Assembly (NCBI RefSeq): GCF_003610195.1
Contig: NZ_RAPO01000002.1
Span: 1,302,001 to 1,366,000, forward strand
Direction: 5' to 3'
DNA from: Halopiger aswanensis
GTDB taxonomy: Archaea > Halobacteriota > Halobacteria > Halobacteriales > Natrialbaceae
Length of the DNA stretch: 64,000 nt
A program made the translations under genes and the position numbers. The notes beneath the pieces are model-generated. The model was not told where the DNA came from, searched no databases, and saw only the letters and a program-made list of their open reading frames with translations. The first letter of the stretch is position 1, and every line of letters starts with the position of its first letter. Positions 1 to 64,000 of the stretch are shown piece after piece.

Positions 1-248
1 GGCGCACCGACGCGGGACTTGCTCTGTCGCTCGGAGTGGTTGAACGCGCGCCACTCCGGCCCGCGGTCGATGTTGCTCTCCTCGACGACCAGTCCGCAGT
101 CCTCGCAGACGAGTTCTCGCTGGTCCCCGCTCCTGACGAGATTGTCCGAGTTACACTCCGTGCACACCCGTTCGTCCCCCTCCTGCTGTTCCTCGCGATC
201 CGTCGTCGTTTCGGAGTCGTGCGTGCGCTGCCGGGTGAGCCTATCCAT
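1..248 (-). CDS. tfb: Transcription initiation factor IIB (TFB), 5' part only
   Basis: The gene runs off the left edge of the window, so only about 82 N-terminal residues are visible. After an acidic, Gln-rich start the protein has a zinc ribbon with CTEC and CEDCG pairs (about residues 29-53), then the B-finger/linker region with the RGPEWRAF motif typical of archaeal TFB. TFB bridges TBP at the TATA box to RNA polymerase. Haloarchaea carry several tfb paralogs and this fragment cannot say which one this is. ATG at 248 is chosen because a TATA-like CTTAAG lies about 27 bases upstream, fitting a leaderless mRNA. Confidence 0.93.
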   Translation of the reverse strand, partial: MDRLTRQRTHDSETTTDREEQQEGDERVCTECNSDNLVRSGDQRELVCEDCGLVVEESNIDRGPEWRAFNHSERQSKSRVGA

Positions 249-271
249 TACCCGATACAACCGGCCCAGTG

Positions 272-279
272 GCTTAAGG
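272..279 (-). promoter_or_regulatory. TATA-like box of the tfb gene
   Basis: CTTAAG-centred box whose centre is about 27 bases upstream of the tfb ATG at 248, the spacing expected for a leaderless haloarchaeal transcript. Predicted by position and composition only. Confidence 0.45.
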
Positions 280-395
280 GACGTGCTATGACAACAGACT
301 GTTAGTACCCAGCGATCGAACCGCTATTCGAGCGAATTCGTGCCTAATGGCGCCCAAAACGGGAAACGCGCGGTGGAGAAGATAGCGAACGGCGA

Positions 396-1688
396 TTACG
401 CGGCGGGTTCGTCGCCGGCGTCCGTCCCGCTGCTGTCGGCCCCGTCCTCGTCCGCGACGACCTCGCGGAACGCGTCGAGGATGACCTGCTTCGTTACCGC
501 CCCGCGAGAGGTCCAGTGGTTCGCGAAGTCCAGCATGTCGTCGTAGATATCGGGTTTGCAGCCCGCGGCCTTGGGGTGGCCGCCGCCGTTGACCTTCCCC
601 GCGACCTCGTGGCAGCGGTCGAACTCGTCGGTGCCGCGGATGGAGGCCGAGCCGGCGGGTTTGACGATCACCGAGGCGTCGGCGCCCGCCTCGCGCATCG
701 CTTCGGCGACCTCGTTTTGCGAGCAGCGGCCGTAGGTGACGCCGACGGTGTAGCCGCCGATCTCGCGGTACTCCGCGCGCGCGATGGCGCGGTCGATCAG
801 CGCCTCCTTCTCGACGCGGCGCTCGGAGATGTAGTCGCGGACCCAGTCCGGCAAGTCGACGCCGTACTCGCGGACGACCTCGACGTACTCCGCGGGGTCG
901 GTCCAGTAGGCGTAGTCCGCCAGATCGTCGCTGCGGGGATCCTCGCGCAGCCAGAGGTCGTGGTCCCGCGTCACGGCTGCCAGTTCCTCGTACATCGGCG
1001 AGAAGTCGTACTCGAGCGAACGGTAGACGACGTCCGCGCTGCACTCCTCGTCGGAGTCGCCGATCACGAGGTCGACGCCGGCGTCCCGAACCGCCTGCGC
1101 GACGTCGTCGTCCCACTGGTGGTGGTCGTACCACGCGACCGACGAGGCGGTCTCGAGGGCCGCCTCGAGTTCGTCCTCGACGTACTCGTACCTGTCCGGC
1201 GCGAGGTCGCAGACGAACAGGTCGACGCCGTCGTCGCCGTACTCGGCGACCCGCGCGATCGCGTCCTCGACGTCGTGGGGGCTGGCGGGGATCAGCGCGA
1301 CCTCGTGTGGGGTCGGTTCGGGCTCCTCGAGCGGGCTCTCGACCTCGTCGCCGGCGAGACCGACGGCCGTCTCCTCGGCGTCGTCGACGGCGTCGGCCGC
1401 GTCCGACGCTTCCGTGGGTGCATCGTCCGCGTCGCCGTCCTCAGTCTCGTCGTCCGGTTCGGGAACGTTCCGGACGTCGTCGTAGGCCTCCCGAATCAGG
1501 GCGACGCAGGCCAGTCCGTCGGCGTCGGGGTCGGCGACGACCGCGACCTCGGCGCCCTCGAGGGCGGCGGCCGCCTGCTCCTCTTCTAGGTCCTCCTCGA
1601 CCGTGTCGGGCAGGAAAAAGCCGGTTCCGGGGAGGACGGACTTGCGGGCCAGCGGCAGATCGCCGCTGTCGATGAGTTCGTCGTACAT
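396..1688 (-). CDS. DHH/DHHA1-family phosphoesterase (RecJ-like)
   Basis: 430 residues. Motif DPDADG (D53, D55, D57) is DHH motif I, the YDHHQ motif (D188-H190) is the signature DHH, and a GGGHPKAAG motif near residue 370 marks the DHHA1 domain. These residues bind two metals in RecJ-like 5'-3' exonucleases and in nano-RNA or cyclic-dinucleotide phosphodiesterases. The substrate cannot be told from sequence. A very acidic, low-complexity insert (about residues 76-128) sits between motif I and the rest of the DHH domain. No signal peptide or membrane segment is seen, so it should be cytosolic. It lies upstream of tfb on the same strand, but tfb has its own TATA-like box. Confidence 0.9.
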   Translation of the reverse strand: MYDELIDSGDLPLARKSVLPGTGFFLPDTVEEDLEEEQAAAALEGAEVAVVADPDADGLACVALIREAYDDVRNVPEPDDETEDGDADDAPTEASDAADAVDDAEETAVGLAGDEVESPLEEPEPTPHEVALIPASPHDVEDAIARVAEYGDDGVDLFVCDLAPDRYEYVEDELEAALETASSVAWYDHHQWDDDVAQAVRDAGVDLVIGDSDEECSADVVYRSLEYDFSPMYEELAAVTRDHDLWLREDPRSDDLADYAYWTDPAEYVEVVREYGVDLPDWVRDYISERRVEKEALIDRAIARAEYREIGGYTVGVTYGRCSQNEVAEAMREAGADASVIVKPAGSASIRGTDEFDRCHEVAGKVNGGGHPKAAGCKPDIYDDMLDFANHWTSRGAVTKQVILDAFREVVADEDGADSSGTDAGDEPAA

Positions 1689-1773
1689 GTTCCCTCCTGG
1701 GCGGCGGGCGGGGAAGTGCGTTCCCCTCTGCTCCCGTCGCGGCGACTCGAGAATGCGACTCGAGAGTAGTCGA

Positions 1774-2253
1774 CTACGCGTCCGCGGCCGTCTCGGCGAC
1801 CGCGTCGGTTTCGGACTCCTCGTCGCCCGCCGGCTCGAGTTGCCGAACCGTCAGCACGGGTGCGGGCGAGGTTCGGACGACCCGCTCGGCGACGCTGCCC
1901 AGCAGCAGGCGGTTCTCGCCGTGGCGGCCGCGGGTACCGGTCGCGACCAGGTCGGCGTCGATTTCGCGGGCGTACTCGCAGATCTCGGCTGCGGGCCGAC
2001 CCTCGCGGACCGCCGTCTTCACCTCCCGGTCGGCGCGGTCCTCGACGGTCCCGAGCGCGGCGTCCGCGTGGGTCTCGAGGGCGGTTCGGAGCTCCTCGCG
2101 GAGCTGTTCGGGCGAGGCGTCGACCTCGCTGGCGTCGACGACCGACAGCGCGTGGACCTCGGCGTCGAACCGGTCGGCGAGATCGAGCGCGACGTCGACG
2201 GCCCGCTTGACGCTCTCGGAGCCGTCGGTGGCGACCACGACCGTATCGAACAT
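1774..2253 (-). CDS. Universal stress protein (UspA family)
   Basis: 159 residues from the ATG at 2253. An upstream in-frame start at 2421 exists, but the Usp fold begins exactly at MFDTVVVATDGSE. The C-terminal half has the ATP-binding pattern GTRGRHGENRLLLGS (G-2x-G-9x-G-S/T class), so ATP binding is predicted. An acidic tail of about 20 residues follows the fold. The gene is transcribed away from a second Usp gene at 2430, with both promoters in the 176 bases between. Usp proteins bind ATP or partner proteins during stress; the specific role is unknown. Confidence 0.92.
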   Translation of the reverse strand: MFDTVVVATDGSESVKRAVDVALDLADRFDAEVHALSVVDASEVDASPEQLREELRTALETHADAALGTVEDRADREVKTAVREGRPAAEICEYAREIDADLVATGTRGRHGENRLLLGSVAERVVRTSPAPVLTVRQLEPAGDEESETDAVAETAADA

Positions 2254-2275
2254 GCGCGAGGGTTCTGTCTCCGGT

Positions 2276-2284
2276 GGCTTAAAC
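2276..2284 (-). promoter_or_regulatory. TATA-like box for the 2253 Usp gene
   Basis: GTTTAAG read on the minus strand, centred about 27 bases upstream of the ATG at 2253, with no Shine-Dalgarno between. This supports both the chosen start and leaderless transcription. Confidence 0.45.
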
Positions 2285-2429
2285 TCCACTGCTCTTGCAG
2301 TTGCTCGGTCGTTCCGCTGACGCGGTCGCGACTCGAGCGCGCCGCCACGACTCGAGCGGAGTATCACGATTCCGAAGTCGCCGACGCCACGGGGAGACCT
2401 TTTTGGCATCGGCGCACACACTGGCGCGT

Positions 2430-2897
2430 ATGGACGACAGCAAGCCGTTTTCCGTCGACACCGTTCTCGCGCCGGTCGACGGAAGCGACGAGTCCGCCAC
2501 CGCCGTCGAATACGCCGTCGCCGTCGCGGATCGGTACGACGCGTCCGTCCACACGCTGTTCGTGCTCGGACAGGGCGTCGTCCACGGCATGGACGCCGGT
2601 ACCGTCGACGAGGACGCCGTCGCCGAGGACACGAAGAACTTCCTCGAGGACGTCGGCACGATCGCCGACGAGGCCGACGTCCCCCTGTCGACGTCGATCG
2701 ACGACGGGTTCTCCCAGACCCGCAAGACCCGCCACCCCGGCAACGTCGTGCTCGATACGGCCGACGAGATCGACGCCGACTTCATCGTTCTGCCGCGGGA
2801 ACCGGTGAGCGACGCGACGGCTGCGGAGGTTGAAGTCCTCGAGAAGGCGGCCGAGTACGTGCTGTCGTACGCGAGCCAGCCCGTTCTGTCGGTGTAG
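2430..2897 (+). CDS. Universal stress protein (UspA family)
   Basis: 155 residues from ATG 2430; the longer frame from 2295 lacks any Usp similarity in its extension. The N terminus VDTVLAPVDGSDESATA is the first Usp beta strand and the DGS loop. The usual ATP-binding G-2x-G-9x-G pattern is not obvious; the region after FIVLPREP lacks the glycines, so it may be of the non-ATP-binding subtype. It is divergent from the Usp gene at 2253 and convergent with the GNAT gene. Confidence 0.88.
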   Translation: MDDSKPFSVDTVLAPVDGSDESATAVEYAVAVADRYDASVHTLFVLGQGVVHGMDAGTVDEDAVAEDTKNFLEDVGTIADEADVPLSTSIDDGFSQTRKTRHPGNVVLDTADEIDADFIVLPREPVSDATAAEVEVLEKAAEYVLSYASQPVLSV

Positions 2898-2913
2898 AAC
2901 GTCCCGCGACGAG

Positions 2914-3477
2914 TCAGTCCAGCAGAATCGCCATCTCCTGTTCGAAACTCTCCGTCCCCGTCGCCTCGAAGCCGACGCGCTTGTAGAGCGCGATCGCCGG
3001 CTGGTTCCACCGCTCGACGGTCAGCCACACCTTCTCGATGCCGACGTCGCTGGCGTGGCCCAGTAAGTGCTCGAGCAACTGCGTCCCGATACCGGCCCGC
3101 TGGTAGGCCTGCAGGACGAAGATCGCCAGTTCCCACTCGACGTCGCTGCGGGCCTCGATCGCGCCCGGATCGTCCGTGTCGGGGACGAGTACGGCGTGGC
3201 CGATCACGTCGCCGTCGTGGCGCGCGACGACGTTGACGCTCTCGTCGGCGATCGTCTCGAGCCAGTTGCGGATCCGCTCCTCGCCGGTCGGCGGGATCCC
3301 CTGGGCTCGATCGGAGGGGTCGAAGTCGTCGTACATCGCGACGACGTCGTCGACGACGGCTTCGAAGTCCGCGGGGGCTCGGACCTCGATCGATCGGCCG
3401 TCGCCGTCCTCGAACGTCGTCGGCGGCGACGGGAACGGTCCGGCCGGCTCGTCCGGATACGGTCGCGTCCCTGACAT
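2914..3477 (-). CDS. GNAT-family N-acetyltransferase
   Basis: 187 residues. The acetyl-CoA pyrophosphate-binding motif is YQRAGIGTQLLEHLL (R/Q-x-x-G-x-G/A), followed by the beta6-alpha4 pattern WNQPAIALYKRVGFEATGTE characteristic of GNAT enzymes acting on small amines or protein amino groups. The N-terminal 25 residues are a disordered Pro/Asp-rich lead. The acceptor is unknown. Its stop is 16 bases from the end of the convergent Usp gene, and its start is two bases from the stop of the upstream Usp gene at 3848, so those two probably share an mRNA. Confidence 0.9.
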   Translation of the reverse strand: MSGTRPYPDEPAGPFPSPPTTFEDGDGRSIEVRAPADFEAVVDDVVAMYDDFDPSDRAQGIPPTGEERIRNWLETIADESVNVVARHDGDVIGHAVLVPDTDDPGAIEARSDVEWELAIFVLQAYQRAGIGTQLLEHLLGHASDVGIEKVWLTVERWNQPAIALYKRVGFEATGTESFEQEMAILLD

Positions 3478-3479
3478 CG

Positions 3480-3848
3480 TTATCGCACGAGCTTGACGGT
3501 CGTCGGGGCGTTCAACAGCACGAATTCGGTGATCGGGCCGAGCTGGATCTTCCCCATCGGCGACAGGGTGCCGCCGCCGATCACCAGCTGGTCGAACTCG
3601 CCCTGTTCGGCGTAGTCGACCAGCGCGCTGCCCGGATCGCCCTCGAGGCGGACGATCTCGGCGTCGAGGCCGGCCTCCTCGAGGTGGTCCTCGGCTTCCG
3701 TCGCCATCTCGTCCTGCGAGCGCTTCGATTCGGGTTTATCGAGGACGGCGACGGTGAGTTTGTCGCCGGCCTCCTGCGTCCGATCGATGGTCTGTTGGAG
3801 CGCTTTCACCGATTCGTCGCTGCCCCCGAGACCCAGTAAGACGTTCAT
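3480..3848 (-). CDS. Small universal stress protein
   Basis: 122 residues from ATG 3848; the longer frame from 3947 adds an unrelated Pro-rich extension. MNVLLGLGGSDES is the first Usp strand with GGS in place of the common DGS, and the C-terminal GGGTLSPMGKIQLGP retains a glycine pattern that could bind nucleotide. It is short for a Usp domain (usually 140-150). It is the third Usp gene within 2.1 kb and probably cotranscribed with the GNAT gene downstream. Confidence 0.85.
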   Translation of the reverse strand: MNVLLGLGGSDESVKALQQTIDRTQEAGDKLTVAVLDKPESKRSQDEMATEAEDHLEEAGLDAEIVRLEGDPGSALVDYAEQGEFDQLVIGGGTLSPMGKIQLGPITEFVLLNAPTTVKLVR

Positions 3849-3998
3849 ATACGTGCGTGTGTCCGCACGGACGAAAACCGTTATGCCGGGCGACGGGGTG
3901 ACACGGGGAACCGCGGGTCTACACGACGCGCTGGGACCGACTGGCACACGAGTTCCGTGACGACGCTGTTAAGACCGTGTAGGGAGTACGGTGACCGA

Positions 3999-5444
3999 AT
4001 GAGTGACGCGGCGCTCGATGTCGTAGAGTTCCTGCTCACGACGAGCGTGTATTCGGACGACAGGACGCTGGACGAGAACGATCTGCCGCCGTCGTTCCGC
4101 CGAGTTTTCTGGACCGGGGGCGCGAACGGCGGCAGCGACGACGGCGATAGCGACGACGGAACCAGCCGCCGCCGCACCGGCATCAGTCGCCCGCTCTCGG
4201 CCACGAACAGCACGGCACGCGAGGCGACCGGGGTCGACCAACCCTGGGCTGCCGTCTCGGAACTGATGTTCACCGAGCGCGACGAGTTCTCCGGGACGAT
4301 CACCCTCACCCAGGAGGAGATGGCCGAGCGGTGGTTCGCCGAGCGCGCCACCGAGCAGCGGCTGCTCGAGAACCCGACGCTGGCGAAACACTTCGAAGCG
4401 CACGACGAGTACGGGGACGACTTCGACGTCACCCACGAGGAAGCCCGCGAGCAAAACCGGCCGATCCGCGCGGATCGAGTCTGGATCGACGGCCTGCTCG
4501 AGGAGTACTTCGACGAGGAGGAGGACGAGGAGATGCTCGACCTCGTCGAGGTACGAGCACCCGAGGAGATCGATATCACCCTCGACGATCTCGTCCTCAC
4601 GGCAGATCAGGAGGGTGAAATCGACAAGATCGCGAAGGCGATCGAACACCGCGACTACCTCTCGGAGATCGGCCTTCGCGAGATCGGGAAGTTGCTGTTC
4701 GTCGGGCCTCCCGGCACTGGAAAGACGTCGACTGCACAGGCGCTGGCCCGCGACATGGATCTGCCCTTCGTCGAGGTCAAACTCTCGATGATCACCTCCC
4801 AGTATCTGGGCGAGACGGCGAAAAACGTCGACAAGACCTTCGAGGTCGCCAAGCGACTGTCGCCGTGTATCCTCTTTATCGACGAGTTCGACTTCGTCGC
4901 CAAGACCCGCCGCAGCGACGAACACGCCGCCCTCAAGCGCGCCGTCAACACCCTGCTCAAGAGCATCGACAACATCTCCCTGATCGAGGACGACGTCCTG
5001 CTGATCGGCGCGACGAACCACCCCGATCAGCTCGACGACGCCGCCTGGCGCCGCTTCGACGAGATCATCAACTTTCCCAAGCCCGACTACAACATGCGGG
5101 CCGACATCCTCCAGGTCATCACCCGCCAGATGAAAATCGAGGAATTCGACCCGCAACTCATCGCCGAGGCCACGGAGGGGCTGACCGGTAGCGACCTCCG
5201 AATGGTCCTCCGGGAGGCCGTTCTCGAGGCGCTGACAGAAGATCGGACGACGCTCACGCAGGAAGACCTGCTCAACGCCGTCGAGGAGTTCGAGGAGCGC
5301 GACAACCTGAAGAACATGGACATGATCGAGGGCGACCACGACGCCCTGGTCGCGGGCGGCGATATCGAGGGGGCTGCGAGCGACGGCGGACAGTCGCACG
5401 ACCACGACCACGATCACGACCACGATCACAGCCACGACCACTGA
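3999..5444 (+). CDS. AAA+ ATPase (FtsH/CDC48-like single module) with His/Asp tail
   Basis: 481 residues from ATG 3999. An unassigned N-terminal part (1-200) holds a Gly/Asp/Ser-rich linker (40-60) and an acidic segment. The AAA module has Walker A GPPGTGKT (236-243), Walker B ILFIDE (D295, E296), a sensor-1 GATN and arginine-finger-like AWRRFDE, ending in an alpha-helical lid with the GSDLRMVLREA motif. No protease or membrane domain follows. The last 17 residues alternate His and Asp, a probable metal-binding tail. Haloarchaea have many such stand-alone AAA proteins of unknown substrate. It is divergent from the 3848 Usp gene. Confidence 0.9.
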   Translation: MSDAALDVVEFLLTTSVYSDDRTLDENDLPPSFRRVFWTGGANGGSDDGDSDDGTSRRRTGISRPLSATNSTAREATGVDQPWAAVSELMFTERDEFSGTITLTQEEMAERWFAERATEQRLLENPTLAKHFEAHDEYGDDFDVTHEEAREQNRPIRADRVWIDGLLEEYFDEEEDEEMLDLVEVRAPEEIDITLDDLVLTADQEGEIDKIAKAIEHRDYLSEIGLREIGKLLFVGPPGTGKTSTAQALARDMDLPFVEVKLSMITSQYLGETAKNVDKTFEVAKRLSPCILFIDEFDFVAKTRRSDEHAALKRAVNTLLKSIDNISLIEDDVLLIGATNHPDQLDDAAWRRFDEIINFPKPDYNMRADILQVITRQMKIEEFDPQLIAEATEGLTGSDLRMVLREAVLEALTEDRTTLTQEDLLNAVEEFEERDNLKNMDMIEGDHDALVAGGDIEGAASDGGQSHDHDHDHDHDHSHDH

Positions 5445-5507
5445 GCGGCGGCTACAGCACTCCATCACCGCCGGCCGCAACCCGCGTCGACGGGACGAGT
5501 CGGAACC

Positions 5508-8384
5508 CTATTCTGCCGCGTCGGATTCGTCGTCCTCGAGCGCCGACTTCGCGGCGTACGCGACGCCGCCGGCGACGCCCGCGGCGCCCGCGCCGACGCC
5601 GAAGCCGGGGATCGAATCGTCGCTCTCGTCGACGCCGCCGTCGTCTTCGGACCCCTCCCCCGTCTCGTCCTCGGCATCGGCCTCGCCGATCTGGGCGAGC
5701 GGAATCGTGGCGGGCTCGTCCGCCGAGTGAGCGAGCGCCTCGGACTGGTCGATCCCGTCGGGCGTGACCATGTCGATGACGTTCGGCGCGTTCGGCGCCT
5801 CGGCGCCGCCGAAGGTCCACTCGCCGCCCTCGGTTGATACCGAACGGACGCGGCCCTCGCCGTGGCCGTCCATGCTGCAGACGATCGCCATCCCCTCGCC
5901 CTCGGGGACGTACTCGAGGCCGTCGCGGGGGACGATCAGCGCGACGGTCCGGGGATCGTTCTCGCGGTCGTACTCGACGTCGACGCCGCTGACGTACTCG
6001 CCGTCGGCGGTTTCGACGCGGGGCTCGAACTCGTTGCCGAAGCCGTCCGCGACGACGCGGTGGTGGTAGGGCGCGTCGAACTGCGCGTTGACGCCCTCGC
6101 GGGCTTCGGTCGCCCCTCCCTCGGCGTCGGGGTCGCGGAGGTACACCTGCATCATCGGGTGCGAGAAGCCGTGGGAGCCGCCCCACGGGTCGGAGAGTTC
6201 GTTCTGGAACTCGTACTCGATGCGGTAGCCGTCCTCCCCGCCCTCGATCGTCACCGACGCGAGGTCGAGTTCGCCCGCGGGGATCTCGTCGGTCGTCGGG
6301 TAGGTGTAGGTCCCCGGCCCGTGGTCGGTTCCGTCTTCGGACTCCCAGACGACGATCGGATCGGTCGGCATCGTGAAGTCGGTCGGCTCGTCCGCCTCGA
6401 GGACGACGGCCGTCCCGACGGTCACCTCGGCGTAGTCGCCGTCGTCGGCGTACTCGATGTTCGCTTCGCCGCCGGCCAGCAGGTTCTCCTCGTGGACGTA
6501 GTCGCCGACGGTGATCGTCTGCGGGCCGGTTGCGAAGTTCAACAGGACGACCGCCCGGCGGTCAGTCTCGGGATCGTACCGCGCGAACGCGAGTCCGCCG
6601 TCTTCCTCGGCGCGGTAGTCGATCCGCTCGAGGCGGCCGCGCGCGCCGAAGGCGGGGTGGTCCTGGTAGAGGCCGACGAGCCGCCGGTAGAAGTCCAGTA
6701 GGTCCTCGTCGAACTCACCCCAGTTCATCGCCTCGCGCCACTCGCGCAGGCCGGTCTCCTGGCCGTAGTAGATCAGGGGCACGCCGGGGAGGGTGAACGT
6801 CGCCGCGGCCGCGGCGCGCTGGGCTTCCCCGCCGTGGTTCGCGAGGTACCGGTCCGTGTCGTGGTTCTCGACGTACTGCATGAACAGCGCGCGGTCCGGC
6901 GCGCCCTCGGCCCGCCGGCGCTCGACCGCCTCGAGGATTCCCTCGGCGTTGCCGTCGGCCGCGTCCGACAGCGCCGCGTGGAGGTGGTTGTCGTAGTGGA
7001 GGTCGAACAGGCCGCCGGCAAACTCCACGTCGTAGGGCATCGTCTCGTCCAGCATGAGGAACTCGGGGTCGTGGCGCTCGAGTCGGTCGTAGACCTCCTG
7101 CCAGAATCCCTTGGGGACGCCCCAGGCGACGTCGGCGCGGATGCCGTCGACCCGCTCGGCCCAGAAGTCGATGACCTCGAGCAGGTACTCCCGGACCTCG
7201 GGTTCGTTGTAGTTCAGGTTCGGGATATCCGCCCAACCGAAGTAGAACTCCGCCTCGAGGGCCTCGCGGTCCGTCCAGCGGTACCAGTCGGCGTACTTCT
7301 CGTGTTCGGGATGGTCCGGATCGGTCGCCGCCTGAAAGAACGGATGGCTGTCGGCGGTGTGGTTGATCACGAGGTCGAAGATGACCTTGATGTCGCGCTC
7401 GTGGCACGCCTCGACGAGCGCCTCGAACTCCTCGAGCGACCCCAGGTCGGGGTCGGTCGCGAAGTAGTCGCTGATGTGGTAGCCGTGGGGACCGCCCTCT
7501 TCGGGCGGGGTGCCGAAGCCGCGGTCGGTCTCGAGGAACGGCGTCATCCAGACGGCGTCGACCCCCAGCTCGGCCAGGTGGTCGATCCGGTCGGCGATCG
7601 TGTCGAAGGTCGGCTCGTCCTGATCCGGGAACCGCCGGGTGAAGATCTCGTAGATGACGGCGTTTTCGGCCCAGTCGGGCACGTCGTAGGGGTGTTCGAC
7701 GCGGATCGAGTCGCCGTCGGGGACGAGATCGATCGCGTCCGGGACCGAGTGGCGCGTGCCGACCGCGACGGCGTGGACGCGCACGCGGTCGTCGATCTCC
7801 GACGCCGAGATCGGGCCCTCGAGGTCGCCGAGCCGGTCGCGGTGGCGATCGTCGAGGTAGAACTCGACGTCTAGATCGCCGCCCACGACGTCCTCGCGGT
7901 CGGCCGCCCTCGCCGTCGCGCTCAGGACCACCCGATCGCCGACGACCTCGGCGTCGAGGTCGACCGTCGGGCGTGCACCGTCCTCGGTCTCCTCGGGGTA
8001 GACCCGGACCGTGAGATCGTGAACGCCGTCGGGCGCCTCGAGTTCGAGTCGGTACTCGCCCGGCTCGTCGGGATCGAAGCCGACGACGCCGTCGCCCTCG
8101 AGCGACGGGTCGGCGCCCGCGGGTGCCTCCGCGACGGACCAGGAGTAGTCGGCGTCGCCGTCGGGGTTCCACGGCGCGATGCTGTCCCGCGTCTCCGTTT
8201 CGTGGCCGAGCGGATCGGCGATCTCCTCGCCGGCGTGCAGGAATCGCGGTCGTCCCGGATGGTGCGAGCCGTCGCCGCTCTCCAACTCGATCGTCGCTCG
8301 ATCCGTCTGGTGCTCCGCGCTCGCCGGCACGGCGGTCGACGCGACCGCCGCTGCGAGCCCGGCGATGAACGTCCGTCGTTCCAT
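5508..8384 (-). CDS. Tat-exported GH13 (alpha-amylase family) glycoside hydrolase
   Basis: 958 residues. It starts with a twin-arginine signal (ERRTFIAGLAAAVAS, cleavage near residue 22). An N-terminal beta-sandwich-like region (about 30-210) precedes the GH13 barrel with conserved regions DLVINH (337-342), GIRADVAW (nucleophile D418), MLDET (acid E447) and VENHDT (N507-H508-D509). It should hydrolyse alpha-glucans outside the cell. A C-terminal domain (about 690-900) resembles the glucodextranase-type C-terminal module. The tail has an Asp/Glu-rich linker, a PGFGVG motif (about 926) and an Ala/Gly hydrophobic stretch, but ends in acidic residues. It is convergent with the AAA ATPase gene. 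Confidence 0.92.
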   Translation of the reverse strand: MERRTFIAGLAAAVASTAVPASAEHQTDRATIELESGDGSHHPGRPRFLHAGEEIADPLGHETETRDSIAPWNPDGDADYSWSVAEAPAGADPSLEGDGVVGFDPDEPGEYRLELEAPDGVHDLTVRVYPEETEDGARPTVDLDAEVVGDRVVLSATARAADREDVVGGDLDVEFYLDDRHRDRLGDLEGPISASEIDDRVRVHAVAVGTRHSVPDAIDLVPDGDSIRVEHPYDVPDWAENAVIYEIFTRRFPDQDEPTFDTIADRIDHLAELGVDAVWMTPFLETDRGFGTPPEEGGPHGYHISDYFATDPDLGSLEEFEALVEACHERDIKVIFDLVINHTADSHPFFQAATDPDHPEHEKYADWYRWTDREALEAEFYFGWADIPNLNYNEPEVREYLLEVIDFWAERVDGIRADVAWGVPKGFWQEVYDRLERHDPEFLMLDETMPYDVEFAGGLFDLHYDNHLHAALSDAADGNAEGILEAVERRRAEGAPDRALFMQYVENHDTDRYLANHGGEAQRAAAAATFTLPGVPLIYYGQETGLREWREAMNWGEFDEDLLDFYRRLVGLYQDHPAFGARGRLERIDYRAEEDGGLAFARYDPETDRRAVVLLNFATGPQTITVGDYVHEENLLAGGEANIEYADDGDYAEVTVGTAVVLEADEPTDFTMPTDPIVVWESEDGTDHGPGTYTYPTTDEIPAGELDLASVTIEGGEDGYRIEYEFQNELSDPWGGSHGFSHPMMQVYLRDPDAEGGATEAREGVNAQFDAPYHHRVVADGFGNEFEPRVETADGEYVSGVDVEYDRENDPRTVALIVPRDGLEYVPEGEGMAIVCSMDGHGEGRVRSVSTEGGEWTFGGAEAPNAPNVIDMVTPDGIDQSEALAHSADEPATIPLAQIGEADAEDETGEGSEDDGGVDESDDSIPGFGVGAGAAGVAGGVAYAAKSALEDDESDAAE

Positions 8385-8544
8385 GCTACCGAGTGTGTTA
8401 CCACTCGCCGACTTAGTATTTATGATGAAAATTTACTTCACACGTGTCCGATCGGCGGCCGCGACGGCGGAACGAGAGCGCGGCGGGCTGTCGTGACGGC
8501 CGAGATCAGTGTACCCTTTATGCGACGGGCGCTAATCACACGTC

Positions 8545-8895
8545 ATGAGAGACACTGCGCCACACGGAGCGGCAGTGCCCGGAACCGACGGCGACGCCGC
8601 GGACGCGTTCGCCGAGCGGGTGCGGACCGAACACGGCGACGCGATCCGCGATCTCGTCGTCTTCGGCGACGCAGTTCAGGGCGAACGCGACGTCCACGCC
8701 GAAGCCGAGGTCCTGATCGTCCTCGAGGAGGCCGACGAAGAACGGGAGCAGCAACTCGAGGGACTGGCCGAAACCGTCGGCGCCGAGTACGGCATCGTCT
8801 TCTCGCCGTACATCCTTCCGGCCGAGCGAGTCGAGGACCAGGAGGATCATCCGCTGCTCCGGCGGGCGTTCGCTGAAGGGCGATCGTATGTATAA
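8545..8895 (+). CDS. Nucleotidyltransferase-fold protein with altered active site
   Basis: 116 residues. The segment VVFGDAVQGERDVHAEAEVLIVL aligns with the minimal-nucleotidyltransferase pattern (GS followed about ten residues later by DxD), but here GS is GD and the metal-binding DxD is ExE (AEAEV). It may be catalytically dead or altered. Such proteins often pair with a HEPN partner; none is adjacent here. The next gene starts about 36 bases downstream on the same strand. Confidence 0.72.
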   Translation: MRDTAPHGAAVPGTDGDAADAFAERVRTEHGDAIRDLVVFGDAVQGERDVHAEAEVLIVLEEADEEREQQLEGLAETVGAEYGIVFSPYILPAERVEDQEDHPLLRRAFAEGRSYV

Positions 8896-8931
8896 CCGGG
8901 TGCGCAAGCGCGCGAGAGGGCCGCGGTGACG

Positions 8932-9756
8932 ATGCGCGTCACGTTGCTGGGAACCGGCGACACGACCGGCACGCCGACCGTCGGCTGCGACTGCGAGACC
9001 TGCGAGACCGCGCGGGAGCGGGACATAGAGCGGACCCGGTTCTCGGTCCACGTCGAAAACGAGCGGACCGACGAATCGCTGCTGATCGATTTCAGTCCCG
9101 ACTTTCGCTACCAGTTCCTCCGGGACGACGTTTCGCTGCCCGACGCGGCCCTCATCACGCACATCCACTTCGACCACCTCGACGGGCTGGGCAACGTCTT
9201 CCGCGTCTTCGACTCACTGGACGTCTACGCGGCCGACGAAACCGATCCCCAGACCGGGAAGAGCGTCGCCGACACGGTTCGCGACGACTACCACTACCTC
9301 GATCCGATCGACGTCCACCCGACGCCGCCGCTCGAGTCGGTCCGGATCTGCGGGTTCGACGTGACGCTCGTGCCGGTCGAGCATCCCCCGCTGCTGTGTT
9401 ACGGGCTCGCGATCGAGGATCCCGAGACGGGCGCGAAACTCTCGCTGTCGGGCGACACGAGCTACGGGATCCCGGAGCGGTCCCGCGAGGTGCTCGCCGA
9501 CCCCGACCTCCTGCTGGCCGACGCCATCGTCCCCGCCAAGTTCTGCGAGCACCACCCCGTCGGCGGCCGTCACGAAGGCCCCGACGGCGTTCCCCGAACC
9601 TTCGGTACGAAACACATGACCCGCGAGGGCGCGCTCGCGCTGGCCGACGACCTCGAGGCCGAGCGCACGCGGCTGGTCCACCTCGCGCACTACTATCCGG
9701 CCGACGAGGCCTTCGAGGAGCCGCTGGCGGTCGACGGCGAGGAGTACGTCCTCTGA
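8932..9756 (+). CDS. PhnP-like MBL-fold metallo-hydrolase
   Basis: About 274 residues. The CDCETCETA cluster near the N terminus resembles the structural zinc site of PhnP-type enzymes, THIHFDHLDG is the MBL HxHxDH motif, and VEHPP, SGDTS and LAHYY supply later metal ligands. PhnP is a cyclic phosphodiesterase in C-P lyase pathways; haloarchaeal homologs are found without that pathway, so the substrate is open. GTG at 8926 is an alternative start two codons upstream of the ATG chosen here. Confidence 0.88.
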   Translation: MRVTLLGTGDTTGTPTVGCDCETCETARERDIERTRFSVHVENERTDESLLIDFSPDFRYQFLRDDVSLPDAALITHIHFDHLDGLGNVFRVFDSLDVYAADETDPQTGKSVADTVRDDYHYLDPIDVHPTPPLESVRICGFDVTLVPVEHPPLLCYGLAIEDPETGAKLSLSGDTSYGIPERSREVLADPDLLLADAIVPAKFCEHHPVGGRHEGPDGVPRTFGTKHMTREGALALADDLEAERTRLVHLAHYYPADEAFEEPLAVDGEEYVL

Positions 9757-9819
9757 ACGAGCGCACTGGTGGCACATGAAAGTCCAATAGCTACATCGCC
9801 GATCCGCGTCGGTGTTCGT

Positions 9820-10056
9820 ATGGCACAGCTCACGGACGACGACGAAGGCAAACGGATCGTCAACGCGGAAGGCGAACAGATCGGCATCATCGAGAGCGTC
9901 GAGGGCGGCACCGCACACGTCAATCCAGATCCGGGGATGACGGATACGATCAAGTCGAAGCTCGGGTGGGGCGATACCGACGAGGACACCTACCCGCTCG
10001 ACGCGGAAAACATCGAATCGATTTCCGACGACGAGGTCCGGCTCCAGCGGCTCTGA
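9820..10056 (+). CDS. Small PRC-barrel-like haloarchaeal protein
   Basis: 78 residues from ATG 9820; the upstream in-frame start at 9769 overlaps the promoter. The pattern GKRIVNAEGEQIGIIESVEGGTAHVNPD is a short beta-barrel motif like PRC-barrel proteins, followed by an acidic tail that includes YPLDAENIESI. It is soluble, highly acidic and of unknown role. No strong operon link is visible; the MBL gene ends 63 bases upstream. Confidence 0.8.
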   Translation: MAQLTDDDEGKRIVNAEGEQIGIIESVEGGTAHVNPDPGMTDTIKSKLGWGDTDEDTYPLDAENIESISDDEVRLQRL

Positions 10057-10110
10057 GGATTCGGCGCGCCAGCGCGCGACCTCACCCCCACCGAAACCGC
10101 TGTTCTACCC

Positions 10111-11148
10111 CTACTCGAACTGCCCCAGTCCCGACTGACGCCGCCGCTTTCCGGTCGGATCGGCAACCCAGGGTGTTCGTCGGTCACGTTCCGCCTCGAG
10201 GTCGATTTCGTCGGGATCGGCCGCGGGCTCGTACCCGGGACACGAGGGACCGCACCTCGAGTTGGCGTCGACGAGCCGGTCGGCCCACTCGCAGTGCGGC
10301 AGCGTCGCCCCGGTGTCGGCCGGATCGGTCGGTTCGCAGGCGCGACAGTCGGGAATGCCGTACGTTCGCCACCCCTTGCCGTAGGCCCGTTCGGCGAGCC
10401 GACGTCGGGCGCGCGCCTTTTCGTCGGGCGGCACGACGGCGATATCCGTGCGGCCGGGGCGGGACTCGAGGGGTTCGATTCCGGGCTCGTCGACCGGGAG
10501 CGGCGTCGGCTCGCGGATAACCTCGACCTCGACCTCAAGGTCGCTCTCGAGAGCCCCCGATTGGGCCGTCCTCGAGCCGTCGCGGTGGACACGCCAGACG
10601 CCGACCTCGTCGGGGATCCGGTTCAGGTGCGCGCGCGTCACGTAACTCTCGGTCGCGAGGATCGCTTCGTCCACCAGGGCGAGGCTGACGTCCGTCCGGA
10701 GTTGCGCCTCGAGGTCGCCCGGCCGGCCGAGGTCGGGTTTGTTCTCGATGCCGACGAGCCGGCCGTACCAGTCCGGATAGCGGGCGACCTGCCGGACGTA
10801 CTCGCGACCCTTCCGGCGTTCGCGTTCGAAAAACCCGATCTCGCAGGCGCGCTCGACCGCCCGTCGCGCGTGATCGGGATGGCAGTCGTCCGGTACGGCG
10901 TTCTTCCAGTACCGGGCCCGGCCGGGACCGACGTCGGACTCGATCGCTGCGTCGGGGACCGTCTCGCTCGTGATGGCGGTTCGATCCTCGAACTCCGGTC
11001 CCGGTGCGACGCAAACGACGTCGAGGATTCGACCGCCGGGATCCGCGACGCTCGCGCCGAGTTGCCGGGCGACGATCCCCGATCGCCGGGCCTCGAGGTG
11101 GGCACACAACTCGAGTTCGAACGCGAACTCCGACGCCGAGGGAGACAC
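10111..11148 (-). CDS. Conserved haloarchaeal protein of unknown function (DUF5787-like)
   Basis: 345 residues from a GTG at 11148. A longer start at 11274 would overlap the next gene and adds a low-complexity leader. A TTTTT-containing TATA-like box lies about 27 bases upstream of 11148. The conserved core begins FAFELELCAHLE. The C-terminal half holds eight-residue-spaced CRAC and CGPSCPG cysteine clusters that may bind a metal or Fe-S cluster, and a KARARRRLAERAYGKGWR basic stretch that could touch nucleic acid. I recall this as the DUF5787 family, but that name is from memory. Function unknown. Confidence 0.8.
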   Translation of the reverse strand: MSPSASEFAFELELCAHLEARRSGIVARQLGASVADPGGRILDVVCVAPGPEFEDRTAITSETVPDAAIESDVGPGRARYWKNAVPDDCHPDHARRAVERACEIGFFERERRKGREYVRQVARYPDWYGRLVGIENKPDLGRPGDLEAQLRTDVSLALVDEAILATESYVTRAHLNRIPDEVGVWRVHRDGSRTAQSGALESDLEVEVEVIREPTPLPVDEPGIEPLESRPGRTDIAVVPPDEKARARRRLAERAYGKGWRTYGIPDCRACEPTDPADTGATLPHCEWADRLVDANSRCGPSCPGYEPAADPDEIDLEAERDRRTPWVADPTGKRRRQSGLGQFE

Positions 11149-11200
11149 AGGAGACGGAACGGGCGCGGTCGGAAAAAGCCCGTCGGGTGCGGGCGGTCCA

Positions 11201-11497
11201 TTACTGCGCCGACGTGAGCGGCGGCTCGGACCGTCGGCCGAACCGCCGATCGACGGCGGTCTCGAGGCGTTCACGAAGCAGTCGCGCCCCGGCGAGGCCG
11301 GTTCCGGTCGTCGCGAGGCCGACGAGGAGCGCGACCGCGGCCGCGCGCGAGGAGTCGTCGACCGTTGCTGCCGCTGCGAGCGCGGTGAGCGTCGCGGCGA
11401 CGATCAGCGCTGTGGCTCCCACTGCGACGACCGCGATTTCGGCGACGCTGTGGCCGTCGATCGAGACGACCGTTCTCGGTGGACTCGGATCGTTCAT
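11201..11497 (-). CDS. Small two-helix membrane protein
   Basis: 98 residues from ATG 11497 (the frame continues upstream to 11674 without coding character). Two hydrophobic segments of about 20 residues (roughly 22-45 and 55-75, rich in Ala/Val/Leu) flank a short polar turn, and the tail RLLRERLETAVDRRFGRR is positively charged. Family unknown. A TTTATT box lies about 27 bases upstream and a strong palindrome sits 64-87 bases upstream. Confidence 0.7.
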   Translation of the reverse strand: MNDPSPPRTVVSIDGHSVAEIAVVAVGATALIVAATLTALAAAATVDDSSRAAAVALLVGLATTGTGLAGARLLRERLETAVDRRFGRRSEPPLTSAQ

Positions 11498-11560
11498 CGT
11501 AGTTCTACCGACGGTCCGACCGGGAATAAATGTAATCTTAATTATGTTTTTGTAGCGCGT

Positions 11561-11584
11561 GCTACTGAAATTCGTTTCAGTAGC
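11561..11584. promoter_or_regulatory. Perfect 10-bp inverted repeat with 4-base TTCG spacer
   Basis: Arms GCTACTGAAA (11561-11570) and TTTCAGTAGC (11575-11584) are exact reverse complements around TTCG. It lies just upstream of the AT-rich promoter of the 11497 small membrane gene. As DNA it looks like a dimeric repressor or activator site; as RNA on the plus strand it would form a UUCG tetraloop hairpin. It also lies next to a decayed gene, so it could be a remnant. Confidence 0.6.
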
Positions 11585-12142
11585 TGAGGCGCGTCGAGAG
11601 CCGATGGGGATACCGTTGCGATTCGAACGGGGCAATGGCGAGAAACCGACCCGGTCGAATCGAACCGACTCCAACTGCGCTGAGACGGGAAGCCGTGTAA
11701 ACTATCTCACCTCGCTTGGGCACTGGCCTCACTCGTTCCAGCGGCACCACCCTACTGATGCATCCGAATCCTGAGAGATGTGAATACGCCTGTGCAGCAA
11801 GTACGCCGAGGTTGACGACGATGCCGGCGTAGGCGACCGTGTAGTCGATGGCGGTCAGGACCAACGAAAAGACCGCAACCGTACCCACCAACAGAGGCCG
11901 GTGGTCCCAGTCCGTGAGTAGCCCGCCCGCAGCGGCAACGAACCCGATGGCAGCTCCTACCCAGAGGGGCCGAACACACGCATACCCACGTCTCCGACGT
12001 TCACCGCAGCCCCGAGGAGCGTCGTCTTGTCGGGGAACTCGGCGACCTCGGTGAGTTCGAAATACACAGCGGTGCCGAGAAGGTGAACTATTCCGTCTCC
12101 AACGAGGACGATTGATCCTGCGTACGGCAGGAGCCTATTCAT
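11577..12142 (-). pseudogene. Frameshifted four-helix membrane protein gene
   Basis: From ATG 12142 a frame reads MNRLLPYAGSIVLVGDGIVH and on to GDVGMRVFG, then stops at 11957. A second frame picks up without gap at the run of four G (11966-11969) and reads LWVGAAIGFVAAAGGLL, then VGTVAVFSLVLTAIDYTVAYAG and VNLGVLAAQAYSHLSGF. Adding one base in that homopolymer would join both into one roughly 120-residue four-helix protein. Downstream of LSGF the frame stays open to 11577 but loses membrane character, so the original end is unclear. Function unknown. The frameshift is either real decay or a sequencing error. Confidence 0.7.
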
Positions 12143-12173
12143 ACTACAATTATACAGTGTCTCAGAACGATCG

Positions 12174-12188
12174 GTTCAATATATGAAC
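12174..12188. promoter_or_regulatory. Palindrome overlapping a TATA-like core
   Basis: GTTCAATATATGAAC: 5-bp arms GTTCA/TGAAC around ATATA. It lies between the pseudogene (start 12142) and the multi-pass membrane protein gene (start 12283). The AT core is about 35-40 bases from the pseudogene start, so a protein bound here would block its promoter. Confidence 0.4.
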
Positions 12189-12282
12189 GCTCGCGTCGGG
12201 TGCAACGACCCGTCACCGTCCGCGTCGAATGCCGTGTTAACGCACCGCGACATCAACCGGGACAACTACTGAGGTGGTGGGC

Positions 12283-13140
12283 GTGTCCCGATCACCGATT
12301 CCCCGCTCGTACCGTCTCGCATCGTTTACGACGCTGCTGTTGACGACGGTTGCCACCGTCGTCGGACTGGCCGCTCCGAACTTCTACCGCGACGACCCGG
12401 CGTTGCTGCCCCAGATCTACGGGCAAGACGTGTTGACGCTCGTGGTCGCCGTTCCAGCCCTCGCTGCTTCGCTGTACTACGCGGACCGTGGGTCGCTGCG
12501 GGGCTACCTCGTTTGGCTCGGCGTGACCGGCTACCTGCTGTACACCTACGCCTCGTACGCGTTCATGACTGCGTTCAACGAACTGTACCTCGTGTATACG
12601 ATGTTGCTCTGGCTGACGCTGTTTACGTTCGTCGGCGGGATGGTTCGGCTCGACGCGGCGGCGCTGAAACGGGACCTCGAGGGAACGTCCGTCCGGCCCT
12701 ACGTCGTCTTCCAGCTGTCGCTGGCCGTCTTGATATCATCGCTCTGGCTCTCGGAGGTTCTACCTGCGACCCTCGCGGGAACGACACCGGCGAGCATCGC
12801 CGAACCGGGGCTCCCGACGTCGGTCATCTACTCGCTGGACCTGGGCATTCTCGTCCCCGGGTTCGTCCTGACGGCCTACTGGCTCCGAAACCGTCGGGCG
12901 TGGGGGTACGCGTTCACCGCCGTGCTGCTCGTGAAGATCGCCACGCTCGGCGGCGCCGTCCTCGCGATGGTCGTCTACATGATCCACGACGGGCAGGCCG
13001 TACCATTGCCCCAGGTCGTCATTTTCGGAACGCTGACGGCCATCAGTCTCGGATTGATCGGCCGATTTCTGGCGGCGATCAATCCCGAGTCGGACCCGGT
13101 CCGGGCAGGACCGAACCCCGAGAGCGGAGTCGAAACGTAG
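12283..13140 (+). CDS. Multi-pass integral membrane protein, unknown function
   Basis: 285 residues. The GTG at 12283 is preceded at good spacing by GAGGTG; GTG at 12274 or 12277 are alternatives. Seven to eight hydrophobic helices are visible (for example LASFTTLLLTTVATVVGLA, LTLVVAVPALAASLYYA, GYLVWLGVTGYLLYTYASYA, YTMLLWLTLFTFVGGMV). A short hydrophilic C-tail follows. No catalytic motif is seen. I do not recognise the family. It is divergent from the frameshifted membrane gene, which may once have been its partner. Confidence 0.75.
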   Translation: MSRSPIPRSYRLASFTTLLLTTVATVVGLAAPNFYRDDPALLPQIYGQDVLTLVVAVPALAASLYYADRGSLRGYLVWLGVTGYLLYTYASYAFMTAFNELYLVYTMLLWLTLFTFVGGMVRLDAAALKRDLEGTSVRPYVVFQLSLAVLISSLWLSEVLPATLAGTTPASIAEPGLPTSVIYSLDLGILVPGFVLTAYWLRNRRAWGYAFTAVLLVKIATLGGAVLAMVVYMIHDGQAVPLPQVVIFGTLTAISLGLIGRFLAAINPESDPVRAGPNPESGVET

Positions 13141-13273
13141 CCAGAGCCGAGCGTCCGTCCGTTCGGGAAAGAACTTCTCGACGACCAATGAGGAGCGGAA
13201 TCCGTGCCGTTGCCGTCCGTGATACGCGCCTCGTATTCAGCACGACTGCGCCGACATCATCAGCAATAGGTAC

Positions 13274-14197
13274 TCAGGCGTCAGCGACCCGCGTCTCGAG
13301 CACGTCGAGATTCTCGTCCAGCGTGACCCGGAGTTCGTCGCCCGCGAGCGAAATGCGGACCTCGAGTCGGAGCGGGTCGCGTTCGGTGAGCGTCGTGTAC
13401 TCGTCGGACACGCACCAGGGCAGGGTCCAGTAGGGGCGTTCGGCGAGCGAAACGCCGCGGTCGCGGTGGAAGCCGACGACCGCGGGGTGGTCGAGCAGGC
13501 GCAGGCCGACGGCCGAACAGAGGGTGTAGTCGCACTGGGCGCACTCGTGGTCGACGCGGAGGCCGACGCCGAGACAGCAGTCGCCGCTCTCCTCGACGAT
13601 TCGAGACCGCATCCGCCCGTTACACTCCGGACAGACGCCGTCGGCGGCCAGACAGTGGAGGTGTTTCACCCGCTGGTCGAACGCCGCCGCGACCTCCTCG
13701 CGGGTCCGGTCGTTCAGCCCGCCGGGCGGGAACGCGTACTCGCCGTGGCCGTGCCCGCAGTCCGTGCAGTCGATGGCGAGTCGTTCGTCCGCGTAGCTCG
13801 CCTCGAGGTCGCCGCCGCAGGCGTAGCACTCGCCCGCGACCGGAAACGGCTCGATCGACGGATCCTCGGTGAACGAGCCGGCGATCACCGAGCGGACGAT
13901 CTTCTCGCCGGCGTGTTTGAACGCGTATCCTTCCTCGTCCTGCCGGACGAAGTGGCCCGTCAGCTTCTGGAGGTGGTAGTTGAACTGGGCCGAATCGCGC
14001 ATCCCGACCTCGCGGCGGAGTTCGGAGAACGAAACCGGTTGTTCGTCGGCCATCCACAGCGCCTCGAGGATCGACAGCCGCGTCTCGTTACTGACGAGCG
14101 CGAACGCGTCCGCGGGGTCGAGACAGTCCGTACACTCGAGCGGGCTCTCGCGCTCGCGTTCTCGCTCGTGCTCGCTCGAGATGTCCGATCGACTCAT
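13274..14197 (-). CDS. wHTH (ArsR-like) regulator with zinc-ribbon domains
   Basis: 307 residues from ATG 14197. The N-terminal ArsR-like winged helix reads [16 protein letters not shown], then [24 protein letters not shown] (recognition helix), up to about residue 110. It is followed by [17 protein letters not shown] and CPECNG/CAQCDY cysteine pairs, two probable zinc ribbons, and a beta-rich C-terminal ligand-type domain. The N terminus also carries a CTDC pair after an Arg/Glu repeat. Haloarchaeal genomes encode many such regulators; the target is unknown. An AT-rich promoter (14241-14262) lies upstream, divergent from aIF2-gamma. Confidence 0.85.
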
Positions 14198-14460
14198 ACC
14201 AAGCCGTATGGGAGCAACTGCCAAAACGATTCCCTGAACGCGATTTATGTAATATATCAGTCACGTCCGAACGACACGGCTGCCGGTCGCAGTCGGCCGC
14301 TCGACCCTCGAGCGCAGCCGCGAATTGGGTCGGCAGCATCGATCCGTCAGTTTCGGTGACGGACGTGGCTCCGAACCGTTTCGGTCGGCGAAACCGCTAT
14401 CAGAACAGTAGGTTTATCAAGCGCACGGCGGAAGCCATACCTAAGATTACTCATCGTCTT

Positions 14461-15693
14461 ATGGCAGGAAATCAACAACCGGAGGTGAACATCGGGCTCG
14501 TCGGTCACGTCGACCACGGCAAGACCACGCTGGTCCAGGCCCTCAGCGGCTCGTGGACCGACCAGCACAGCGAGGAGATGAAGCGTGGCATCTCCATCAG
14601 GCTCGGCTACGCGGACGCGACGTTCCGCCACTGCCCCGACCTGGACGAACCCGAGTGTTACACCGTCGAGGAGGAGTGTCCGGACGGCTCCCCGAGCGAG
14701 CCGCTGCGGACCGTTTCGTTCGTCGACGCCCCGGGGCACGAGACCCTGATGGCGACGATGCTCTCCGGCGCATCGCTGATGGACGGCGCCGTGTTGGTCA
14801 TCAGCGCCAACGAGCCCGTCCCGCAGCCACAGACCGAAGAGCACCTGATGGCGCTGGATATCATCGGGATCGACAACATCGTCATCGCCCAGAACAAGGT
14901 CGACCTCGTCAGCAGCGATCAGGCCCGACAGAACTACGAGGAGATCCAGGAGTTCGTCGAGGGTACCGTCGCCGAGGACGCGCCGGTCGTCCCGGTTTCG
15001 GCCGGCCAGGAGGTCAACCTCGACCTGCTGATCCAGGCGATCGAAGAGGAGATCCCGACGCCGGAGCGCGATCCCGACGCCGATCCGCTGATGCACGTCG
15101 CCCGCAGCTTCGACATCAACAAGCCCGGGACGTCCGCCGCCGATCTGGCCGGCGGCGTCCTCGGCGGCAGCCTCGTCCAGGGCGAACTCGAGGTCGACGA
15201 CGAGATCGAGATCCGCCCCGGCCGCGAGGTCGAGGAGGGCGGCCAGACGGAGTACGTCCCGATCGAGACGACGATCCGCTCGCTGCAGGCCGGCGGCGAG
15301 AACGTCGACACGGCCACGCCGGGCGGCCTGCTCGGCGTCGGGACCGGCCTCGATCCGTCGCTGACGAAAGGCGACGCGCTCGCGGGTCGGCTGGCCGGAC
15401 CGCCGGGCTCGCTCCCGCCGACCTGGGAGAGTTTCACGATGGACGTCGACCTGCTCGAGCGCGTCGTCGGCGCCGAGAGCGGCGAGACAGTCGACGAGAT
15501 CAGCACGGGCGAACCCCTGATGATGACCGTCGGGACGGCGACGACCGTCGGCGCAGTCACCAGCGCCCGCGGCGGCGAGTGCGAGGTCAATCTCAAGCGT
15601 CCCGTCGCGGCCGAACCGGGCGCGAAGATCGCGATCAACCGCCGCATCGGCGCCCGCTGGCGGCTGATCGGACTCGGGACGCTCAAGGAGTAA
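14461..15693 (+). CDS. eif2g: Translation initiation factor aIF2 subunit gamma
   Basis: 410 residues from ATG 14461. GTPase motifs are [10 protein letters not shown] (P-loop), a [19 protein letters not shown] zinc-knuckle insertion typical of archaeal/eukaryotic IF2-gamma, DAPGHETL (G3) and QNKVDLV (G4), followed by two beta-barrel domains. It carries initiator Met-tRNA to the small ribosomal subunit as part of the alpha-beta-gamma heterotrimer. The alpha and beta genes are not here. It heads the conserved run with the PIN gene, rpo7 and spt4; the PIN gene starts 27 bases downstream. Confidence 0.98.
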
Positions 15694-15720
15694 CACGACG
15701 GCCATCGACGACGGACCAGG

Positions 15721-16143
15721 ATGAGTACGGGGACACCGGATCGAACTGGAACCGACACCGGCGCACGGGTCGCGCTCGATACGAGCGCGCTCATGATGCC
15801 GGTCGAACTCGACGTCCGCCTGTTCGACGAACTCGATCGGTTGCTCGACGATCTCGAGCCGACCGCGCCCCAGGCCGTCGTCGAGGAACTCCGTCGCCTC
15901 GCCGAGAAAGGCGGGACGGAGGGGACGGCCGCCAACGTCGGCCACGATCTGGCGACCGAACGCTGTCTCATCGTCGATACGGAGGCATCGTACGCCGACG
16001 ACGCCTTGGTCGAACTCGCCCGCGAGGGCAACGTCGACTACGTCGTCACGAACGACCGCCCGCTGCGCGACCGGGTGCTCGAGGCGAGCGTACCGGTAAT
16101 TGCATTACGCGGGAGAAACAAGTTAGCGATCACTCAACCATAG
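15721..16143 (+). CDS. PIN-domain RNase (Fcf1/Utp24-like)
   Basis: 140 residues. The PIN fold starts at VALDTSALMMPV with the first catalytic Asp, has an ELRRLAEKG central acidic residue and DYVVTNDRPLRDRVLEA with the C-terminal acidic pair. The gene is commonly found between aIF2-gamma and Rpo7 in archaea and is related to the Fcf1/Utp24 nucleases that cut 18S rRNA precursors, so rRNA processing is a reasonable inference. Its stop directly abuts the rpo7 ATG at 16144. Confidence 0.88.
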   Translation: MSTGTPDRTGTDTGARVALDTSALMMPVELDVRLFDELDRLLDDLEPTAPQAVVEELRRLAEKGGTEGTAANVGHDLATERCLIVDTEASYADDALVELAREGNVDYVVTNDRPLRDRVLEASVPVIALRGRNKLAITQP

Positions 16144-16722
16144 ATGTACAAACGGGTCAGACTAAAGGACACGGTGGAAGTACCGCCGGAGGCACTCGGC
16201 GACGTCTCGCCGGACCTCGTGAAGCGACTGCTGCAGGACAAACTCGAAGGACGGATGGACGAGGAGGTGGGGAGCATCGTCTCCGTCACCGAAGTTCACG
16301 ACATCGGCGAAGGGACGGTACTCCCGAACGAACCGGGCGTCTACTACGAAGCCGACTTCGACGCCGTCACCTTCGATCCGCAGATGCAGGAGGTCGTCGA
16401 CGGGACGGTCGTCGAGGTCGTCGAGTTCGGCGCCTTCGTCGGGATCGGCCCCGTCGACGGACTGCTCCACGTCTCCCAGATCAGCGACGAGTACCTCGCC
16501 TTCGACGGCGAGAACCAGCGGCTCTCCTCCAACGAGTCCGATCGTGCGCTCGGCGTCGAGGACGCCATCCGCACCCGCATCGTCACCAAGAGCATCGACG
16601 AGCGCAATCCGCGCGACTCGAAGATCGGTCTCACCGCGAAGCAGCCGGGCCTGGGCAAGCACGCCTGGCTCGAGGAGGAACACGAAAAGCGCGAAGCGAC
16701 CACCACGACCGAGGGTGAATAA
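16144..16722 (+). CDS. rpo7: RNA polymerase subunit Rpo7 (RpoE')
   Basis: 192 residues. MYKRVRLKDTVEVPPEALG is the start of the RNP-like tip domain; the S1/OB domain begins at VVDGTVVEVVEFGAFVGIGPVDGLLHVSQI (about residues 84-113). With Rpo4 it forms the polymerase stalk that binds nascent RNA and TFE. It abuts the PIN gene upstream and spt4 two bases downstream, so translational coupling is likely. Confidence 0.97.
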   Translation: MYKRVRLKDTVEVPPEALGDVSPDLVKRLLQDKLEGRMDEEVGSIVSVTEVHDIGEGTVLPNEPGVYYEADFDAVTFDPQMQEVVDGTVVEVVEFGAFVGIGPVDGLLHVSQISDEYLAFDGENQRLSSNESDRALGVEDAIRTRIVTKSIDERNPRDSKIGLTAKQPGLGKHAWLEEEHEKREATTTTEGE

Positions 16723-16724
16723 CC

Positions 16725-16922
16725 ATGGCATCCGATCGCCTCGTCTGCCGAGAGTGCCACCGCGTGAACGAACCGGACAACGACACCTGCGACGCCTGTA
16801 ACTCCTCGTCGCTGACCGAGGACTGGGCGGGGTACGTCGTCATCGCCCACCCCGAGGACAGCGAGATCGCCAGCGAGATGCAGATCACGGAGCCGGGCGC
16901 GTACGCGCTGAAGGTCCGCTGA
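16725..16922 (+). CDS. spt4: Transcription elongation factor Spt4 (RpoE'')
   Basis: 65 residues. The zinc ribbon CRECH...CDACNSSSLTEDW is the Spt4 signature. It pairs with Spt5 to close the RNA polymerase clamp during elongation. Its ATG starts two bases after the rpo7 stop. Confidence 0.96.
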   Translation: MASDRLVCRECHRVNEPDNDTCDACNSSSLTEDWAGYVVIAHPEDSEIASEMQITEPGAYALKVR

Positions 16923-16989
16923 TCGCGGTTTCGACGCGAACTCGAGGACGAGCCACAGCCACGAAACGCCGACTTCTCCACGCACATCC

Positions 16990-17595
16990 GTGACCGACGA
17001 TACCGATCCTGACGTCGACAGAAGCGAAGCCACCGAGGACGCCGAAGGCGACTACCAGCACCTGCTGACGCTGCCCGACGGCCTCCGCGCGGAGCTCAAG
17101 GAGCCGATCGGGCCGATCGAGACCGACGCCGAGCGGCTGCTGGCCGACGTCGACGGCACCCTCGTCGCCGTCGGCGACGTCGTCACCTACCACCTGCTCG
17201 AGGCCGGCCGCGCGCCCGACGTGGCGCTCGTCGACGAGCGCACCGAGCGCGAGGCCGTCGACGAGGACGTTCGCCGAACCATCACCGCCGAGACCCATCT
17301 CGAGGCGGTGAACCCGCCCGCCGAAATCTCGGTGGAGGTCATCGAGGCGCTGCTCGAGGCCCTTTCCCGCGACGAGCCGACGACGATCCTCGTCGAGGGC
17401 GAGGAGGATCTGGTCGCCCTGCCGGCGATCGTCGCCGCTCCCGAGGGCGCAAGCGTCGTCTACGGCCAGCCCGGCGAAGGGATGGTCCACGTGCGCGTGA
17501 CCGACGACCACCGCGAGCGGATGCGGGCGCTGCTCGAGCGCTTCGAGGGCGATACGGAGCGGTTGTGGACGTTGCTCGAGGAACGCGACGAGTAA
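16990..17595 (+). CDS. GTP-dependent dephospho-CoA kinase (DUF359 family)
   Basis: 201 residues from GTG 16990. The DUF359 core has LLTLPDGLRAELKEPIG, VAVGDVVTYHLLEAG, TILVEGEEDLVALPAIVAAPEGA and VYGQPGEGMVHV. This family makes CoA from dephospho-CoA using GTP, as established for the Thermococcus kodakarensis enzyme. The N-terminal 20 residues are an acidic haloarchaeal extension. It follows spt4 by 67 bases, as in many archaea. Confidence 0.93.
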   Translation: MTDDTDPDVDRSEATEDAEGDYQHLLTLPDGLRAELKEPIGPIETDAERLLADVDGTLVAVGDVVTYHLLEAGRAPDVALVDERTEREAVDEDVRRTITAETHLEAVNPPAEISVEVIEALLEALSRDEPTTILVEGEEDLVALPAIVAAPEGASVVYGQPGEGMVHVRVTDDHRERMRALLERFEGDTERLWTLLEERDE

Positions 17596-17627
17596 CGAAC
17601 CGGCGGACGGAGTGTGGCACCGTCGCG

Positions 17628-17644
17628 GTTTCGACACCCGAAAC
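17628..17644 (+). terminator. Hairpin after the dephospho-CoA kinase gene
   Basis: GTTTCG, spacer ACACC, CGAAAC: a perfect 6-bp stem 33 bases after the stop at 17595 and just upstream of the TATA-like box of the next gene. No T-run follows, so it may be an mRNA end-protecting hairpin or an operator instead. Confidence 0.3.
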
Positions 17645-17655
17645 GAGTGGTTGGA

Positions 17656-17662
17656 TTTATAT
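17656..17662 (+). promoter_or_regulatory. TATA-like box (TTTATAT)
   Basis: Its centre is about 27 bases upstream of the ATG at 17686, which has no Shine-Dalgarno. This supports a separate leaderless transcript for the small membrane protein gene. Confidence 0.5.
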
Positions 17663-17685
17663 CATTTATTCGCTAACAGTTCGGC

Positions 17686-17895
17686 ATGGATCTGACAGAA
17701 CCGACGGTTCGATGGGGAATCGGTCTCTCGGGCGGGCTCGTGATCGCCGTGATTGCGATCCTCTTTCTGGAGGGCACGATGCAGTTGGCCGCGCTCGGGA
17801 TCGCCGTCCTCGATATGGTGGTGACGCCGTTGATCCTGAAACAGGCCGCGGAAAGCGACGCCGATGGCGTCGGCGAGACCGGAGGCACGCGATAG
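17686..17895 (+). CDS. Small two-helix membrane protein
   Basis: 69 residues with two hydrophobic segments (GIGLSGGLVIAVIAILFLE and MQLAALGIAVLDMVVTPLIL) and a short acidic, Gly-rich C-tail. Common in haloarchaeal genomes as uncharacterised small membrane proteins. It has its own TATA-like box and a start with no Shine-Dalgarno. Confidence 0.75.
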   Translation: MDLTEPTVRWGIGLSGGLVIAVIAILFLEGTMQLAALGIAVLDMVVTPLILKQAAESDADGVGETGGTR

Positions 17896-17979
17896 CAAGG
17901 CTGGCGAGCCGACGGGTGCCTTCGACCGTCGCCCCGCCGTTCGACAGGATATTTACCGGCCGACGTGAACGTGACCGAC

Positions 17980-19071
17980 ATGTACGATTTCGTCATTGTC
18001 GGCGTCGGCCCCGCCGGTGCGCGCTTCTCGAGGCGGGCCGCCGAGAAGGGTTACGACGTGCTGGCGTTAGAGCAGGGGACGATCGGCACCCCCCTGGCCT
18101 GCTCGGGCCACGTCAGCACCGACATCTGGGAGTTTACCGGCCGCGGCGCCCGCGATGACCTCTTTCAAAACGAGATCTACGGCGCCCGATTCCACGTCGG
18201 CGGCCCGCGCAGCGACGCCTATCCCTTCTACAAGCGCGAGGTCGCCTCGAACGTCATCGACCGCGTCGGGCTGGACCGCCACCTCGCGGACCTCGCCCGC
18301 GAGGCCGGCGCGGACGTCCGCGAGGAACACACCGTCACCGACGTCCGCGAGTACCACGATCGCGTCGAGGTCGTCGCGAACGGTCCCGACGGCGTCGTCA
18401 CCCACGAGGCCCGCATGGTCGCCGGCTGCGACGGCCCGCGCTCGAGGGTCCGGGACGAACTCGACCTTCCGGAACCCGACGAACTGCTCCACGGGGTGCT
18501 CGCCTTCTCCGAGGAGGCGGACGACCAGGACTTCGTCGACGTCCACCTCACCCCGCCAACGTTCTTCGCGTGGCGCATCCCCCGCGGCGACGCCGGCGTG
18601 GAGTACGGCCTCGCGGCCCCACCGGGCGTGCACGTGAACAAGCACTTCGAGGAACTGATCGACGGCTACGAGGTCGACGTCTCCCACCGCTGTTCCGGTG
18701 CGATCCCGATCGGGCCGCCGGATCGAGTCACCTCGAGACGCGGCTTCCTGCTCGGCGACGCGGCCGCCCAGACCAAGCCCTTTACCGGCGGCGGCATCCT
18801 CTACGGCATGACCGCCGCCGACCACGCCGCGCGGGAGATCGATCCCCAGCGGCCGACGACGCTGGCGGCCTACGAGCGCGCCTGGCGCGCCGACCTCGAG
18901 CGCGAGCAGGAACTGGCCCACTGGATCCGGCGGGCCTACTCGCTGCCGGAACCGGTCCAGCGGCTCGGTCTGGGTGCGCTGTCGGGCGAGATCGGCGTCC
19001 ACATGGATCGACCGACGTCGCTGCTCTCGGTGGATCACCTCCGGGCGATGCTCTCGCGGATGTGGCGCTGA
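17980..19071 (+). CDS. Geranylgeranyl reductase family FAD oxidoreductase
   Basis: 363 residues from ATG 17980 (GTG 17965 is five codons upstream). It has the Rossmann GVGPAGARFSRRAAEKGYDVLALEQ motif, GCDGPRSRVRDEL and GFLLGDAAAQTKPFTGGGI, the second FAD-binding motif. The family saturates geranylgeranyl chains of archaeal lipids or quinones. Which substrate this paralog uses is not visible. The flanking small membrane gene and MATE gene offer no pathway hint. Confidence 0.9.
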   Translation: MYDFVIVGVGPAGARFSRRAAEKGYDVLALEQGTIGTPLACSGHVSTDIWEFTGRGARDDLFQNEIYGARFHVGGPRSDAYPFYKREVASNVIDRVGLDRHLADLAREAGADVREEHTVTDVREYHDRVEVVANGPDGVVTHEARMVAGCDGPRSRVRDELDLPEPDELLHGVLAFSEEADDQDFVDVHLTPPTFFAWRIPRGDAGVEYGLAAPPGVHVNKHFEELIDGYEVDVSHRCSGAIPIGPPDRVTSRRGFLLGDAAAQTKPFTGGGILYGMTAADHAAREIDPQRPTTLAAYERAWRADLEREQELAHWIRRAYSLPEPVQRLGLGALSGEIGVHMDRPTSLLSVDHLRAMLSRMWR

Positions 19072-19188
19072 GTTTCGGGAGTGCCGGACGCGGTCAGGGT
19101 CGAGTCGTTCCAGACGCGGTCGGGGCCGAGCCGCGAGCCGTCGCGATCAAACCAAAGACCGAAGCCCGCCCTCACGAACACGCGACTA

Positions 19189-20613
19189 ATGACCGGAGGA
19201 GGGAGGGTCGTCGATCTCGTCGCCCGCACCCTCGAGCGAGCCGGGATCATCGACGCCGAGCGGTTCCGCCCGACGATGGAGCTGGCCTGGCCCCGGATCG
19301 TCACCGGCTTCGCCATCATGTCCAAGCAGACGGCCGATCTGGCGATGGTCGGAATCGCGGTCGGGACGGCCGGAACGGCGGGGCTGGCGTTCGCGCTCGC
19401 GTACTGGGAGATCGTCACGCTGGTCGGCCTCGGCCTCGCGGGCGGCACCGTCTCGCTCGTCTCGCAGAACTACGGCGGCGAGGCGACCGACCGCGCGTCG
19501 CTCGTCGTCACCCAGAGCGTGGTGCTCGCGGTCGCGATCGCGCTCCCGCTGGTGGCGGGCTTTCTCGTCTTCGCGGAGGAGTTGATCGGGTTGTTCGACG
19601 CCACGCCGGACTCACTCGCACACGGTAGCACCTACCTCGTCTTCGTCGCGCCCGCGGTCTGTTTCGAACTGTGCAATCTGATCGCCAGTCGGACGTACAC
19701 GGGCGTCGGCGACACGTACACGGAGATGGTCGTGCGGGCCGGTGGCGCAGCGTTGAACATCGTCCTCAGCGCCGCCTTCATCTTCGGCGCCGGGATGGGC
19801 GTCGCCGGCGCGGCGCTCGGCACGACGCTCTCGACCGGCTTCGTGACGGTCGTACTCGGCTGGGGGATGACCGGCCGCTCGTACGGCCGGCTCGGGATGG
19901 AGCCGAGCCCCGTCCCGATCACGCGGTCGGGCCCGTGGTTCGAGGCGTCGCTGGCGCGACAGTTGCTCGAGATCGCGACGCCGGAGATCGGCCGGCGGCT
20001 CGCGCAGGGGCTGATCGTCTTCCCGCTGCTGTGGGTCGCCGCGTCGTTCGGCCCGGTGATCGTCACCGCCGTCGAGGTCGGCCGGCGCGTCCGGAGCCTG
20101 ATCAACAGCATCAACTGGGGGATGGGGCTGGCCGCGAGTTCGCTGGTCGGTCAGCACCTCGGCGCGGACGAGGCCGACGAGGCCGGCGCGTACGGCGCGG
20201 CGATCGTCCGGCTCTCGGTCGCGATCTACGCCGTCGCGGCGGCGCTCGTCATCGTCTTCGCGGATCCGATCGCGAGCCTGTTCGTCGGCGCCGACGAGGT
20301 CGCCCAGGCCGGCGCGTTCGTCGCCGTCGGTGCCGTCAGTTCCATCGGCTTCGGGATCGACGGCACCGCAACCGGGGCGCTGCTGGGCGCGGGCGACACC
20401 CGCAAGCCGTTCGTCGCCTCGCTGCTCGGCCGGTACGCGTTCGCGCTCCCGGCCGCGGCGCTCGGGCTGGTTACGCCGCTCGGCATCGGCGGCCTCTACC
20501 TCGCCTTGCTGCTCGAGACGTACGTGCCGGCCGGAATCAACTACTGGCTGTTCCGGCGGGGCGACTGGCGAGCGGTGAGCCGGCGGTACCGGCCGTCCTC
20601 GGAGGCCGGGTAA
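19189..20613 (+). CDS. MATE-family efflux transporter
   Basis: 474 residues from ATG 19189; the frame extends upstream to 19081 in sequence that looks noncoding. Twelve hydrophobic segments fall in two homologous halves, with conserved pieces SKQTADLAMVG, YGGEATDRASLV and FGIDGTATGALLGAGDTRKPF. MATE proteins export cationic or organic compounds by Na+ or H+ antiport. Its stop is 7 bases from the convergent FAD oxidoreductase gene. Confidence 0.92.
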   Translation: MTGGGRVVDLVARTLERAGIIDAERFRPTMELAWPRIVTGFAIMSKQTADLAMVGIAVGTAGTAGLAFALAYWEIVTLVGLGLAGGTVSLVSQNYGGEATDRASLVVTQSVVLAVAIALPLVAGFLVFAEELIGLFDATPDSLAHGSTYLVFVAPAVCFELCNLIASRTYTGVGDTYTEMVVRAGGAALNIVLSAAFIFGAGMGVAGAALGTTLSTGFVTVVLGWGMTGRSYGRLGMEPSPVPITRSGPWFEASLARQLLEIATPEIGRRLAQGLIVFPLLWVAASFGPVIVTAVEVGRRVRSLINSINWGMGLAASSLVGQHLGADEADEAGAYGAAIVRLSVAIYAVAAALVIVFADPIASLFVGADEVAQAGAFVAVGAVSSIGFGIDGTATGALLGAGDTRKPFVASLLGRYAFALPAAALGLVTPLGIGGLYLALLLETYVPAGINYWLFRRGDWRAVSRRYRPSSEAG

Positions 20614-20620
20614 CGGCGAC

Positions 20621-22060
20621 TCAGGCGGTCCGCGGGGGAACGGACGCGCGCGTTCGGAACACGTTCTCCGGATCGTACTCGGTTTTGACGTCGACCAGCC
20701 GCTCGTAGTTGTCGCCGAACGTCGCCCGCGCGGGGTCGTCCTCCTCGTTCAGCCCCGGGAAGTTACCGTAGCGGCCGGCCGCGACCGACAGGGCCCCTAC
20801 GTCGGCGATCGCGTCCCGCGCCCAGGCGACGTTCGCGTCGTCGTCGGCCGGGTCTTCCCAGTTGGCCTCGACGGTGAGCATGTACGGCTTGTCGCGGTGC
20901 CAGAACGCGGTTGCGTCCTGCGGCACGTCGGCGACCGCCCCGTCTAAGTGCCAGAGGTCGATCGTCGAGAGCGGCGAGGGTGAAGCCTCGTTGTACCGGA
21001 TCATCAGGTCGCGGACGTCCTCCGTGACCGCCTCGAGGTAGATCGACTTCCAGTAGTAGCGCAGTCCGTCGGGGTAGTCCTCGTCGAGCATCGACTGCAG
21101 GTCGACGAACGGCATCGGCCCGCTGAAGTCGGCGATCGGCGTCGCGGCCGTCAGCAGCGGCTCGAAGACCCCCTCGGCGTCCGCGGGGGCGGGGTCGCCG
21201 CGGTACGAGCCGAGCATGGCGACGGCCGGTTCGCCCCACTGTTCCTCGGGGAACTCCTCGAGGGGCGGCACGTGGGCGGTGAACGCGAGGACGCCGGCCT
21301 CGCGCGGGCCCTCGGCGGTCCACTCGAGGTAGCGCTCGAAGACCGCGTCCGTGTCATCAGCGTGGAACCACGCGAAGAGCACCGCCACCTCGGGGCCGAC
21401 CTCGTAGCAGTCGAACTCGAAGGACGTGACGACGCCCAGCGCGCCGCCGCTACCGCGGATCCCCCAGAAGAGGTCCGCGTTCTCGTCCTCGCTCGCGGTT
21501 CGAACCCGCCCGTCGGCGGTCACCACGTCGACCGAGCGGAGGGTGTCGAGCGACAGCCCGTACTCGCGGCTCAGGTGGCCGTAGCCGCCGTTGAGCGTCA
21601 GCCCGGCGACGCCGGTCTGCGAGACGGCCCCCAGCGGCGTCGCGAGGCCGAACAGCTGGGTCTCGCGGTCGACGTCGCCCAGCGTCGCCCCGCCCTCGAC
21701 CCGGACCGTCCGCTCGTCGGGATCGACTCGGACGCCGTTCATCGGCTCGAGGTCGACGACGAGGCCGCCGTCGCGGACGGCCGTCCCCGCGACGTTGTGG
21801 CCGCCGCCCCGGACCGTCAGCGGCAGTCCCTGATCGCGGGCGAAGTCCACCGCCGCGACGACGTCGGCGACGCCGGTACAGCGGGCGACGATCGCGGGGT
21901 ATCGGTCGATCATTCCGTTCCAGACCCGTCGGTCCTCGTCGTACGCCGGATCCGACGGACGGATCACGTCGCCGGCGAACGCAGCTTCGAACGACCGAAC
22001 CGCGCTTCCCGGAACGTTTTCGAACGCTTCCTCACCGGGTGTTTTGTGTACTGTTCCCAT
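20621..22060 (-). CDS. FAD-linked oxidoreductase, berberine-bridge-enzyme type (copy 1)
   Basis: 479 residues. The PCMH-type FAD domain has LPLTVRGGGHNVAGTAV, whose His is the usual covalent FAD-attachment site, then GGYGHLSREYGLSLDTL and SEDENADLFWGIRGSG. The C-terminal BBE motif is near FGDNYERLVDVKTEYDPENVF. The family oxidises sugars, alcohols or alkaloid-like compounds. It is divergently transcribed from a paralog at 22281. A TATA-like TTTATC lies about 27 bases upstream of the ATG. Confidence 0.92.
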   Translation of the reverse strand: MGTVHKTPGEEAFENVPGSAVRSFEAAFAGDVIRPSDPAYDEDRRVWNGMIDRYPAIVARCTGVADVVAAVDFARDQGLPLTVRGGGHNVAGTAVRDGGLVVDLEPMNGVRVDPDERTVRVEGGATLGDVDRETQLFGLATPLGAVSQTGVAGLTLNGGYGHLSREYGLSLDTLRSVDVVTADGRVRTASEDENADLFWGIRGSGGALGVVTSFEFDCYEVGPEVAVLFAWFHADDTDAVFERYLEWTAEGPREAGVLAFTAHVPPLEEFPEEQWGEPAVAMLGSYRGDPAPADAEGVFEPLLTAATPIADFSGPMPFVDLQSMLDEDYPDGLRYYWKSIYLEAVTEDVRDLMIRYNEASPSPLSTIDLWHLDGAVADVPQDATAFWHRDKPYMLTVEANWEDPADDDANVAWARDAIADVGALSVAAGRYGNFPGLNEEDDPARATFGDNYERLVDVKTEYDPENVFRTRASVPPRTA

Positions 22061-22083
22061 AAGACACGGTACGCCGGCGGTTA

Positions 22084-22097
22084 CGATAAACTAGTTT
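22084..22097 (-). promoter_or_regulatory. TATA box plus AAACTAGTTT palindrome
   Basis: TTTATCG (minus strand, 22084-22090) is at TATA distance from the ATG at 22060, and the perfect 10-bp palindrome AAACTAGTTT (22088-22097) overlaps its upstream side. A regulator of the divergent oxidoreductase pair could bind here. Confidence 0.4.
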
Positions 22098-22280
22098 GGC
22101 CGTTTACACGACGGTCTCCCGCTCGGATATGACGGGTGAGCGACGGACGGAGACGCGGTGCCGGCGCTCCCGGACGAACCGATCTACGCTGCGCTCGAGA
22201 GCGTCCCGGCCGCGATCATATCTTAATTATTAATTATGTAATCTATATCGCCGTCGGCGGCCTATCTCTATCGAGGGACG

Positions 22281-23678
22281 ATGGCAGTAACTACCACACC
22301 CGTAGACGACGGTGCATTGGACGGATTCGGCGAGCGCCTGCACGGCGACTTGCTTCGACCCGCGGATTCGAACTACGACGAGGCGCGACGGATCTGGAAC
22401 GGCATGATCGATCGGCACCCGACGGCGATCGTCCGCGCGAGAGGCGTGTCTGACGTGATCGCGACGGTGGACTTCGCCCGCGAACGCGATCTGTTGCTGG
22501 CGATCCGCGGCGGCGGGCACCACATCGCCGGGAACGCGGTCTGCGACGACGGACTGATGCTCGATTGCTCCGCGATGCGGTCGGTGCAGGTCGATCCGGA
22601 GCGCCGGACGGCCCGCGTCGAACCGGGCGCGACGCTCGCCGATATGGATCACGAGACGCAGGCGTTCGGGTTGGCGACCCCGCTCGGGATCAACTCGACG
22701 ACCGGGGTCGCCGGCCTGACGCTGGGCGGGGGCTTCGGCTGGCTCACTCGCAAGTACGGCATGACCGTCGACAACCTCCGCGCGGTCGATATCGTCACCG
22801 CGGACGGCGAACTGCGCCGCGCGAGCGAGGACGAGAACGCGGACCTCTTCTGGGGGGTCCGCGGCGGCGGGGGCAACTTCGGCGTGGTGACGTCGTTCGA
22901 GTTCGACCTTCACGAGGTAGGACCGGAGGTGCTCGCGGGACCGATCGTCTACCGGGGAGAGGACGCGGCGGACGTCCTCCGACACGTCCGCGACTTCAAC
23001 GAGGACGCGCCGGACGAGTCGACGGTCTGGATGGTCCTCCGAAAGGCGCCGCCGCTCCCGTTCCTCCCGGAGGACGTCCACGGCGTCGGCGTCGTCATCG
23101 TCGTCGCGTTCTACGCCGGCGATACGAAGGAGGGCGAGGACGTGCTGGCTCCGCTCCGGGAGTTCGGCGAGCCGATCGCCGACGCCGTCGGGCCACAGTC
23201 CTACGCCGAATTCCAGCAGTCGTTCGATCCGTTGCTCACCGAGGGCGCCCGCAACTACTGGAAGTCCCACCTCTTCGAGGACCTCTCCGACGACGCCATC
23301 GACACGGCCGTCGAGTACGCGGAGACGCTTCCGTCGCCGCTCTCGGAGATCTTCTTCGGGCAGGTCGGCGGCGCGATGGCGCGGGTTCCGGCGGACGCGA
23401 CCGCCTACCCCCACCGCGACGCCGAGTACGGGATGAACGTCCACACGCGCTGGGAGGAGCCGGCCGACGACGACCGCTGTATCGCGTGGGCCAGGGAGTT
23501 CTTCGACGCCATGGCGCCGCACGCGACCGGCGGCGTCTACGTGAACTTCGTCAGCGAGCGGGCGGGCGAGGAGTCCGTCGCCTACGGCGAGAACTACGAC
23601 CGATTGGCCGCCCTCAAGGCGGAGTACGATCCGACGAACCTGTTCCGAATGAACCAGAACGTCGAACCGGCCGCGTGA
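22281..23678 (+). CDS. FAD-linked oxidoreductase, berberine-bridge-enzyme type (copy 2)
   Basis: 465 residues. It shares with copy 1 the blocks RRIWNGMIDRHP, AIRGGGHHIAGNAV (FAD-linking His), GGGFGWLTRKYGMTVDNL and SEDENADLFWGVRGGGG, and ends in a BBE domain with YGENYDRLAALKAEYDPTNLF. Sequence similarity and head-to-head position suggest duplication of one ancestor. An AT-rich tract (22214-22250) provides the promoter. Substrate unknown. Confidence 0.92.
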   Translation: MAVTTTPVDDGALDGFGERLHGDLLRPADSNYDEARRIWNGMIDRHPTAIVRARGVSDVIATVDFARERDLLLAIRGGGHHIAGNAVCDDGLMLDCSAMRSVQVDPERRTARVEPGATLADMDHETQAFGLATPLGINSTTGVAGLTLGGGFGWLTRKYGMTVDNLRAVDIVTADGELRRASEDENADLFWGVRGGGGNFGVVTSFEFDLHEVGPEVLAGPIVYRGEDAADVLRHVRDFNEDAPDESTVWMVLRKAPPLPFLPEDVHGVGVVIVVAFYAGDTKEGEDVLAPLREFGEPIADAVGPQSYAEFQQSFDPLLTEGARNYWKSHLFEDLSDDAIDTAVEYAETLPSPLSEIFFGQVGGAMARVPADATAYPHRDAEYGMNVHTRWEEPADDDRCIAWAREFFDAMAPHATGGVYVNFVSERAGEESVAYGENYDRLAALKAEYDPTNLFRMNQNVEPAA

Positions 23679-23810
23679 CCGGCGGTTGGAGGCGACGGCG
23701 CGTCGCCGAGAACGCGACGCCTACCGCCGCCCTTCGTCAAGTGGTACTCGAGGCCCGCCGATCGGTTCGCCGCGGGTGACGATTATCACGCCGGCGAACG
23801 ATCGGATCGT

Positions 23811-24008
23811 ATGAACGACGCAACGGTACCGACGAACGACGAGAACGAGGACGACGAAACCGACGAGGCCAACCTCGGCGTCGGTATCGCAATCGGCGTG
23901 TCGATCGGCGTCGCCATCGGCACGGCGAGCGACAATCTGGCACTGTGGCTGCCGGTGGGTGTCGCCCTCGGCGTCGCGGTCGGCGCGGGCTGGAACGCAC
24001 GCGAGTGA
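23811..24008 (+). CDS. Small glycine-zipper membrane protein
   Basis: 65 residues: an acidic N-terminal half (Asp/Glu/Asn-rich) then GVGIAIGVSIGVAIGTASDNLALWLPVGVALGVAVGAG, two helices built of GxxxG-like repeats. Such glycine-zipper proteins pack tightly in membranes and have no known enzymatic role. It is convergent with the DUF389 gene, whose stop is 8 bases away. Confidence 0.72.
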   Translation: MNDATVPTNDENEDDETDEANLGVGIAIGVSIGVAIGTASDNLALWLPVGVALGVAVGAGWNARE

Positions 24009-24015
24009 GCGACGA

Positions 24016-25371
24016 TCACGATCCGCCGGCGTTCCGGACCGACGCCTGCTGCGTCTCCGCGTCACTCGCCGTTCCGTCGCCGCGCTCCTCGCTCACGACG
24101 TACTGCACCTCGACGACCAGCGATCCGTCGCCGTGGGGTCGGATCTCCTCGTAGAGTCGGTCCGCCAGTCCCGGCTCCGGGCCGGGCTCGTTACTCGAGA
24201 CCGTGACGACCACGCGGTCGACCGACTGAATCGGATAATTGCCGTCGAGTTCGACCGCGACGTCTTCGACCTCGAGGTGATCGTACGCCGGGTCCGCGAG
24301 CACTCGCTGGACCTCCTCCTCGGTCGCCGACTCGAGTTCGGTCGTCTGGAAGTCGACCAGCGTCACGCCCGCAAGCGGCGCGGCGAGTGCCAGCAGCGCG
24401 ACGCCGAAGATCGTCGCGTAGACGTAGGTCGGCCGTCTGGTTGGCGACACTTCGAACAGTCCCTGCGGGCGGTAGCCGGCGACCCACAGCGTGCCCAGCG
24501 CGGCGAGATTGATCGAGAGCAGGTTGACGACCACGAGCGCAGCGGCGCCGATCGCCGCGCCGTACATCCCCCAGGCGACGGTGATCCCGACCGCGGCGGA
24601 GGGCGGGATCAGCGCCGCCGCAATCATCACGCCGACGATCGCCTCCGAGAAGCCCCGCGTGAGACTCAGGATGCCGGCGATGCCGGCGCCGAGCGCCACC
24701 GCCAGCGAGAACAGGTTCGGGGCGACCCGCTCCTCGAGTTCCGTCGCGGCGACGATGTCGATCCCCGCCGGCTCGAGGCCGGCCATGCGGGCGAGGACGG
24801 CGAGGCCGATCGAGGCGACGACGACCGCTGTCACGCCGATCGCCTGGTAGGCGAAGCCCGTGCGCTTGAGCCGGTCGTCGCCGGTGACGATACCGACGTT
24901 GGCGGCCAGCGCCGGGCCGAGCAGCGGGGCGATGACCATCGCTCCGATCACGACCGCGGGCGAGTCAGAGAGCAAGCCGGCGGTGGCGACGACGGCGCTG
25001 ATGAGCAGCATGACGGCGTAGATCGAAAAGGGTGGCGTGAGTTCGTCGGCTTTCGTCCGCAGCACCTGCCGCGAGGTGCGCGAGCCCTTCTTCCCGCCGC
25101 GGCTGTACTGGTCCCGCAGCGTCGAAAACTCCTCGGAGATGACCGTCTCGGCGTTGATCACGACGACGCTCGCCTCGTCGCCGATGCCGGCCCGTCGGAG
25201 CCGGTCGAGCACCGGTTCGACGGCCCGCGTCGGCAGCGGGAAGCGGACGACCGCGGTGTACCCTCTCCCGCTGGTCTCGTCGCTGACGACGTAGTCGATC
25301 CCTTCGTCCTCGAGAACGTCGAGCACGGCCCGGCGTTTGCCCTCCGGGACCGTGATCTCGAGATAGCGCAT
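24016..25371 (-). CDS. DUF389 family membrane protein (TIGR00341-type)
   Basis: 451 residues. A soluble N-terminal domain (1-110: MRYLEITVPEGKRRAVLDVL, with an ACT-like look) is followed by about eight hydrophobic helices. SAVVATAGLLSDSPAVVIGAMVIAPLLGP is the DUF389 hallmark. A soluble beta-rich C-terminal domain holds LVDFQTTELESATEEE. The acidic linker and Gly-rich helices fit a transporter or channel of unknown substrate. Well conserved in archaea. Confidence 0.9.
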   Translation of the reverse strand: MRYLEITVPEGKRRAVLDVLEDEGIDYVVSDETSGRGYTAVVRFPLPTRAVEPVLDRLRRAGIGDEASVVVINAETVISEEFSTLRDQYSRGGKKGSRTSRQVLRTKADELTPPFSIYAVMLLISAVVATAGLLSDSPAVVIGAMVIAPLLGPALAANVGIVTGDDRLKRTGFAYQAIGVTAVVVASIGLAVLARMAGLEPAGIDIVAATELEERVAPNLFSLAVALGAGIAGILSLTRGFSEAIVGVMIAAALIPPSAAVGITVAWGMYGAAIGAAALVVVNLLSINLAALGTLWVAGYRPQGLFEVSPTRRPTYVYATIFGVALLALAAPLAGVTLVDFQTTELESATEEEVQRVLADPAYDHLEVEDVAVELDGNYPIQSVDRVVVTVSSNEPGPEPGLADRLYEEIRPHGDGSLVVEVQYVVSEERGDGTASDAETQQASVRNAGGS

Positions 25372-25521
25372 ATCGGGGGATCCACGGAGTCGCGGATAGT
25401 ACTGCGGTCGGCAGCGGACGGGGACGTCTCGAGGACGGCCCCGAACCGGAGTAGAGGGGGATATCTGGTACGGGACGGCAGCGAAAACAGAACGGGGAGC
25501 GAGATCGGAGACGACCGGCCG

Positions 25522-25947
25522 TTAGTGATCCGTGCCGACGATGCCACACGCGATCGCGTCGGGATCGACGATTTCCTCGCCGTCGACCGCGTTCGGATCC
25601 AACACCAGCACCGTGTCGTCCGGCATCTCGTCCTCGATCTGCACCGCACAGCCCAGCACGTCCTCGAGTTCGTCGACGTCGTCGAGGTCGAAATCGCGCT
25701 CGAGGAGGAGTTCAGCGTTGGCCCGCGAGATGACGAACGCGAGTTCGCCCGGCGCAGTGCCCTCGCTTTCTTCTGCCTCGAGCAGCGTCGACAGCGAGTC
25801 GGCGCTGATGTCCTCGAGCGAGCGGATCGTCACCCGCTCGGTGTCGGAGCCGGGCGCGTTGTCGGACTGGGTGCGCAGCCGCGCGGACAGTTCCTCGAAA
25901 TCGGTTCCCGTGTCGATCGGCGGATCGCCGCTCGTACTCGAGCCCAT
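25522..25947 (-). CDS. Conserved haloarchaeal protein (DUF5779-like), unknown function
   Basis: 141 residues, strongly acidic. The core VTIRSLEDISADSLSTLLEA and LAFVISRANAELLLERDFDLDDV looks like an alpha/beta fold, followed by DDTVLVLDPNAVDGEEIVDPDAIACG. There are no cysteine pairs, signal or helices. The family name is from memory. It stands alone between the DUF389 and YgfZ-like genes, both on the same strand. Confidence 0.72.
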   Translation of the reverse strand: MGSSTSGDPPIDTGTDFEELSARLRTQSDNAPGSDTERVTIRSLEDISADSLSTLLEAEESEGTAPGELAFVISRANAELLLERDFDLDDVDELEDVLGCAVQIEDEMPDDTVLVLDPNAVDGEEIVDPDAIACGIVGTDH

Positions 25948-26046
25948 ACCGGGCGTCCGCGGGCGCCGTCCTTGACGGTGGGGCCGGCCAGTTCCGGGCG
26001 GTCCGGCTGTCTGGCTGTCCGACCCCGGCTCGCCGGGCGGCGTCCG

Positions 26047-27171
26047 CTACCGGTACACCGGCAGCCGGTCCGACTGATCGGAGCCCTCGTAGAACGGGAG
26101 TTCAGTTCGAGTCGCAGGCACCTCTTCGCCGCCGACTCGGACCGTCAGGTCGTCGCTCTCGAGGCCGTAGTCGACGAGCGCGAGCGCGATAACCGACTCG
26201 AGCAGCGGGCTCTCGCCGGCGCGGGTGACCTCGCCGACGGAGGCGTCGCCGTCGAAGACCGCAGCGCCGGACTCGGGGATTCGGGACGGCTCGCTCTCGT
26301 CGTCCTCGCTCGCAGCCGCCTCCTCGAGCGTCAGCCCGATCAGTCGGCGGCTCGGCTGCCCCTGATTCTCGACGCGGGAGACGACTTCCTGGCCGACGTA
26401 ACAGCCCTTCTCGAAGTCCAGCGCGTTCCGGAGACCGAGCACGTTCGGCACCGTCCCCTCGAGTTCGGTCGCGAAGAGCGGCGACCCGGCCTCGAGCGTG
26501 AGGGACTCCCAGGTTCGGTAGCCGAAGGGGGCGGCGTTCAGCCCCTGCGTCAGAAGGATGTCGTAGACCGCCTCGGCCTCCTCGGCCGCACAGATGACCT
26601 CGTAGCTCTCCTCGCCGGTGAGCGCGTCGGTGCGGATGACGGTAACCCCGGTGTCGCCCATCGTCCCGCGGACGAACGAGTAGCGCTCGTCGGGCGAGGC
26701 CGCACCGTTGAGCACGCTGGCGATCTTCTCGGTCGCGTGCGGACCGTGGATCCCGAAGATCGCGTAGTCGTCGGTCGCGAGTCGGATGTCGACGTCCTGG
26801 ATGAACACCTTCTCGGACCAGTCCTCGACCAGCGGCTTGGCCTTCGTCGGCGGCGTAAAGAGCAGGAGTCGCTCGCCGGCGTTGTAGACGTACATTTCGA
26901 CCTCGATACCGCCCTGCGGGTCGAGCACGAGCGCGTAACAGCCCCGGCCGTCCTCGGCCGGGACGCGGTTCGAGACGACGTTATCGACGTACTCGAGGCG
27001 GTCTTCGCCCTCGACGACCACGACCCCGTAGGCCAGCTCGAGCAGGCCGACGCCGTTGCGGACGGCGCGGTGGGTGCGCTCGGGGCGGCCGAAGTGTTCG
27101 ACGATCGTCCGGCCGTCCCGCTCGCCGAATTCGGCCCCGTGATCGGCGTGGACGGATTCGATGACAGTCAT
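26047..27171 (-). CDS. YgfZ/GcvT-like folate-binding protein
   Basis: 374 residues. The signature KGCYVGQEV (folate-dependent YgfZ motif with its Cys) and the aminomethyltransferase-like blocks VGLLELAYGVVVVEGEDRLEYV and ALDFEKGC identify it. YgfZ proteins use tetrahydrofolate to help Fe-S cluster enzymes; GcvT itself belongs to the glycine cleavage system. No gcvH/P gene is nearby, so the YgfZ role is preferred. An acidic insert (EEAAASEDDESEPS) separates the two halves. Confidence 0.87.
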   Translation of the reverse strand: MTVIESVHADHGAEFGERDGRTIVEHFGRPERTHRAVRNGVGLLELAYGVVVVEGEDRLEYVDNVVSNRVPAEDGRGCYALVLDPQGGIEVEMYVYNAGERLLLFTPPTKAKPLVEDWSEKVFIQDVDIRLATDDYAIFGIHGPHATEKIASVLNGAASPDERYSFVRGTMGDTGVTVIRTDALTGEESYEVICAAEEAEAVYDILLTQGLNAAPFGYRTWESLTLEAGSPLFATELEGTVPNVLGLRNALDFEKGCYVGQEVVSRVENQGQPSRRLIGLTLEEAAASEDDESEPSRIPESGAAVFDGDASVGEVTRAGESPLLESVIALALVDYGLESDDLTVRVGGEEVPATRTELPFYEGSDQSDRLPVYR

Positions 27172-27226
27172 AGCTACTAGCTGGGGCCTGCGCCCCTCAG
27201 GCGTTTCGATTCGATACTCGAACCCC

Positions 27227-27526
27227 TCAAAATGGGAGTCGGTCGCGCAACCACTCGCTGATCGATTGCTCGTCCGCTTCGTCCGTCGGCGCCTCGGGGA
27301 CCACCCGCTCGTCGGGCTTGATCACCGTCTCGCCGGCGTTCTTCTCGACGACGATCAGATCGTCGTCTTTCAGCGTCGAGAGGGCCTCCTCGAGGTCGTC
27401 GATGTCGGTCTCGACGGCGGCTCGAAGTTCGAACACGGTCATCCCGTCGTCGGCGCGATCGACGAGTTCGTCGAGGACCGCGACCTCCGTCCCCTCCCGG
27501 TCGCGGAACTCCCGCTTTGCTCTCAT
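27227..27526 (-). CDS. Small winged-helix-like protein (DUF6432-like)
   Basis: 99 residues from ATG 27526; the longer frame from 27880 is not coding-like upstream. MTVFELRAAVETDIDDLEEALSTLKDDDLIVVEKNAGETV is a MarR-type recognition helix and wing. The C-terminus is acidic with an EWLRDRLPF end. DNA binding is likely but no target is visible. The YgfZ gene starts 55 bases away on the same strand. Confidence 0.72.
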   Translation of the reverse strand: MRAKREFRDREGTEVAVLDELVDRADDGMTVFELRAAVETDIDDLEEALSTLKDDDLIVVEKNAGETVIKPDERVVPEAPTDEADEQSISEWLRDRLPF

Positions 27527-27713
27527 CCGTTCGGGTATTCGACGACCCGGGATTTGACGTTTGCCGTTCTCACAAACGATCGGACCGATTCCTCCACGGA
27601 TCGTTCGGCGAGCCACCCCGATCTGGGCAAAAGTACCTGACAGCGAGGATGCGCGTGGCCGCCACCTGTTCGGGCGAGAACGTGACAAGAGACCGGAGAT
27701 TCCGGGCGGTATG

Positions 27714-27721
27714 TTTTTTAT
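27714..27721 (+). promoter_or_regulatory. TATA-like box (TTTTTTAT)
   Basis: About 27 bases upstream of the ATG at 27746, which has no Shine-Dalgarno, in line with leaderless initiation of the acidic zinc-ribbon gene. Confidence 0.45.
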
Positions 27722-27745
27722 GGCCTGGGTCGGAACGGTGGGACA

Positions 27746-28765
27746 ATGGTCCTGCGATGTTCGCTGCTCGGACACGACTACGGCGACGCCGAAGTCGAAC
27801 GCGAGCGCGAAGAACGGGGCAGTGAGGTCGTCGTTACCGTCCAGGAGTACGAGGAGTGTACTCGCTGCGGCGAACGACACGTCATCAGCGAGAACACGGA
27901 GGTCACGAGCCTCTCGGCTGGTGCGAGCGGCGACTCACTGCCCGACGATTCCGAACCGACAGCCGATTCCGACGTATCGTCTCCCGATCAACCGGCACAA
28001 GCCCAGGAAGCTGGAGCCGATGACACCGATGTCGCCGCCGGCGAGGACGTCGAATTCATCGACGCCGAGGCCGACGCGGGCGACAGCAGCGACGGTGCCG
28101 CACAACCGGCGGCGGATACCGCCGGTGCGAACGCGTCCGCCGAACCCGACGCGCCCGCCGGGAAATCCGATGCCGACCCCGACCTCCCCACCGACGAGAA
28201 CGGCGATCCGGTCACCGACGACGGGGAGATCATCGAGGACACCCTCGAGGAGACGGCCGACCGCGACCGCGGTCGCGGCGAGTGGCCCGACACCGACGAC
28301 GTCGGCCCGCCGGTCGGCGCCGACGACGAGCCGACCGCGTGGCCCGACGACGGCGTCAGCGACGACGCCGCAGAAGACGACGCGGTCATCCTCGAGCACG
28401 ACTCGACGACTGCCGAAGCGACGGACGGCGACACCGGCACGACGGTCGACACCGGGTCGACGATGAGCGACATCGAGACGACGGTCAGCGACATCTCGGC
28501 TGCGGACATCGAAACGGGCACCGAAGCCACCGTTGACGCCGATTCGGCGGCCGAGACCGATCCCGAACCCGACACCGGTATCGAACGCGCCGCCGCGGCG
28601 CCGACGCCCGCCGACGACACCGGGCCGGGCGAGGACGGCGTTCCGACCGAATTCTACTGTCCGCGCTGTGACTTCGTCGCGTCGGACGACCGCGCCTCCC
28701 TGCGCGCCGGCGACATCTGTCCCGACTGCCGGAAGGGGTACCTCGGCGAACGGGCCCGCCGATAA
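27746..28765 (+). CDS. Acidic linker protein with terminal zinc ribbons (DUF7093-like)
   Basis: 339 residues. The N-terminal domain has a CTRCGERHV half-site and MVLRCSLLGHDYGD. A long disordered Asp/Ala/Thr-rich linker (about 60-285) follows, then a C-terminal zinc ribbon with CPRCDFV and CPDCRKGYLGER. The domain order suggests a scaffold or nucleic-acid-binding adaptor. Frameshifted antisense ORFs here are shadows of the low-complexity linker. Family name from memory; function unknown. Confidence 0.78.
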   Translation: MVLRCSLLGHDYGDAEVEREREERGSEVVVTVQEYEECTRCGERHVISENTEVTSLSAGASGDSLPDDSEPTADSDVSSPDQPAQAQEAGADDTDVAAGEDVEFIDAEADAGDSSDGAAQPAADTAGANASAEPDAPAGKSDADPDLPTDENGDPVTDDGEIIEDTLEETADRDRGRGEWPDTDDVGPPVGADDEPTAWPDDGVSDDAAEDDAVILEHDSTTAEATDGDTGTTVDTGSTMSDIETTVSDISAADIETGTEATVDADSAAETDPEPDTGIERAAAAPTPADDTGPGEDGVPTEFYCPRCDFVASDDRASLRAGDICPDCRKGYLGERARR

Positions 28766-28854
28766 GTATCCGGCGGTTTCGCCCGCACACGCGGGAGCGT
28801 CGGCCACGTCGGCTATGAAAAGAGGTAAACAGTCCGCCGTGTATCTACCAATCC

Positions 28855-29244
28855 ATGAAGGAGTACAAGATGCGTCGCGGTGAGTACCTCGAGGAACGAA
28901 TCCCCGACATGGAGTCGACGGTCGAGGAGTACTTCGGCCCGATCACAAGCACTGAGGAGTACAAGGGCAGCGACCTCTTCGTCATCGAAGAGCCCGACAA
29001 CCCCGTCTTCGAGAAAATCGTCGTCGGCACCGTCGAATACTCCGGCAAGAAGGACAAGCTCGGCGTCGAGTTCCACGAGCGCGATCCGACGGAACTGGGG
29101 CCCGACGAGCTCGAGGCCGCCGAAGACGCCGTCGACGCGAAAAACGACTTCCTGCTCGAGGCGACCGGCCGCGACGCCAAGGCGCGTCGCGACTCCATGA
29201 AGCGGGCCGTCGAGGACGACCCGGATCACGACGTGGAAACGTAA
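28855..29244 (+). CDS. DUF5611 family protein
   Basis: 129 residues, soluble and acidic. It starts MKEYKMRRGEYLEERIPDME, then YFGPITSTEEYKGSDLFVIEEPDNPVFEKIVVGTVEYSGKKDKLGVEFHERDP, a beta-strand-rich core conserved in haloarchaea, and ends with a helix EAAEDAVDAKNDFLLEATGRDAKARRDSMKRA. No catalytic motif is seen. It is in the same direction as the preceding zinc-ribbon gene, 89 bases away. Confidence 0.82.
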   Translation: MKEYKMRRGEYLEERIPDMESTVEEYFGPITSTEEYKGSDLFVIEEPDNPVFEKIVVGTVEYSGKKDKLGVEFHERDPTELGPDELEAAEDAVDAKNDFLLEATGRDAKARRDSMKRAVEDDPDHDVET

Positions 29245-29370
29245 TCACAGAAGTTCGTACTGGTTACAGTCGTCCCGTACCGGACAGCACTGCTCGTTCT
29301 CGGATTCGTACTGCATACTGCGTCGACTATTCAGTCCGGCAGCCGCCTCGACGACCGGCTTCGAAACCGC

Positions 29371-29376
29371 TATTAT
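29371..29376 (+). promoter_or_regulatory. TATA-like box (TATTAT)
   Basis: Centred about 24-26 bases upstream of the ATG at 29397. No Shine-Dalgarno is visible, so a leaderless mRNA is expected. Confidence 0.45.
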
Positions 29377-29396
29377 CGCGACGCGACACCGCTCGA

Positions 29397-29594
29397 ATGA
29401 GAGTAATGGATTTCGCCGCGTTCATCGTCGCGACGCTGGCCGGACACATCGGGTTCGCGATCTTCGTCGCCGGCCACGCGTTTCTGACGGACCGCGACGC
29501 CGGCTACTGGCCCTACGTTACGCTCGTCCTCGGACTCGCGGGCGTTGCGGGCTACTTCTTCTACGACCGGACGACGGAGTCGGGTCGAATCTGA
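29397..29594 (+). CDS. Small two-helix membrane protein
   Basis: 65 residues with helices FAAFIVATLAGHIGFAIFVAG and YWPYVTLVLGLAGVAGYFFY. ATG 29406 is an alternative. Common small haloarchaeal membrane protein of unknown function. It is convergent with the pitA gene. Confidence 0.72.
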   Translation: MRVMDFAAFIVATLAGHIGFAIFVAGHAFLTDRDAGYWPYVTLVLGLAGVAGYFFYDRTTESGRI

Positions 29595-29732
29595 GCGAGC
29601 GACTCGAGTCGGCTCTGCGGGAGCGAGCGCCCTCGAGTGCAGCGGATCGACGACCGACTCAGTGAACGGCGCTCCGACACAGCCGAACGGAGCAGTCACC
29701 GTCGCTGCAAGTGAAAACGCGGAGCGAACGGG

Positions 29733-31304
29733 TTAGGCCAGGAAGACGTGGCGCGGTCGATCCGCGAGGACGTCGCGGCCCCACTCGACGGTCTCGGAGA
29801 ACTCGTCGCTGCGGAAGAACTGCATGGCGTCCTCGCGGGCGTCCCAGCGGCTGGCGATGAACATGTCGTTCTCGTCCTCCCGGTTCGCCAGCAGGTCGGT
29901 CTTGCGGTGGCCGTCCATGTCCTCGAGGATGGCGCCGACGTCGTCAAAGGTGCCGACGAAGTCCGCGCGGTGTTCGGGTTTGACGGTGTAGAACATGCCC
30001 ATCGTGCCCCAAGAGTCCGCGTCGTCGTCGCCGGCCTGCCGGACGATGTCGGGCAGATCGGCGAGGAAGCCGGCGGCCGTGTCCGCGGCGCGCTCGGTTT
30101 CCCAGAGACTGACGACCGCCGCTTCGCTGCCCTCGTCGTGGGGTTCGTAGACGGCGGTCTTGACGTGGGTATCGTAGTGATCGAAGTTCTTGCGGAGCCC
30201 CTCGACCTCCTCGAAGAGGTCGTCGGTGTCGGCTTCGGAGTAGAGGACGACCGCGTGGACGTCCTCGCCGTGGGGCTGGCCCGCGTAGACGCCGATCTCC
30301 TCGAGTTCGTCGCGGACGTCGTCGCTGTCGTCGCCGTGGTGGTCGTCGCCGCCGTGATCGTGACCGTGACCGTGGCCGCCGTCACCGCCCGAATCGCCGT
30401 GCTGGTGGCCGCTCGAGTCGCCGTGTCCGTGGCCGTGATCGTGATGGCCGCCGGACTCGCTGTCGGCGTGGTGGTGGCCGCCGTGACCGTGTCCGTGTCC
30501 GTGGTCGGCATCTCCCTCCTGTGGCACCGGTTCGCCCGCGAGGAACGCACCGAGGTTCTCCGGCGGGAACCGTCGCGCCGAGAGGAACTGACCGAACTCC
30601 GCGTAGCGGGAGGTCGACGGATCGAACCGCATCTCGTAGAGCAGGTCCTTGACGTCCGTCGGATCGTCGCCGAAGAGCGTCACGCCCCACTCGAAGTCGT
30701 CGAGGCCGATGCTGCCGGAGATGATCTGGGTCACGCGACCGGCGTACTGCTTGCCGATCTCGCCGTGGCTCGCGAGGTGCTCGGCGCGCTCGTCGAAGGG
30801 CAGGTCGTACCAGTTGTCCGTCTCGCCGCGGCGCTTGTCCATCGGGTAGAAACTCAGGAACTCGGTGTCGGGGATCGAGGGCTTGATGCGGGTCTCGATG
30901 TACCGCTTCATGCCCTGGTCCTCGACCTCCTCGCCCTCCTCAAAGTACTCTTGGGACATGTAGCCCGAGACTTCGGTCACCGAGAGGTAGGAGTCGGCGC
31001 GCTCGGTGAACTCGGCCAAGGCCGTGTGTTCGAAAGATCGCTCCAAGGCGTCGATGTCGGACAGCGTCGGTCGGAGGTGAAGCACCAGGAGGTCGGCCTT
31101 GTGTCCGAGCACCGAGAAGACCGCCGAATCGCCCTCCTCGGCGTCGTCGGCGCGTGCTGCGGCCGAGAGGAACTCGAGTCCCTCGTCGATCGCCCGGTCG
31201 CGGCGGCGGGCCGGCGCGTCGCGCCACGCGTCCCAGTCGATCGACCGGAAGTCGTGCAGGACGTACCAGCCTTCCTCGGTCTGCGGGGGTCGTCGTCGTT
31301 CCAT
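29733..31304 (-). CDS. pitA: Heme-binding protein PitA (chlorite-dismutase-like/monooxygenase-like fusion)
   Basis: 523 residues. The N-terminal chlorite-dismutase/HemQ-like domain (about 1-250) contains EEGWYVLHDFRSIDW, FLSFYPMDKRRGETDNWYDL and SGSIGLDDFEWGVTLF. A His/Gly/Asp-rich linker (about 262-325) separates it from an antibiotic-biosynthesis-monooxygenase-like C-terminal domain (HAVVLYSE..., MGMFYTVKPEHRADF). This architecture is known from Haloferax volcanii PitA. It may act in heme handling or coproheme decarboxylation; that is family inference. It is divergent from the PadR regulator gene at 31479. Confidence 0.92.
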   Translation of the reverse strand: MERRRPPQTEEGWYVLHDFRSIDWDAWRDAPARRRDRAIDEGLEFLSAAARADDAEEGDSAVFSVLGHKADLLVLHLRPTLSDIDALERSFEHTALAEFTERADSYLSVTEVSGYMSQEYFEEGEEVEDQGMKRYIETRIKPSIPDTEFLSFYPMDKRRGETDNWYDLPFDERAEHLASHGEIGKQYAGRVTQIISGSIGLDDFEWGVTLFGDDPTDVKDLLYEMRFDPSTSRYAEFGQFLSARRFPPENLGAFLAGEPVPQEGDADHGHGHGHGGHHHADSESGGHHDHGHGHGDSSGHQHGDSGGDGGHGHGHDHGGDDHHGDDSDDVRDELEEIGVYAGQPHGEDVHAVVLYSEADTDDLFEEVEGLRKNFDHYDTHVKTAVYEPHDEGSEAAVVSLWETERAADTAAGFLADLPDIVRQAGDDDADSWGTMGMFYTVKPEHRADFVGTFDDVGAILEDMDGHRKTDLLANREDENDMFIASRWDAREDAMQFFRSDEFSETVEWGRDVLADRPRHVFLA

Positions 31305-31452
31305 AGTGGCGGGTTAGGACGGGACCGCTAAGAAGGACCGGGTTTCGGACGAACTCGCAGGGACCGAGGATCGCTCGTCGGCCGCTGCGGCGCGACTGCG
31401 CGCCGAATTGCCCACTCCGCCGTCGTGAATCGATCCGACCGAAACCCTTTAC

Positions 31453-31478
31453 GTACGCCCGTTTAAATAGGCGCGTAC
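31453..31478. promoter_or_regulatory. Interrupted palindrome at the PadR gene start
   Basis: Arms GTACGC (31453-31458) and GCGTAC (31473-31478) are exact reverse complements around an AT-rich core (GTTTAAATA). It ends at the base before the ATG at 31479. Such symmetry matches operators of PadR dimers, so self-regulation is plausible; it also lies between padR-like and pitA. Confidence 0.5.
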
Positions 31479-32003
31479 ATGCGGAAAAGCGGGCCCCCGA
31501 AAGGACTCATCGCCTATCTCGTCCTCGAGTTGCTCGAGGAGAAACCCCGGTACGGGTACGAGATTTTGAAGGAGATCCGCGAGATCAGCGGTGGGCACTG
31601 GGAGCCCTCCTACGGGTCGGTGTACCCGATCCTCTACAAGTTCGAGGAGAAGGGGTGGGCCGAACGCATCGAGCGGGAGGACGAACCCGACCGGAAGTAC
31701 TTCGAACTCACCGAGGACGGCCGCGCAGAACTCGAGGAGCGCCGCGAGAGCGGCGCGGAGAAGGCGAAGGACTTCGCCGACGTCATTCTGGGCTTTTTCC
31801 ACGTCTACGCGGCGTTCTCGACCGACGACCGGTTCGAGATCCCCGAGCAGGACGGCGAGTGGCGGTTCGACGAGGAGTTCAGCCGGTGGATCGTCGAGCA
31901 GGTGGTTCGCCACCACGAACACTACTTCGAGACCGACTTCGAGCGGATCGAGGAGACGCCCGAGGAGTTCTACGAGCGCCACGGCATCGATCACGAGGAG
32001 TAG
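31479..32003 (+). CDS. PadR family transcriptional regulator
   Basis: 174 residues. GLIAYLVLELLEEKPRYGYEILKEI and YGSVYPILYKFEEKGWAERI are the PadR winged helix (1-80), with a coiled C-terminal dimer helix and an acidic C-half. PadR proteins repress nearby or own genes and release on ligand. The gene faces pitA across 174 bases and starts immediately at the end of a palindrome, so PadR control of itself and possibly pitA is an inference from position. Confidence 0.9.
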   Translation: MRKSGPPKGLIAYLVLELLEEKPRYGYEILKEIREISGGHWEPSYGSVYPILYKFEEKGWAERIEREDEPDRKYFELTEDGRAELEERRESGAEKAKDFADVILGFFHVYAAFSTDDRFEIPEQDGEWRFDEEFSRWIVEQVVRHHEHYFETDFERIEETPEEFYERHGIDHEE

Positions 32004-32129
32004 TCGAGCAGTTCTCGGCAGTTACCGAAGTTCTACCCGGCTATTGAGACGCTATTCCGCGAGAGAGTAGACGATTACTCGAGGACAGGTCGAATCAGAA
32101 CCGCCCTCGAGATCGGCGTCGAACCGACC

Positions 32130-33977
32130 TCAGCCCGCGAGCAACTGCGGTCCGAACAGCATCGCCAGGAAGCTGACGAGCATCGTGAGGCCGACCGACG
32201 TCGTCACCACGCGGACCATCCCGCGGGTCGCGTTGATCGGCAGCCGGGAGAAGACCGCCTCCGTGCTCGTCCGGAGGATGTGGCCGCCGTCGAGCGGGAA
32301 CGCCGGGATGCAGTTGAAGAACCCGAGCTGAACGTTGATCCAGCCGGTCCAGAACAGGGCGTTCGCGAGCGCGAAGAGCGGCCAGTCGCCGAGCGCGCCG
32401 AGCGGCCCCTGCGCCTGGTAGAAGTTCTCGATGCCGCCGGCGAAGCCCGCGAAGTTGTACGGCAGCGCCTCGATGACGCCGGCGATCGGCAACATGAGGG
32501 CGATCCCGATCTTCCCGAGGAACGAGTCACTGAGCGCGCCGAAGGACTCGCCCGAGCCGCCGCCGAGCACCGAGAGGTACGCGTCGGCCGGGTAGAGCTG
32601 GATGCCGAGCGCTTGCGTCGAGACGCCTGAGATCTCCGAGTTCGGGTAGACGAGGTAACCGACGGTGCCGCCGCCGGTCGTCTCACTCCGGTCGCCGAGC
32701 GTCACCTCGTACTCGACGCGCTCGCCGTTGAGGTAGCCGGCGACGGTCACCCGATCGCCGGGGTCAGTTCCCCCGACGAGTTCGTTGAGTTGCGACTGGG
32801 TTGCCGTCCGTTCGCCGTTGAAACTGGTCACGACGAAGTTGGTCCCGGCCGGCGCGCCGGCCTCGGCGAGCGGGCCGTCCTCGGCGACGGTCACGAGCGC
32901 GCCGATCGGCACCTCGCGCTCTTCGACACTGTCGCCGGTATCGATCGTCAGCGTCGCGGTCTCGTCGTCGCCGATGGCCTCGAGGAACTCGGCTTCGGTC
33001 GCGACCTCCTGGCCGTTGACGGCGACGATCGAATCGCCGGTCCGGAGGCCGGTGATGCTGCTATCGACCGTGGCGGTAACCAACAGCGAGCGCTCGACGT
33101 CGACGGTGCGCTCGCCGTTGAGTTCGACCGCGAGCTGGTTCCCCTCGGCGGCCTCGATGCGCTCCTCGAGGGCGTCGTTATCGGCGACCGGCTCGCCGTT
33201 GATCGCGGTGATCCGATCGTTCGGCTGGATCTCCGCGGCGTCGGCCGGAGAATCGGGTGCGACGCCGCCGACGGCGGCGCCGGGCGCGAGGCCGATCGAG
33301 CCCACGACCGGCCCGAACAACAGGGCGAACGCGAGGATCGTGATCGCGAAGTTGTTCGTCACGCCGGCGGCGAACATCCGCGTCCGGCCGCCTCTCGAGG
33401 CGGACTTGCTGCTTTCCTGATCGGGTTCGACGAAGGCTCCCATGGGGATGATCGCGAGCATCACGATCCCCATCGAGTCGATGTCGATGTCCTCGACGCG
33501 ACAGAGCAGGCCGTGGCCGCCTTCGTGGACCACGAGGCCGACGAGCAACCCGAAGACGATGCCGGGCGCCGCCGACAGCGGCAGGAAGTCGTTGACCCCC
33601 GGGATGACGAGGACGTTTCGGGGTTGCTGGACCGCGGATGACGGCTGCGGCGAGGAGAGCGCGCCGATCGCCGCGATCAGCAGGAAGACGAACATCGCCA
33701 CCATCACGACGAGGGCGATGCCGATGCCGAGGTTCGCCCACGCTCGCCAGAACCGTTTCGGGCGCGCGAGCCGGTCGAGCAACGCCCGGCCGCGTTTGGT
33801 GTGGAAGGTCAGCATCGGCCCCTGCGTGCCGATGAACTCCGGGAGCAGGTCCGCTCGCTCGAGCGCGATGACGCCGGCCCAGTAGAGGAGAAGTCCGGCG
33901 ACGACCCACGTCAGGAGCTCGGAGCCGTAGAGCTCGGGGACCGAAAGTGCGACGAACGCGACAGAGCCGTAATCCAT
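32130..33977 (-). CDS. Site-2-protease-type M50 metalloprotease with PDZ repeats
   Basis: 615 residues. The catalytic motif HEGGH (H151, E152, H155) sits in a membrane helix and the second metal site is FPLDGGHILR near the C terminus. Between them lie three PDZ-like repeats (about 225-430: APDSPADAAEIQPNDRITA, LRTGDSIVAVNGQEV, LAEAGAPAGTNFVVTSF). The N-terminal 100 residues have several hydrophobic helices and a basic loop. It should cut membrane proteins within the bilayer. Substrate unknown. Confidence 0.92.
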   Translation of the reverse strand: MDYGSVAFVALSVPELYGSELLTWVVAGLLLYWAGVIALERADLLPEFIGTQGPMLTFHTKRGRALLDRLARPKRFWRAWANLGIGIALVVMVAMFVFLLIAAIGALSSPQPSSAVQQPRNVLVIPGVNDFLPLSAAPGIVFGLLVGLVVHEGGHGLLCRVEDIDIDSMGIVMLAIIPMGAFVEPDQESSKSASRGGRTRMFAAGVTNNFAITILAFALLFGPVVGSIGLAPGAAVGGVAPDSPADAAEIQPNDRITAINGEPVADNDALEERIEAAEGNQLAVELNGERTVDVERSLLVTATVDSSITGLRTGDSIVAVNGQEVATEAEFLEAIGDDETATLTIDTGDSVEEREVPIGALVTVAEDGPLAEAGAPAGTNFVVTSFNGERTATQSQLNELVGGTDPGDRVTVAGYLNGERVEYEVTLGDRSETTGGGTVGYLVYPNSEISGVSTQALGIQLYPADAYLSVLGGGSGESFGALSDSFLGKIGIALMLPIAGVIEALPYNFAGFAGGIENFYQAQGPLGALGDWPLFALANALFWTGWINVQLGFFNCIPAFPLDGGHILRTSTEAVFSRLPINATRGMVRVVTTSVGLTMLVSFLAMLFGPQLLAG

Positions 33978-34058
33978 CTATCTCTACCGTAACTGAGGGG
34001 GGCGGTCTCAAATGGCTTTTGTCTATTCGGGACCGCGTGACGTATCGGCGAGCCGTCC

Positions 34059-35777
34059 TTACCGCTCGCGGCGAAGCCGTGCGACGACGAACTCCCGATC
34101 GACCTTCGCCAGGAAGGGACCGAGCTTCGGCCCCTGGTCCTCGTCGAAGAAGAGCCGGTAGCCGGCGCCGAAGAAGTCGCCGATGTCGACGTCGTGGCGC
34201 TTTGCCGTCTCGTAGATCTCGCCCTGCAGGTCCTCGGGGTCGACGTCGTCGCCGGACTCGACGAAGTCGGCCAGTTCCTCGAGCGCCGACTCAGTGGCGG
34301 CGTCGAACTCGTGGTCGGGAATCGCCGAGCGCTTGAGTTCGTAGTCGAACTCGTTGCCCGTGCGTCGCGCCCAGTTGCGCGCGCGTTCGACCCGCGCGAG
34401 CGCGCCCTCGACGGCCCAGTCGGGTGCGTCGTCGGGGATGTGGCCCTCCTTGCGGGCGACTTCCTCGCGCAGGTCGGGGTCGTCGAACATCCCGAGCACC
34501 GCGGCGAAGGTGTAGGGCAGGCGGATTCGCTCTTCCCGGGGCTTCTCGACCAGCATCGGGTAGACGCGCTCGGCGAACGCCTGCTCGTCCTCGTCGGCCT
34601 CGATCTCGTCGAAGTAGATCGCCTCGAGGCGGTCGAACTCGTCGACCAGCTGGTCGAGCCGTTCGATGCTGAAGTCCCGCGCTTTCGTGGGGTCCTTCGC
34701 GAAGAAGTAGCGCAGGACCTCGGGCTCGAGCAGTTCGAGGACGTCCGAGACGAGGATAACGTTGCCCTCCGAGGAAGAGAAGGGCTCGCCCTCCAGCGTG
34801 AACCACTCGTAGACCATCGGGACGGGCGGCTCGATCTCGAGGACGTTGCGCGCGACGTCCTGACCGCTGGGCCACGATCCTTCGGCGTGGTCCTTGCCGA
34901 AGGGTTCGAAGTCGACGCCCAGCGTCTGCCACTGCGCGGGCCACTCGAACCGCCAGGGGAGCTTGCCCTCGCGCAGCGTTGCGGTGCCTTCGTGACCGCA
35001 ACCTTCGATGGTGCGGTCGCCGGCGTCCATATCGGTACATTCGTACTCGACGGTCGGCGTGTCGCCCTCGAGATCGACGCCCGTCACCGTCTCGGTGATC
35101 TTGCCACAGTCCTCACAGATCGGGTTGAAGGGGACGTACTCCTCGTCGACCTTGTCCTGATACTTCGAGAGCACCTCGCGTGCGCGATCCTGGTGCTCGA
35201 GGACGAACTCCGTGACGTCCTCGAGATCGCCGCTCTCGTACAGGTCCGTGTTCGAGACGAGCTCGATCGGGACGTCCAGCGCGTCGGCGCTGTCCTGGAT
35301 GATCGTCGAGAAGTGGTCGCCGTAGGAGTTACAGCAGCCGAACGGATCCGGAATGTCCGTGTAGGGCGACCCCAGGTTGCGCCCGAGCGCACCGGCGTCG
35401 ACCTCGCCGAGATCGACGAGGTTGCCCTCGAGGTCACAGAGCGTGCGGGGGAGCTTCCGCAGCGGGTCGCGGTCGTCGGCGGTGAACACCTGCCGGACCT
35501 CGTGGCCGCGCTCGCGGAGGACTTCCGCGACGTAGTAGCCGCGCATGATCTCGTTGACGTTGCCCAGGTGGGGCACGCCCGATGGCGAAATGCCGCCCTT
35601 GATGACGATCGGTTCGTCGGGATCCTGAGCCTCTACGCGGTCCGCGACGACATCCGCCCAGAAGGCGTGTCGCGCGTCGTCGCCGTCCTCTTGCTGGAGG
35701 GTGTACGGACTGTACTCGTCGGGAACGGACGGCTCGAGGTCGGCGTCAGCGTCGGCGTCGGGTTCGTCCGCGCTCAT
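34059..35777 (-). CDS. lysS: Lysyl-tRNA synthetase, class I
   Basis: 572 residues. The HIGH-like GVPHLGNVNEIMRG and the KMSKS-like FSSSEGNVIL mark class I LysRS, which most archaea use instead of the class II enzyme. A zinc ribbon (CEDCGKI and the CTDM...GCGH pattern) sits in the middle. It attaches lysine to tRNA-Lys. The start overlaps the stop of the pyrH gene by four bases (ATGA), so the two are translationally coupled. Confidence 0.97.
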   Translation of the reverse strand: MSADEPDADADADLEPSVPDEYSPYTLQQEDGDDARHAFWADVVADRVEAQDPDEPIVIKGGISPSGVPHLGNVNEIMRGYYVAEVLRERGHEVRQVFTADDRDPLRKLPRTLCDLEGNLVDLGEVDAGALGRNLGSPYTDIPDPFGCCNSYGDHFSTIIQDSADALDVPIELVSNTDLYESGDLEDVTEFVLEHQDRAREVLSKYQDKVDEEYVPFNPICEDCGKITETVTGVDLEGDTPTVEYECTDMDAGDRTIEGCGHEGTATLREGKLPWRFEWPAQWQTLGVDFEPFGKDHAEGSWPSGQDVARNVLEIEPPVPMVYEWFTLEGEPFSSSEGNVILVSDVLELLEPEVLRYFFAKDPTKARDFSIERLDQLVDEFDRLEAIYFDEIEADEDEQAFAERVYPMLVEKPREERIRLPYTFAAVLGMFDDPDLREEVARKEGHIPDDAPDWAVEGALARVERARNWARRTGNEFDYELKRSAIPDHEFDAATESALEELADFVESGDDVDPEDLQGEIYETAKRHDVDIGDFFGAGYRLFFDEDQGPKLGPFLAKVDREFVVARLRRER

Positions 35778-36523
35778 CGTTCGCGTCCGGATTCGGGTTC
35801 GACCTCGTCGCTCGCCCAGTAGGTCGGCTCCTCACCTGCACCCTCCGGAACGATGTCGGTGCCGTCGTGTTCGCCGTAGCGGACGGCGCGAGCGATCCGG
35901 TCCGGATCGGTCCCGTCGAGGACGATCGTGCGCATCCCCGAGCGCTCGATGATCTTCGCCGCCAGCAGGTCGACCGGGGCCGACGAGCCGGCGTTCATCT
36001 CGAGGCCGGCGATGGCGTCGACGAGGTCGGTCGCCGAGAGGGTCTCGTACTTGGTCGCGTCGTCGTCCTCGTTCGGATCGGCGCTGTAGACGCCGGGGAC
36101 GCTGGTCGCGTAGACGAGCAGGTCGGCGTCGATGTACTCCGCGAGCGCGGCGCCGACGGCGTCGGTCGTCTGGGCCGGCGCGACGCCGCCCATGATACAG
36201 ACGTCGTCCCGGCGCAGCGCCTCGCTGGCCTCCTCGTAGTCCTCGGCCGGCGCCGCCACCGACTCCGAGCCCAGCGCGGCGATGAGCAGGCGCGCGTTGA
36301 GCCGCGTGACGTCGATCCCCAGCTGATCGAGTTCGATTTCGTTTGCCCCCAGATCGCGAGCGGCGCTGATGTACTCGCGCGCGACGCCGCCGCCCCCGAC
36401 GACGGCACCGACGCGACAACCGTCCGCGACGAGGTCCTCGATGACGGCCGCGTGCTCGGCCACCCGATCCGCACCGGGCTCGGGAACCAGCACGCTACCG
36501 CCGATAGAGACGACCACTTTCAT
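35774..36523 (-). CDS. pyrH: UMP kinase (archaeal type)
   Basis: 249 residues from ATG 36523; the in-frame start at 36571 lies upstream of the TATA box. The amino-acid-kinase fold has MKVVVSIGGSVL, AVVGGGGVAREYI, LQLGID-like DQLGIDVTRLNARLL and ATSVPGVYSADPNEDDDA. It makes UDP from UMP for pyrimidine nucleotide supply. Its stop overlaps the lysS start by four bases. A CTTAAGATA box lies about 27 bases upstream. Confidence 0.93.
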   Translation of the reverse strand: MKVVVSIGGSVLVPEPGADRVAEHAAVIEDLVADGCRVGAVVGGGGVAREYISAARDLGANEIELDQLGIDVTRLNARLLIAALGSESVAAPAEDYEEASEALRRDDVCIMGGVAPAQTTDAVGAALAEYIDADLLVYATSVPGVYSADPNEDDDATKYETLSATDLVDAIAGLEMNAGSSAPVDLLAAKIIERSGMRTIVLDGTDPDRIARAVRYGEHDGTDIVPEGAGEEPTYWASDEVEPESGRER

Positions 36524-36652
36524 ACTACCCCGGTGTAACGGGGTTGCTATCTTAAGGGTTGCCAACTGCACACTCGAGCGTTGGCCCGTCCCACGCTACG
36601 AGCGCTCACGGTCAGTGTTGCGCTCTCGGCCCGCCGGGTCGACTCGAGGCGG

Positions 36653-37681
36653 CTACGACTCGAGCGACAGGACCAGTGTTTCGCCATCGCGCTCGAACTC
36701 GGAGCCGAAGGGCTCGGATAGTTCACGCATCCGTTCTCGGGACCACGAAGCCGCGTCGGCGGTCGCCTCGTGGACGGCGCAGTTGTCGATCTCCGTCGGA
36801 TAAAGTCGCAGTTCGGTCGGGTCCCCATCCGGGGTCACCGAGAGCACGAAGAGAAAGCTCCGATCGTTTCGCAACTCGTCGTCGACCGCGTAGTCGTCGA
36901 CGAAATCGCCGGTGTCGTACAGGATCGGACAGCCGTCGTGCACTTCGATCCCCTGAAAGACGTGGGCGCTGTGGCCGTGGACGACGTCGACGCCCTGATC
37001 GACCAGCCAGCGACCGAACTCCCGAAACGCCGGCGGCGGCTCCGCGACCATGTTCGGGCCCCAGTGGAGGGACGCGACGAGCAGGTCCGGATCGGTCGCT
37101 CGCGCGCGCTCGAGTGCCTCCCGAGTCCGCTCGACGGTCGCCGCGTCGTCGACGTCGATTTCGATCCGCGCAGTTCCGGGAGACGTCTCGTCGGCCGCGT
37201 ACTCCGGCGTGTTGTCGGTCAGCGAAACGACGGCGACGTCGAGCGCCTCCTCCTCACCGCCAACGCGTCGAACCGCCGGCTCGAGCGCGTCGTCGATCGT
37301 ATCCCCCGCGCCCGCGTGGTCGATTCCGGCCTCGTCTAACCGCTCGAGGGTGTCCCGCAGCGCGACGTCCTCGTAGTCGAGCACGTGGTTGTTCGCGAGC
37401 GCGCAGATATCGACGCCGGCCGCCTCGAGGGCGGGCACCGCCCAGTTCGGATCCGCGCGGAAGTGAAACGGCCTGCGCGTACGAGACCACTTTCGGCCCC
37501 GCGTCGAGAGGACGCACTCGAGGTTGATCACGAGCGCATCGAGCGCTTGCAGCCGCTCGTGGACGGTCCCCCACACCGCGTCGATCGAGCGGTGTTGCTG
37601 GCGATCGTCGACGAGGCGACCGAGCATCACGTCGCCGGTGAACCCGATTCGGACGGTGCGTTCGTGATCGCCGTCGGCCAT
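36653..37681 (-). CDS. CapA family protein (poly-gamma-glutamate synthesis type)
   Basis: 342 residues from ATG 37681; the frame extends upstream to 37954, but that part belongs to the divergent promoter and the MoaE fusion start. The metallophosphatase-like CapA fold has GFTGDVMLGR, INLECVLSTRG, ALANNHVLDYEDVALRDTLE and HWGPNM...HGHSAHVFQG. Bacterial CapA acts in polyglutamate capsules; the haloarchaeal role is unproven. No signal peptide or membrane helix is seen. Confidence 0.88.
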   Translation of the reverse strand: MADGDHERTVRIGFTGDVMLGRLVDDRQQHRSIDAVWGTVHERLQALDALVINLECVLSTRGRKWSRTRRPFHFRADPNWAVPALEAAGVDICALANNHVLDYEDVALRDTLERLDEAGIDHAGAGDTIDDALEPAVRRVGGEEEALDVAVVSLTDNTPEYAADETSPGTARIEIDVDDAATVERTREALERARATDPDLLVASLHWGPNMVAEPPPAFREFGRWLVDQGVDVVHGHSAHVFQGIEVHDGCPILYDTGDFVDDYAVDDELRNDRSFLFVLSVTPDGDPTELRLYPTEIDNCAVHEATADAASWSRERMRELSEPFGSEFERDGETLVLSLES

Positions 37682-37813
37682 ATCGACGGTTCGCGAGCCG
37701 TGCGCAAAACGGTCGGGGACCGTTTCACCTCGTCCGACTCGGATCGCTCTCGGCCGGCTCGATATCCGTTCGTCAGCGACAGCTACAAACCCCGACCCGT
37801 CCATATTTCGGGT

Positions 37814-38647
37814 ATGCACGTACTCGGCATTCTCGACCGCGGGGCGGACGACGGGACCCTCGAGCGGGTCGTCGACCGAGTGGTCGATCAACTCTCCGCG
37901 CGCGGGCGAGTCGGCGTCGTCAGATACGACGCGACGATCGCCGACGGCACCCACGCCGCGCGAGAGACGGCGATCGGCGGCGACGTCACCTACGAACTCG
38001 GCGCCGACGGCGATTGGACCGCGACCGGAACGGGGCTGTCAGTACAGGGCGCGCTCGATCAACTGGCGACCGACTGCGAGTACGCCGTCGTCGTCGGCGT
38101 CTCGGACCTGCGGTATCCGGCGCTGGTCGTCGGCGACGACGCAGACGTTCCCGAAACCGCAGGCGACGTCATCGGGGCCATCGACGCGCCCACGGACATC
38201 GACGGCAGCCTCGTCGACGACCTCGAGGCCGCCGAACCCCACCGCACCCTCGAGTCGATCGTCGCCGACGTGAAACGGTCCCCGAAGGCAGATCGGTCGG
38301 GTGCGATCGCGACCTTCACCGGCCGCGTCCGCGCGAAAGACGACGAGGACGACGCGCGCACCCAGTACCTCGAGTTCGAGAAGTACGAAGGCGTGGCCGA
38401 CCAGCGGATGGCCGCCATCGAATCGGAACTCGAGGCCCGCGACGGCGTGCTCGAGGTGGAACTCTACCACCGAACGGGCGTCGTGGAGGACGGCGAGGAC
38501 ATCGTCTACGTCGTCGTGCTCGCAGGCCACCGTGAGGAGGCGTTTCGGACCGTCGAAGACGGGATCAATCGGTTGAAGGACGAAGTCCCACTGTTCAAGA
38601 AAGAGGTTACAGTCGAGGACGAGTTTTGGGTGCACGACCGATCCTGA
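37814..38647 (+). CDS. moaE: MobB-like/MoaE fusion, molybdopterin synthase large subunit
   Basis: 277 residues from ATG 37814. The C-terminal MoaE domain has ATFTGRVRAKD, YLEFEKYEGVADQRMAAIE, VELYHRTGVVEDGEDIVYVVVLAGHR and KKEVTVEDEFWV, the catalytic-Lys region. The N-terminal third (1-120) resembles MobB, but the P-loop GxxxxGKT is missing (GILDRGADDGTLE). MoaE with MoaD makes molybdopterin from cyclic pyranopterin. moaD is not adjacent. It is divergent from the CapA gene. Confidence 0.9.
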   Translation: MHVLGILDRGADDGTLERVVDRVVDQLSARGRVGVVRYDATIADGTHAARETAIGGDVTYELGADGDWTATGTGLSVQGALDQLATDCEYAVVVGVSDLRYPALVVGDDADVPETAGDVIGAIDAPTDIDGSLVDDLEAAEPHRTLESIVADVKRSPKADRSGAIATFTGRVRAKDDEDDARTQYLEFEKYEGVADQRMAAIESELEARDGVLEVELYHRTGVVEDGEDIVYVVVLAGHREEAFRTVEDGINRLKDEVPLFKKEVTVEDEFWVHDRS

Positions 38648-38897
38648 GACGATATATTAATGGGTATTTATATAGAAATTAATGACTGACGCGAGAAGGC
38701 GATTCTTAATCAATCGATAACGAGGCCGCAGCGATAATGAGTTAGAAGCGGTTATAAAATTTCTCGAGCTTTCTAAGCCGGCAGTAAAACGTATCGTAAA
38801 TGAGAATAAAACGTTGCTTACACCCCAGATCGCTGAAGGCAATCGAAAATTCGCTAATCATCCGCCCTTTATAACATATTCCCTCCATAAGGCGTTG
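38648..38897. other. AT-rich intergenic island
   Basis: About 250 bases much richer in A+T than the rest of the window (for example TATATTAATG, ATTTATATAG, TTATAAAATTTC). The frame of the downstream DUF7123-like gene is open from 38721 but lacks ATG until 38898, and its codons are atypical (LELSKPAVKRIVNEN could be read). A TATA-like TTTATAAC (38868-38875) is 27 bases before the ATG at 38898. Probably promoter DNA, possibly remnant of acquired sequence. Confidence 0.4.
38868..38875 (+). promoter_or_regulatory. TATA-like box (TTTATAAC)
   Basis: Centre is about 27 bases upstream of the ATG at 38898, which supports that start and a leaderless mRNA. Confidence 0.5.
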
Positions 38898-39143
38898 ATG
38901 TCGATGAGCACGACAGCCCAACCCTCCACGGAAAGCAAAGAACGCCGCCTCAAACGCTACCTGCGCGAACGCGCAGAAGACGGAGAGCTGTACTTCAAAG
39001 GCAAGTTCATCGCAGACGAGGTCGGTATGTCCCCGAAAGAGATCGGCGCGCTGATGGTCAAGCTCTCGGAATCGGCCACCGACCTCGAGGTCGAGAAGTG
39101 GTCGTACACGAGCGCGACGACCTGGCGCGTCGAGACGGCGTAA
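38898..39143 (+). CDS. Small DUF7123-like winged-helix protein
   Basis: 81 residues from ATG 38898 (ATG 38904 is possible). The core ERRLKRYLRERAEDGELYFKGKFIADEVGMSPKEIGALMVKL is a compact helix-turn-helix followed by a wing (EVEKWSYTSATTWRVETA). Many haloarchaea have this gene; no target is known. The family name is from memory. The AT-rich promoter hints at high expression. Confidence 0.8.
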   Translation: MSMSTTAQPSTESKERRLKRYLRERAEDGELYFKGKFIADEVGMSPKEIGALMVKLSESATDLEVEKWSYTSATTWRVETA

Positions 39144-39307
39144 TGCCGATGCCATCGACGTACGCACCGACTGCCACCCTACCGACACGCTCCGCCCCCT
39201 GACCCACCTCACGTACGTGGATCGCTGCGCCACGCGACACACCACGCACACACGCCATACACTCCACGTGCCGGCGCGTCGTCGACGCCATCCGGCACAC
39301 CCGCTCT

Positions 39308-39347
39308 GATCGAGCCCCGCTCGATCGGTTCCCGCGATCCGTTTTTT
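39308..39347 (+). terminator. Hairpin plus T6 run
   Basis: GATCGAG (39308-39314), spacer CCCCG, CTCGATC (39320-39326) form a perfect 7-bp stem. A run of six T follows at 39342-39347, 15 bases after the stem. Archaeal polymerase stops at T-runs, so this could end the transcript begun at 38898. Confidence 0.4.
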
Positions 39348-39439
39348 GCAGCCGATTCATCCGACCAGCGCTCGGACCGAATACGAGTCGATCGTATCGG
39401 ACACCGGACGACGCCGACCGGGTTCTCCGAGGCAGTCGA

Positions 39440-39446
39440 TTTATAC
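39440..39446 (+). promoter_or_regulatory. TATA-like box (TTTATAC)
   Basis: About 27 bases upstream of ATG 39470 of the M50 protease gene. Confidence 0.45.
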
Positions 39447-39469
39447 GAACCGATGACGAACCACGAGTG

Positions 39470-40624
39470 ATGGACGACGGCGACGCGTCCGGGTTGAAGC
39501 CGACCGAGGCGACCGGGCTGCTCGAGGACGGCCCACCGCGCGAACGAATCGAGTCAGTGTTCGCGATCTACGAGACGCGGGTCGAAGACGAGCAACTGAT
39601 TTACTACGGTGATCCGCTGAAACCGCCCGAACAGCTCGTTCGAGAGCTGTGGCCGGTGTTCAGGGATTCGGGATACGACCTCGAGTTGACGACCCGCCAC
39701 GGCGAGTACGTCCTCGTCGCCGAACCGACGAACATCGGCATCGACGGGGTTCCCTGGACGAACCTCGTCCTGCTCGGCCTGACGGTCATCTCGACGCTGT
39801 TCGCCGGGTCGATGTGGTACCACATCGATCCGATCGCCAATCCGGGCGAGATCTGGAAGGCCTGGCCGTTCACCGTCTCGATTCTGGGCGTGCTGGGTAT
39901 CCACGAGATGGGCCACTACGTGATGAGTCGCTACCACAACGTCGACGCCTCCCTCCCGTATTTCATCCCGATCCCGACGCTCATCGGGACGATGGGCGCG
40001 GTCATCAAGATGAAAGGCCGGATCCCGAACCGGAAGGCGCTGTTCGACATCGGCGTCGCCGGCCCGCTGGCCGGCCTCGTCGCGACGGTGGTCGTCACCG
40101 TCATCGGCCTTCACTTACCCCCCGTGACCGCCCCCGAGACGGTGGTCCAGGATCCCAACGCCATTCAGATCCAACTGGGGTATCCGGCGCTGCTCGAGTG
40201 GCTGGCCGCGGCGTTCGATCAGCCGCTGTACCGAGACGATCCGGCGACGGCGGTGAACCCGGTCGTCATCGGCGGCTGGGTCGGGATGTTCATTACGTTC
40301 CTCAACCTGATCCCGGTCGGGCAACTCGACGGCGGTCACATCCTCCGGGCGATGGCCGGCGAGTACCAGGAATCGATCGCGGCGCTCGTGCCGGGTGTCC
40401 TCTTCGGCCTGGCAGCGTACCTCTACTACATCCTCGATTACAGCGGCAACTCGGTCGCGATCTGGGCGTTCTGGGGCGTCTTTACCGCGGTGCTGGCGTC
40501 GGTCGGGCCAGCACATCCCATCCGCGACGAGTCGCTGGGCGGCTGGCGGTTCGTCCTCGGGCTGGTCACGTTCGGCCTCGGACTGTTGTGTTTCATGGCG
40601 GTCCCGATCGCCATCATCGAGTAG
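39470..40624 (+). CDS. M50 (site-2-type) membrane metalloprotease
   Basis: 384 residues from ATG 39470 (a GTG directly precedes it). The soluble N-terminal domain (1-95) is acidic. Catalytic HEMGH (H145, E146, H149) lies in a membrane segment, and GQLDGGHILRAMAGEY gives the third ligand. About seven helices are seen. Unlike the M50 gene at 32130 it has no PDZ repeats. Probably an intramembrane protease; substrate unknown. Confidence 0.9.
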   Translation: MDDGDASGLKPTEATGLLEDGPPRERIESVFAIYETRVEDEQLIYYGDPLKPPEQLVRELWPVFRDSGYDLELTTRHGEYVLVAEPTNIGIDGVPWTNLVLLGLTVISTLFAGSMWYHIDPIANPGEIWKAWPFTVSILGVLGIHEMGHYVMSRYHNVDASLPYFIPIPTLIGTMGAVIKMKGRIPNRKALFDIGVAGPLAGLVATVVVTVIGLHLPPVTAPETVVQDPNAIQIQLGYPALLEWLAAAFDQPLYRDDPATAVNPVVIGGWVGMFITFLNLIPVGQLDGGHILRAMAGEYQESIAALVPGVLFGLAAYLYYILDYSGNSVAIWAFWGVFTAVLASVGPAHPIRDESLGGWRFVLGLVTFGLGLLCFMAVPIAIIE

Positions 40625-40666
40625 CGAGTCGGACGGGGTTTCTCGAGCGAGTACAGTTGCCGTCCG

Positions 40667-41569
40667 CTATTCGCCGTGCGTGTAGCCCCGGTCAGCGAGC
40701 GGCTCTCCGTCGAGGGTAATCCCGTCCTCGGGATCGACAACGGAGCCGATCACCGAGATAGCAACACTCGTCTCCGACCGAACGGCCTCGAGCGCATCTT
40801 CGGGAATCGTCGCGACGAGTTCGAAGTCCTCGCCGAAGGTCGTCGCGTACTCGAGGGCCTCGCGCTCGCCGTCCGCAATGTCTCGCACCGCGTCCGCGAT
40901 CGGAACCGCGTCCGAGTCGATCGCGAAGCCGCAGTCGCTGGCCTCCGCCAGTTGGTGCAGCGAGCGGGCGAGCCCGTCGCTCGAGTCCATCATCGCCGTC
41001 GCATGCGATGCGAAGGCGCGGCCGGCCTGCACGCGAGGCCCGAATCGGAACAATTCGTTCGCGCGTTCGCGCTGGGCGGCATCGTCCTCGCGGTCGGCGC
41101 GGCGGAACAGCTCGAGGCCGGCGGCGCTTCGGCCGAGCGTCCCGGTGACACAGACGAGGTCACCGGACTCTGCCCCACTCCGTTCGACCGGATCGTCCGT
41201 CCGCCCGATGGCCGTCGTCGCCACCGTAAACTCGGCGTGCTCGTCGAGGTCGCCGCCGACGTACTCGGCGTCGACGCGCTCGCAGACGTCCCGCGCGCCG
41301 CGCACGAACGCGAGCAGTTCGTCGCGGTCGAACTCGGGCACGGCGTAGGCGGCGACGGCGGCCGTGGCATCGGCGCCCATCGCCGCAACGTCCGACAGCG
41401 ACGCGCCGACGGCCCGCCAGCCGGCCGTGTACCGCGTGGTGCCGTCGGGAAAGTCCGTCCGCTCGTGGAGCATGTCCGTGGTCACGACCAGTCCGTCGAT
41501 GGCTGCCGCGTCGTCGCCGGCGGCCGCGAGTTCCCCCTCCAGCAGCGCCAGTGCGGCGCGTTCGTCCAT
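40667..41569 (-). CDS. thiL: Thiamine-phosphate kinase
   Basis: 300 residues. IDGLVVTTDMLHERTDFPDGTTRYTAGWRAVGASLSDVAAMGA matches the ThiL/PurM-like N-terminal domain, with AMMDSSDGLARSLHQLA and TTFGEDFELVATIPE in the ATP-binding part. It phosphorylates thiamine phosphate to the active diphosphate. No other thiamine gene is nearby. It is divergent from the S19e gene with 132 bases between. Confidence 0.93.
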   Translation of the reverse strand: MDERAALALLEGELAAAGDDAAAIDGLVVTTDMLHERTDFPDGTTRYTAGWRAVGASLSDVAAMGADATAAVAAYAVPEFDRDELLAFVRGARDVCERVDAEYVGGDLDEHAEFTVATTAIGRTDDPVERSGAESGDLVCVTGTLGRSAAGLELFRRADREDDAAQRERANELFRFGPRVQAGRAFASHATAMMDSSDGLARSLHQLAEASDCGFAIDSDAVPIADAVRDIADGEREALEYATTFGEDFELVATIPEDALEAVRSETSVAISVIGSVVDPEDGITLDGEPLADRGYTHGE

Positions 41570-41670
41570 ACTCCCCGTTCATACTCGAGGACGAAAAACG
41601 GTCCGGGATGCGGTGACAGTGTGCGCGGAGCGGGGCGAGGTGGGGCCGCCGAGCGCCGCGATACGATGGT

Positions 41671-41677
41671 CTTAAAT
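41671..41677 (+). promoter_or_regulatory. TATA-like box (CTTAAAT)
   Basis: About 27 bases upstream of the S19e ATG at 41702, no Shine-Dalgarno seen. Confidence 0.5.
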
Positions 41678-41701
41678 GCCGCGGACGGAAACCACAGCCC
41701 A

Positions 41702-42157
41702 ATGGCTACGATGTACGACGTTCCGGCGGACGCCCTCATCGAGGCGCTCGCCGAGGACCTCGAGGAACGGCTCGACGAACCCGACTGGGCGCAGTTCGCA
41801 AAGACCGGCGTCGACCGCGAACTGCCCCCCGAACAGGAGGACTTCTGGGCGACCCGCGCGGCCAGCCTCCTGCGCAAGGTCGCCGACCGCGGTCCGGTCG
41901 GTGTCGAACGACTCGCGACCGAGTACGGCGGCGGTAAGCCCGGCTCGAACCGCTACCGCGTCGCGCCGGACAAGCGCGCCGACGGCTCGCGGAACCTGAT
42001 CCGGACGATCCTCCAGCAGCTCGAGGAGGAAGACCTCGTCGAGACGGCCGAAGGTGAAGGGCGCCGCGTCACGCCCGAGGGCCAGAGTCTCCTCGACGAC
42101 ACCGCCGGCAACGTTCTCGAGGACCTCGACCGACCGGAACTCGAGCGCTACGCGTAA
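41702..42157 (+). CDS. rps19e: 30S ribosomal protein S19e
   Basis: 151 residues from ATG 41702. ATMYDVPADALIEALAEDL, TRAASLLRKVADRGPVGVERL, YGGGKPGSNRYRVAPDKRADGS and LVETAEGEGRRVTPEGQ are S19e blocks. It is needed for small-subunit assembly in archaea and eukaryotes. The order S19e, PDCD5-like protein, PP-loop protein is common in archaea. Confidence 0.97.
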   Translation: MATMYDVPADALIEALAEDLEERLDEPDWAQFAKTGVDRELPPEQEDFWATRAASLLRKVADRGPVGVERLATEYGGGKPGSNRYRVAPDKRADGSRNLIRTILQQLEEEDLVETAEGEGRRVTPEGQSLLDDTAGNVLEDLDRPELERYA

Positions 42158-42254
42158 GCCGATTGCCGACTTTTCGCGCGAGCTACCCCCTCAGCGGCCG
42201 CTCTGGCGACCGTCGTCCGTAATCATTTTCCCGCCTGCAACGTAAAGTGCGGAC

Positions 42255-42605
42255 ATGAGCGAACGCCCAGACGACGACCGACTCGAGGAACTGCGAGAGC
42301 AGAAGATGGAGGAGCTACAGGAGCGGGCCGAATCGCAACAGGGCGGGGAGGCCCAGGAGGCCGCACAGCAGCAGGCCGAAGCCCAGAAGAAGGCGGTGCT
42401 GCGCAAGCACTTGACCGACGACGCCCGCAAGCGGCTCAACACGGTCAAGATGAGCAAGCCGCAGTTCGGCGAGCAAGTCGAGCGACAGGTCATTACGCTG
42501 GCCCGCAGCGGCCGCATTCAGGGCAAGATCGACGACGACAAGATGAAACAGCTGCTGAAGGAGCTGAAACCCGACTCCAAGAGCTTCGACATCCAGCGAC
42601 GCTGA
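42255..42605 (+). CDS. PDCD5-like DNA-binding protein
   Basis: 116 residues. It has a long charged N-terminal helix ([18 protein letters not shown], then a Gln-rich stretch) and then the PDCD5 core [44 protein letters not shown] and [18 protein letters not shown]. Archaeal members are DNA-binding proteins; the eukaryotic one is linked to apoptosis. Its stop TGA overlaps the next ATG by one base. Confidence 0.94.
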
Positions 42606-43204
42606 TGGAGCTCGGACTGCTCTACAGCGCGGGCAAGGACTCGACGCTCGCGGCGCTTCTCCTCGAGGAGTTTTACGACGTCACCCTCGTCACGGGTCAC
42701 TTCGGCATCAGCGACGACTGGCAACACGCCCGCGAGACCGCCGACTCGCTCGGCTTCGAGTTCGAGCGGCTCGAGCTCGATCCCGACGTCGCCCGCGAGG
42801 CCGTCGACGTCATGCTCGAGGACGGCTTCCCGCGAAACGGCATCCAGCGGGTCCACGAACACGCGCTCGAGCGGCTTGCGGCCGCGGAGTCAGGGTTCGA
42901 CGCCGTCGCCGACGGCACCCGCCGGGACGACCGCGTGCCGACGATTTCGCGCGCCCAGGCCCAGAGCCTCGAGGATCGCCACGGCGTCGACTACGTCTCG
43001 CCGCTCTCGGGGTTCGGCCGCGGCGCGGTCGATCGGCTCGTCGACGCGACCCTCGAGGTGACGGTCGGCCCGAGCGAGGAGATCAGCCGGGCGGACTACG
43101 AGGCCGAACTGCGGACGCTGATCGCCGAGCGGGAGGGGCCCGCCGCGGTCGGCGACGTCTTCCCAGATCACGAGCAGACGTACGTGACCGGCGTTCGTCG
43201 GTAA
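42605..43204 (+). CDS. PP-loop ATPase of the PDCD5 neighbourhood (COG2117/DUF7411-like)
   Basis: 199 residues. The PP-loop LLYSAGKDSTLAAL is in the first 15 residues; such enzymes adenylate a substrate before amidation or thiolation, as in tRNA modification. EADGTRRDDRVPTISRAQAQSLEDRHG is conserved in the archaeal group. No CxxC pair is present. It is coupled to the PDCD5-like gene by one overlapping base. The substrate is unknown; tRNA modification is a guess. Confidence 0.85.
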   Translation: MELGLLYSAGKDSTLAALLLEEFYDVTLVTGHFGISDDWQHARETADSLGFEFERLELDPDVAREAVDVMLEDGFPRNGIQRVHEHALERLAAAESGFDAVADGTRRDDRVPTISRAQAQSLEDRHGVDYVSPLSGFGRGAVDRLVDATLEVTVGPSEEISRADYEAELRTLIAEREGPAAVGDVFPDHEQTYVTGVRR

Positions 43205-43286
43205 CTGGCGGCAGCTGATCGCCGCTCGAGGGAGACCGCCGTCGACGATGAAAGGATAGAAGTTCGCCGTCGGCGAACCAACTGCC

Positions 43287-44585
43287 ATGTACGACGGGAT
43301 CAAGGGCTTTCGCGATTTCTACCCCGGCGAGATGGCCGCCAGGCGCGAGACCATCGACACGCTGGAGGACACCGCCCGGCGGTACGGCTTCCGGGAGATC
43401 GGGACGCCCGCCCTAGAGCGCGCCGAGATGTGGACCGACAAGAGCGGCGACGACATCGTCGACGAACTGTACTCCTTCGAGGATCAGGGCGGTCGCCACG
43501 TGACGCTCACGCCCGAACTCACGCCGACGGTCGCCCGGATGGTCGTCGCCAAGCAACAGGAACTCTCGAAGCCGATCAAGTGGTTCTCGACGCGGCCGTT
43601 CTGGCGCTACGAGCAGGTTCAGCAGGGCCGCCAGCGCGAGTTCTACCAGACCAACGTCGACATCTTCGGCTCCTCGGAGCCCGAAGCCGACGCCGAAATT
43701 CTCGCGTGGGCCGCCGACGCCCTGACGAACCTCGGCCTCACCGGCGATCACTTCGAGTTCCGGATCTCCCACCGCGACATCCTCGGGGGCGTCCTCGAGA
43801 CCTACGACGCCGATGTCGACGTCGACGACGCCATCCGCGCGGTCGACAAGTCGGGCAAACTCTCGACGGCCGAGTACCACGACCTGCTCGTCGAGGCCGG
43901 CCTCGACTACGACCAGGCCGCCGAGTTCGACGACCTGATCGCCGGCGGCGACTTGGAGGAGGTCAAGGCCTTCGCCGACACCGAGCGCGTCACCGCGGCC
44001 GTCGACAACCTCCAGAACGTGCTCGACGCGGCAGAGGACTTCGGCGCCCGCGACTACTGTACGATCTCACTCGAGACGGCCCGCGGGCTGGACTACTACA
44101 CGGGCGTCGTCTTCGAGTGTTTCGACTCCGCCGGCGAGGTCTCGCGGTCGATCTTCGGCGGCGGCCGCTACGACGACCTGATCGAGCAGTTCGGCGGCCA
44201 GCCGACGCCCGCGGTCGGCGTCGCGCCCGGCCACGCGACGCTGTCGCTGCTCTGCCAGCGGGCGGGCGTCTGGCCTGAAGAGGAAGTGACGACCGACTAC
44301 TACGTCCTCCAGATCGGGGACACGCGCCCGGAAGCGGCCCGCATCTCGCGGGCCCTGCGCGAGCGCGGCCACGTCGTCGAGACCGACGTCGCCGGCCGCT
44401 CGTTCGGCTCGCAGTTGAACTACGCCGACTCGATCAACGCCGAGACGGTCGTCATCGCCGGCGAGCAGGATCTGGAGAACGACGAGGTGACGATCAAGGA
44501 CATGGAATCGGGCGACCAGACGCAGGTTCCGGTCGACGAGTTCCCCGGCAGCCACGAGCGACCGACGTACGACGACTTCGTCTGA
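43287..44585 (+). CDS. hisS: Histidyl-tRNA synthetase
   Basis: 432 residues. Class II motif 2 is STRPFWRYEQVQQGRQREFYQ, the His-specific GLDYYTGVVFE block and motif 3 GGGRYDDLIEQFGG are clear, with the C-terminal anticodon domain (YYVLQIGDTRPEAARISRAL). It charges tRNA-His. It stands alone; the next gene begins 145 bases further. Confidence 0.97.
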   Translation: MYDGIKGFRDFYPGEMAARRETIDTLEDTARRYGFREIGTPALERAEMWTDKSGDDIVDELYSFEDQGGRHVTLTPELTPTVARMVVAKQQELSKPIKWFSTRPFWRYEQVQQGRQREFYQTNVDIFGSSEPEADAEILAWAADALTNLGLTGDHFEFRISHRDILGGVLETYDADVDVDDAIRAVDKSGKLSTAEYHDLLVEAGLDYDQAAEFDDLIAGGDLEEVKAFADTERVTAAVDNLQNVLDAAEDFGARDYCTISLETARGLDYYTGVVFECFDSAGEVSRSIFGGGRYDDLIEQFGGQPTPAVGVAPGHATLSLLCQRAGVWPEEEVTTDYYVLQIGDTRPEAARISRALRERGHVVETDVAGRSFGSQLNYADSINAETVVIAGEQDLENDEVTIKDMESGDQTQVPVDEFPGSHERPTYDDFV

Positions 44586-44617
44586 ACGAGGATCAACTGG
44601 ACGACTTTCAACGCTGC

Positions 44618-44674
44618 TTATAAAACACCTCTATCGATTGGGACTCTTCCAGTCGGATTCCCGAACAACGGGAA
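44618..44674 (+). promoter_or_regulatory. TATA-like box and hairpin ahead of the DoxX gene
   Basis: CTTATAAAA (44618-44625), then TTCCCG (44658-44663), spacer AACAA, CGGGAA (44669-44674), a perfect 6-bp stem. The DoxX gene has a Shine-Dalgarno-like GAGGTGA just before its ATG at 44731, so an mRNA leader of about 80 bases holding the hairpin is possible. Confidence 0.35.
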
Positions 44675-44730
44675 CTACGAGCGCTCTTAACCCCGATTAG
44701 CGCCAACGTGCTACTGTGAGGTGAACCCCA

Positions 44731-45264
44731 ATGGCGACTAACGAAGCCACCATCAAGTGGCTCGGCAGACGGCAGGAGTTCGAGTACGCCGACGGCGTGG
44801 CGGGGTACACGTTGGTACTGATCCGACTCGTGGTCGGCTACTGGTTCCTCCACGCCGGGTGGACGAAGTTCGCGTTCGTCGCGGGCGAGCCGTTCGACGC
44901 GGCCGGCTACCTCGCGAACGCCGAAACGCCGATCGCGCCGCTGTTTGAACTCGTCGCTGGCACGCCGTGGCTGCTCGAGTTCACGAACGTGATGATCCCC
45001 CTCGGCGAGTTCCTCATCGGACTGGGGCTCATCCTCGGGGCGCTCGTGCGCTTGGCCGCCTTCTTCGGCGGCGTCCTGATGACGTTGTTCTACCTGGGCA
45101 ACGCCGACTGGGCGCACGGCTACGTCAACGGGGACCTGCTCGGGCTCCTCATGTTCGTGCTCGTCGGCGTCTTCGCCGCGGGCCGGCTCCTCGGCGTGGA
45201 CGCCTACCTCGAGGACACCGAGTTCGTGAAACAACGGCCGTGGCTGCGCTACCTCCTCGGCTAA
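44731..45264 (+). CDS. DoxX family membrane protein
   Basis: 177 residues with four to five helices. VLIRLVVGYWFLHAGWTKFAF and MIPLGEFLIGLGLILGALVRLAAFFGGVLMTLFYLGN are DoxX hallmarks, including the W/K and GE positions. The family includes thiosulfate:quinone oxidoreductase subunits and oxidative-stress proteins; the activity of this copy is unknown. Unusually for the window it carries a Shine-Dalgarno-like GAGGTGA. Confidence 0.9.
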   Translation: MATNEATIKWLGRRQEFEYADGVAGYTLVLIRLVVGYWFLHAGWTKFAFVAGEPFDAAGYLANAETPIAPLFELVAGTPWLLEFTNVMIPLGEFLIGLGLILGALVRLAAFFGGVLMTLFYLGNADWAHGYVNGDLLGLLMFVLVGVFAAGRLLGVDAYLEDTEFVKQRPWLRYLLG

Positions 45265-45332
45265 CCAGCCGGGGACGGCACCAAAATTGGAGTCGGTACT
45301 GAACGGTCGATGACGGCCGGCCTCCCACGCCG

Positions 45333-45364
45333 GTCACGACGTCACGACGTCACGACGTCACGAC
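45333..45364. repeat. 8-bp tandem repeat, four copies
   Basis: GTCACGAC occurs four times in perfect succession, between the DoxX gene and the 45408 zinc-finger gene. Simple repeats of this kind vary in copy number by slippage. No gene function is evident. Confidence 0.85.
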
Positions 45365-45407
45365 GGAACCGGTCGTCGTGGCCGGCGACGTCGACACTGA
45401 TTTCGCG

Positions 45408-45638
45408 TCAGCAATTTCGTTTTCGGTCCGTTGTCCGATCGTCCTGCGCCGCTCGTTCGTTCGCGGCACGAGCGGACGCGTCCGCGGCCACGACCGAGTG
45501 ACCGGTCTCGGCGTGGTGCTCGATCATCGCCCGATCGAGCACGGGCCGCTCGTCGCGGTCGTCGATCTCGTACGACCAGTCGCAGGTTTCGCAGTAGGCA
45601 CGGGTCACGATACGTGACTGTCGTCCGGCGACTATCAT
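45408..45638 (-). CDS. One-finger zinc protein (CxxC...HHx4H type)
   Basis: 76 residues from ATG 45638; ATG 45653 is an alternative, but a TATTAAT box at 45661-45667 is about 26 bases from 45638. The pattern CETCDWS, then MIEHHAETGHSVV is a small zinc-binding unit. The tail is basic and Ala-rich. It resembles the protein at 48044 (CESCSFE, VHHRETGHEI). Role unknown. It is divergent from the sulfatase gene. Confidence 0.7.
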   Translation of the reverse strand: MIVAGRQSRIVTRAYCETCDWSYEIDDRDERPVLDRAMIEHHAETGHSVVAADASARAANERAAQDDRTTDRKRNC

Positions 45639-45660
45639 CGATCGGATCGACATATTGCCG

Positions 45661-45667
45661 ATTAATA
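45661..45667 (-). promoter_or_regulatory. TATA-like box of the 45638 zinc-finger gene
   Basis: TATTAAT read on the minus strand, about 26 bases upstream of ATG 45638. It decides the start in favour of 45638 over 45653. Confidence 0.4.
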
Positions 45668-45804
45668 GTTCCGGAATCCGACATCGACTCGAGGCGGTCG
45701 AAATCGACGACCGGGCGACCGACGGAGCGTCTCGAGATGACCGGCCCAAGCATGAGGGCGCCGCAGGGCCTATCGTTAACTTCGACGCCGGTGTACCTCA
45801 CCCG

Positions 45805-47316
45805 ATGGCCGACGGCGATACTCCTCCCCGTCCGAACGTGCTGTTCGTCCTCACCGATCAGGAGCGGTACGACTGCAGCGCCCCCGACGGCCCGCCAGTC
45901 GAGACGCCGACGATGGATCGCCTGTCGAGCGAGGGGATGCGTTTCGAGCGAGCGACGACGCCGATCAGCATCTGCACGAGCGCGCGGGCGTCGCTCATGA
46001 CCGGCCGGTTCCCGCACGGCCACGGGATGCTCAACAATAGCCACGAGGCCGACGCGATCCAGCCGAATCTGCCGTCCGAGATGACGACCTTCTCCGAACT
46101 GCTCGCGGAGAGCGGCTACGACTGCAGTTACACCGGCAAGTGGCACGTCGGCCGCGACCAGACGCCCGAGGATTTCGGCTTCTCGTATCTCGGCGGCAGC
46201 GACAAACACCACGACGACATCGACGACGCCTTCCGCGAGTACCGCGAGCAGCGGGGCGTCCCGGTCGGCGAGGTCGATCTCGAGGAGGAGCTGTACACGG
46301 GTGACGATCCCCGCGACGGCAGCGAGGGGACGTTCGTCGCCGCGACGACGCCGATCGACGTCGAGGAGACCCGCTCGTACTTCCTCGCCGAGCGGACGAT
46401 CGACGCGATCGAGCGCCACGCGGCGGGTGAAGGTGAGGACGACCGCGACGGCCCCTTCTTTCACCGCGCGGACTTCTACGGCCCCCACCACCCCTACGTC
46501 GTCCCCGAGCCGTACGCCTCGATGTACGATCCCGACGAGATCGAGCCGCCCGAAAGCTACGCCGAAACCTTCGACGGCAAACCGCAGGTCCACGAGAACT
46601 ACCTCCACTACCGGGGCGCTGACGGCCTCGAGTGGGACCACTGGGCCGAAGCGACCGCGAAATACTGGGGGTTCGTCTCCCTGATCGACGACCAACTCGA
46701 GCGGATCCTCGAGGCGCTCGAGGAGCACGGCCTCGCGGATGAGACGGCCGTCGTCCACGCCGCAGACCACGGCGACTTCATCGGCAACCACCGGCAGTTC
46801 AACAAGGGACCGCTGATGTACGACGACACCTACCGGATTCCGCTGCAGATCCGCTGGCCCGGGGTCGCGGAGCCGGGGTCGGTCTGCGAGGCGCCCGTCC
46901 ACCTGCACGATCTGGCTGCGACGTTCCTCGAGATGGGCAGCGTCGAGGTCCCAGAGGCGTTCGACGCGCGGACCCTCGTGCCGCTGCTCGAGAACGGCGG
47001 CGACCCTGCGGCAGCGTCCACTGACTGGCCCGAGTCGACGTTCGCCCAGTACCACGGCGACGAGTTCGGGCTCTACACCCAGCGGATGGTCCGCACCGAG
47101 CGGTACAAGTACGTCTACAACGGCCCTGACGTCGACGAAGTGTACGATCTCGAGGCCGATCCGGCGGAACTGCAGAACCTGATCGACCATCCCGCGTACG
47201 CGGACGTGCGCCGCGAGTTGCGCGAGCGACTCATCGAGTGGATGGAACGCACCGACGACCCGAACCAGGGGTGGGTACCGAACGTGCTCGAGCGCGCATC
47301 ACGGAGCGAGGACTGA
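45805..47316 (+). CDS. Sulfatase (alkaline-phosphatase superfamily, S1-like)
   Basis: 503 residues from ATG 45805. NVLFVLTDQERYDC has the first metal-binding Asp pair, ICTSARASLMTGRFPHG is the sulfatase signature with C-T-S-A-R (Cys to formylglycine), YTGKWHVG and HAADHGDFIGNH give further ligands. It would remove sulfate from organic sulfates or sulfated glycans. No signal peptide is seen, so it may act in the cytosol. No formylglycine-generating enzyme is in the window. GTTAACT at about 45773 is a TATA-like box. Confidence 0.92.
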   Translation: MADGDTPPRPNVLFVLTDQERYDCSAPDGPPVETPTMDRLSSEGMRFERATTPISICTSARASLMTGRFPHGHGMLNNSHEADAIQPNLPSEMTTFSELLAESGYDCSYTGKWHVGRDQTPEDFGFSYLGGSDKHHDDIDDAFREYREQRGVPVGEVDLEEELYTGDDPRDGSEGTFVAATTPIDVEETRSYFLAERTIDAIERHAAGEGEDDRDGPFFHRADFYGPHHPYVVPEPYASMYDPDEIEPPESYAETFDGKPQVHENYLHYRGADGLEWDHWAEATAKYWGFVSLIDDQLERILEALEEHGLADETAVVHAADHGDFIGNHRQFNKGPLMYDDTYRIPLQIRWPGVAEPGSVCEAPVHLHDLAATFLEMGSVEVPEAFDARTLVPLLENGGDPAAASTDWPESTFAQYHGDEFGLYTQRMVRTERYKYVYNGPDVDEVYDLEADPAELQNLIDHPAYADVRRELRERLIEWMERTDDPNQGWVPNVLERASRSED

Positions 47317-47424
47317 CGGGCGAACCGGAGCGCGGAAGCGTACGTTTACGGTGCCCAAGCGGCTACTGCCGAACATGATTCGTACCGTCGACGCCACCGC
47401 ACTCGAGCGGACGGGGGATGCGCA

Positions 47425-47925
47425 ATGAGCGGGAGCAACCCGCGTCGCGGCTCGAACGCGGCGCCCGATCCCGAGGACCTCCGCGAGGAGGCCGCGGAGT
47501 ACGAAACCATCGCCGAAGGACTCGAGGGTCTCGTCGCGGAGTTGCGGGACGAGCCGCTCAGGCAGACGCGCCTCGAAGGGCTGTTCGACGAGGCGACGAC
47601 GAGCAATCCGAACATCTGGAACACCGTCACCGCCTTCATCGACGTCGAGGACGGCGAGGCGGTCGTCACCGACGAGAGCAAGCTCGCGGAAGGCAGTTGG
47701 GCTCCCGAGATCGTCGAGGGCTGCGACGCCATGGTCACGATCGATGTCCAGCGCGGGCTGATGCCGGACGACTTCAAGTACCTCGTCGGGAAGAAGCTCC
47801 AGGACGAGATCGACGCGTTCCGCCAGCAGGCTGCGCAGGCCCGACAGCGAGCGGCCGATCTCGAGAACGCGGACGAAGACGGCGCCGATGGCAGCGCCGA
47901 CGCCGAACCGAACGGCGACGCGTAA
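47425..47925 (+). CDS. Unknown coiled-coil haloarchaeal protein
   Basis: 166 residues. The N-terminal third LREEAAEYETIAEGLEGLVAEL is coiled-coil-like, a central globular part reads NPNIWNTVTAFIDVEDGEAVV and CDAMVTIDVQRGLMPDDFKYLVGKKL, and the tail KLQDEIDAFRQQAAQARQRAADLE is another helix ending in an acidic disordered piece. I do not recognise it. It is 108 bases after the sulfatase gene on the same strand. Confidence 0.7.
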   Translation: MSGSNPRRGSNAAPDPEDLREEAAEYETIAEGLEGLVAELRDEPLRQTRLEGLFDEATTSNPNIWNTVTAFIDVEDGEAVVTDESKLAEGSWAPEIVEGCDAMVTIDVQRGLMPDDFKYLVGKKLQDEIDAFRQQAAQARQRAADLENADEDGADGSADAEPNGDA

Positions 47926-48043
47926 CGACAATCGAGCCGACGCCGGCGGTCGTCGACTCGCCCGGCGTCGGCGAACCGATCGCACCGTCACACCCTATCA
48001 TTTTGGGATCACGCTCATACGCGGGAGCGATGAACAGTGGTGC

Positions 48044-48250
48044 ATGTCCAGCGACGACCCGGCGCTCGAACAGGGCGAAACCGGGGACGAGACGAAGCAG
48101 TTCCTCGTGAAGTGCGAGTCCTGCTCGTTCGAACGGTCGACGGACGGGCGGGAGGAAGCGACGCGGCTCGGCAACGTCCACCACCGAGAGACGGGCCACG
48201 AGATCGTCGCCGTCGAGGTGCCGCCGTCGGTCGATCCGGAACCCGAGTAA
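48044..48250 (+). CDS. One-finger zinc protein (CxxC...HHx5H type)
   Basis: 68 residues from ATG 48044. FLVKCESCSFERSTDG, then VHHRETGHEIVAVEV is the same small finger as in the 45408-45638 protein (CETC, HHAETGH). Acidic N and C ends. Likely a small regulatory or RNA/DNA-binding protein; unproven. Confidence 0.72.
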   Translation: MSSDDPALEQGETGDETKQFLVKCESCSFERSTDGREEATRLGNVHHRETGHEIVAVEVPPSVDPEPE

Positions 48251-48363
48251 GAGCGCGGTCAACGCGCCCGTCAACGGGGATCGAGAGCCGTCGCTGGAGC
48301 GTTCGTCGGTCGCGGTAACTCGGTAAGGGAGTTCGTTTCTCTGCGCAATTCAGTTAGCGTCGA

Positions 48364-48912
48364 TCACTCGACGATCCGCACTCGTTCGCGTTCGAACCGT
48401 CCGCCGTCGCTCGAGTCGGCTTCAGTTTCGTTACTGTCTGTACCGTCGCTCTCGCCGCCTCCCGACTCCCCCGAGCGCCAGCGCCACGAGCCGACCGCGA
48501 ACGGCTCGAGCGAGACGATCAGGTACGATCGATCGGGCCAGGTCGCCTGCGCGGCATCGGTCGCGCTGGGGCGCGGCGGCCCCTGGGGGTGGGAGTGGTA
48601 AAAGCCGACGATCTCCTCGCCGCGGTCCTCGAGTCGTTCGAAGATCGCGAGTTGCTCCTCGGGATCGATTCGGTACCGCGTTCGCGGCGTCTCGGCGACG
48701 TTTTCCGCGGGATACTGGGATCGCACGCGGCTCCGCCGGGGATCGAAGTCGCCGCCGAACACGCCACAGATCTCGTGCGGGCTGCCGTCGCGGACGCGCT
48801 CGAGAACGGCGTCGCGCACGGCTTCGGGGACGACCAGTTCGGGATCGTCGTCGGGCACGGCGTCGGTACCGGCGGCCGCGGCGTCGGGGTCGGGGTCGGG
48901 GTCGGACGTCAC
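48364..48912 (-). CDS. JAMM/MPN+ metalloprotease (desampylase-like)
   Basis: 182 residues from GTG 48912. The JAMM ligands are E47 (PHEICGVFGG), H106 and H108 (YHSHPQG) and D119 (SATDAAQ). Haloferax HvJAMM1 removes ubiquitin-like SAMPs from proteins, and this is the likely role. The acidic, Gly/Asp-rich tail and N terminus look disordered. The GTG overlaps the stop of the upstream gene by four bases (GTGA). Confidence 0.87.
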   Translation of the reverse strand: MTSDPDPDPDAAAAGTDAVPDDDPELVVPEAVRDAVLERVRDGSPHEICGVFGGDFDPRRSRVRSQYPAENVAETPRTRYRIDPEEQLAIFERLEDRGEEIVGFYHSHPQGPPRPSATDAAQATWPDRSYLIVSLEPFAVGSWRWRSGESGGGESDGTDSNETEADSSDGGRFERERVRIVE

Positions 48913-49898
48913 GGTTCTACGCGAGCGTCGGCGTCGGTATCGGCGCCGGTGTACGCCTCGAGTTCGTCGAACGGCACTGCCATCCGACCGGTTTCGGCGT
49001 CGGACGGGACGACCGACCGATCGAACAGGTCCGGCTGGACGATCGGCGCGAGCGTCTCGAGCGTGTCCACGAGCCGAGGGCCGGGCCGGTTGAGGTAGTG
49101 GTGGCCGTCCATCGCCCAGACGCGGCCCTCCTCGACGGCCGTCAGGTCCGTCCAGCCCTCGCGCTGGGTGAGGTCGGTCCGGTTGGCCGCGGTCTGCTCG
49201 AGGTCGAACCCGCAGGGGGCGACGACGATCAGTTCGGGATCGTACTCCCGAATCGCGTCCCACTCGCGGGGGCGCGATCGCTCCCCGACGTCGGCCAACC
49301 CGTACTCGCCGCCGGCCCATTCGACCAGTTCGGCCGTCCAGTGGCCCGCGATCATCGCGGGGTCGGTCCAGTCGAAAACGGCTACTCGAGGACGGTCCTC
49401 CGGCGCGAGGTCAACGGTCTGCTCCCGGACGCGGTCGATCCTGGCCTCGAGGTCGGCCCGAACCTCGCGAGCGCGCTCCTCCCGGCCCGTCGCGCGCCCG
49501 ATCCGCTCGATGTCCTCGAGAACGTCGTCGACGCTGTGCGGATCGGTCGTCAGAATCTCCGGATCGGCCGAGATTTGTTCGACGGCGTCGGCGACGATCA
49601 CCTCGTCGACCGCGCAGACGTCACAGATGCCCTGCGTGACGATCAGATCCGGATCGAGTTCCTCGAGCGTCTCGACGTCGACGTCGTAGACGCCGTCGGT
49701 TCCCTCGTCGGCGGTCGCCTCGAGCACTTGTTCGTCGATCTCGCTACTCGAGCCGTCGGCGTCGATCCGGGAGCGGGTGATGGCGGGTGCCGACGCGGCG
49801 TCGGGCGGGTAGTCGCACTCGTGGGAGACCCCGACGGGCTCGAGACCGAGCGCGGCGACGATCTCGGTCGCCGAGGGGAGCGTCGTGACGATTCGCAT
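48909..49898 (-). CDS. Periplasmic-binding-fold cobalamin-type protein, no signal peptide
   Basis: 329 residues. The helical-backbone binding fold starts MRIVTTLPSATEIVAALGLEPVGVSHECDYP and continues LDPDLIVTQGICDVCAVDEVIV, typical of the BtuF-related family (COG0614). It begins directly with the first strand, so no lipoprotein or Tat signal is seen and it is probably cytosolic. It overlaps the JAMM gene start by four bases. Transport of cobalamin is the family inference, but the missing export signal argues for another role. Confidence 0.85.
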   Translation of the reverse strand: MRIVTTLPSATEIVAALGLEPVGVSHECDYPPDAASAPAITRSRIDADGSSSEIDEQVLEATADEGTDGVYDVDVETLEELDPDLIVTQGICDVCAVDEVIVADAVEQISADPEILTTDPHSVDDVLEDIERIGRATGREERAREVRADLEARIDRVREQTVDLAPEDRPRVAVFDWTDPAMIAGHWTAELVEWAGGEYGLADVGERSRPREWDAIREYDPELIVVAPCGFDLEQTAANRTDLTQREGWTDLTAVEEGRVWAMDGHHYLNRPGPRLVDTLETLAPIVQPDLFDRSVVPSDAETGRMAVPFDELEAYTGADTDADARVEP

Positions 49899-49961
49899 GG
49901 GAACGGCTACGCGGCGAACGGTGAAAAACGGCCGCCTCGAGCGGCCCGATCAGGGAGAGAA

Positions 49962-50564
49962 TTACAGTTCGTCGCCGGTGTCGTACCCGTTCGCGTCGGC
50001 GTCGGACTCGTCAGCACCGCCGACGTCGTCGGTCGCATCCGTTTCGTCGAATCCGAACTCGTCGGTTGAGTCGGATGAGTCGGCCTCGAGCGCGGACCCG
50101 CCTGCGTCCTCGTCGAGATCGAACTCGTCGGTCTCGAGTTCCTCGCCGCCGACGTTGACCGCGCCGTCTTCGATTTCGATGACGACGCCGTCGTCGTCGG
50201 GGGAGGTGCCGAGCATTCGGTTGGCCGCCGACTCGACCTCGCGGTTGACCTCCCAGACGAACCGGAAAACCGCCTCGAGTTCGGTGCCGGCGGTCCGAAG
50301 TCCCTGTTGGGTTCTGGGGACGTCCTCGGGCGAGAGGGCGTTGAGACTGCGAGCGCCCTCCGGGTGGAGGTACTGGAGCGGGTGGTCGTTGGGCACCTCC
50401 TGCAGGTCGATCTCGAACGACCAGAGGTAGGGCAGCGCCTGCAGCGCGTACCCCTTCGGCTTCGGTGCTTTGCGGCCCGCGACGGAGAAGACGGTCGTCA
50501 GCGCCGTCGTTCCCGCGTCCGTGTCGTAGTAGACGCCCGGCAGTCCCGGTACTGAAACGCGCAT
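49962..50564 (-). CDS. Conserved haloarchaeal protein, unknown function
   Basis: 200 residues from ATG 50564. A globular N-terminal part (1-130) reads GLPGVYYDTDAGTTALTTVFSVAGRKAPKPKGYALQALPYLWSFEIDL and QQGLRTAGTELEAVFRFVWEV, followed by an Asp/Glu/Ser-rich tail of about 65 residues. No catalytic motif. The promoter side faces the SDR gene's end. Function unknown. Confidence 0.7.
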   Translation of the reverse strand: MRVSVPGLPGVYYDTDAGTTALTTVFSVAGRKAPKPKGYALQALPYLWSFEIDLQEVPNDHPLQYLHPEGARSLNALSPEDVPRTQQGLRTAGTELEAVFRFVWEVNREVESAANRMLGTSPDDDGVVIEIEDGAVNVGGEELETDEFDLDEDAGGSALEADSSDSTDEFGFDETDATDDVGGADESDADANGYDTGDEL

Positions 50565-50653
50565 ACTCGAGTCGAGGGACTCACCGGGTGAGAGTGTCTC
50601 GCCGGCAGTCGCCGGCCGGCACTTATAGGCTCGAGCGCGGGACCGCGTACCGC

Positions 50654-51400
50654 TCAGAACCCGTCCGCGAACTTGTCCCGCCGGTTGATGTCGATCTCGC
50701 TGATGCTCGAGTGATCCTGACTCGCGGCGAATCGGATGGCGTCCGCAACCTCCGCGGGGTCGCTCGCCTCGTCCTCGTCGAACACCTCCGCGAACGTCGA
50801 CCCGTCGGTGGTCTCGAACTCCGATCGGACCTCCGCGGGGTTGACGACCGTGACGCCGACGCCCTCGTCGCCGACCTGCGCCGCGACGCTCTTGGCGAAC
50901 CCGCGGACCCACCACTTCGAGGCCGCGTAGACGGGGTTGAACGACCGGGGATACTGGCCCGCGAAGCTGCCGACGAAGATCAGGTGGCCGTTTCGCTTGC
51001 GGACGTGGGGGATCGCCGCCCGCGTGGCGTAGAAGACGCCGTCGACGTTGGTCTCCTGCATCGTCTCGTACGCCTCGGTCGAGAGGTCCTCGACGTCGCT
51101 ACCTCGCGATAATCCCGCGTTGTTCACCAGCACGTCGATCCCGCCGAACGCGTCGACGGTCTCGTCGATCAGCGCGTCGACGTCGTCCTCCCCGCGGACG
51201 TTCGTCGGAACGACCAGCGTCTCGGCGCCGTGCTCGGCCTTGAGATCCTCGGCGATCTCGCGCAGCGGTTCCTCGCTTCTGGACGCGAGGACGACGTCGG
51301 CGCCGGCGGCCGCGAACGCGCGGCAGGTCGCCTCGCCGATGCCGGAACTCGCGCCGGTGACGATCGCAACGTCGTCCTCGAGTCGGTCGCTGTGTGCCAT
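50654..51400 (-). CDS. Short-chain dehydrogenase/reductase
   Basis: 248 residues. AIVTGASSGIGEATCRAF is the NAD(P)-binding TGxxxGxG motif, LVNNAG follows, and the catalytic S...YxxxK is SFAGQYPRSFNPVYAASK (Y and K of YAASK). Alcohol/ketone oxidoreduction is the family role; substrate unknown. Confidence 0.93.
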   Translation of the reverse strand: MAHSDRLEDDVAIVTGASSGIGEATCRAFAAAGADVVLASRSEEPLREIAEDLKAEHGAETLVVPTNVRGEDDVDALIDETVDAFGGIDVLVNNAGLSRGSDVEDLSTEAYETMQETNVDGVFYATRAAIPHVRKRNGHLIFVGSFAGQYPRSFNPVYAASKWWVRGFAKSVAAQVGDEGVGVTVVNPAEVRSEFETTDGSTFAEVFDEDEASDPAEVADAIRFAASQDHSSISEIDINRRDKFADGF

Positions 51401-51516
51401 AGGCGATCCGTCTACCTCGAGGGGGTTCGGTGTTTCCCCGTCCTACCCCGCCCGCTCGCGCCGTAGCCATCCGCTGCCACCCCCGGGCTATTACGTCCTG
51501 ACGGCCTATCGAGCGT

Positions 51517-51807
51517 ATGGCCGATACTGATACCGATCCCGATCCCGACCCAGACGCCGACGACGGAACGACCCGTCCGTGTCACCGCCGCAACTGCGAC
51601 GAGCCGGCGGCGTTCGTCGCTCTCGAGCGGTACCAGGAAGAGACCGGGAAGGGCGCGGTCGAGGCCGAGGCGGCGCTCTGTCACGACCACGCCGCCGAAG
51701 AGCATCCGACGAACCTCGACGGCGCGTACCCGGACTACGTCTTTCGCGTCGAGCCGCTTCCAGAGTCGGAGTCGGCGTTAGAGTTGGAGGCCGACGACAC
51801 CTCGTAA
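51517..51807 (+). CDS. Small acidic Cys/His protein
   Basis: 96 residues. A Pro/Asp-rich start is followed by TRPCHRRNCDEPAAFVALERYQEE, ALCHDHAAEEHP, with C-x4-C and a CxDH pair that could form one zinc site. The tail is acidic. Conserved only in haloarchaea as far as I can judge. Function unknown. Confidence 0.65.
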   Translation: MADTDTDPDPDPDADDGTTRPCHRRNCDEPAAFVALERYQEETGKGAVEAEAALCHDHAAEEHPTNLDGAYPDYVFRVEPLPESESALELEADDTS

Positions 51808-51900
51808 GCGACCCGACTCGGGCGGTGTCCACCGACGAGGACGCGTCAGAAAATCGGTTGCAGTTCCAGTGGCGCTTCCGGTGTCGGACCCGCAGTCCGA

Positions 51901-53433
51901 TCAGTAGCCCTCGAGGGCGTACAGGTCGCCGTACTTCCCTTCGACGTACTCGAGGAAGTGATCGGCCGTGAGTTCCTCGCCGGTCGCCTGCCGGATTAGC
52001 TCCTGGGTCTCGTACTGTTTGCCGTGCTGGTGGATGTTCTCGCGGAGCCAGCCGTTGAGCGCGTCGAAGTCGGCCTCGCGGACGTCGTCGTCGAGGTCGC
52101 CGAGTTCGTCCTCGGCGGCGGCGTAGAGTTGCGCGGCCAGCACCGAGCCCAGCGAGTAGGTCGGGAAGTAGCCGAAGGAGCCGTGCGACCAGTGGATGTC
52201 CTGCAGACAGCCCTCCGCGTCGGTCTCCGGGCGGACGCCCAGGTACTCCTCGTACTTGTCGTTCCAGGCCTCGGGGACGTCCTCGACCTCGAGATCGCCC
52301 GAGATGAGGTCGCGTTCGATCTCGAACCGGATGACGATGTGGAGGTGGTAGGTGAGTTCGTCCGCCTCGACGCGAATCAGGTTATCGTCGTAGACCTGAT
52401 TGGCGGCCTCGTAGGCCTCCTCGGGCGTGACGTCCTCGAGTTCGGGGAACCGTTCGCGGGCGATCGGCAGGAAGTGCTCCCAGAAGGGCCGGGAACGGCC
52501 GACGTGGTTCTCCCAGAGCCGGGACTGGGACTCGTGAACCGAGAGGTCCCGCGCCTCGCCCAGCGGGGTGCCGTAGCCCTCGTCGGGGAGCCCGAGGGTG
52601 TAGTTTGCGTGGCCGAACTCGTGGATCGTCGAGGTGATCGAGCCCAGCAGGTCGTCCTCCTCGAAGCGGGTGGTCACGCGGGCGTCGAACTGCGTGCCCG
52701 AGGAGAACGGGTGCGGCGCCGTATCGAGGCGGCCGCGATCCCAGTCGTAGCCCAGCGAGTCCAGCACGTCCCGTGCCAGCGCCTCCTGATCGTCGTCGTC
52801 GAACTCGCCGGCGAAGGCGTCGGTCGTCAAGTCGGCGTCGCTCTCGTCGATCGCCTCGATCAGCGGGACGAGTTCGTCGCGCAGGTTCTCGAGCACTCGT
52901 TCTGCGGTCTCGAGGTCGATGTAGGGTTCGTACTCGGCGAACAGGACCTCGTAGGGGTCGGCGTCGGGATCGACGTGTTCGGCGTACTCGCGCTTGAGTT
53001 CGACCAGTTTCTCGAGAACGGGCGCGAACGTCTCGAAGTCGTCTTCCTCCTTGGCTTGCTTCCACTTGGGGTGGGCGTTGGCCGTCGTCTCGGAGATTTC
53101 CTCGACCAGTTCCTGCGGGACGCTGGTCTTGCGGTCGTACTGGCGGCGGATCTCGCGGACGACCGCCGCCCGTTCCTCGGAGAGGTCCGCAGACTCCAGT
53201 TCCTCGAGCAACTGGCCGGTCTCGTCGGCGGTCAGCAGTTCGTGGCTGATCGAGGACAGCGTCGAGAGCTGCTGTGCGCGGGCCGGCGTCCCCTCGTCGG
53301 GCATGACGACTTCCTGATCCCAGCGCAGGATGCCGGCGGCGTTGCCGACGTTTGAGATGCGCTGGACGCGCGATTCGAACTCGTCGAAGGTGTCAGTCCC
53401 CTCGCTCTCGCTCCGGGCCTGATCGGTTGCCAT
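51901..53433 (-). CDS. M32 carboxypeptidase
   Basis: 510 residues from ATG 53433. The M32 metal motif is HEFGH (H271, E272, H275), with ILRWDQEVVMP near the N terminus and IHWSHGSFGYFPTYSLG in the C-terminal half. These mostly helical enzymes remove C-terminal residues from peptides, usually in the cytosol. Length fits the family. Confidence 0.95.
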   Translation of the reverse strand: MATDQARSESEGTDTFDEFESRVQRISNVGNAAGILRWDQEVVMPDEGTPARAQQLSTLSSISHELLTADETGQLLEELESADLSEERAAVVREIRRQYDRKTSVPQELVEEISETTANAHPKWKQAKEEDDFETFAPVLEKLVELKREYAEHVDPDADPYEVLFAEYEPYIDLETAERVLENLRDELVPLIEAIDESDADLTTDAFAGEFDDDDQEALARDVLDSLGYDWDRGRLDTAPHPFSSGTQFDARVTTRFEEDDLLGSITSTIHEFGHANYTLGLPDEGYGTPLGEARDLSVHESQSRLWENHVGRSRPFWEHFLPIARERFPELEDVTPEEAYEAANQVYDDNLIRVEADELTYHLHIVIRFEIERDLISGDLEVEDVPEAWNDKYEEYLGVRPETDAEGCLQDIHWSHGSFGYFPTYSLGSVLAAQLYAAAEDELGDLDDDVREADFDALNGWLRENIHQHGKQYETQELIRQATGEELTADHFLEYVEGKYGDLYALEGY

Positions 53434-53608
53434 GGCCGGTGGTACACGAGGAACCGGTATCAACCTCGTGGTTCCGGGCAGTTTCGAGGGGGCTCGAGCC
53501 GGCCGTGTTCACCGACCGTAGCCGGCAGCCGAGCCGTCGCGTAAAATCACAGCGGAACGTGCAAGCCGTGAACTGTTCGTCCTCGCTGACGAATCGACGC
53601 GCATACGT

Positions 53609-53965
53609 ATGGTCCTCGCATCAGCCGTCGTCTTCATCGCCAGCCTCCTCATCGGGGCGCTCGGCATCTACGTCGGCGCGCGCGTCATCGTCGGCGCAGC
53701 GGACTACGACCACGCGATCGTTACCGCGTTGATCGGGGCGATCGTCTGGGCGCTCGTCGGCTTCTTCATCGGCTGGATTCCGCTGTTGGGGCCGATTCTG
53801 GCGCTGCTCGCGTACATCGCGGTGATCAATCTCCGATACCCCGCCGGCTGGACCGCCGCGGCGATGATCGGCTTGGTCGCGTGGGTAACCGTGCTGGTGG
53901 CGCTGTACGTCCTCGCGGCGCTGGGCATCACCGGATTCAACGCGGTCGGCGTGCCGGGCCTCTAA
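53609..53965 (+). CDS. Four-helix small membrane protein
   Basis: 118 residues: VLASAVVFIASLLIGALGIYVGARV, HAIVTALIGAIVWALVGFFIGWIPLLGPILALLAYIAVI and WTAAAMIGLVAWVTVLVALYVLAALGI give four hydrophobic segments with few charges. Common haloarchaeal membrane protein of unknown function. Confidence 0.8.
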   Translation: MVLASAVVFIASLLIGALGIYVGARVIVGAADYDHAIVTALIGAIVWALVGFFIGWIPLLGPILALLAYIAVINLRYPAGWTAAAMIGLVAWVTVLVALYVLAALGITGFNAVGVPGL

Positions 53966-54036
53966 GGAGCGAGCGGCGTTGGCTGCAGTCAGACCCAGAG
54001 CGTTATCCGATGCGACCCCGTCATTCGACACGATCG

Positions 54037-54324
54037 ATGGGTTTCTTCGAGAATCTGGGTCGGAAAGTTGGAGAGTTTACGCACGAAGCGAAACAGGCGG
54101 CCGACGAGGACGCAGCTTACGCCTGTACGGACTGCGGCGAGCGCTTCTACACAGCCCGCGAGGAGTGTCCGGCGTGTGGCAGCGACGCGATCGTCGAGCG
54201 CCAAGCGAGTTCGACGGCCGAAGACGCTGATACCGACTCGAGCTCGAGTTCAGATTCAGGTTCAGAGTCGACTCCTGACCCGTCCGCAACCGACGACCCG
54301 AAGGACGGAGAGTCCACCGAGTAG
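54037..54324 (+). CDS. Small zinc-ribbon protein with Ser/Asp-rich tail
   Basis: 95 residues from ATG 54037. After an amphipathic helix (GFFENLGRKVGEFTHEAKQA) comes one zinc ribbon CTDCGERF...CPACGSDA, then a Ser/Asp tail. The N-terminal helix resembles the start of many small haloarchaeal zinc-ribbon proteins. Function unknown. Confidence 0.78.
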   Translation: MGFFENLGRKVGEFTHEAKQAADEDAAYACTDCGERFYTAREECPACGSDAIVERQASSTAEDADTDSSSSSDSGSESTPDPSATDDPKDGESTE

Positions 54325-54336
54325 CGGCCCGCCCGC

Positions 54337-55419
54337 TTATCGCGGCCAAGATTCGGCGACCTGCCGATAGGTCTCTTCACACCGCTCGAGCACGTCGATC
54401 GAGACGCTCTCGTCGGCAGTGTGGGCCTCGCCGGGCTCGGCCGCGCCGCAGATCACGCACTCCGTCCCGGCGGCCGAGAGCCACCCCGCGTCGGTCGCGT
54501 GGGGTTTCGTAACCAGTTCCGGCGAGCCGGCCTGTGCCGTATCCGCCGCCTCGAGTACGGTGTCTGCGAACGCGCGGTCGTCACAGCGCATCGGCGGTAG
54601 GTCCTGATCGACCGTCCACTCGACGCCGTCGACGTCTTCGACGCGCTCGAGGGCGGCCCGCTCGCCGGGCACCGTCCGCTCGTCGATCGTCACCTCGCAG
54701 CGGGCGGGGACGACGTTCCACGCCGTGCCGCCTTCGATCTCGGTGACGACGACGCTGCCCGCGAGCGTCTCGCCCGCCACGTCGACGGCCGGCGGCTCGA
54801 GGTCGCGGACGATATCGACGGCGTCGGTCGCGCGGTAGACGGCGTTCTCGCCCGCGTCGGCTTCGCTCGCGTGGGCCGCGGTGCCGCGTGCGGTGATCGT
54901 GCTGGCGCGGCGGCCCTTGTGCGCGACGGCGACGTCCGTCGTACCCGGGCTCGAGTAGCCGGTCGAGCCCTCCCCGACGACGGCGTAGTCGGGGGCGAAC
55001 CCCTGGTCGATGGCGTGGCGCGCGCCGACGCCGCCGATCTCCTCGCCGACGAAACTCGCGAAGACGAGTTCACCGGTCGGGTCAGCATCGCGGAAGGCGA
55101 GCATGGCTGCCGCGACGGCTCCCTTCATGTCGGCCGTCCCGCGGCCGTAGAGGCGACCGTCGCGCTCCTCGACGGCGTACTCGCGGTCCGTCTCGAGTTG
55201 CGAATCGTCGGGCTCGACGACGTCGTGGTGGCCGACCAGCGCGACCGACCGGTCTCCCGCGCCCTTGCGGGCGATCACGTTGCCGACCGCGTCTCGAGTG
55301 ACGTCGGCCGCGGTTTCACGGCGGAGCCAGGCCTCGATGTCGTCGCCGACGGCGGTTTCGTCCTCGTGGCTCGGCACGGCGACCAGTTCGCGGGTCAGTT
55401 CGGCGACCGTCCCAGTCAT
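54337..55419 (-). CDS. M20 family metallopeptidase (ArgE/DapE-like)
   Basis: 360 residues. ALVGHHDVVEPDDSQLE, GRGTADMKGAVAAAMLA (metal site Asp) and ASFVGEEIGGVGARHAIDQG (catalytic Glu pair) are clear, with the dimerisation lid RASTITARGTAAHASE in the middle. It should deacylate or cleave N-acyl amino acids or dipeptides; the substrate cannot be set. Stands convergent to the small zinc-ribbon gene. Confidence 0.92.
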   Translation of the reverse strand: MTGTVAELTRELVAVPSHEDETAVGDDIEAWLRRETAADVTRDAVGNVIARKGAGDRSVALVGHHDVVEPDDSQLETDREYAVEERDGRLYGRGTADMKGAVAAAMLAFRDADPTGELVFASFVGEEIGGVGARHAIDQGFAPDYAVVGEGSTGYSSPGTTDVAVAHKGRRASTITARGTAAHASEADAGENAVYRATDAVDIVRDLEPPAVDVAGETLAGSVVVTEIEGGTAWNVVPARCEVTIDERTVPGERAALERVEDVDGVEWTVDQDLPPMRCDDRAFADTVLEAADTAQAGSPELVTKPHATDAGWLSAAGTECVICGAAEPGEAHTADESVSIDVLERCEETYRQVAESWPR

Positions 55420-55733
55420 GACGTGGTGTGAACGAGGCGGCCCACCCCTGTGAGTGCGTCGATACAGCCGATCGAGGCCAGTAATGCTAATTAGGTAGCC
55501 CGTGAGACATTATCCGAAACTGATGGCAGTGAGACGGGATGGGGCAGACGGTCCGAATAGCGAGGAAACGCCGCCGCGAGCGTCCGGTCTCGCCGCCGAG
55601 TACGTACGACTCGACCGCCGATGACCGGAACGCACGCGAACCCACACGTGCGGAGCCAGCGACGGTCCGTTACGGCGGCCACGGGGGCTACTATCACGAC
55701 CGCGGCGGCCACGACGACTGCGGAGGTGCACCG
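55420..55733. other. Intergenic stretch before the histidine kinase
   Basis: About 314 bases. Two AT-rich boxes (55486-55495 and 55508-55515) could drive the kinase gene. An in-frame ATG at 55539 lies about 28 bases after the second box, but the added 65 residues are Arg/His-rich and low in coding character. A GGAGGTG (55722-55728) precedes the ATG at 55734, favouring the later start. Confidence 0.4.
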
Positions 55734-57773
55734 ATGAGCGTTCCGTGCGAGGAACCAACCGCCGTCGTCGGCGTCGGTGAGTCGGTACGGTCGGCTCGCG
55801 CCCGGGAAGCGCTGCTCGAGGGAATCGCAACGGACCTCATCGTCGTCGATACGCCTGCGGACGCGCTCGAGTGCCTCGAGGACCGCGACGACGTCGGCTG
55901 TGTCGTCACCGCCCGCTCCCTGTCGGGGACAGACGCGACGGGCCTCGAGTGCTGCCGCGCGGTCCGCGAGTACAGCGTGGACCTGCCGGTCGTGTTCTAC
56001 GTCGCAGAGGACGCGCCCGATCCCGACGCCGTTCGGCGGGCGCTCAACGCCGGCGCGGCCGGCTATTATACGGGAGCAGATCCGCTCGCGGAACTCCGGG
56101 ACGCCGTCGACGACGCGATCGAGACCTACGACCGGCGTCGGGTGGCCGCCGCCGAGAGCGACGCGTTCACCACCGTGCTCGAGGATCTCGGCGTGAATAT
56201 CTACGTCAAGGACGACCAGGCTCGGTACCTCCGCGCGGCGAACGTCCCCGACAGCGCGGACGCGGCCGACTCGCTCGGAAAGACGGACCTCGACGTTTAC
56301 GGCGATAACGACCCCGAAACCGCCCGCGCGGCTTACGAGGACGACCTGCGAGTGATCGAAACTGGCGAACCGATCTACGAGAAGGACGAACGGTACGGCA
56401 CCGACAGGACCGCCCACGTGGTGCGAACGACGAAGGTCCCGTGGACCGACGACGACGGGACGACGAAGGGGCTCGTCGGCATCACGTTCGACATCACCGC
56501 ACTCAAACATCAAGCAACGGAACTCGAGGCGCTTCGCGACCGGTTCGACCGGTTCGCGTCGAACGTTCGCCACGAACTCAAGAACCCGCTGCAGGTCGCG
56601 AGCGGCCACCTCGAACTCGGCCGCAAAACCGGCGACGGGGAGTCTCTCGCACACGCGGCGACGGCGCTCGAGCGGATCGAGGAGGTTCTGAACGACCTGG
56701 AATCCATCGCGACGGACGAGGCCGGCGACCCGGCCGAGCGGACCCGCACGCTCGAGGACCTCGTCGAGGACGTCTGGACCGTCCTTCGAACCGACGCGGC
56801 GACGCTGGAAAACGAGTTCCCGCCGTCGGCTCGAACGGCGACCGGAACGGAGACGCTGCGCCCGGTCTTCGAGAACCTGTTCAAGAACGCGCTGACCCAC
56901 GGCGAACCCGACGTCACCGTTCGCATCGGGCCGCTCGAGGACGGGTTCTACGTCGAGGATACGGGCCCCGGCATCCCGGAATCCGAACGCGAGGCCGTCC
57001 TCGAGGCCGGCTACACCACCGCGTCGGAGGGAGACGGGATGGGCCTCACGCTCGTCGCGGACGTCTGCAACCAGCGGGGCTGGACCCTCGAGATCGGCCG
57101 CAGTCCGGAAGGCGGCGCCCGGTTCGAGATCACGAACTGTCCGCTGATCCGGGAGCCGACAGCTGACGACCGTGAAGACGTCCGCAAGGATCCAGGGCTC
57201 GGGCTCGATGCGGAAACTGCCGTCGGCACCTTGGAGGGAGACTGTGGCGCCGAGTACGATCCGGCGCGGAACCGGTGGGCCGTCACCGCCGACGGCGCCA
57301 ACATCTGGCGCCACTGGAACGACTTTTATTTCGTCCACACGGTCGTCGAGGGGCCGGTTAGCATCCGCGCTCGCGTCGTCGACATCGAGGGCGTCGATCC
57401 GTTCAGCAAGGCGGGCGTGATGGTCAGGGACGAGCTCACGGAGGACGCATCGTACGGCTACGTCGGCGCCACGCCGGGCTTTGGCACGGAGATGCTCTGG
57501 CGTACCCGCCGCGGGGAGGAGGGGATCAGCCAGCAACTCAGGGAAGCCGAGCGCTCGGAGTGGTTCCGCGTCGATCTGCTCGAGGGAACCGCGACGTGTT
57601 TCGTCTCGCAGGACGGGCAGCGGTGGGTGCCGATCGATCAGCGCCCGATCGACCGGACGGGGCCGGTCTACGCCGGGCTGGCCGTCTGCAGCGTCGTCGC
57701 GGGTCATCCGTGTACGGCGCAGTTCGAGGACGTTTCGGTCGTCGACCTCGCAGTCGAGTCGGCGGACGACTGA
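55734..57773 (+). CDS. Soluble histidine kinase: pseudo-receiver, PAS, kinase, C-terminal lectin-like domain
   Basis: 679 residues. Receiver-like domain (about 9-115) has Ala60 where the phosphorylated Asp should be (GCVVTARSLSG). PAS domain is about 145-255. The kinase core has the H box RHELKNPL (H280), N box ENLFKNALTHG (380-390), G1 VEDTGPGIPE and G2 GMGLTL. A C-terminal beta-sandwich (about 505-670: WRHWNDFYFVHTVVEGPVSI, FSKAGVMVRDELTED, WFRVDLLEGTATCFVSQDG) resembles DUF1349/LamG-like domains. No membrane helix. The adjacent gene is a FilR1-type regulator. A Shine-Dalgarno fixes the start. Confidence 0.9.
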   Translation: MSVPCEEPTAVVGVGESVRSARAREALLEGIATDLIVVDTPADALECLEDRDDVGCVVTARSLSGTDATGLECCRAVREYSVDLPVVFYVAEDAPDPDAVRRALNAGAAGYYTGADPLAELRDAVDDAIETYDRRRVAAAESDAFTTVLEDLGVNIYVKDDQARYLRAANVPDSADAADSLGKTDLDVYGDNDPETARAAYEDDLRVIETGEPIYEKDERYGTDRTAHVVRTTKVPWTDDDGTTKGLVGITFDITALKHQATELEALRDRFDRFASNVRHELKNPLQVASGHLELGRKTGDGESLAHAATALERIEEVLNDLESIATDEAGDPAERTRTLEDLVEDVWTVLRTDAATLENEFPPSARTATGTETLRPVFENLFKNALTHGEPDVTVRIGPLEDGFYVEDTGPGIPESEREAVLEAGYTTASEGDGMGLTLVADVCNQRGWTLEIGRSPEGGARFEITNCPLIREPTADDREDVRKDPGLGLDAETAVGTLEGDCGAEYDPARNRWAVTADGANIWRHWNDFYFVHTVVEGPVSIRARVVDIEGVDPFSKAGVMVRDELTEDASYGYVGATPGFGTEMLWRTRRGEEGISQQLREAERSEWFRVDLLEGTATCFVSQDGQRWVPIDQRPIDRTGPVYAGLAVCSVVAGHPCTAQFEDVSVVDLAVESADD

Positions 57774-58255
57774 GGAGGGGAGTGTGAATGTTCGAGTGGC
57801 CGCTTGCTGCGCTGGACGGCCGGCAACCAGTAGCGCGCCGAAAACGGAGTCCCCCGAGCGTCAGCGGACCAATTCGAATGGACGATCTCGCTGGCCGTGT
57901 CGCTCTCGACGAAGCTCGAGGGTGGCGTTCGAGCCGGGCGGTCTCGAACGCCGGTCGCTGTCAGAGGCACGCGACAACCACCGACATGCGGTCGGTGACC
58001 GCTGGATCGTGGTGTCGACGAGTGGCGCCTACCGCGGCGCAAGCCAGAGTTTGCCGAAGACGGCCCTTACCTTATCGAATGAACGGGCGTTCAACGGCTG
58101 TATCTCGACCGGGAATCGAACACGACGCGAACGTGCCTGCGTTCCGGACCGGCAGCGACCGGGGCGGATATCGCGGAGTGGCAGCTGTCGCAGATTGGTT
58201 ACTTCCCTCACATAACCAGAAGCAATAATACCCTGTGTATACCAGACCGTACCCA
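57774..58255. other. Stretch without a gene (482 bases)
   Basis: No frame on either strand has convincing coding character or a good start. The only visible signals are a palindrome (58080-58093) and AT-rich sequence before the FilR1-type regulator start (58256). It could be a long regulatory region or the remains of a lost gene. Confidence 0.4.
58080..58093. promoter_or_regulatory. Perfect palindrome TGAACG-GG-CGTTCA
   Basis: Six-base arms TGAACG and CGTTCA with a two-base spacer, preceded by an AT-richer CTTACCTTATCG. It resembles a TetR-type operator but no TetR gene is nearby. Confidence 0.4.
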
Positions 58256-59077
58256 ATGGGTTACGACTGGGGGAAACAGCTGTTCTCGTCCCCGCACCGA
58301 CTCGAGGTGCTTCGAGAACTCCGGGCGGCCCCCGCGGACACGCAGACACTCACCGACGCGCTTTCGATCTCGCGGGTGACCGTCCAGCGCCACCTGAACC
58401 GGTGTTGCGAGCTCGGGTGGATTCACAAAGTCGACGGGCGCTACGAGCTTACCCCGCTCGGCGACCGCGTCTGTGAAGCGACGGCGACGTATCTCGATCG
58501 ACTCGACGTCCTCGAGTCGCACGCGGACGTGATCGACGGGCTCGCGGCCATCGACGACGGGTTCGATCCGCTCGTGCTGACCGAGGCGACCGTTTCGGTC
58601 GCCGAATCGAACAACCCACACGAGCCGATCAGCCACTACCGACGCGCGATGAGCGAGGCGACGACCGACGAAATTCGCGGGATTCTGCCCGTCTTCAGCG
58701 AACTGCTCATCGAAGTTCACCGCGACCTCCTCGAGGCGGGCGTCGAGACGGAACTGCTTACGCCGCAGTCGGTGCTCGAGGCGGCACCGCCGCCGGACCA
58801 GCCGGTGGCTGGGGGTCAGTTCACGCTCTACGTGCACGAGGAACCGCTCGAGTTCGGCGTGACGCTGACCGACGAGCGGGCGTTCGTCGGCCTCTACGAC
58901 GACGGCGCGTTCGTCGCGTGTATCGAGAGCGACGAGGCGGCGTTTCGCGACTGGGTCGTCGACGTCTACGAGGGACATCGCAGCCGGGCGCGTCAGGTCG
59001 GCATCGAAGCCACCGGCGCCAGGGACGGGGACGGGGACGGGAGCGCTGCTAACGGCCTCGATAGCGACAGCGGCTGA
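58256..59077 (+). CDS. FilR1-type wHTH transcriptional regulator
   Basis: 273 residues from ATG 58256 (a GTG at 58235 is possible). FSSPHRLEVLRELRAAPADTQTLTDALSISRVTVQRHLNRCCELGWIHKVDGRYELTPLGDRV is the N-terminal winged helix. The C-terminal domain (about 90-250) has the FilR1 blocks PEFSELLIEV-like PVFSELLIEVHRDLL and EPLEFGVTLTDERAFVGLYDDGAFVACIESD. It would be a ligand-responsive regulator. It lies downstream of the hybrid kinase on the same strand. Confidence 0.88.
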   Translation: MGYDWGKQLFSSPHRLEVLRELRAAPADTQTLTDALSISRVTVQRHLNRCCELGWIHKVDGRYELTPLGDRVCEATATYLDRLDVLESHADVIDGLAAIDDGFDPLVLTEATVSVAESNNPHEPISHYRRAMSEATTDEIRGILPVFSELLIEVHRDLLEAGVETELLTPQSVLEAAPPPDQPVAGGQFTLYVHEEPLEFGVTLTDERAFVGLYDDGAFVACIESDEAAFRDWVVDVYEGHRSRARQVGIEATGARDGDGDGSAANGLDSDSG

Positions 59078-59156
59078 ACTCGACGGCGTCGTCGATAGTG
59101 CCTCGGACGGTGGTGGCCGACCGCGCACCGCCCTCAATGCGACCGGCTCGAGACGG

Positions 59157-60797
59157 TTACGCGAGTTGTTCGTAAACCGGCGGCTCTCGCGAATGTTCTT
59201 CCTCGGTGAGCCGTGCGACCGCCTCGCGGACCGTTTGCAGGCTCGCGGTCTGTTCCTGGCTTGCCGCCGCCAACGATTCTGCTGTCTCGGCGAGGCGATC
59301 CGCCGTCTCAGAGAGGTCGTCGACCTGATCGGCCGTCGCCTCAACGCTCCGGGCCTGCCGTTCGGTCGCCGCTGCAACGTCGTCGATGCCCGTAGCGGTC
59401 GTTTCTGCAGCGTCGTGGATTGCCTCGAGCGAGTCGACGGTATCTCGGATCGCATCCGCACCGGTATCGACGCGGTCGGCTGCCTGCTCGGTCGCTTCGA
59501 CCGTTGTCACTGCATCCTCGCGAATGGCCTCGACGGCGTCTTCGATGTCTGCGATGTCTGTCTTGGTCCGCTCGGCGAACGAGCGCACCTCGTTGGCGAT
59601 CACGACAAGCGTCTGTTCTTCGGCTCCGGACCGCGAGGATTCGATCTTCGCGTTCGTCGCGAGCATCGTTGTTCGGTCGGCGAGATCGTCGAGTCGCTCG
59701 AGAATCGCGTCGATCTCCTCAGTTCGTGTCGCGAGATCATCGGCTGCTGACGCCGCCCGTTCGGTCGCCGACTCGATCGCCTCAAGGTCCGACAGCGCAT
59801 CGTCGGCGGCATCGACACCGTCGGCCGCGAGCCGTTCGGTGCGGTCGCTCTCGGCACTGACGTCATCCGCTGCACTGGCAATCTCCTCGACGGCGGCGCT
59901 AATTTCGTCGAGATCCCCACCGGCATGGGTGACTGCGGTCGCTTGCTCGTCGCCGTACTGGCTGATCGCTTCCGCCTGCTCCGCGACTGCCTCGCTGGCC
60001 TCGTGGAGTTCGTCAAGGGGACGCTGTACGTCTTTGTCTACCTGCTGCTCAAGCCGGTGTCGCCGGTCGATCGACCGCTCGAGACGCTGTGCATACGAGT
60101 CGACGTAGGTCTCCACGGCGATCTGCGTATCGAGATTGATGATCCGGAGCAGCGCGAGGATATCCTGCATGCCGTCGTCGATCGCATCCCTGAGCGTCGA
60201 TTCGAACGACGCGTCAAGGGCCGGGTCGTCGGCTGCCGAGCCAGCTCCAAAGCCCAACGCGTCGGCGAGGCCTTCAAGACCACGTCCCGTCTCGTCGTCA
60301 CGGTCCGTCGCCCACTCCTCGACAGCGTCGACGACCTGCTGCTGGATTCGTTCGTTGAGTCGATCCAGCAGTAGCTCGTAGTAGACGCCGTACTGGCCGA
60401 CGTAGTGTTTCAGCGGCATATCGAGCAGTTCGTGAAGTTTGCCGATCCGAGCGCGGTTCGCGAAGTAGTCGCGGTCGTACTCACCGGTCGCTAGCGAGAC
60501 GAGATAGGCACTCTGGGTCTCTTTCAGCGCGTCGATCCCCTTCGGTGACCAATCGATAACGGCTCGCGTCTGGTCATACGTGAGCAATTTGTCGTAGAAG
60601 TCGTCGGCGATCTCGTTCTTGTTATCGCGCAACAGTGGCTCGAGGTCGGCGAGCCGCTTTGCGTCCGCCTCGTCGAAACCGATGAAATCCTTTCGCCAGG
60701 CAATCTCCGATTCGTCGAGACCGAGGTCGGCGACGAGTTCGTCGACATCGACGAACCCGTTCAGTCCGCCACGTCCGAACGTCTCGTCGGGATCCAT
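59157..60797 (-). CDS. hemAT: HemAT: globin-coupled methyl-accepting aerotaxis transducer
   Basis: 546 residues. The globin sensor (about 20-170) has the proximal His H122 in the IGKLHELLDMPLKHYVGQYG block. A linker to about 270 and the coiled-coil signalling domain follow, with the hairpin tip region RTTMLATNAKIESSRSG and VIANEVRSFAERT. No membrane helix, so it is a soluble oxygen sensor for the Che system, as in Halobacterium HemAT. No che genes are nearby. Convergent/divergent to PINA across 197 bases. Confidence 0.95.
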   Translation of the reverse strand: MDPDETFGRGGLNGFVDVDELVADLGLDESEIAWRKDFIGFDEADAKRLADLEPLLRDNKNEIADDFYDKLLTYDQTRAVIDWSPKGIDALKETQSAYLVSLATGEYDRDYFANRARIGKLHELLDMPLKHYVGQYGVYYELLLDRLNERIQQQVVDAVEEWATDRDDETGRGLEGLADALGFGAGSAADDPALDASFESTLRDAIDDGMQDILALLRIINLDTQIAVETYVDSYAQRLERSIDRRHRLEQQVDKDVQRPLDELHEASEAVAEQAEAISQYGDEQATAVTHAGGDLDEISAAVEEIASAADDVSAESDRTERLAADGVDAADDALSDLEAIESATERAASAADDLATRTEEIDAILERLDDLADRTTMLATNAKIESSRSGAEEQTLVVIANEVRSFAERTKTDIADIEDAVEAIREDAVTTVEATEQAADRVDTGADAIRDTVDSLEAIHDAAETTATGIDDVAAATERQARSVEATADQVDDLSETADRLAETAESLAAASQEQTASLQTVREAVARLTEEEHSREPPVYEQLA

Positions 60798-60963
60798 GGC
60801 CAGAACATGTTCGATCTGTCACTTAAGTCGTTAATCCAGTTCTCGAACGGTAGGAATTCTCGATGACGGCGAACGATCGCGGTCGGCCAAGCGGTGGCCG
60901 TCGTACGGACCGGTTGACCCGCACAGGACCCGATGACGTGATCCGAGACGGCGCGTCCCGCAC

Positions 60964-60969
60964 CCTTTT
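60964..60969 (+). promoter_or_regulatory. TATA-like box (CTTTTA)
   Basis: About 27-28 bases upstream of the PINA ATG at 60995, supporting this start over the upstream frame from 60863. Confidence 0.45.
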
Positions 60970-60994
60970 ACCTGCGAAGGGCGAACCGTACGAC

Positions 60995-62872
60995 ATGAAC
61001 GTCGTGCCGGACACGAGCGTGGTCATCGACGGCCGCGTCTCGGCGACGATTGAAGACGGGCAGTTCGAGGGAGCGACGATTTCGGTACCCGAAGCCGTCG
61101 TCGCGGAACTCGAGGCGCAGGCCAACGACGGCATCGAGACCGGCTGGGACGGCTTAGAGGAACTCCAGCGACTCGCCGACCTGGCCGACGAGGGCGTCAT
61201 CGACCTCGAGTACGTCGGTGAGCGGCCAAACGCCATCGAGCGGGGCCACGCCTCCGAGGGCGAGATCGACGCCCTGATCCGCGACCTCGCGGAGGACCTC
61301 GACGCGACCTTCCTCACCAGCGACATCGTTCAGGCCGAAGTCGCCCAAGCCAAGGGACTCGACGTCGAGCACCTCTCCCCCGAGGTACGCGAGGTCGACG
61401 TGGGGACGCTCACCGTCGAGAACTACTTCGACGACCAGACGATGAGCGTCCACCTCAAGACGGGCGCCGTCCCGATGGCCAAGCGGGGCGAACTCGGCGA
61501 GATGCAGTACATGCCGATCGCCGACGAGCCGCTCGACGAGGAGACCATGGACGAGTACGCCCGCGAGGTCATCGACGCCGCCAAGGAGTCCCCCGAGGGC
61601 TTCCTCGAGCTCTCCGAACCGGGCATGAAGATCGTCCAGTTCCGCGACTACCGCATCGCGATCGGCCGGCCCCCCTTCTCGGACGGCATCGAGATCACCG
61701 CCGTCCGGCCCATCGCCCAGACCGACATCGAGGACTACGAGAACGCCGACGAACTCAAAGAACGGCTGCTCGAGCGCCAGCGCGGCGTCCTGATTTCGGG
61801 CGCCCCCGGAGCGGGTAAATCGACCTTCGCGCAGGCGGTGGCTCGCTTCATCTCCGATCACAACTACTCGGTCAAGACGATGGAGAAGCCCCGCGACCTG
61901 CAGGTCGGCCCCGAGATCACCCAGTACACGGAACTGGGCGGCGAGATGGCAAAGACCGCGGACGCCCTGCTGATGGTCCGCCCCGACTACACCATCTACG
62001 ACGAGGTCCGCAAGACCGACGACTTCGAGGTCTTCGCGGACATGCGGCTCGCGGGCGTCGGAATGATCGGCGTCGTCCACGCGACGCGACCGATCGACGC
62101 CCTCCAGCGCCTCGTCGGCCGCGTCGAACTCGGGATGATTCCCCAGGTCGTCGACACGGTCGTCTACATCGAGGCCGGGGAGGTCAACACCGTCTACGAC
62201 GTCAAGACCGAGGTCAAGGTCCCCGCGGGTCTCACCGAGGAGGACCTCGCTCGCCCGGTCATCCAGGTCACGAACTTCGAGACCGGCGAGCCCGAGTACG
62301 AGATTTACACGTTCAACCGCCAGGTCGTCACCGTCCCGCTCAAAGACGAGGAGGGCGGCCCCGGCAGCGAGTCCGGCGTCGACCGAATCGCCAAACAGGA
62401 GATCGAACGAGAGATCCGCTCGGTCGCTCGCGGCTACGTCGACGTCCTACTCAAGAGCCAGGACCGCGCGGTCGTCTACGTCGAGGAAGACGACATCTCG
62501 AGCGTCATCGGGAAAGGCGGCGGTCGAATCACCGACATCGAGAACCGGCTGGGGATCGATATCGACGTCCGCACCCACGACGAGAACCCCAACTACGGCG
62601 CGGGCGCCGGCAGCGCCAACGCGAGCAGCGACGGCGGTGGCGGCCAGGCCGCGGGCCAGATGGTCACCCCCGAGGTCACCTCCCGCCACATCGTTATTCC
62701 CGTCGACGGCAACCACGGCGAGACCGTCGAGGTCCAGGCCGGCGGCGACTACCTCTTTACCGCCACGGTGAGCCGCGGCGGGGAGATCCAGGTCTCTCGA
62801 GGGAGCGCGATCGCGGACGAACTCGAGCAGGCAATCGACCGAAAGGATCCGATTACAGTCGTCCCGTCGTAG
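60995..62872 (+). CDS. pina: PINA: PIN/VirB11-type ATPase/KH domain protein
   Basis: 625 residues from ATG 60995. The PIN domain (1-140) has its first catalytic Asp at PDTSVVIDGR (D6). The ATPase has Walker A GAPGAGKS (269-276) and the VirB11/PilT-like block MRLAGVGMIGVVHATRPIDALQRL. The KH motif VIGKGGGRI starts at about 504. In Sulfolobus PINA is a Holliday-junction branch-migration ATPase, so a DNA recombination role is likely. A Gly/Ala/Ser-rich loop (about 530-553) is a haloarchaeal insert. Confidence 0.95.
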   Translation: MNVVPDTSVVIDGRVSATIEDGQFEGATISVPEAVVAELEAQANDGIETGWDGLEELQRLADLADEGVIDLEYVGERPNAIERGHASEGEIDALIRDLAEDLDATFLTSDIVQAEVAQAKGLDVEHLSPEVREVDVGTLTVENYFDDQTMSVHLKTGAVPMAKRGELGEMQYMPIADEPLDEETMDEYAREVIDAAKESPEGFLELSEPGMKIVQFRDYRIAIGRPPFSDGIEITAVRPIAQTDIEDYENADELKERLLERQRGVLISGAPGAGKSTFAQAVARFISDHNYSVKTMEKPRDLQVGPEITQYTELGGEMAKTADALLMVRPDYTIYDEVRKTDDFEVFADMRLAGVGMIGVVHATRPIDALQRLVGRVELGMIPQVVDTVVYIEAGEVNTVYDVKTEVKVPAGLTEEDLARPVIQVTNFETGEPEYEIYTFNRQVVTVPLKDEEGGPGSESGVDRIAKQEIEREIRSVARGYVDVLLKSQDRAVVYVEEDDISSVIGKGGGRITDIENRLGIDIDVRTHDENPNYGAGAGSANASSDGGGGQAAGQMVTPEVTSRHIVIPVDGNHGETVEVQAGGDYLFTATVSRGGEIQVSRGSAIADELEQAIDRKDPITVVPS

Positions 62873-63163
62873 GCGGTCGGACCGCGAGCGAACGAAGCGA
62901 ACGAGCGACACCTTTTCCCGGAGCTGTTTTGGAGGAGCAACGAGCGGGTGACGCGACGAGAAAAACGGCTGGTGATCTAGTGTCTCGAGGGGTGGGATCG
63001 CCGAGAAACTCGAACAGGCGATCGACCGGAGAAACGATCGAGACGGGGTCACAGTGCGCGAACGCGACGACAGACGACCCGACCGACAGTGTCGGATGGG
63101 AACGGAACCGCGACGGAGCGACGGCTCCCCAACGACCCGACTACGGCCGGGAGCGGCGACGCA
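62873..63163. other. Intergenic stretch after PINA
   Basis: About 290 bases without an intact gene. It holds a decayed copy of the PINA 3' end (62971-63056) and no clear promoter or terminator. The Brp/Blh-like gene comes in from the opposite strand at 63164. Confidence 0.5.
62971..63056 (+). pseudogene. Decayed repeat of the PINA 3' end
   Basis: This stretch aligns with 62782-62862 inside PINA. Both have GG(A/T)GATC(C/T)AG, then TCTCGAGGG, then GATCGC, then ACTCGA(A/G)CAGGC and ATCGACCG. In protein terms the PINA end IADELEQAIDR is matched by IAEKLEQAIDR, and VSRG precedes both; a one-base deletion after GGGGTGG breaks the frame between the two blocks. There is no start codon and no upstream similarity I can see. 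Confidence 0.7.
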
Positions 63164-64000
63164 CTAGGGTGTCCAGACGCCTTGTATCCGATCGAGCAGC
63201 GTGACGACGACCACGTGCGGCAGCGTCAGGACGGCGATCGTCACCAGATAGAGCGCGAGGAGATCGGGAACGGTTGCAGGCGTTCGCGGGACGGCGAGTC
63301 CGATCGCGACGAACACGAGCAGTCCGCCCGCGGTCAGCGGCGCTGCGTCGCGGGCGAAGCGCCGAATCGCGGTGTCGATCGCTCCGCGCTCGAGCGCCGT
63401 CCCGGCGACGGGATCGACGAGCATCGTCCGGAGGATGTGCCGAAGGGAGTGCCAGAAACAGAAATAGAGCCCGATCGCGAGTATCGGCGGCACGGTCGCG
63501 AAGTAGACGATCAGGCCGACCGTCTCCGCGGCGTCGACCAGCCACGGGCCCCGACCGTCCGATTCCGCTCGACCGAAGCCCAGGCCAAGCGAAAGCGCGA
63601 CCAGCGAGCCGAAGCCGATCGCGACGGCCGTCCGCACCGGCCGAGCGAACGCCGGCTCGAGTGCGGCCGCCGCACCGGGATCGAACAAGCCGACGAGCGT
63701 TCCCGCGACGAAGGCGTACTGCTCGGGAAACGCGATCAACGGAACGAGCATCGGGAGGCCGCCGCGGACGACGAGCGCGAGCAGTCGGCTGGCCCGCGTC
63801 TCGAGGTGCGACGCACCGACGAACGCGAGCAGCGCGTAGACGTCGCCCTGGCCCCAGTGGACGAGCGTCACGAGGATGAACAGGACGAACGCAGCGACGG
63901 GGGCGAGGAACCAGCCGGCGGCGTAGGCGCTACCGAGGAGGAGATAGAGGCCGCCGACGAACGCGAGCGAGCGGCGCGTGACGGGGTCGCCTCGAGCCCG
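63164..64000 (-). CDS. brp: Brp/Blh family beta-carotene 15,15'-dioxygenase, 5' end outside the window
   Basis: The frame stays open to the window edge, so the N terminus is missing; 278 residues are visible. Hallmarks are LVHWGQGDVYALL, YFCFWHSLRHILRTM and TLPHVVVVTLLD, with histidines that hold the iron. About eight membrane helices remain. The family cleaves beta-carotene to retinal for rhodopsins. No rhodopsin gene is in the window. An in-frame start at 63871 would remove the first visible helices and is not favoured. Confidence 0.92.
   Translation of the reverse strand, partial: RARGDPVTRRSLAFVGGLYLLLGSAYAAGWFLAPVAAFVLFILVTLVHWGQGDVYALLAFVGASHLETRASRLLALVVRGGLPMLVPLIAFPEQYAFVAGTLVGLFDPGAAAALEPAFARPVRTAVAIGFGSLVALSLGLGFGRAESDGRGPWLVDAAETVGLIVYFATVPPILAIGLYFCFWHSLRHILRTMLVDPVAGTALERGAIDTAIRRFARDAAPLTAGGLLVFVAIGLAVPRTPATVPDLLALYLVTIAVLTLPHVVVVTLLDRIQGVWTP

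Follow-up and report, generated by a model that had tools for sequence, protein, structure and literature searches.

Domain order of a haloarchaeal histidine kinase

The window, which is the whole 64,000-nucleotide stretch of Halopiger aswanensis DNA analysed here, encodes a 679-residue protein whose Pfam matches and structure models give the order pseudo-receiver, PAS_4, HisKA, HATPase_c and DUF1349-like sandwich (Table 1). An in-frame ATG occurs earlier, at 55539, but the start is placed at 55734 because orthologues begin at the equivalent position (MSV.C..PT.VVG). The highest 19-residue Kyte-Doolittle mean in the protein is 1.2; the kinase therefore has no membrane helix, in agreement with the earlier note on this DNA, which had described it as soluble. 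The entire gene is also spanned by an antisense open frame of 738 codons (55491-57707, minus strand). Comparable long antisense frames lie over kinase homologues, and such frames are most likely artefacts of high-GC codons.

Table 1. Coordinates of the kinase gene, its domains and related tandem loci
Feature	Position	Strand	Evidence
Whole gene, 679 residues	55734..57773	+	Open reading frame, ATG 55734 to TGA 57773; start backed by orthologues
Pseudo-receiver, residues 8-135	55755..56138	+	Response_reg 22.3 bits, under the 30.2 cut-off
PAS_4 domain, residues 149-258	56178..56507	+	Pfam E 9.4e-10, above cut-off
HisKA dimerisation/phosphoacceptor domain, residues 273-330	56550..56723	+	Pfam E 2.9e-9, above cut-off
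HATPase_c, residues 373-467	56850..57134	+	Pfam E 1.4e-13, above cut-off
Linker, residues 469-489, poorly conserved	57138..57200	+	23% mean pairwise identity in family
DUF1349-like (concanavalin A-like) beta sandwich, residues 490-672	57201..57749	+	Pfam, AlphaFold2, Foldseek
Tandem fused kinase pairs	L056:5958-9915, L057:7278-11235, L060:7540-11500, L066:6038-10302		One copy without phosphoacceptor His

Judged by its motifs, the protein is expected to have kinase activity, because the phosphoacceptor His280 (codon 56571-56573) is present in the H box VRHELKNPL and the N box (ENLFKNALTHG), G1 box (EDTGPGIP) and G2 box (GDGMGL) of the HATPase_c domain are all intact. Several other haloarchaeal kinases carry DAVEHGPTSPDSQAQQ / DAVEHSSTSPPSHARE insertions that duplicate the N box's own end. 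In-frame repeats of this type lie directly past the ATPase N box at L063:8115-10184, L065:6773-8842 and L162:1117-2640.

The receiver lacks every feature by which a phosphorylatable receiver is recognized (phospho-Asp, acidic pair and Lys). Ala60 (codon 55911-55913) occupies the phospho-Asp position, as the earlier note had observed in calling the domain dead, and residue counts across 40 homologues show that the acidic pair (G15/E16) and the Lys (G114) are also gone. Of the 40 fused proteins described below, 10 retain Asp60 and just nine give a Response_reg match at E 0.01; the common residues at the Lys position do not include Lys. The three orthologues of the window protein keep the Asp. 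The change to Ala60 is therefore recent, whereas the remaining receiver residues were lost earlier.

Of ten unfused relatives scanned with Pfam, three carry a canonical receiver (L152, L158 and L166; 71-77 bits). The receiver of L155 (49 bits) has Glu in place of Asp, and that of L071, whose 5' end is cut, scores 22 bits; the others have no Pfam receiver. The unfused L156 has a region resembling a degenerate receiver, without a Pfam match. Most of the closest unfused cousins that possess a receiver thus possess a sound one, and receiver decay accompanies the fused clade, though it is not confined to it. Archaeal kinases of the REC-PAS-HK type, including those with non-phosphorylatable REC domains, are a described class (Galperin et al. 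2018, PMC5847659). A census estimate holds that up to 40% of their REC domains may escape phosphorylation (PMC5847659), and a non-phosphorylatable REC in such a protein is therefore ordinary by itself. The order REC-(PAS)n-HisKA-HATPase of this REC-HisK class, in which degenerate REC domains are frequent, matches the N-terminal part of the fused kinases (PMC5847659). However, the class stops at the ATPase domain, whereas the fused clade adds a sandwich of about 190 residues and has a receiver that is degenerate clade-wide.

A DUF1349-type sandwich behind the ATPase domain

In the full protein, Pfam places DUF1349 (PF07081) at residues 512-669 with an E-value of 3.5e-5. The isolated tail matches nearly the full length of the profile (positions 21-176 of 179) at 28.4 bits and E 1.6e-6, under the gathering cut-off of 32.4 bits. 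All 40 fused tails match DUF1349, and we infer that the best of them, at E 3.4e-11, lies above the cut-off. Seven tails also match GH43_C2 weakly. An AlphaFold2 model of residues 488-679, built from a two-row alignment, is all beta with 13 strands (pLDDT 75, pTM 0.77); the full-length model, also from two rows, is of low confidence (pLDDT 44, pTM 0.30). When the tail model is compared with the PDB by Foldseek, 3o12 ranks first (E 6e-9) and is accompanied by 3mep (E 6e-8), and GH43 xylosidases, GH16-type enzymes and PRY/SPRY domains, TRIM25 included, come next. A sequence profile made from the 40 tails, which is independent of Foldseek, again ranks 3o12 best (E 0.0044), while a single-sequence PDB search gave no useful match. 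Because the Foldseek matches to 3o12 and 3mep, the 40-tail profile and the DUF1349 matches of all 40 tails agree, the tail is identified as a DUF1349-type concanavalin A-like sandwich.

The earlier note had taken the tail to be DUF1349/LamG-like and had proposed a structure prediction and an HMM search. The prediction gives a beta sandwich, and the DUF1349 part of the assignment stands on Pfam, the model and the 3o12/3mep matches, even though the HMM score of the window protein falls under the cut-off. The LamG part does not, since Pfam gives no LamG match with an E-value of 1 or less.

The best fold matches, 3o12 (yeast YJL217W/REE1) and 3mep (Erwinia ECA2234), are stand-alone proteins with no kinase attached and about 15% identity to the tail, unlike the fused kinase module. 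No sugar role for either is established in the literature examined. REE1, the nearest solved yeast relative, is named for enolase regulation and is described as cytoplasmic, so that a cytosolic DUF1349 domain has precedent. No viral relatives were found by sequence; by fold, the module matches viral proteins, most of which are unnamed or resemble tail proteins or lectins.

Outside kinases, the module was sampled in 47 frames, none of which has a kinase-core match. A twin-arginine motif lies near the N terminus in 38 of them, which bears out for haloarchaea the earlier note's remark that such modules normally belong to secreted proteins; the nine that lack the motif are mostly fragments or are cut at the end of a stretch. 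Plasmid-record annotations of such proteins read pectate lyase, DUF1349 protein or hypothetical protein. The modules with a Tat signal (pectate-lyase type and others) are about 24-40% identical to the kinase tail and share with it a framework of G521, G561, R565, W589, R590, W610, D627, G628 and W631. Their proteins sometimes have two modules and a fusion to enzyme-like parts, and the modules fall in a clade separate from that of the kinases. Residues E586, D635-Q636-R637 and W515 are specific to kinase sandwiches and missing from exported modules. Conversely, several residues that are fixed in exported modules, namely D541, T554, Q588 and Y623, are changed in kinases.

Distribution and decay of the fused kinases

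A search of 293 Halobacteriales genomes for the fusion of sandwich and kinase found a sandwich match in 49, and in 23 of these 49 it is joined to a kinase. These 23 genomes (about 1 in 13 of those searched) encode 40 fused proteins, the window's own included, in four families. Beyond the Halobacteriales, the sole match is a 349-residue non-kinase frame in G584 (393 genomes across the phylum). The nearest orthologues are 58-63% identical at full length. One is from Natrialba swarupiae, and it is the only orthologue recovered by a single-sequence scan of genome contigs. No description of a DUF1349-kinase fusion was found in the open-access papers searched.

The survey of haloarchaeal kinases that the earlier note had suggested therefore adds 39 proteins that share this order of domains. 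Together with Pfam and the tail model, these proteins establish the odd domain combination that had been noticed in the window. The arrangement is common to a whole clade of 40 and not unique to the window protein. A frameshift joining two genes near 57240, the event named as a possible refutation, is excluded by the same 39 homologues. Their identical order also rules out a fusion produced by chance, by sequencing or annotation error, or in a chimeric gene.

In the tree of kinase cores, 37 fused proteins separate from 13 unfused kinases with support of 100/99, and in the sandwich tree, 40 kinase modules separate from 18 exported-type modules with support of 100/100; neither tree is rooted, and the outgroup is small. 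Because the fused proteins form one clade in both trees, the simplest reading is that the fusion arose once. The closest unfused cousins have chains that stop shortly past the ATPase domain. Within the 40 fused proteins, mean pairwise identity is 39% for the sandwich, 37% for PAS, 26% for the receiver and 23% for the linker.

Some members of the clade have lost catalytic motifs. At L056, L057 and L060, which belong to one genus, a tandem member has Gln in place of His280 and unrecognisable G boxes, with an intact kinase 74 nt away. The upstream tandem member at L066 has Thr at this position and its intact copy lies 177 nt away, while the fused copy at L053 has Glu. Those at L059 and L062 keep the His, and their N and G2 boxes are altered. 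The sandwich is retained in all of these decayed copies, which suggests that it has a role separate from catalysis.

Clustering of open reading frames at 34 loci and the window shows conserved neighbours mainly in four Natrialbaceae loci, where M32 and M20 peptidases and a FilR1-like regulator are found. Neither a response regulator nor a gene for transporting or degrading sugars is conserved beside the kinase at these 34 loci and the window. A conserved operon or sugar locus was rejected, because synteny holds among the Natrialbaceae orthologues only. In the window, the FilR1-like protein is a winged-helix regulator (58235-59077) on the kinase's strand, 461 nt downstream, with HVO_A0261_N and FilR1_middle domains and no receiver match. 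In the four Natrialbaceae loci it keeps its place close to the kinase, as do unrelated genes. FilR1 acts as a response regulator in a two-component system of a methanogen. Farther along, a frame on the minus strand (59157-60797) resembles a globin-coupled (HemAT-type) chemotaxis transducer, by eye from its translation.

Possible roles of the sandwich

The window protein is probably a soluble orphan kinase in which a C-terminal DUF1349 sandwich, most simply gained a single time, serves as a regulatory module for a ligand or partner. An error of sequencing or annotation, or a tail without function, might be suspected from the DUF1349 score of the window protein, which is under the curated cut-off. 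Such an origin is hardly credible when the same junction recurs in 40 proteins of four families that form one clade, with a tail conserved as well as PAS.

The earlier note had proposed that a carbohydrate in the cytosol is the ligand of the sandwich, which would pass the signal to the kinase. The fold is common to GH43 C-terminal domains, GH16 enzymes and other concanavalin A-like proteins, the weak GH43_C2 matches of seven tails point the same way, and homologous modules occur in exported pectate-lyase-type proteins. Exported modules are also found in 6 of the 23 kinase genomes versus 26 of 270 others (Fisher p 0.027, uncorrected for kinship). However, an exported copy went undetected in the other 17 kinase-bearing genomes, the closest solved relatives are without an established sugar role, several of the residues fixed in exported modules (D541, T554, Q588, Y623) are altered in kinases, and the loci hold no conserved gene for sugar transport or degradation. 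A sensor of sugars or glycans thus seems unlikely, and a sugar is one possible ligand among several. Alternatively, the sandwich may not be a sensor at all and may instead recruit a target such as a response regulator, an enzyme or a partner kinase. Docking or localisation of this kind is possible but doubtful. It would suit a fold class that also holds PRY/SPRY domains, residues conserved in kinase sandwiches only, retention of the sandwich by catalytically dead copies, and a nearest yeast relative named for enolase regulation, but a ligand-binding role is equally compatible with these features.

For the preferred reading, a regulatory module for a ligand or partner, the following course can be envisaged. 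A REC-PAS_4-HisKA-HATPase kinase gained, most simply once, a C-terminal sandwich of the type that haloarchaea otherwise mostly export, and the receiver lost its phosphorylation site. The sandwich would act as an input module that binds a cytosolic ligand or partner beside the ATPase domain and, jointly with the PAS domain, controls autophosphorylation at His280. From there, a response regulator with its gene at another locus would receive the phosphoryl group. Where relatives have a dead copy beside an intact one, the dead copy may be the regulatory subunit of a mixed dimer. A more specific version is rather improbable: an exported carbohydrate-type module would have become a cytosolic C-terminal kinase sensor that replaces the phospho-receiver input, and some lineages would have built two-subunit sensors from an intact and a dead kinase, both with the sandwich.

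Sensor modules of histidine kinases usually lie before the catalytic core. In the fused clade, a lectin-type sandwich lies behind the ATPase domain, together with receiver decay and dead paralogues that keep the sandwich. The clade offers a defined case in which to ask how a C-terminal domain controls a histidine kinase and what DUF1349 domains bind.

Follow-up and report, generated by a model that had tools for sequence, protein, structure and literature searches.

The question raised by this locus is why the end of the pina gene of Halopiger aswanensis should be present a second time just beyond the stop codon of the gene itself. The window, by which we mean the whole stretch of 64,000 nucleotides analysed, has an intact pina gene, then a spacer, then the remains of a hairpin that we call H, and then a broken copy of the pina 3' end (Table 1).

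Table 1. Features of the pina locus, in window coordinates
Feature	Position	Strand	Basis
pina, intact, 669 aa (PIN domain, T2SSE-like ATPase, KH domain)	60863..62872	+	ORF; Pfam PIN, T2SSE, KH_1
Repeated segment X, the current pina 3' end (last ~90 nt with stop)	62783..62872	+	alignment; repeats in relatives
Spacer after the pina stop with terminator-like stretch, degenerate here	62873..62919	+	sequence; comparison with intact spacers in relatives
Hairpin H, decayed	62920..62970	+	covariance model R1
X', decayed copy of the pina 3' end	62971..63039	+	alignment; two 1-nt deletions and one 3-nt insertion
Beta-carotene 15,15'-dioxygenase-like gene, convergent neighbour, extends past the window edge	63164..64000	-	Pfam BCD, 3.7e-60

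The repeated pina end in the window and in relatives

The original prediction was of a diverged repeat of the last pina codons about 100 bases past the stop, and this is borne out. The local alignment of the gene end with the copy scores 33, well above every one of 5,000 dinucleotide shuffles (maximum 20, mean 9.8), and none of the unrelated stretches of the window, on either strand, scores more than 20 against the pina 3' end. The copy begins 98 nt after the stop codon (62870-62872), at the predicted start; the predicted end at 63056 was generous, as similarity weakens past about 63039. The reading frame of the copy is indeed broken, not by the single one-base deletion proposed but by the deletions and insertion listed in Table 1. 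The mismatches between gene and copy lean to third codon positions (7/24, against 2/23 and 3/24 elsewhere).

A covariance model (R1), built on 56 hairpins from other loci with that of the window left out, gives H as its sole standout match when the window is scanned (21.4 bits, E 0.0029; E 0.22 for the same site when the whole genome is scanned). The decayed H sits exactly at the predicted place, between pina and the copy. We consider the window copy to be, on balance, probably a remnant of a gene-end cassette, and a worn example of one.

A search of 100 relatives with PINA showed that in many genera its last 29 or so codons have a second match shortly after the gene. We took 3' regions of pina from the genomes of the family and a few others, and among the 119 usable loci the pina end recurs downstream in 44 (score at least 26, the window counted). 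A tandem duplication private to the window genome is ruled out by these loci and by the unrelated genes, discussed below, that have the same arrangement. The copied segment is about 30-100 bases long and located 50-230 bases past the pina stop. The majority of copies start near -90, finish at the stop codon and are placed at +50 to +230, and there is a short class with the last 30-40 nt only (L104, L118, L124, L126 and L071). Many copies are near-identical to their own gene even at silent sites (95/95 in L037, 95/96 in L044, and 92/92 twice in L107), and there are arrays of up to four pina units (L134). When the 119 loci are scored for a copy and for H by a relaxed pattern, 30 have both, 70 have neither, 14 have only a copy and 5 only H; the 14 are in part a matter of decay, because the relaxed pattern misses decayed hairpins.

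Some pina loci have longer inserts, with ORFs that were read by eye; the standard cassette is too short to code. L036 (G039) has a tandem unit of about 1.9 kb at approximately 0-2080 past the pina stop, with a small ORF and a 243-aa ORF that we take to resemble bacteriorhodopsin, and with pina ends flanking. In L099 (G132) and L128 (G120) a lipoprotein-like ORF of 498-505 aa lies directly after pina (0-1834 past the stop) and has a pina-end copy behind it at +1742/1744, so that larger inserts share the site. L119 (G138) has the start of the same lipoprotein-like gene after pina, without a copy, and in L153 (G159) there is an ORF, multidrug-transporter-like by eye, between pina and a 3'-end remnant (113-1417 past the stop).

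The hairpin H and the gene ends copied beside it

H is about 55 nt long with a conserved core, and is positioned between gene and copy in a spacer with the shared layout CTTTTT-GGT-NN-AGATTTTT-[stem-GAGyGG...CCCGA-stem]-AAAAAGGT-N'N'. The foot NN/N'N' is complementary in 109 of 126 distinct H, with five different pairings common, while 28.6 are expected and 10,000 shuffles gave at most 45. The GAG(N)GG...CC(N)GA arms are kept in 96 of the 126, and the GAGyGG/CCCGA core is near-invariant. The inner stem (T/A run to core), parsed in 98 of the 126, has 323 pairs, against 248 +/- 5 with shuffled partners; a crude test of the apical stem gave 183 pairs against 203.7 +/- 5.8, with the register perhaps at fault. 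H is under selection as a folded structure, and probably folds on the sense strand of the gene, that strand having the lower energy in 122 of the 126. The left arm of H resembles the T-stretch terminators in the accessible text of a Haloferax volcanii 3'-end study (PMC7237163). Rfam gave no match for hairpins from the 13 and 10 loci compared. The role of H may be that of a recombination site, of a terminator between transcripts, or both.

The exact H core pattern is present in 94 of 125 genomes of the family, with 1-19 per genome (2 matches for the reversed control). At the level of the order, 162 of 293 genomes have it (5 matches for the reversed control), representing 57 of 87 genera and, as counted from the table, 13 of 17 families. 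For counting copies we used the hairpins from loci returned by the searches together with 40 listed regions, which are part of all H found. A copy of the upstream sequence is present within 20 bp after H for 49 of 72 distinct hairpins (42 of 65 without pina), and 6 of 29 hairpins from outside the family are followed by a copy. Among control gene ends at least 600 bp from any hairpin 6 of 1,264 are copied, and several of these are pina in the wrong frame.

The genome that includes the window also has H after a radical-SAM gene and a diphthamide synthase gene (both by Pfam), with the last 66 or so nt of the former and about 119 nt of the latter copied behind it; eight R1 matches in this genome have E <0.01, those at these two genes with a clear adjacent copy and one other (L264) with a possible copy. 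The target genes of H recur across different genera and include about a dozen unrelated genes. Further targets are genes that we take, by sequence motifs, to be HisF, HisH, IleRS, SufS, EtfA, GatB, PurH and ArgF, an SDR and an MBL-fold enzyme. Of 39 Dph6 loci, among them three repeats of others, 24 have a copy, and most of these share one junction. PINA acts in recombination, and it had been suggested that this made pina a special site for such a repeat; the suggestion is unsupported, because the same hairpin and copied end follow about a dozen unrelated genes.

Other H have different surroundings. In many of those without a copied end, 1-5 nt separate the right foot from the stop of a conserved gene in convergent orientation, an arrangement resembling a two-way terminator (L252-L257, L234, L244, L236, L270 and others). 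In L168 (G048), and in L263 of the window's own genome (C2:451919-451982), a hairpin of the H family lies between two genes, presumably dnaK and dnaJ in L168 and, by likeness, also in L263. G113 has five H in tandem with a 124-bp period (C24:3695-4246). In L157, L191, L204, L219, L190, L236 and L252 there is a conserved stretch upstream of H (GTTACCGC..., CATACGG...CCGTTTCACC), which suggests an undescribed small RNA or the end of an element.

Origin of the copied ends

In many haloarchaea there is a unit with one version of the final 20-40 codons of a gene, the stop, a terminator and H. It completes the gene, and directly downstream of it there is another 3' end of that gene, alike up to the stop. 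The explanation we lean towards is that the unit is an inserted cassette, without an enzyme of its own, that has replaced the gene end and displaced the native one.

The first evidence is in the codons. Over 44 loci (28 pina and 16 other) gene and copy differ at 174 of 1,291 third codon positions (13.5%), and at 35 of 1,272 first (2.8%) and 26 of 1,292 second positions (2.0%). It follows that both ends were for the most part coding sequence as they diverged; if a copy decayed as noncoding DNA next to a gene under constraint, we estimate that a third-position bias of about 2 to 1 would be expected.

The second is from five pairs of pina loci, one occupied and one empty, in which the flank after the stop of the empty relative matches the sequence after the copy with an offset of 0-1 on both sides (153/160 for L131/L110, 153/159 for L118/L094, 138/160 for L132/L125, 139/160 for L139/L120 and 128/160 for L104/L098). 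At pina, then, the flank after the copy is the flank that comes directly after the gene stop in relatives without the unit, although a two-taxon pair is by itself also compatible with loss of the unit in the empty relative. Mismatches to the empty relative in the last 90 nt of the gene, as against the preceding 105, number 9 vs 3 in L131, 11 vs 1 in L132 and 10 vs 3 in L104; for L118/L094 and L139/L120 they are 7 vs 8 and 5 vs 4, with no foreign end. The body of L131 is nearest to L110 (7/173 mismatches) and its end is nearest to L137 (4/90), the body of which is 21/173 off, while the L131 copy matches L110. L130 likewise has a foreign end, against L104 and L060. Replacement of the end is well supported in these four lineages (L130, L131, L132 and L104), not everywhere: the 27 pina loci that could be tested divide into 5 with a native-like copy, 8 with a native-like gene end and 14 undecided. 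Among the 39 Dph6 loci (again with the three repeats) there were no occupied/empty pairs under the thresholds used. Of the three options in the original prediction, an earlier C terminus pushed aside by an intact one fits best at pina in the relatives; the window copy has decayed too far for a native end to be told from a foreign one.

The cassette would be acquired as DNA from a relative that has it, through recombination near -90 of either the homologous or the site-specific kind, and the native gene end would become a downstream spare, which may then be homogenised with the gene by recombination, be amplified in tandem, or decay as in the window. Ordinary homologous recombination, with occupied relatives as donors, may be all that transfer involves; in the four lineages the left limit is nearly constant at about -90, and this hints at something more specific. 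In L132 and L104, of the short class, the foreign stretch starts near -90 and the native copy near -33, as though part of the native sequence were missing.

A possible alternative, to which we give less credence, is that each of these genes underwent one ancient partial duplication of its 3' end, in tandem, and that gene and copy have since been kept alike by gene conversion and unequal exchange with no movement between species; a minisatellite at the gene end, seeded by the hairpin, is the same reading and just as tentative. Loci of one gene in different genera do share junction and scar, as in Dph6, where GG-TTCT-GAGAC is found in 6 of 7 loci, with HisF, IleRS and PurH similar. In 20 of 26 loci nothing compared matches the copy better than its own gene does, and this favours homogenisation or self-duplication over plain insertion. 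Where the spacers look orthologous the copies follow their own gene (L034/L035, L046/L047 and L121/L134), and in L121/L134 the likeness is 0.87 for the spacers, 0.99 and 0.99 for gene and own copy, and 0.89 between the copies. There are also tandem arrays of 2-5 units. However, this alternative is at odds with the foreign ends and native copies of the four lineages and with the spacers of L131 and L132, which barely resemble the native flank, and the third-position bias of about 5-6 to 1 exceeds the estimate of about 2 to 1 from conversion with neutral decay. Tandem duplication, also raised in the original prediction, does occur, in the form of a secondary step that amplifies complete units (arrays in L107 and L134), and we do not take it to be the primary event. 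We read the history of the cassette as insertion or transfer, then homogenisation and tandem exchange, with decay in the window.

More doubtful is a further step, that haloarchaea have a site-specific recombination system in which H, folded as a single strand and behaving like attC while unrelated to it in sequence, inserts cassettes at the 3' ends of core genes, each with a matching end that lets the host gene survive, and spreads ends between species. The attC hairpins are imperfect, with an extrahelical base and mismatches, and are strand-biased, and integrons have been reported in archaea. H may be comparable, as an imperfect hairpin of lower energy on the sense strand that closes, on the 3' side, a small unit found in tandem arrays, but the units hold gene ends and not the whole genes of integron cassettes. 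We found no enzyme or circular form of the cassette.

It is improbable that the copies are att-site scars left at conserved gene ends by integrative elements with a tyrosine integrase, the cargo having been lost. Integrative elements and genomic islands may enter a conserved gene at its 3' end and leave it restored, and in tyrosine-integrase islands the repeats run from inside the target gene to its stop. The repeats discussed here also span gene interior to stop, with the insert supplying the intact end and the old end becoming a downstream direct repeat; in many loci homology stops at the stop codon or within about 20 nt of it, and in others it reaches into the terminator and H. The longer gene-bearing inserts at the same place (L099, L128, L036 and L153) are in keeping with such an origin. 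But no integrase is seen, the ORFs of the longer inserts having been read by eye, the standard unit is without cargo and of about 150-300 bp in nearly all lineages and genes, one hairpin family is always present at many unrelated genes, and a dozen different targets would require a dozen integrases. Among 50,697 phage records none matches the pina end, and among 72,556 plasmids there is one match, to a full-length paralog on a Natronococcus megaplasmid, and the H linker pattern is absent from IMG/VR; no viral or plasmid attP with a pina end was thus found. The megaplasmid gene (L259, NZ_CP132295.1) is a second, diverged full-length pina of 612 aa.

It is very improbable that the copies arose by retro-copying of mRNA 3' ends, or through a Y1/HUH transposase that acts on the hairpin. 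The sense-strand structure of H would suit either, and Y1 transposases are present in 93 of the 125 genomes. However reverse transcriptase (RVT_1, PF00078) is present in only 2 of the 125 and retro-copying is rejected on this basis, while Y1 as the mover fits poorly, since hairpin number, judged by eye, does not seem to track it: H is plentiful without detected Y1 (10 in G113 and 9 in G127) and undetected where Y1 is abundant (G152 and G153). Hardly credible at all is an antisense-RNA gene, with a putative minus-strand transcript through the copy, ending at H, that would pair with the mRNA of the gene; the many copy-less H beside convergent stops would suit this, but we reject such selection because mismatches have no bias to G-U-tolerated changes (75 vs 73).

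Comparison with known systems and significance

In the literature searched there was no description of such a hairpin gene-end cassette. The nearest case in haloarchaea is in Haloquadratum walsbyi, for which the accessible part of the account describes deletion-coupled insertions and short mobile repeats (SMR, PATE, MITE) with enigmatic mobilisation (PMC3119063). As there described, these resemble our units in being small, transposase-free and precise pieces of foreign DNA, probably from close relatives, but the SMRs differ in having terminal inverted repeats, making no target duplication and hitting mobile elements (PMC3119063). The gene-end cassette carries a gene end and leaves the target gene whole, and the target end is copied next to H in 49 of the 72 hairpins. 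REP elements with RAYT transposases are, in the sections available of a recent account, multi-copy extragenic imperfect palindromes in intergenic regions (PMC12306157). H is like them, to that extent, in being a multi-copy imperfect palindrome in intergenic regions, but it has no visible link to Y1, and long copies of the neighbouring gene's end lie next to it.

If our preferred explanation is correct, there is an unrecognised order-wide family of tiny elements in the haloarchaea, by which the ends of core genes such as pina, diphthamide synthase and others would be traded between species with the genes remaining unbroken. This would account for partial gene copies that annotation ignores, would add a new conserved structured motif, and would raise the question of which machine recognises the hairpin. 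It would also mean that the last codons of haloarchaeal core genes may differ in history from the body of the gene.
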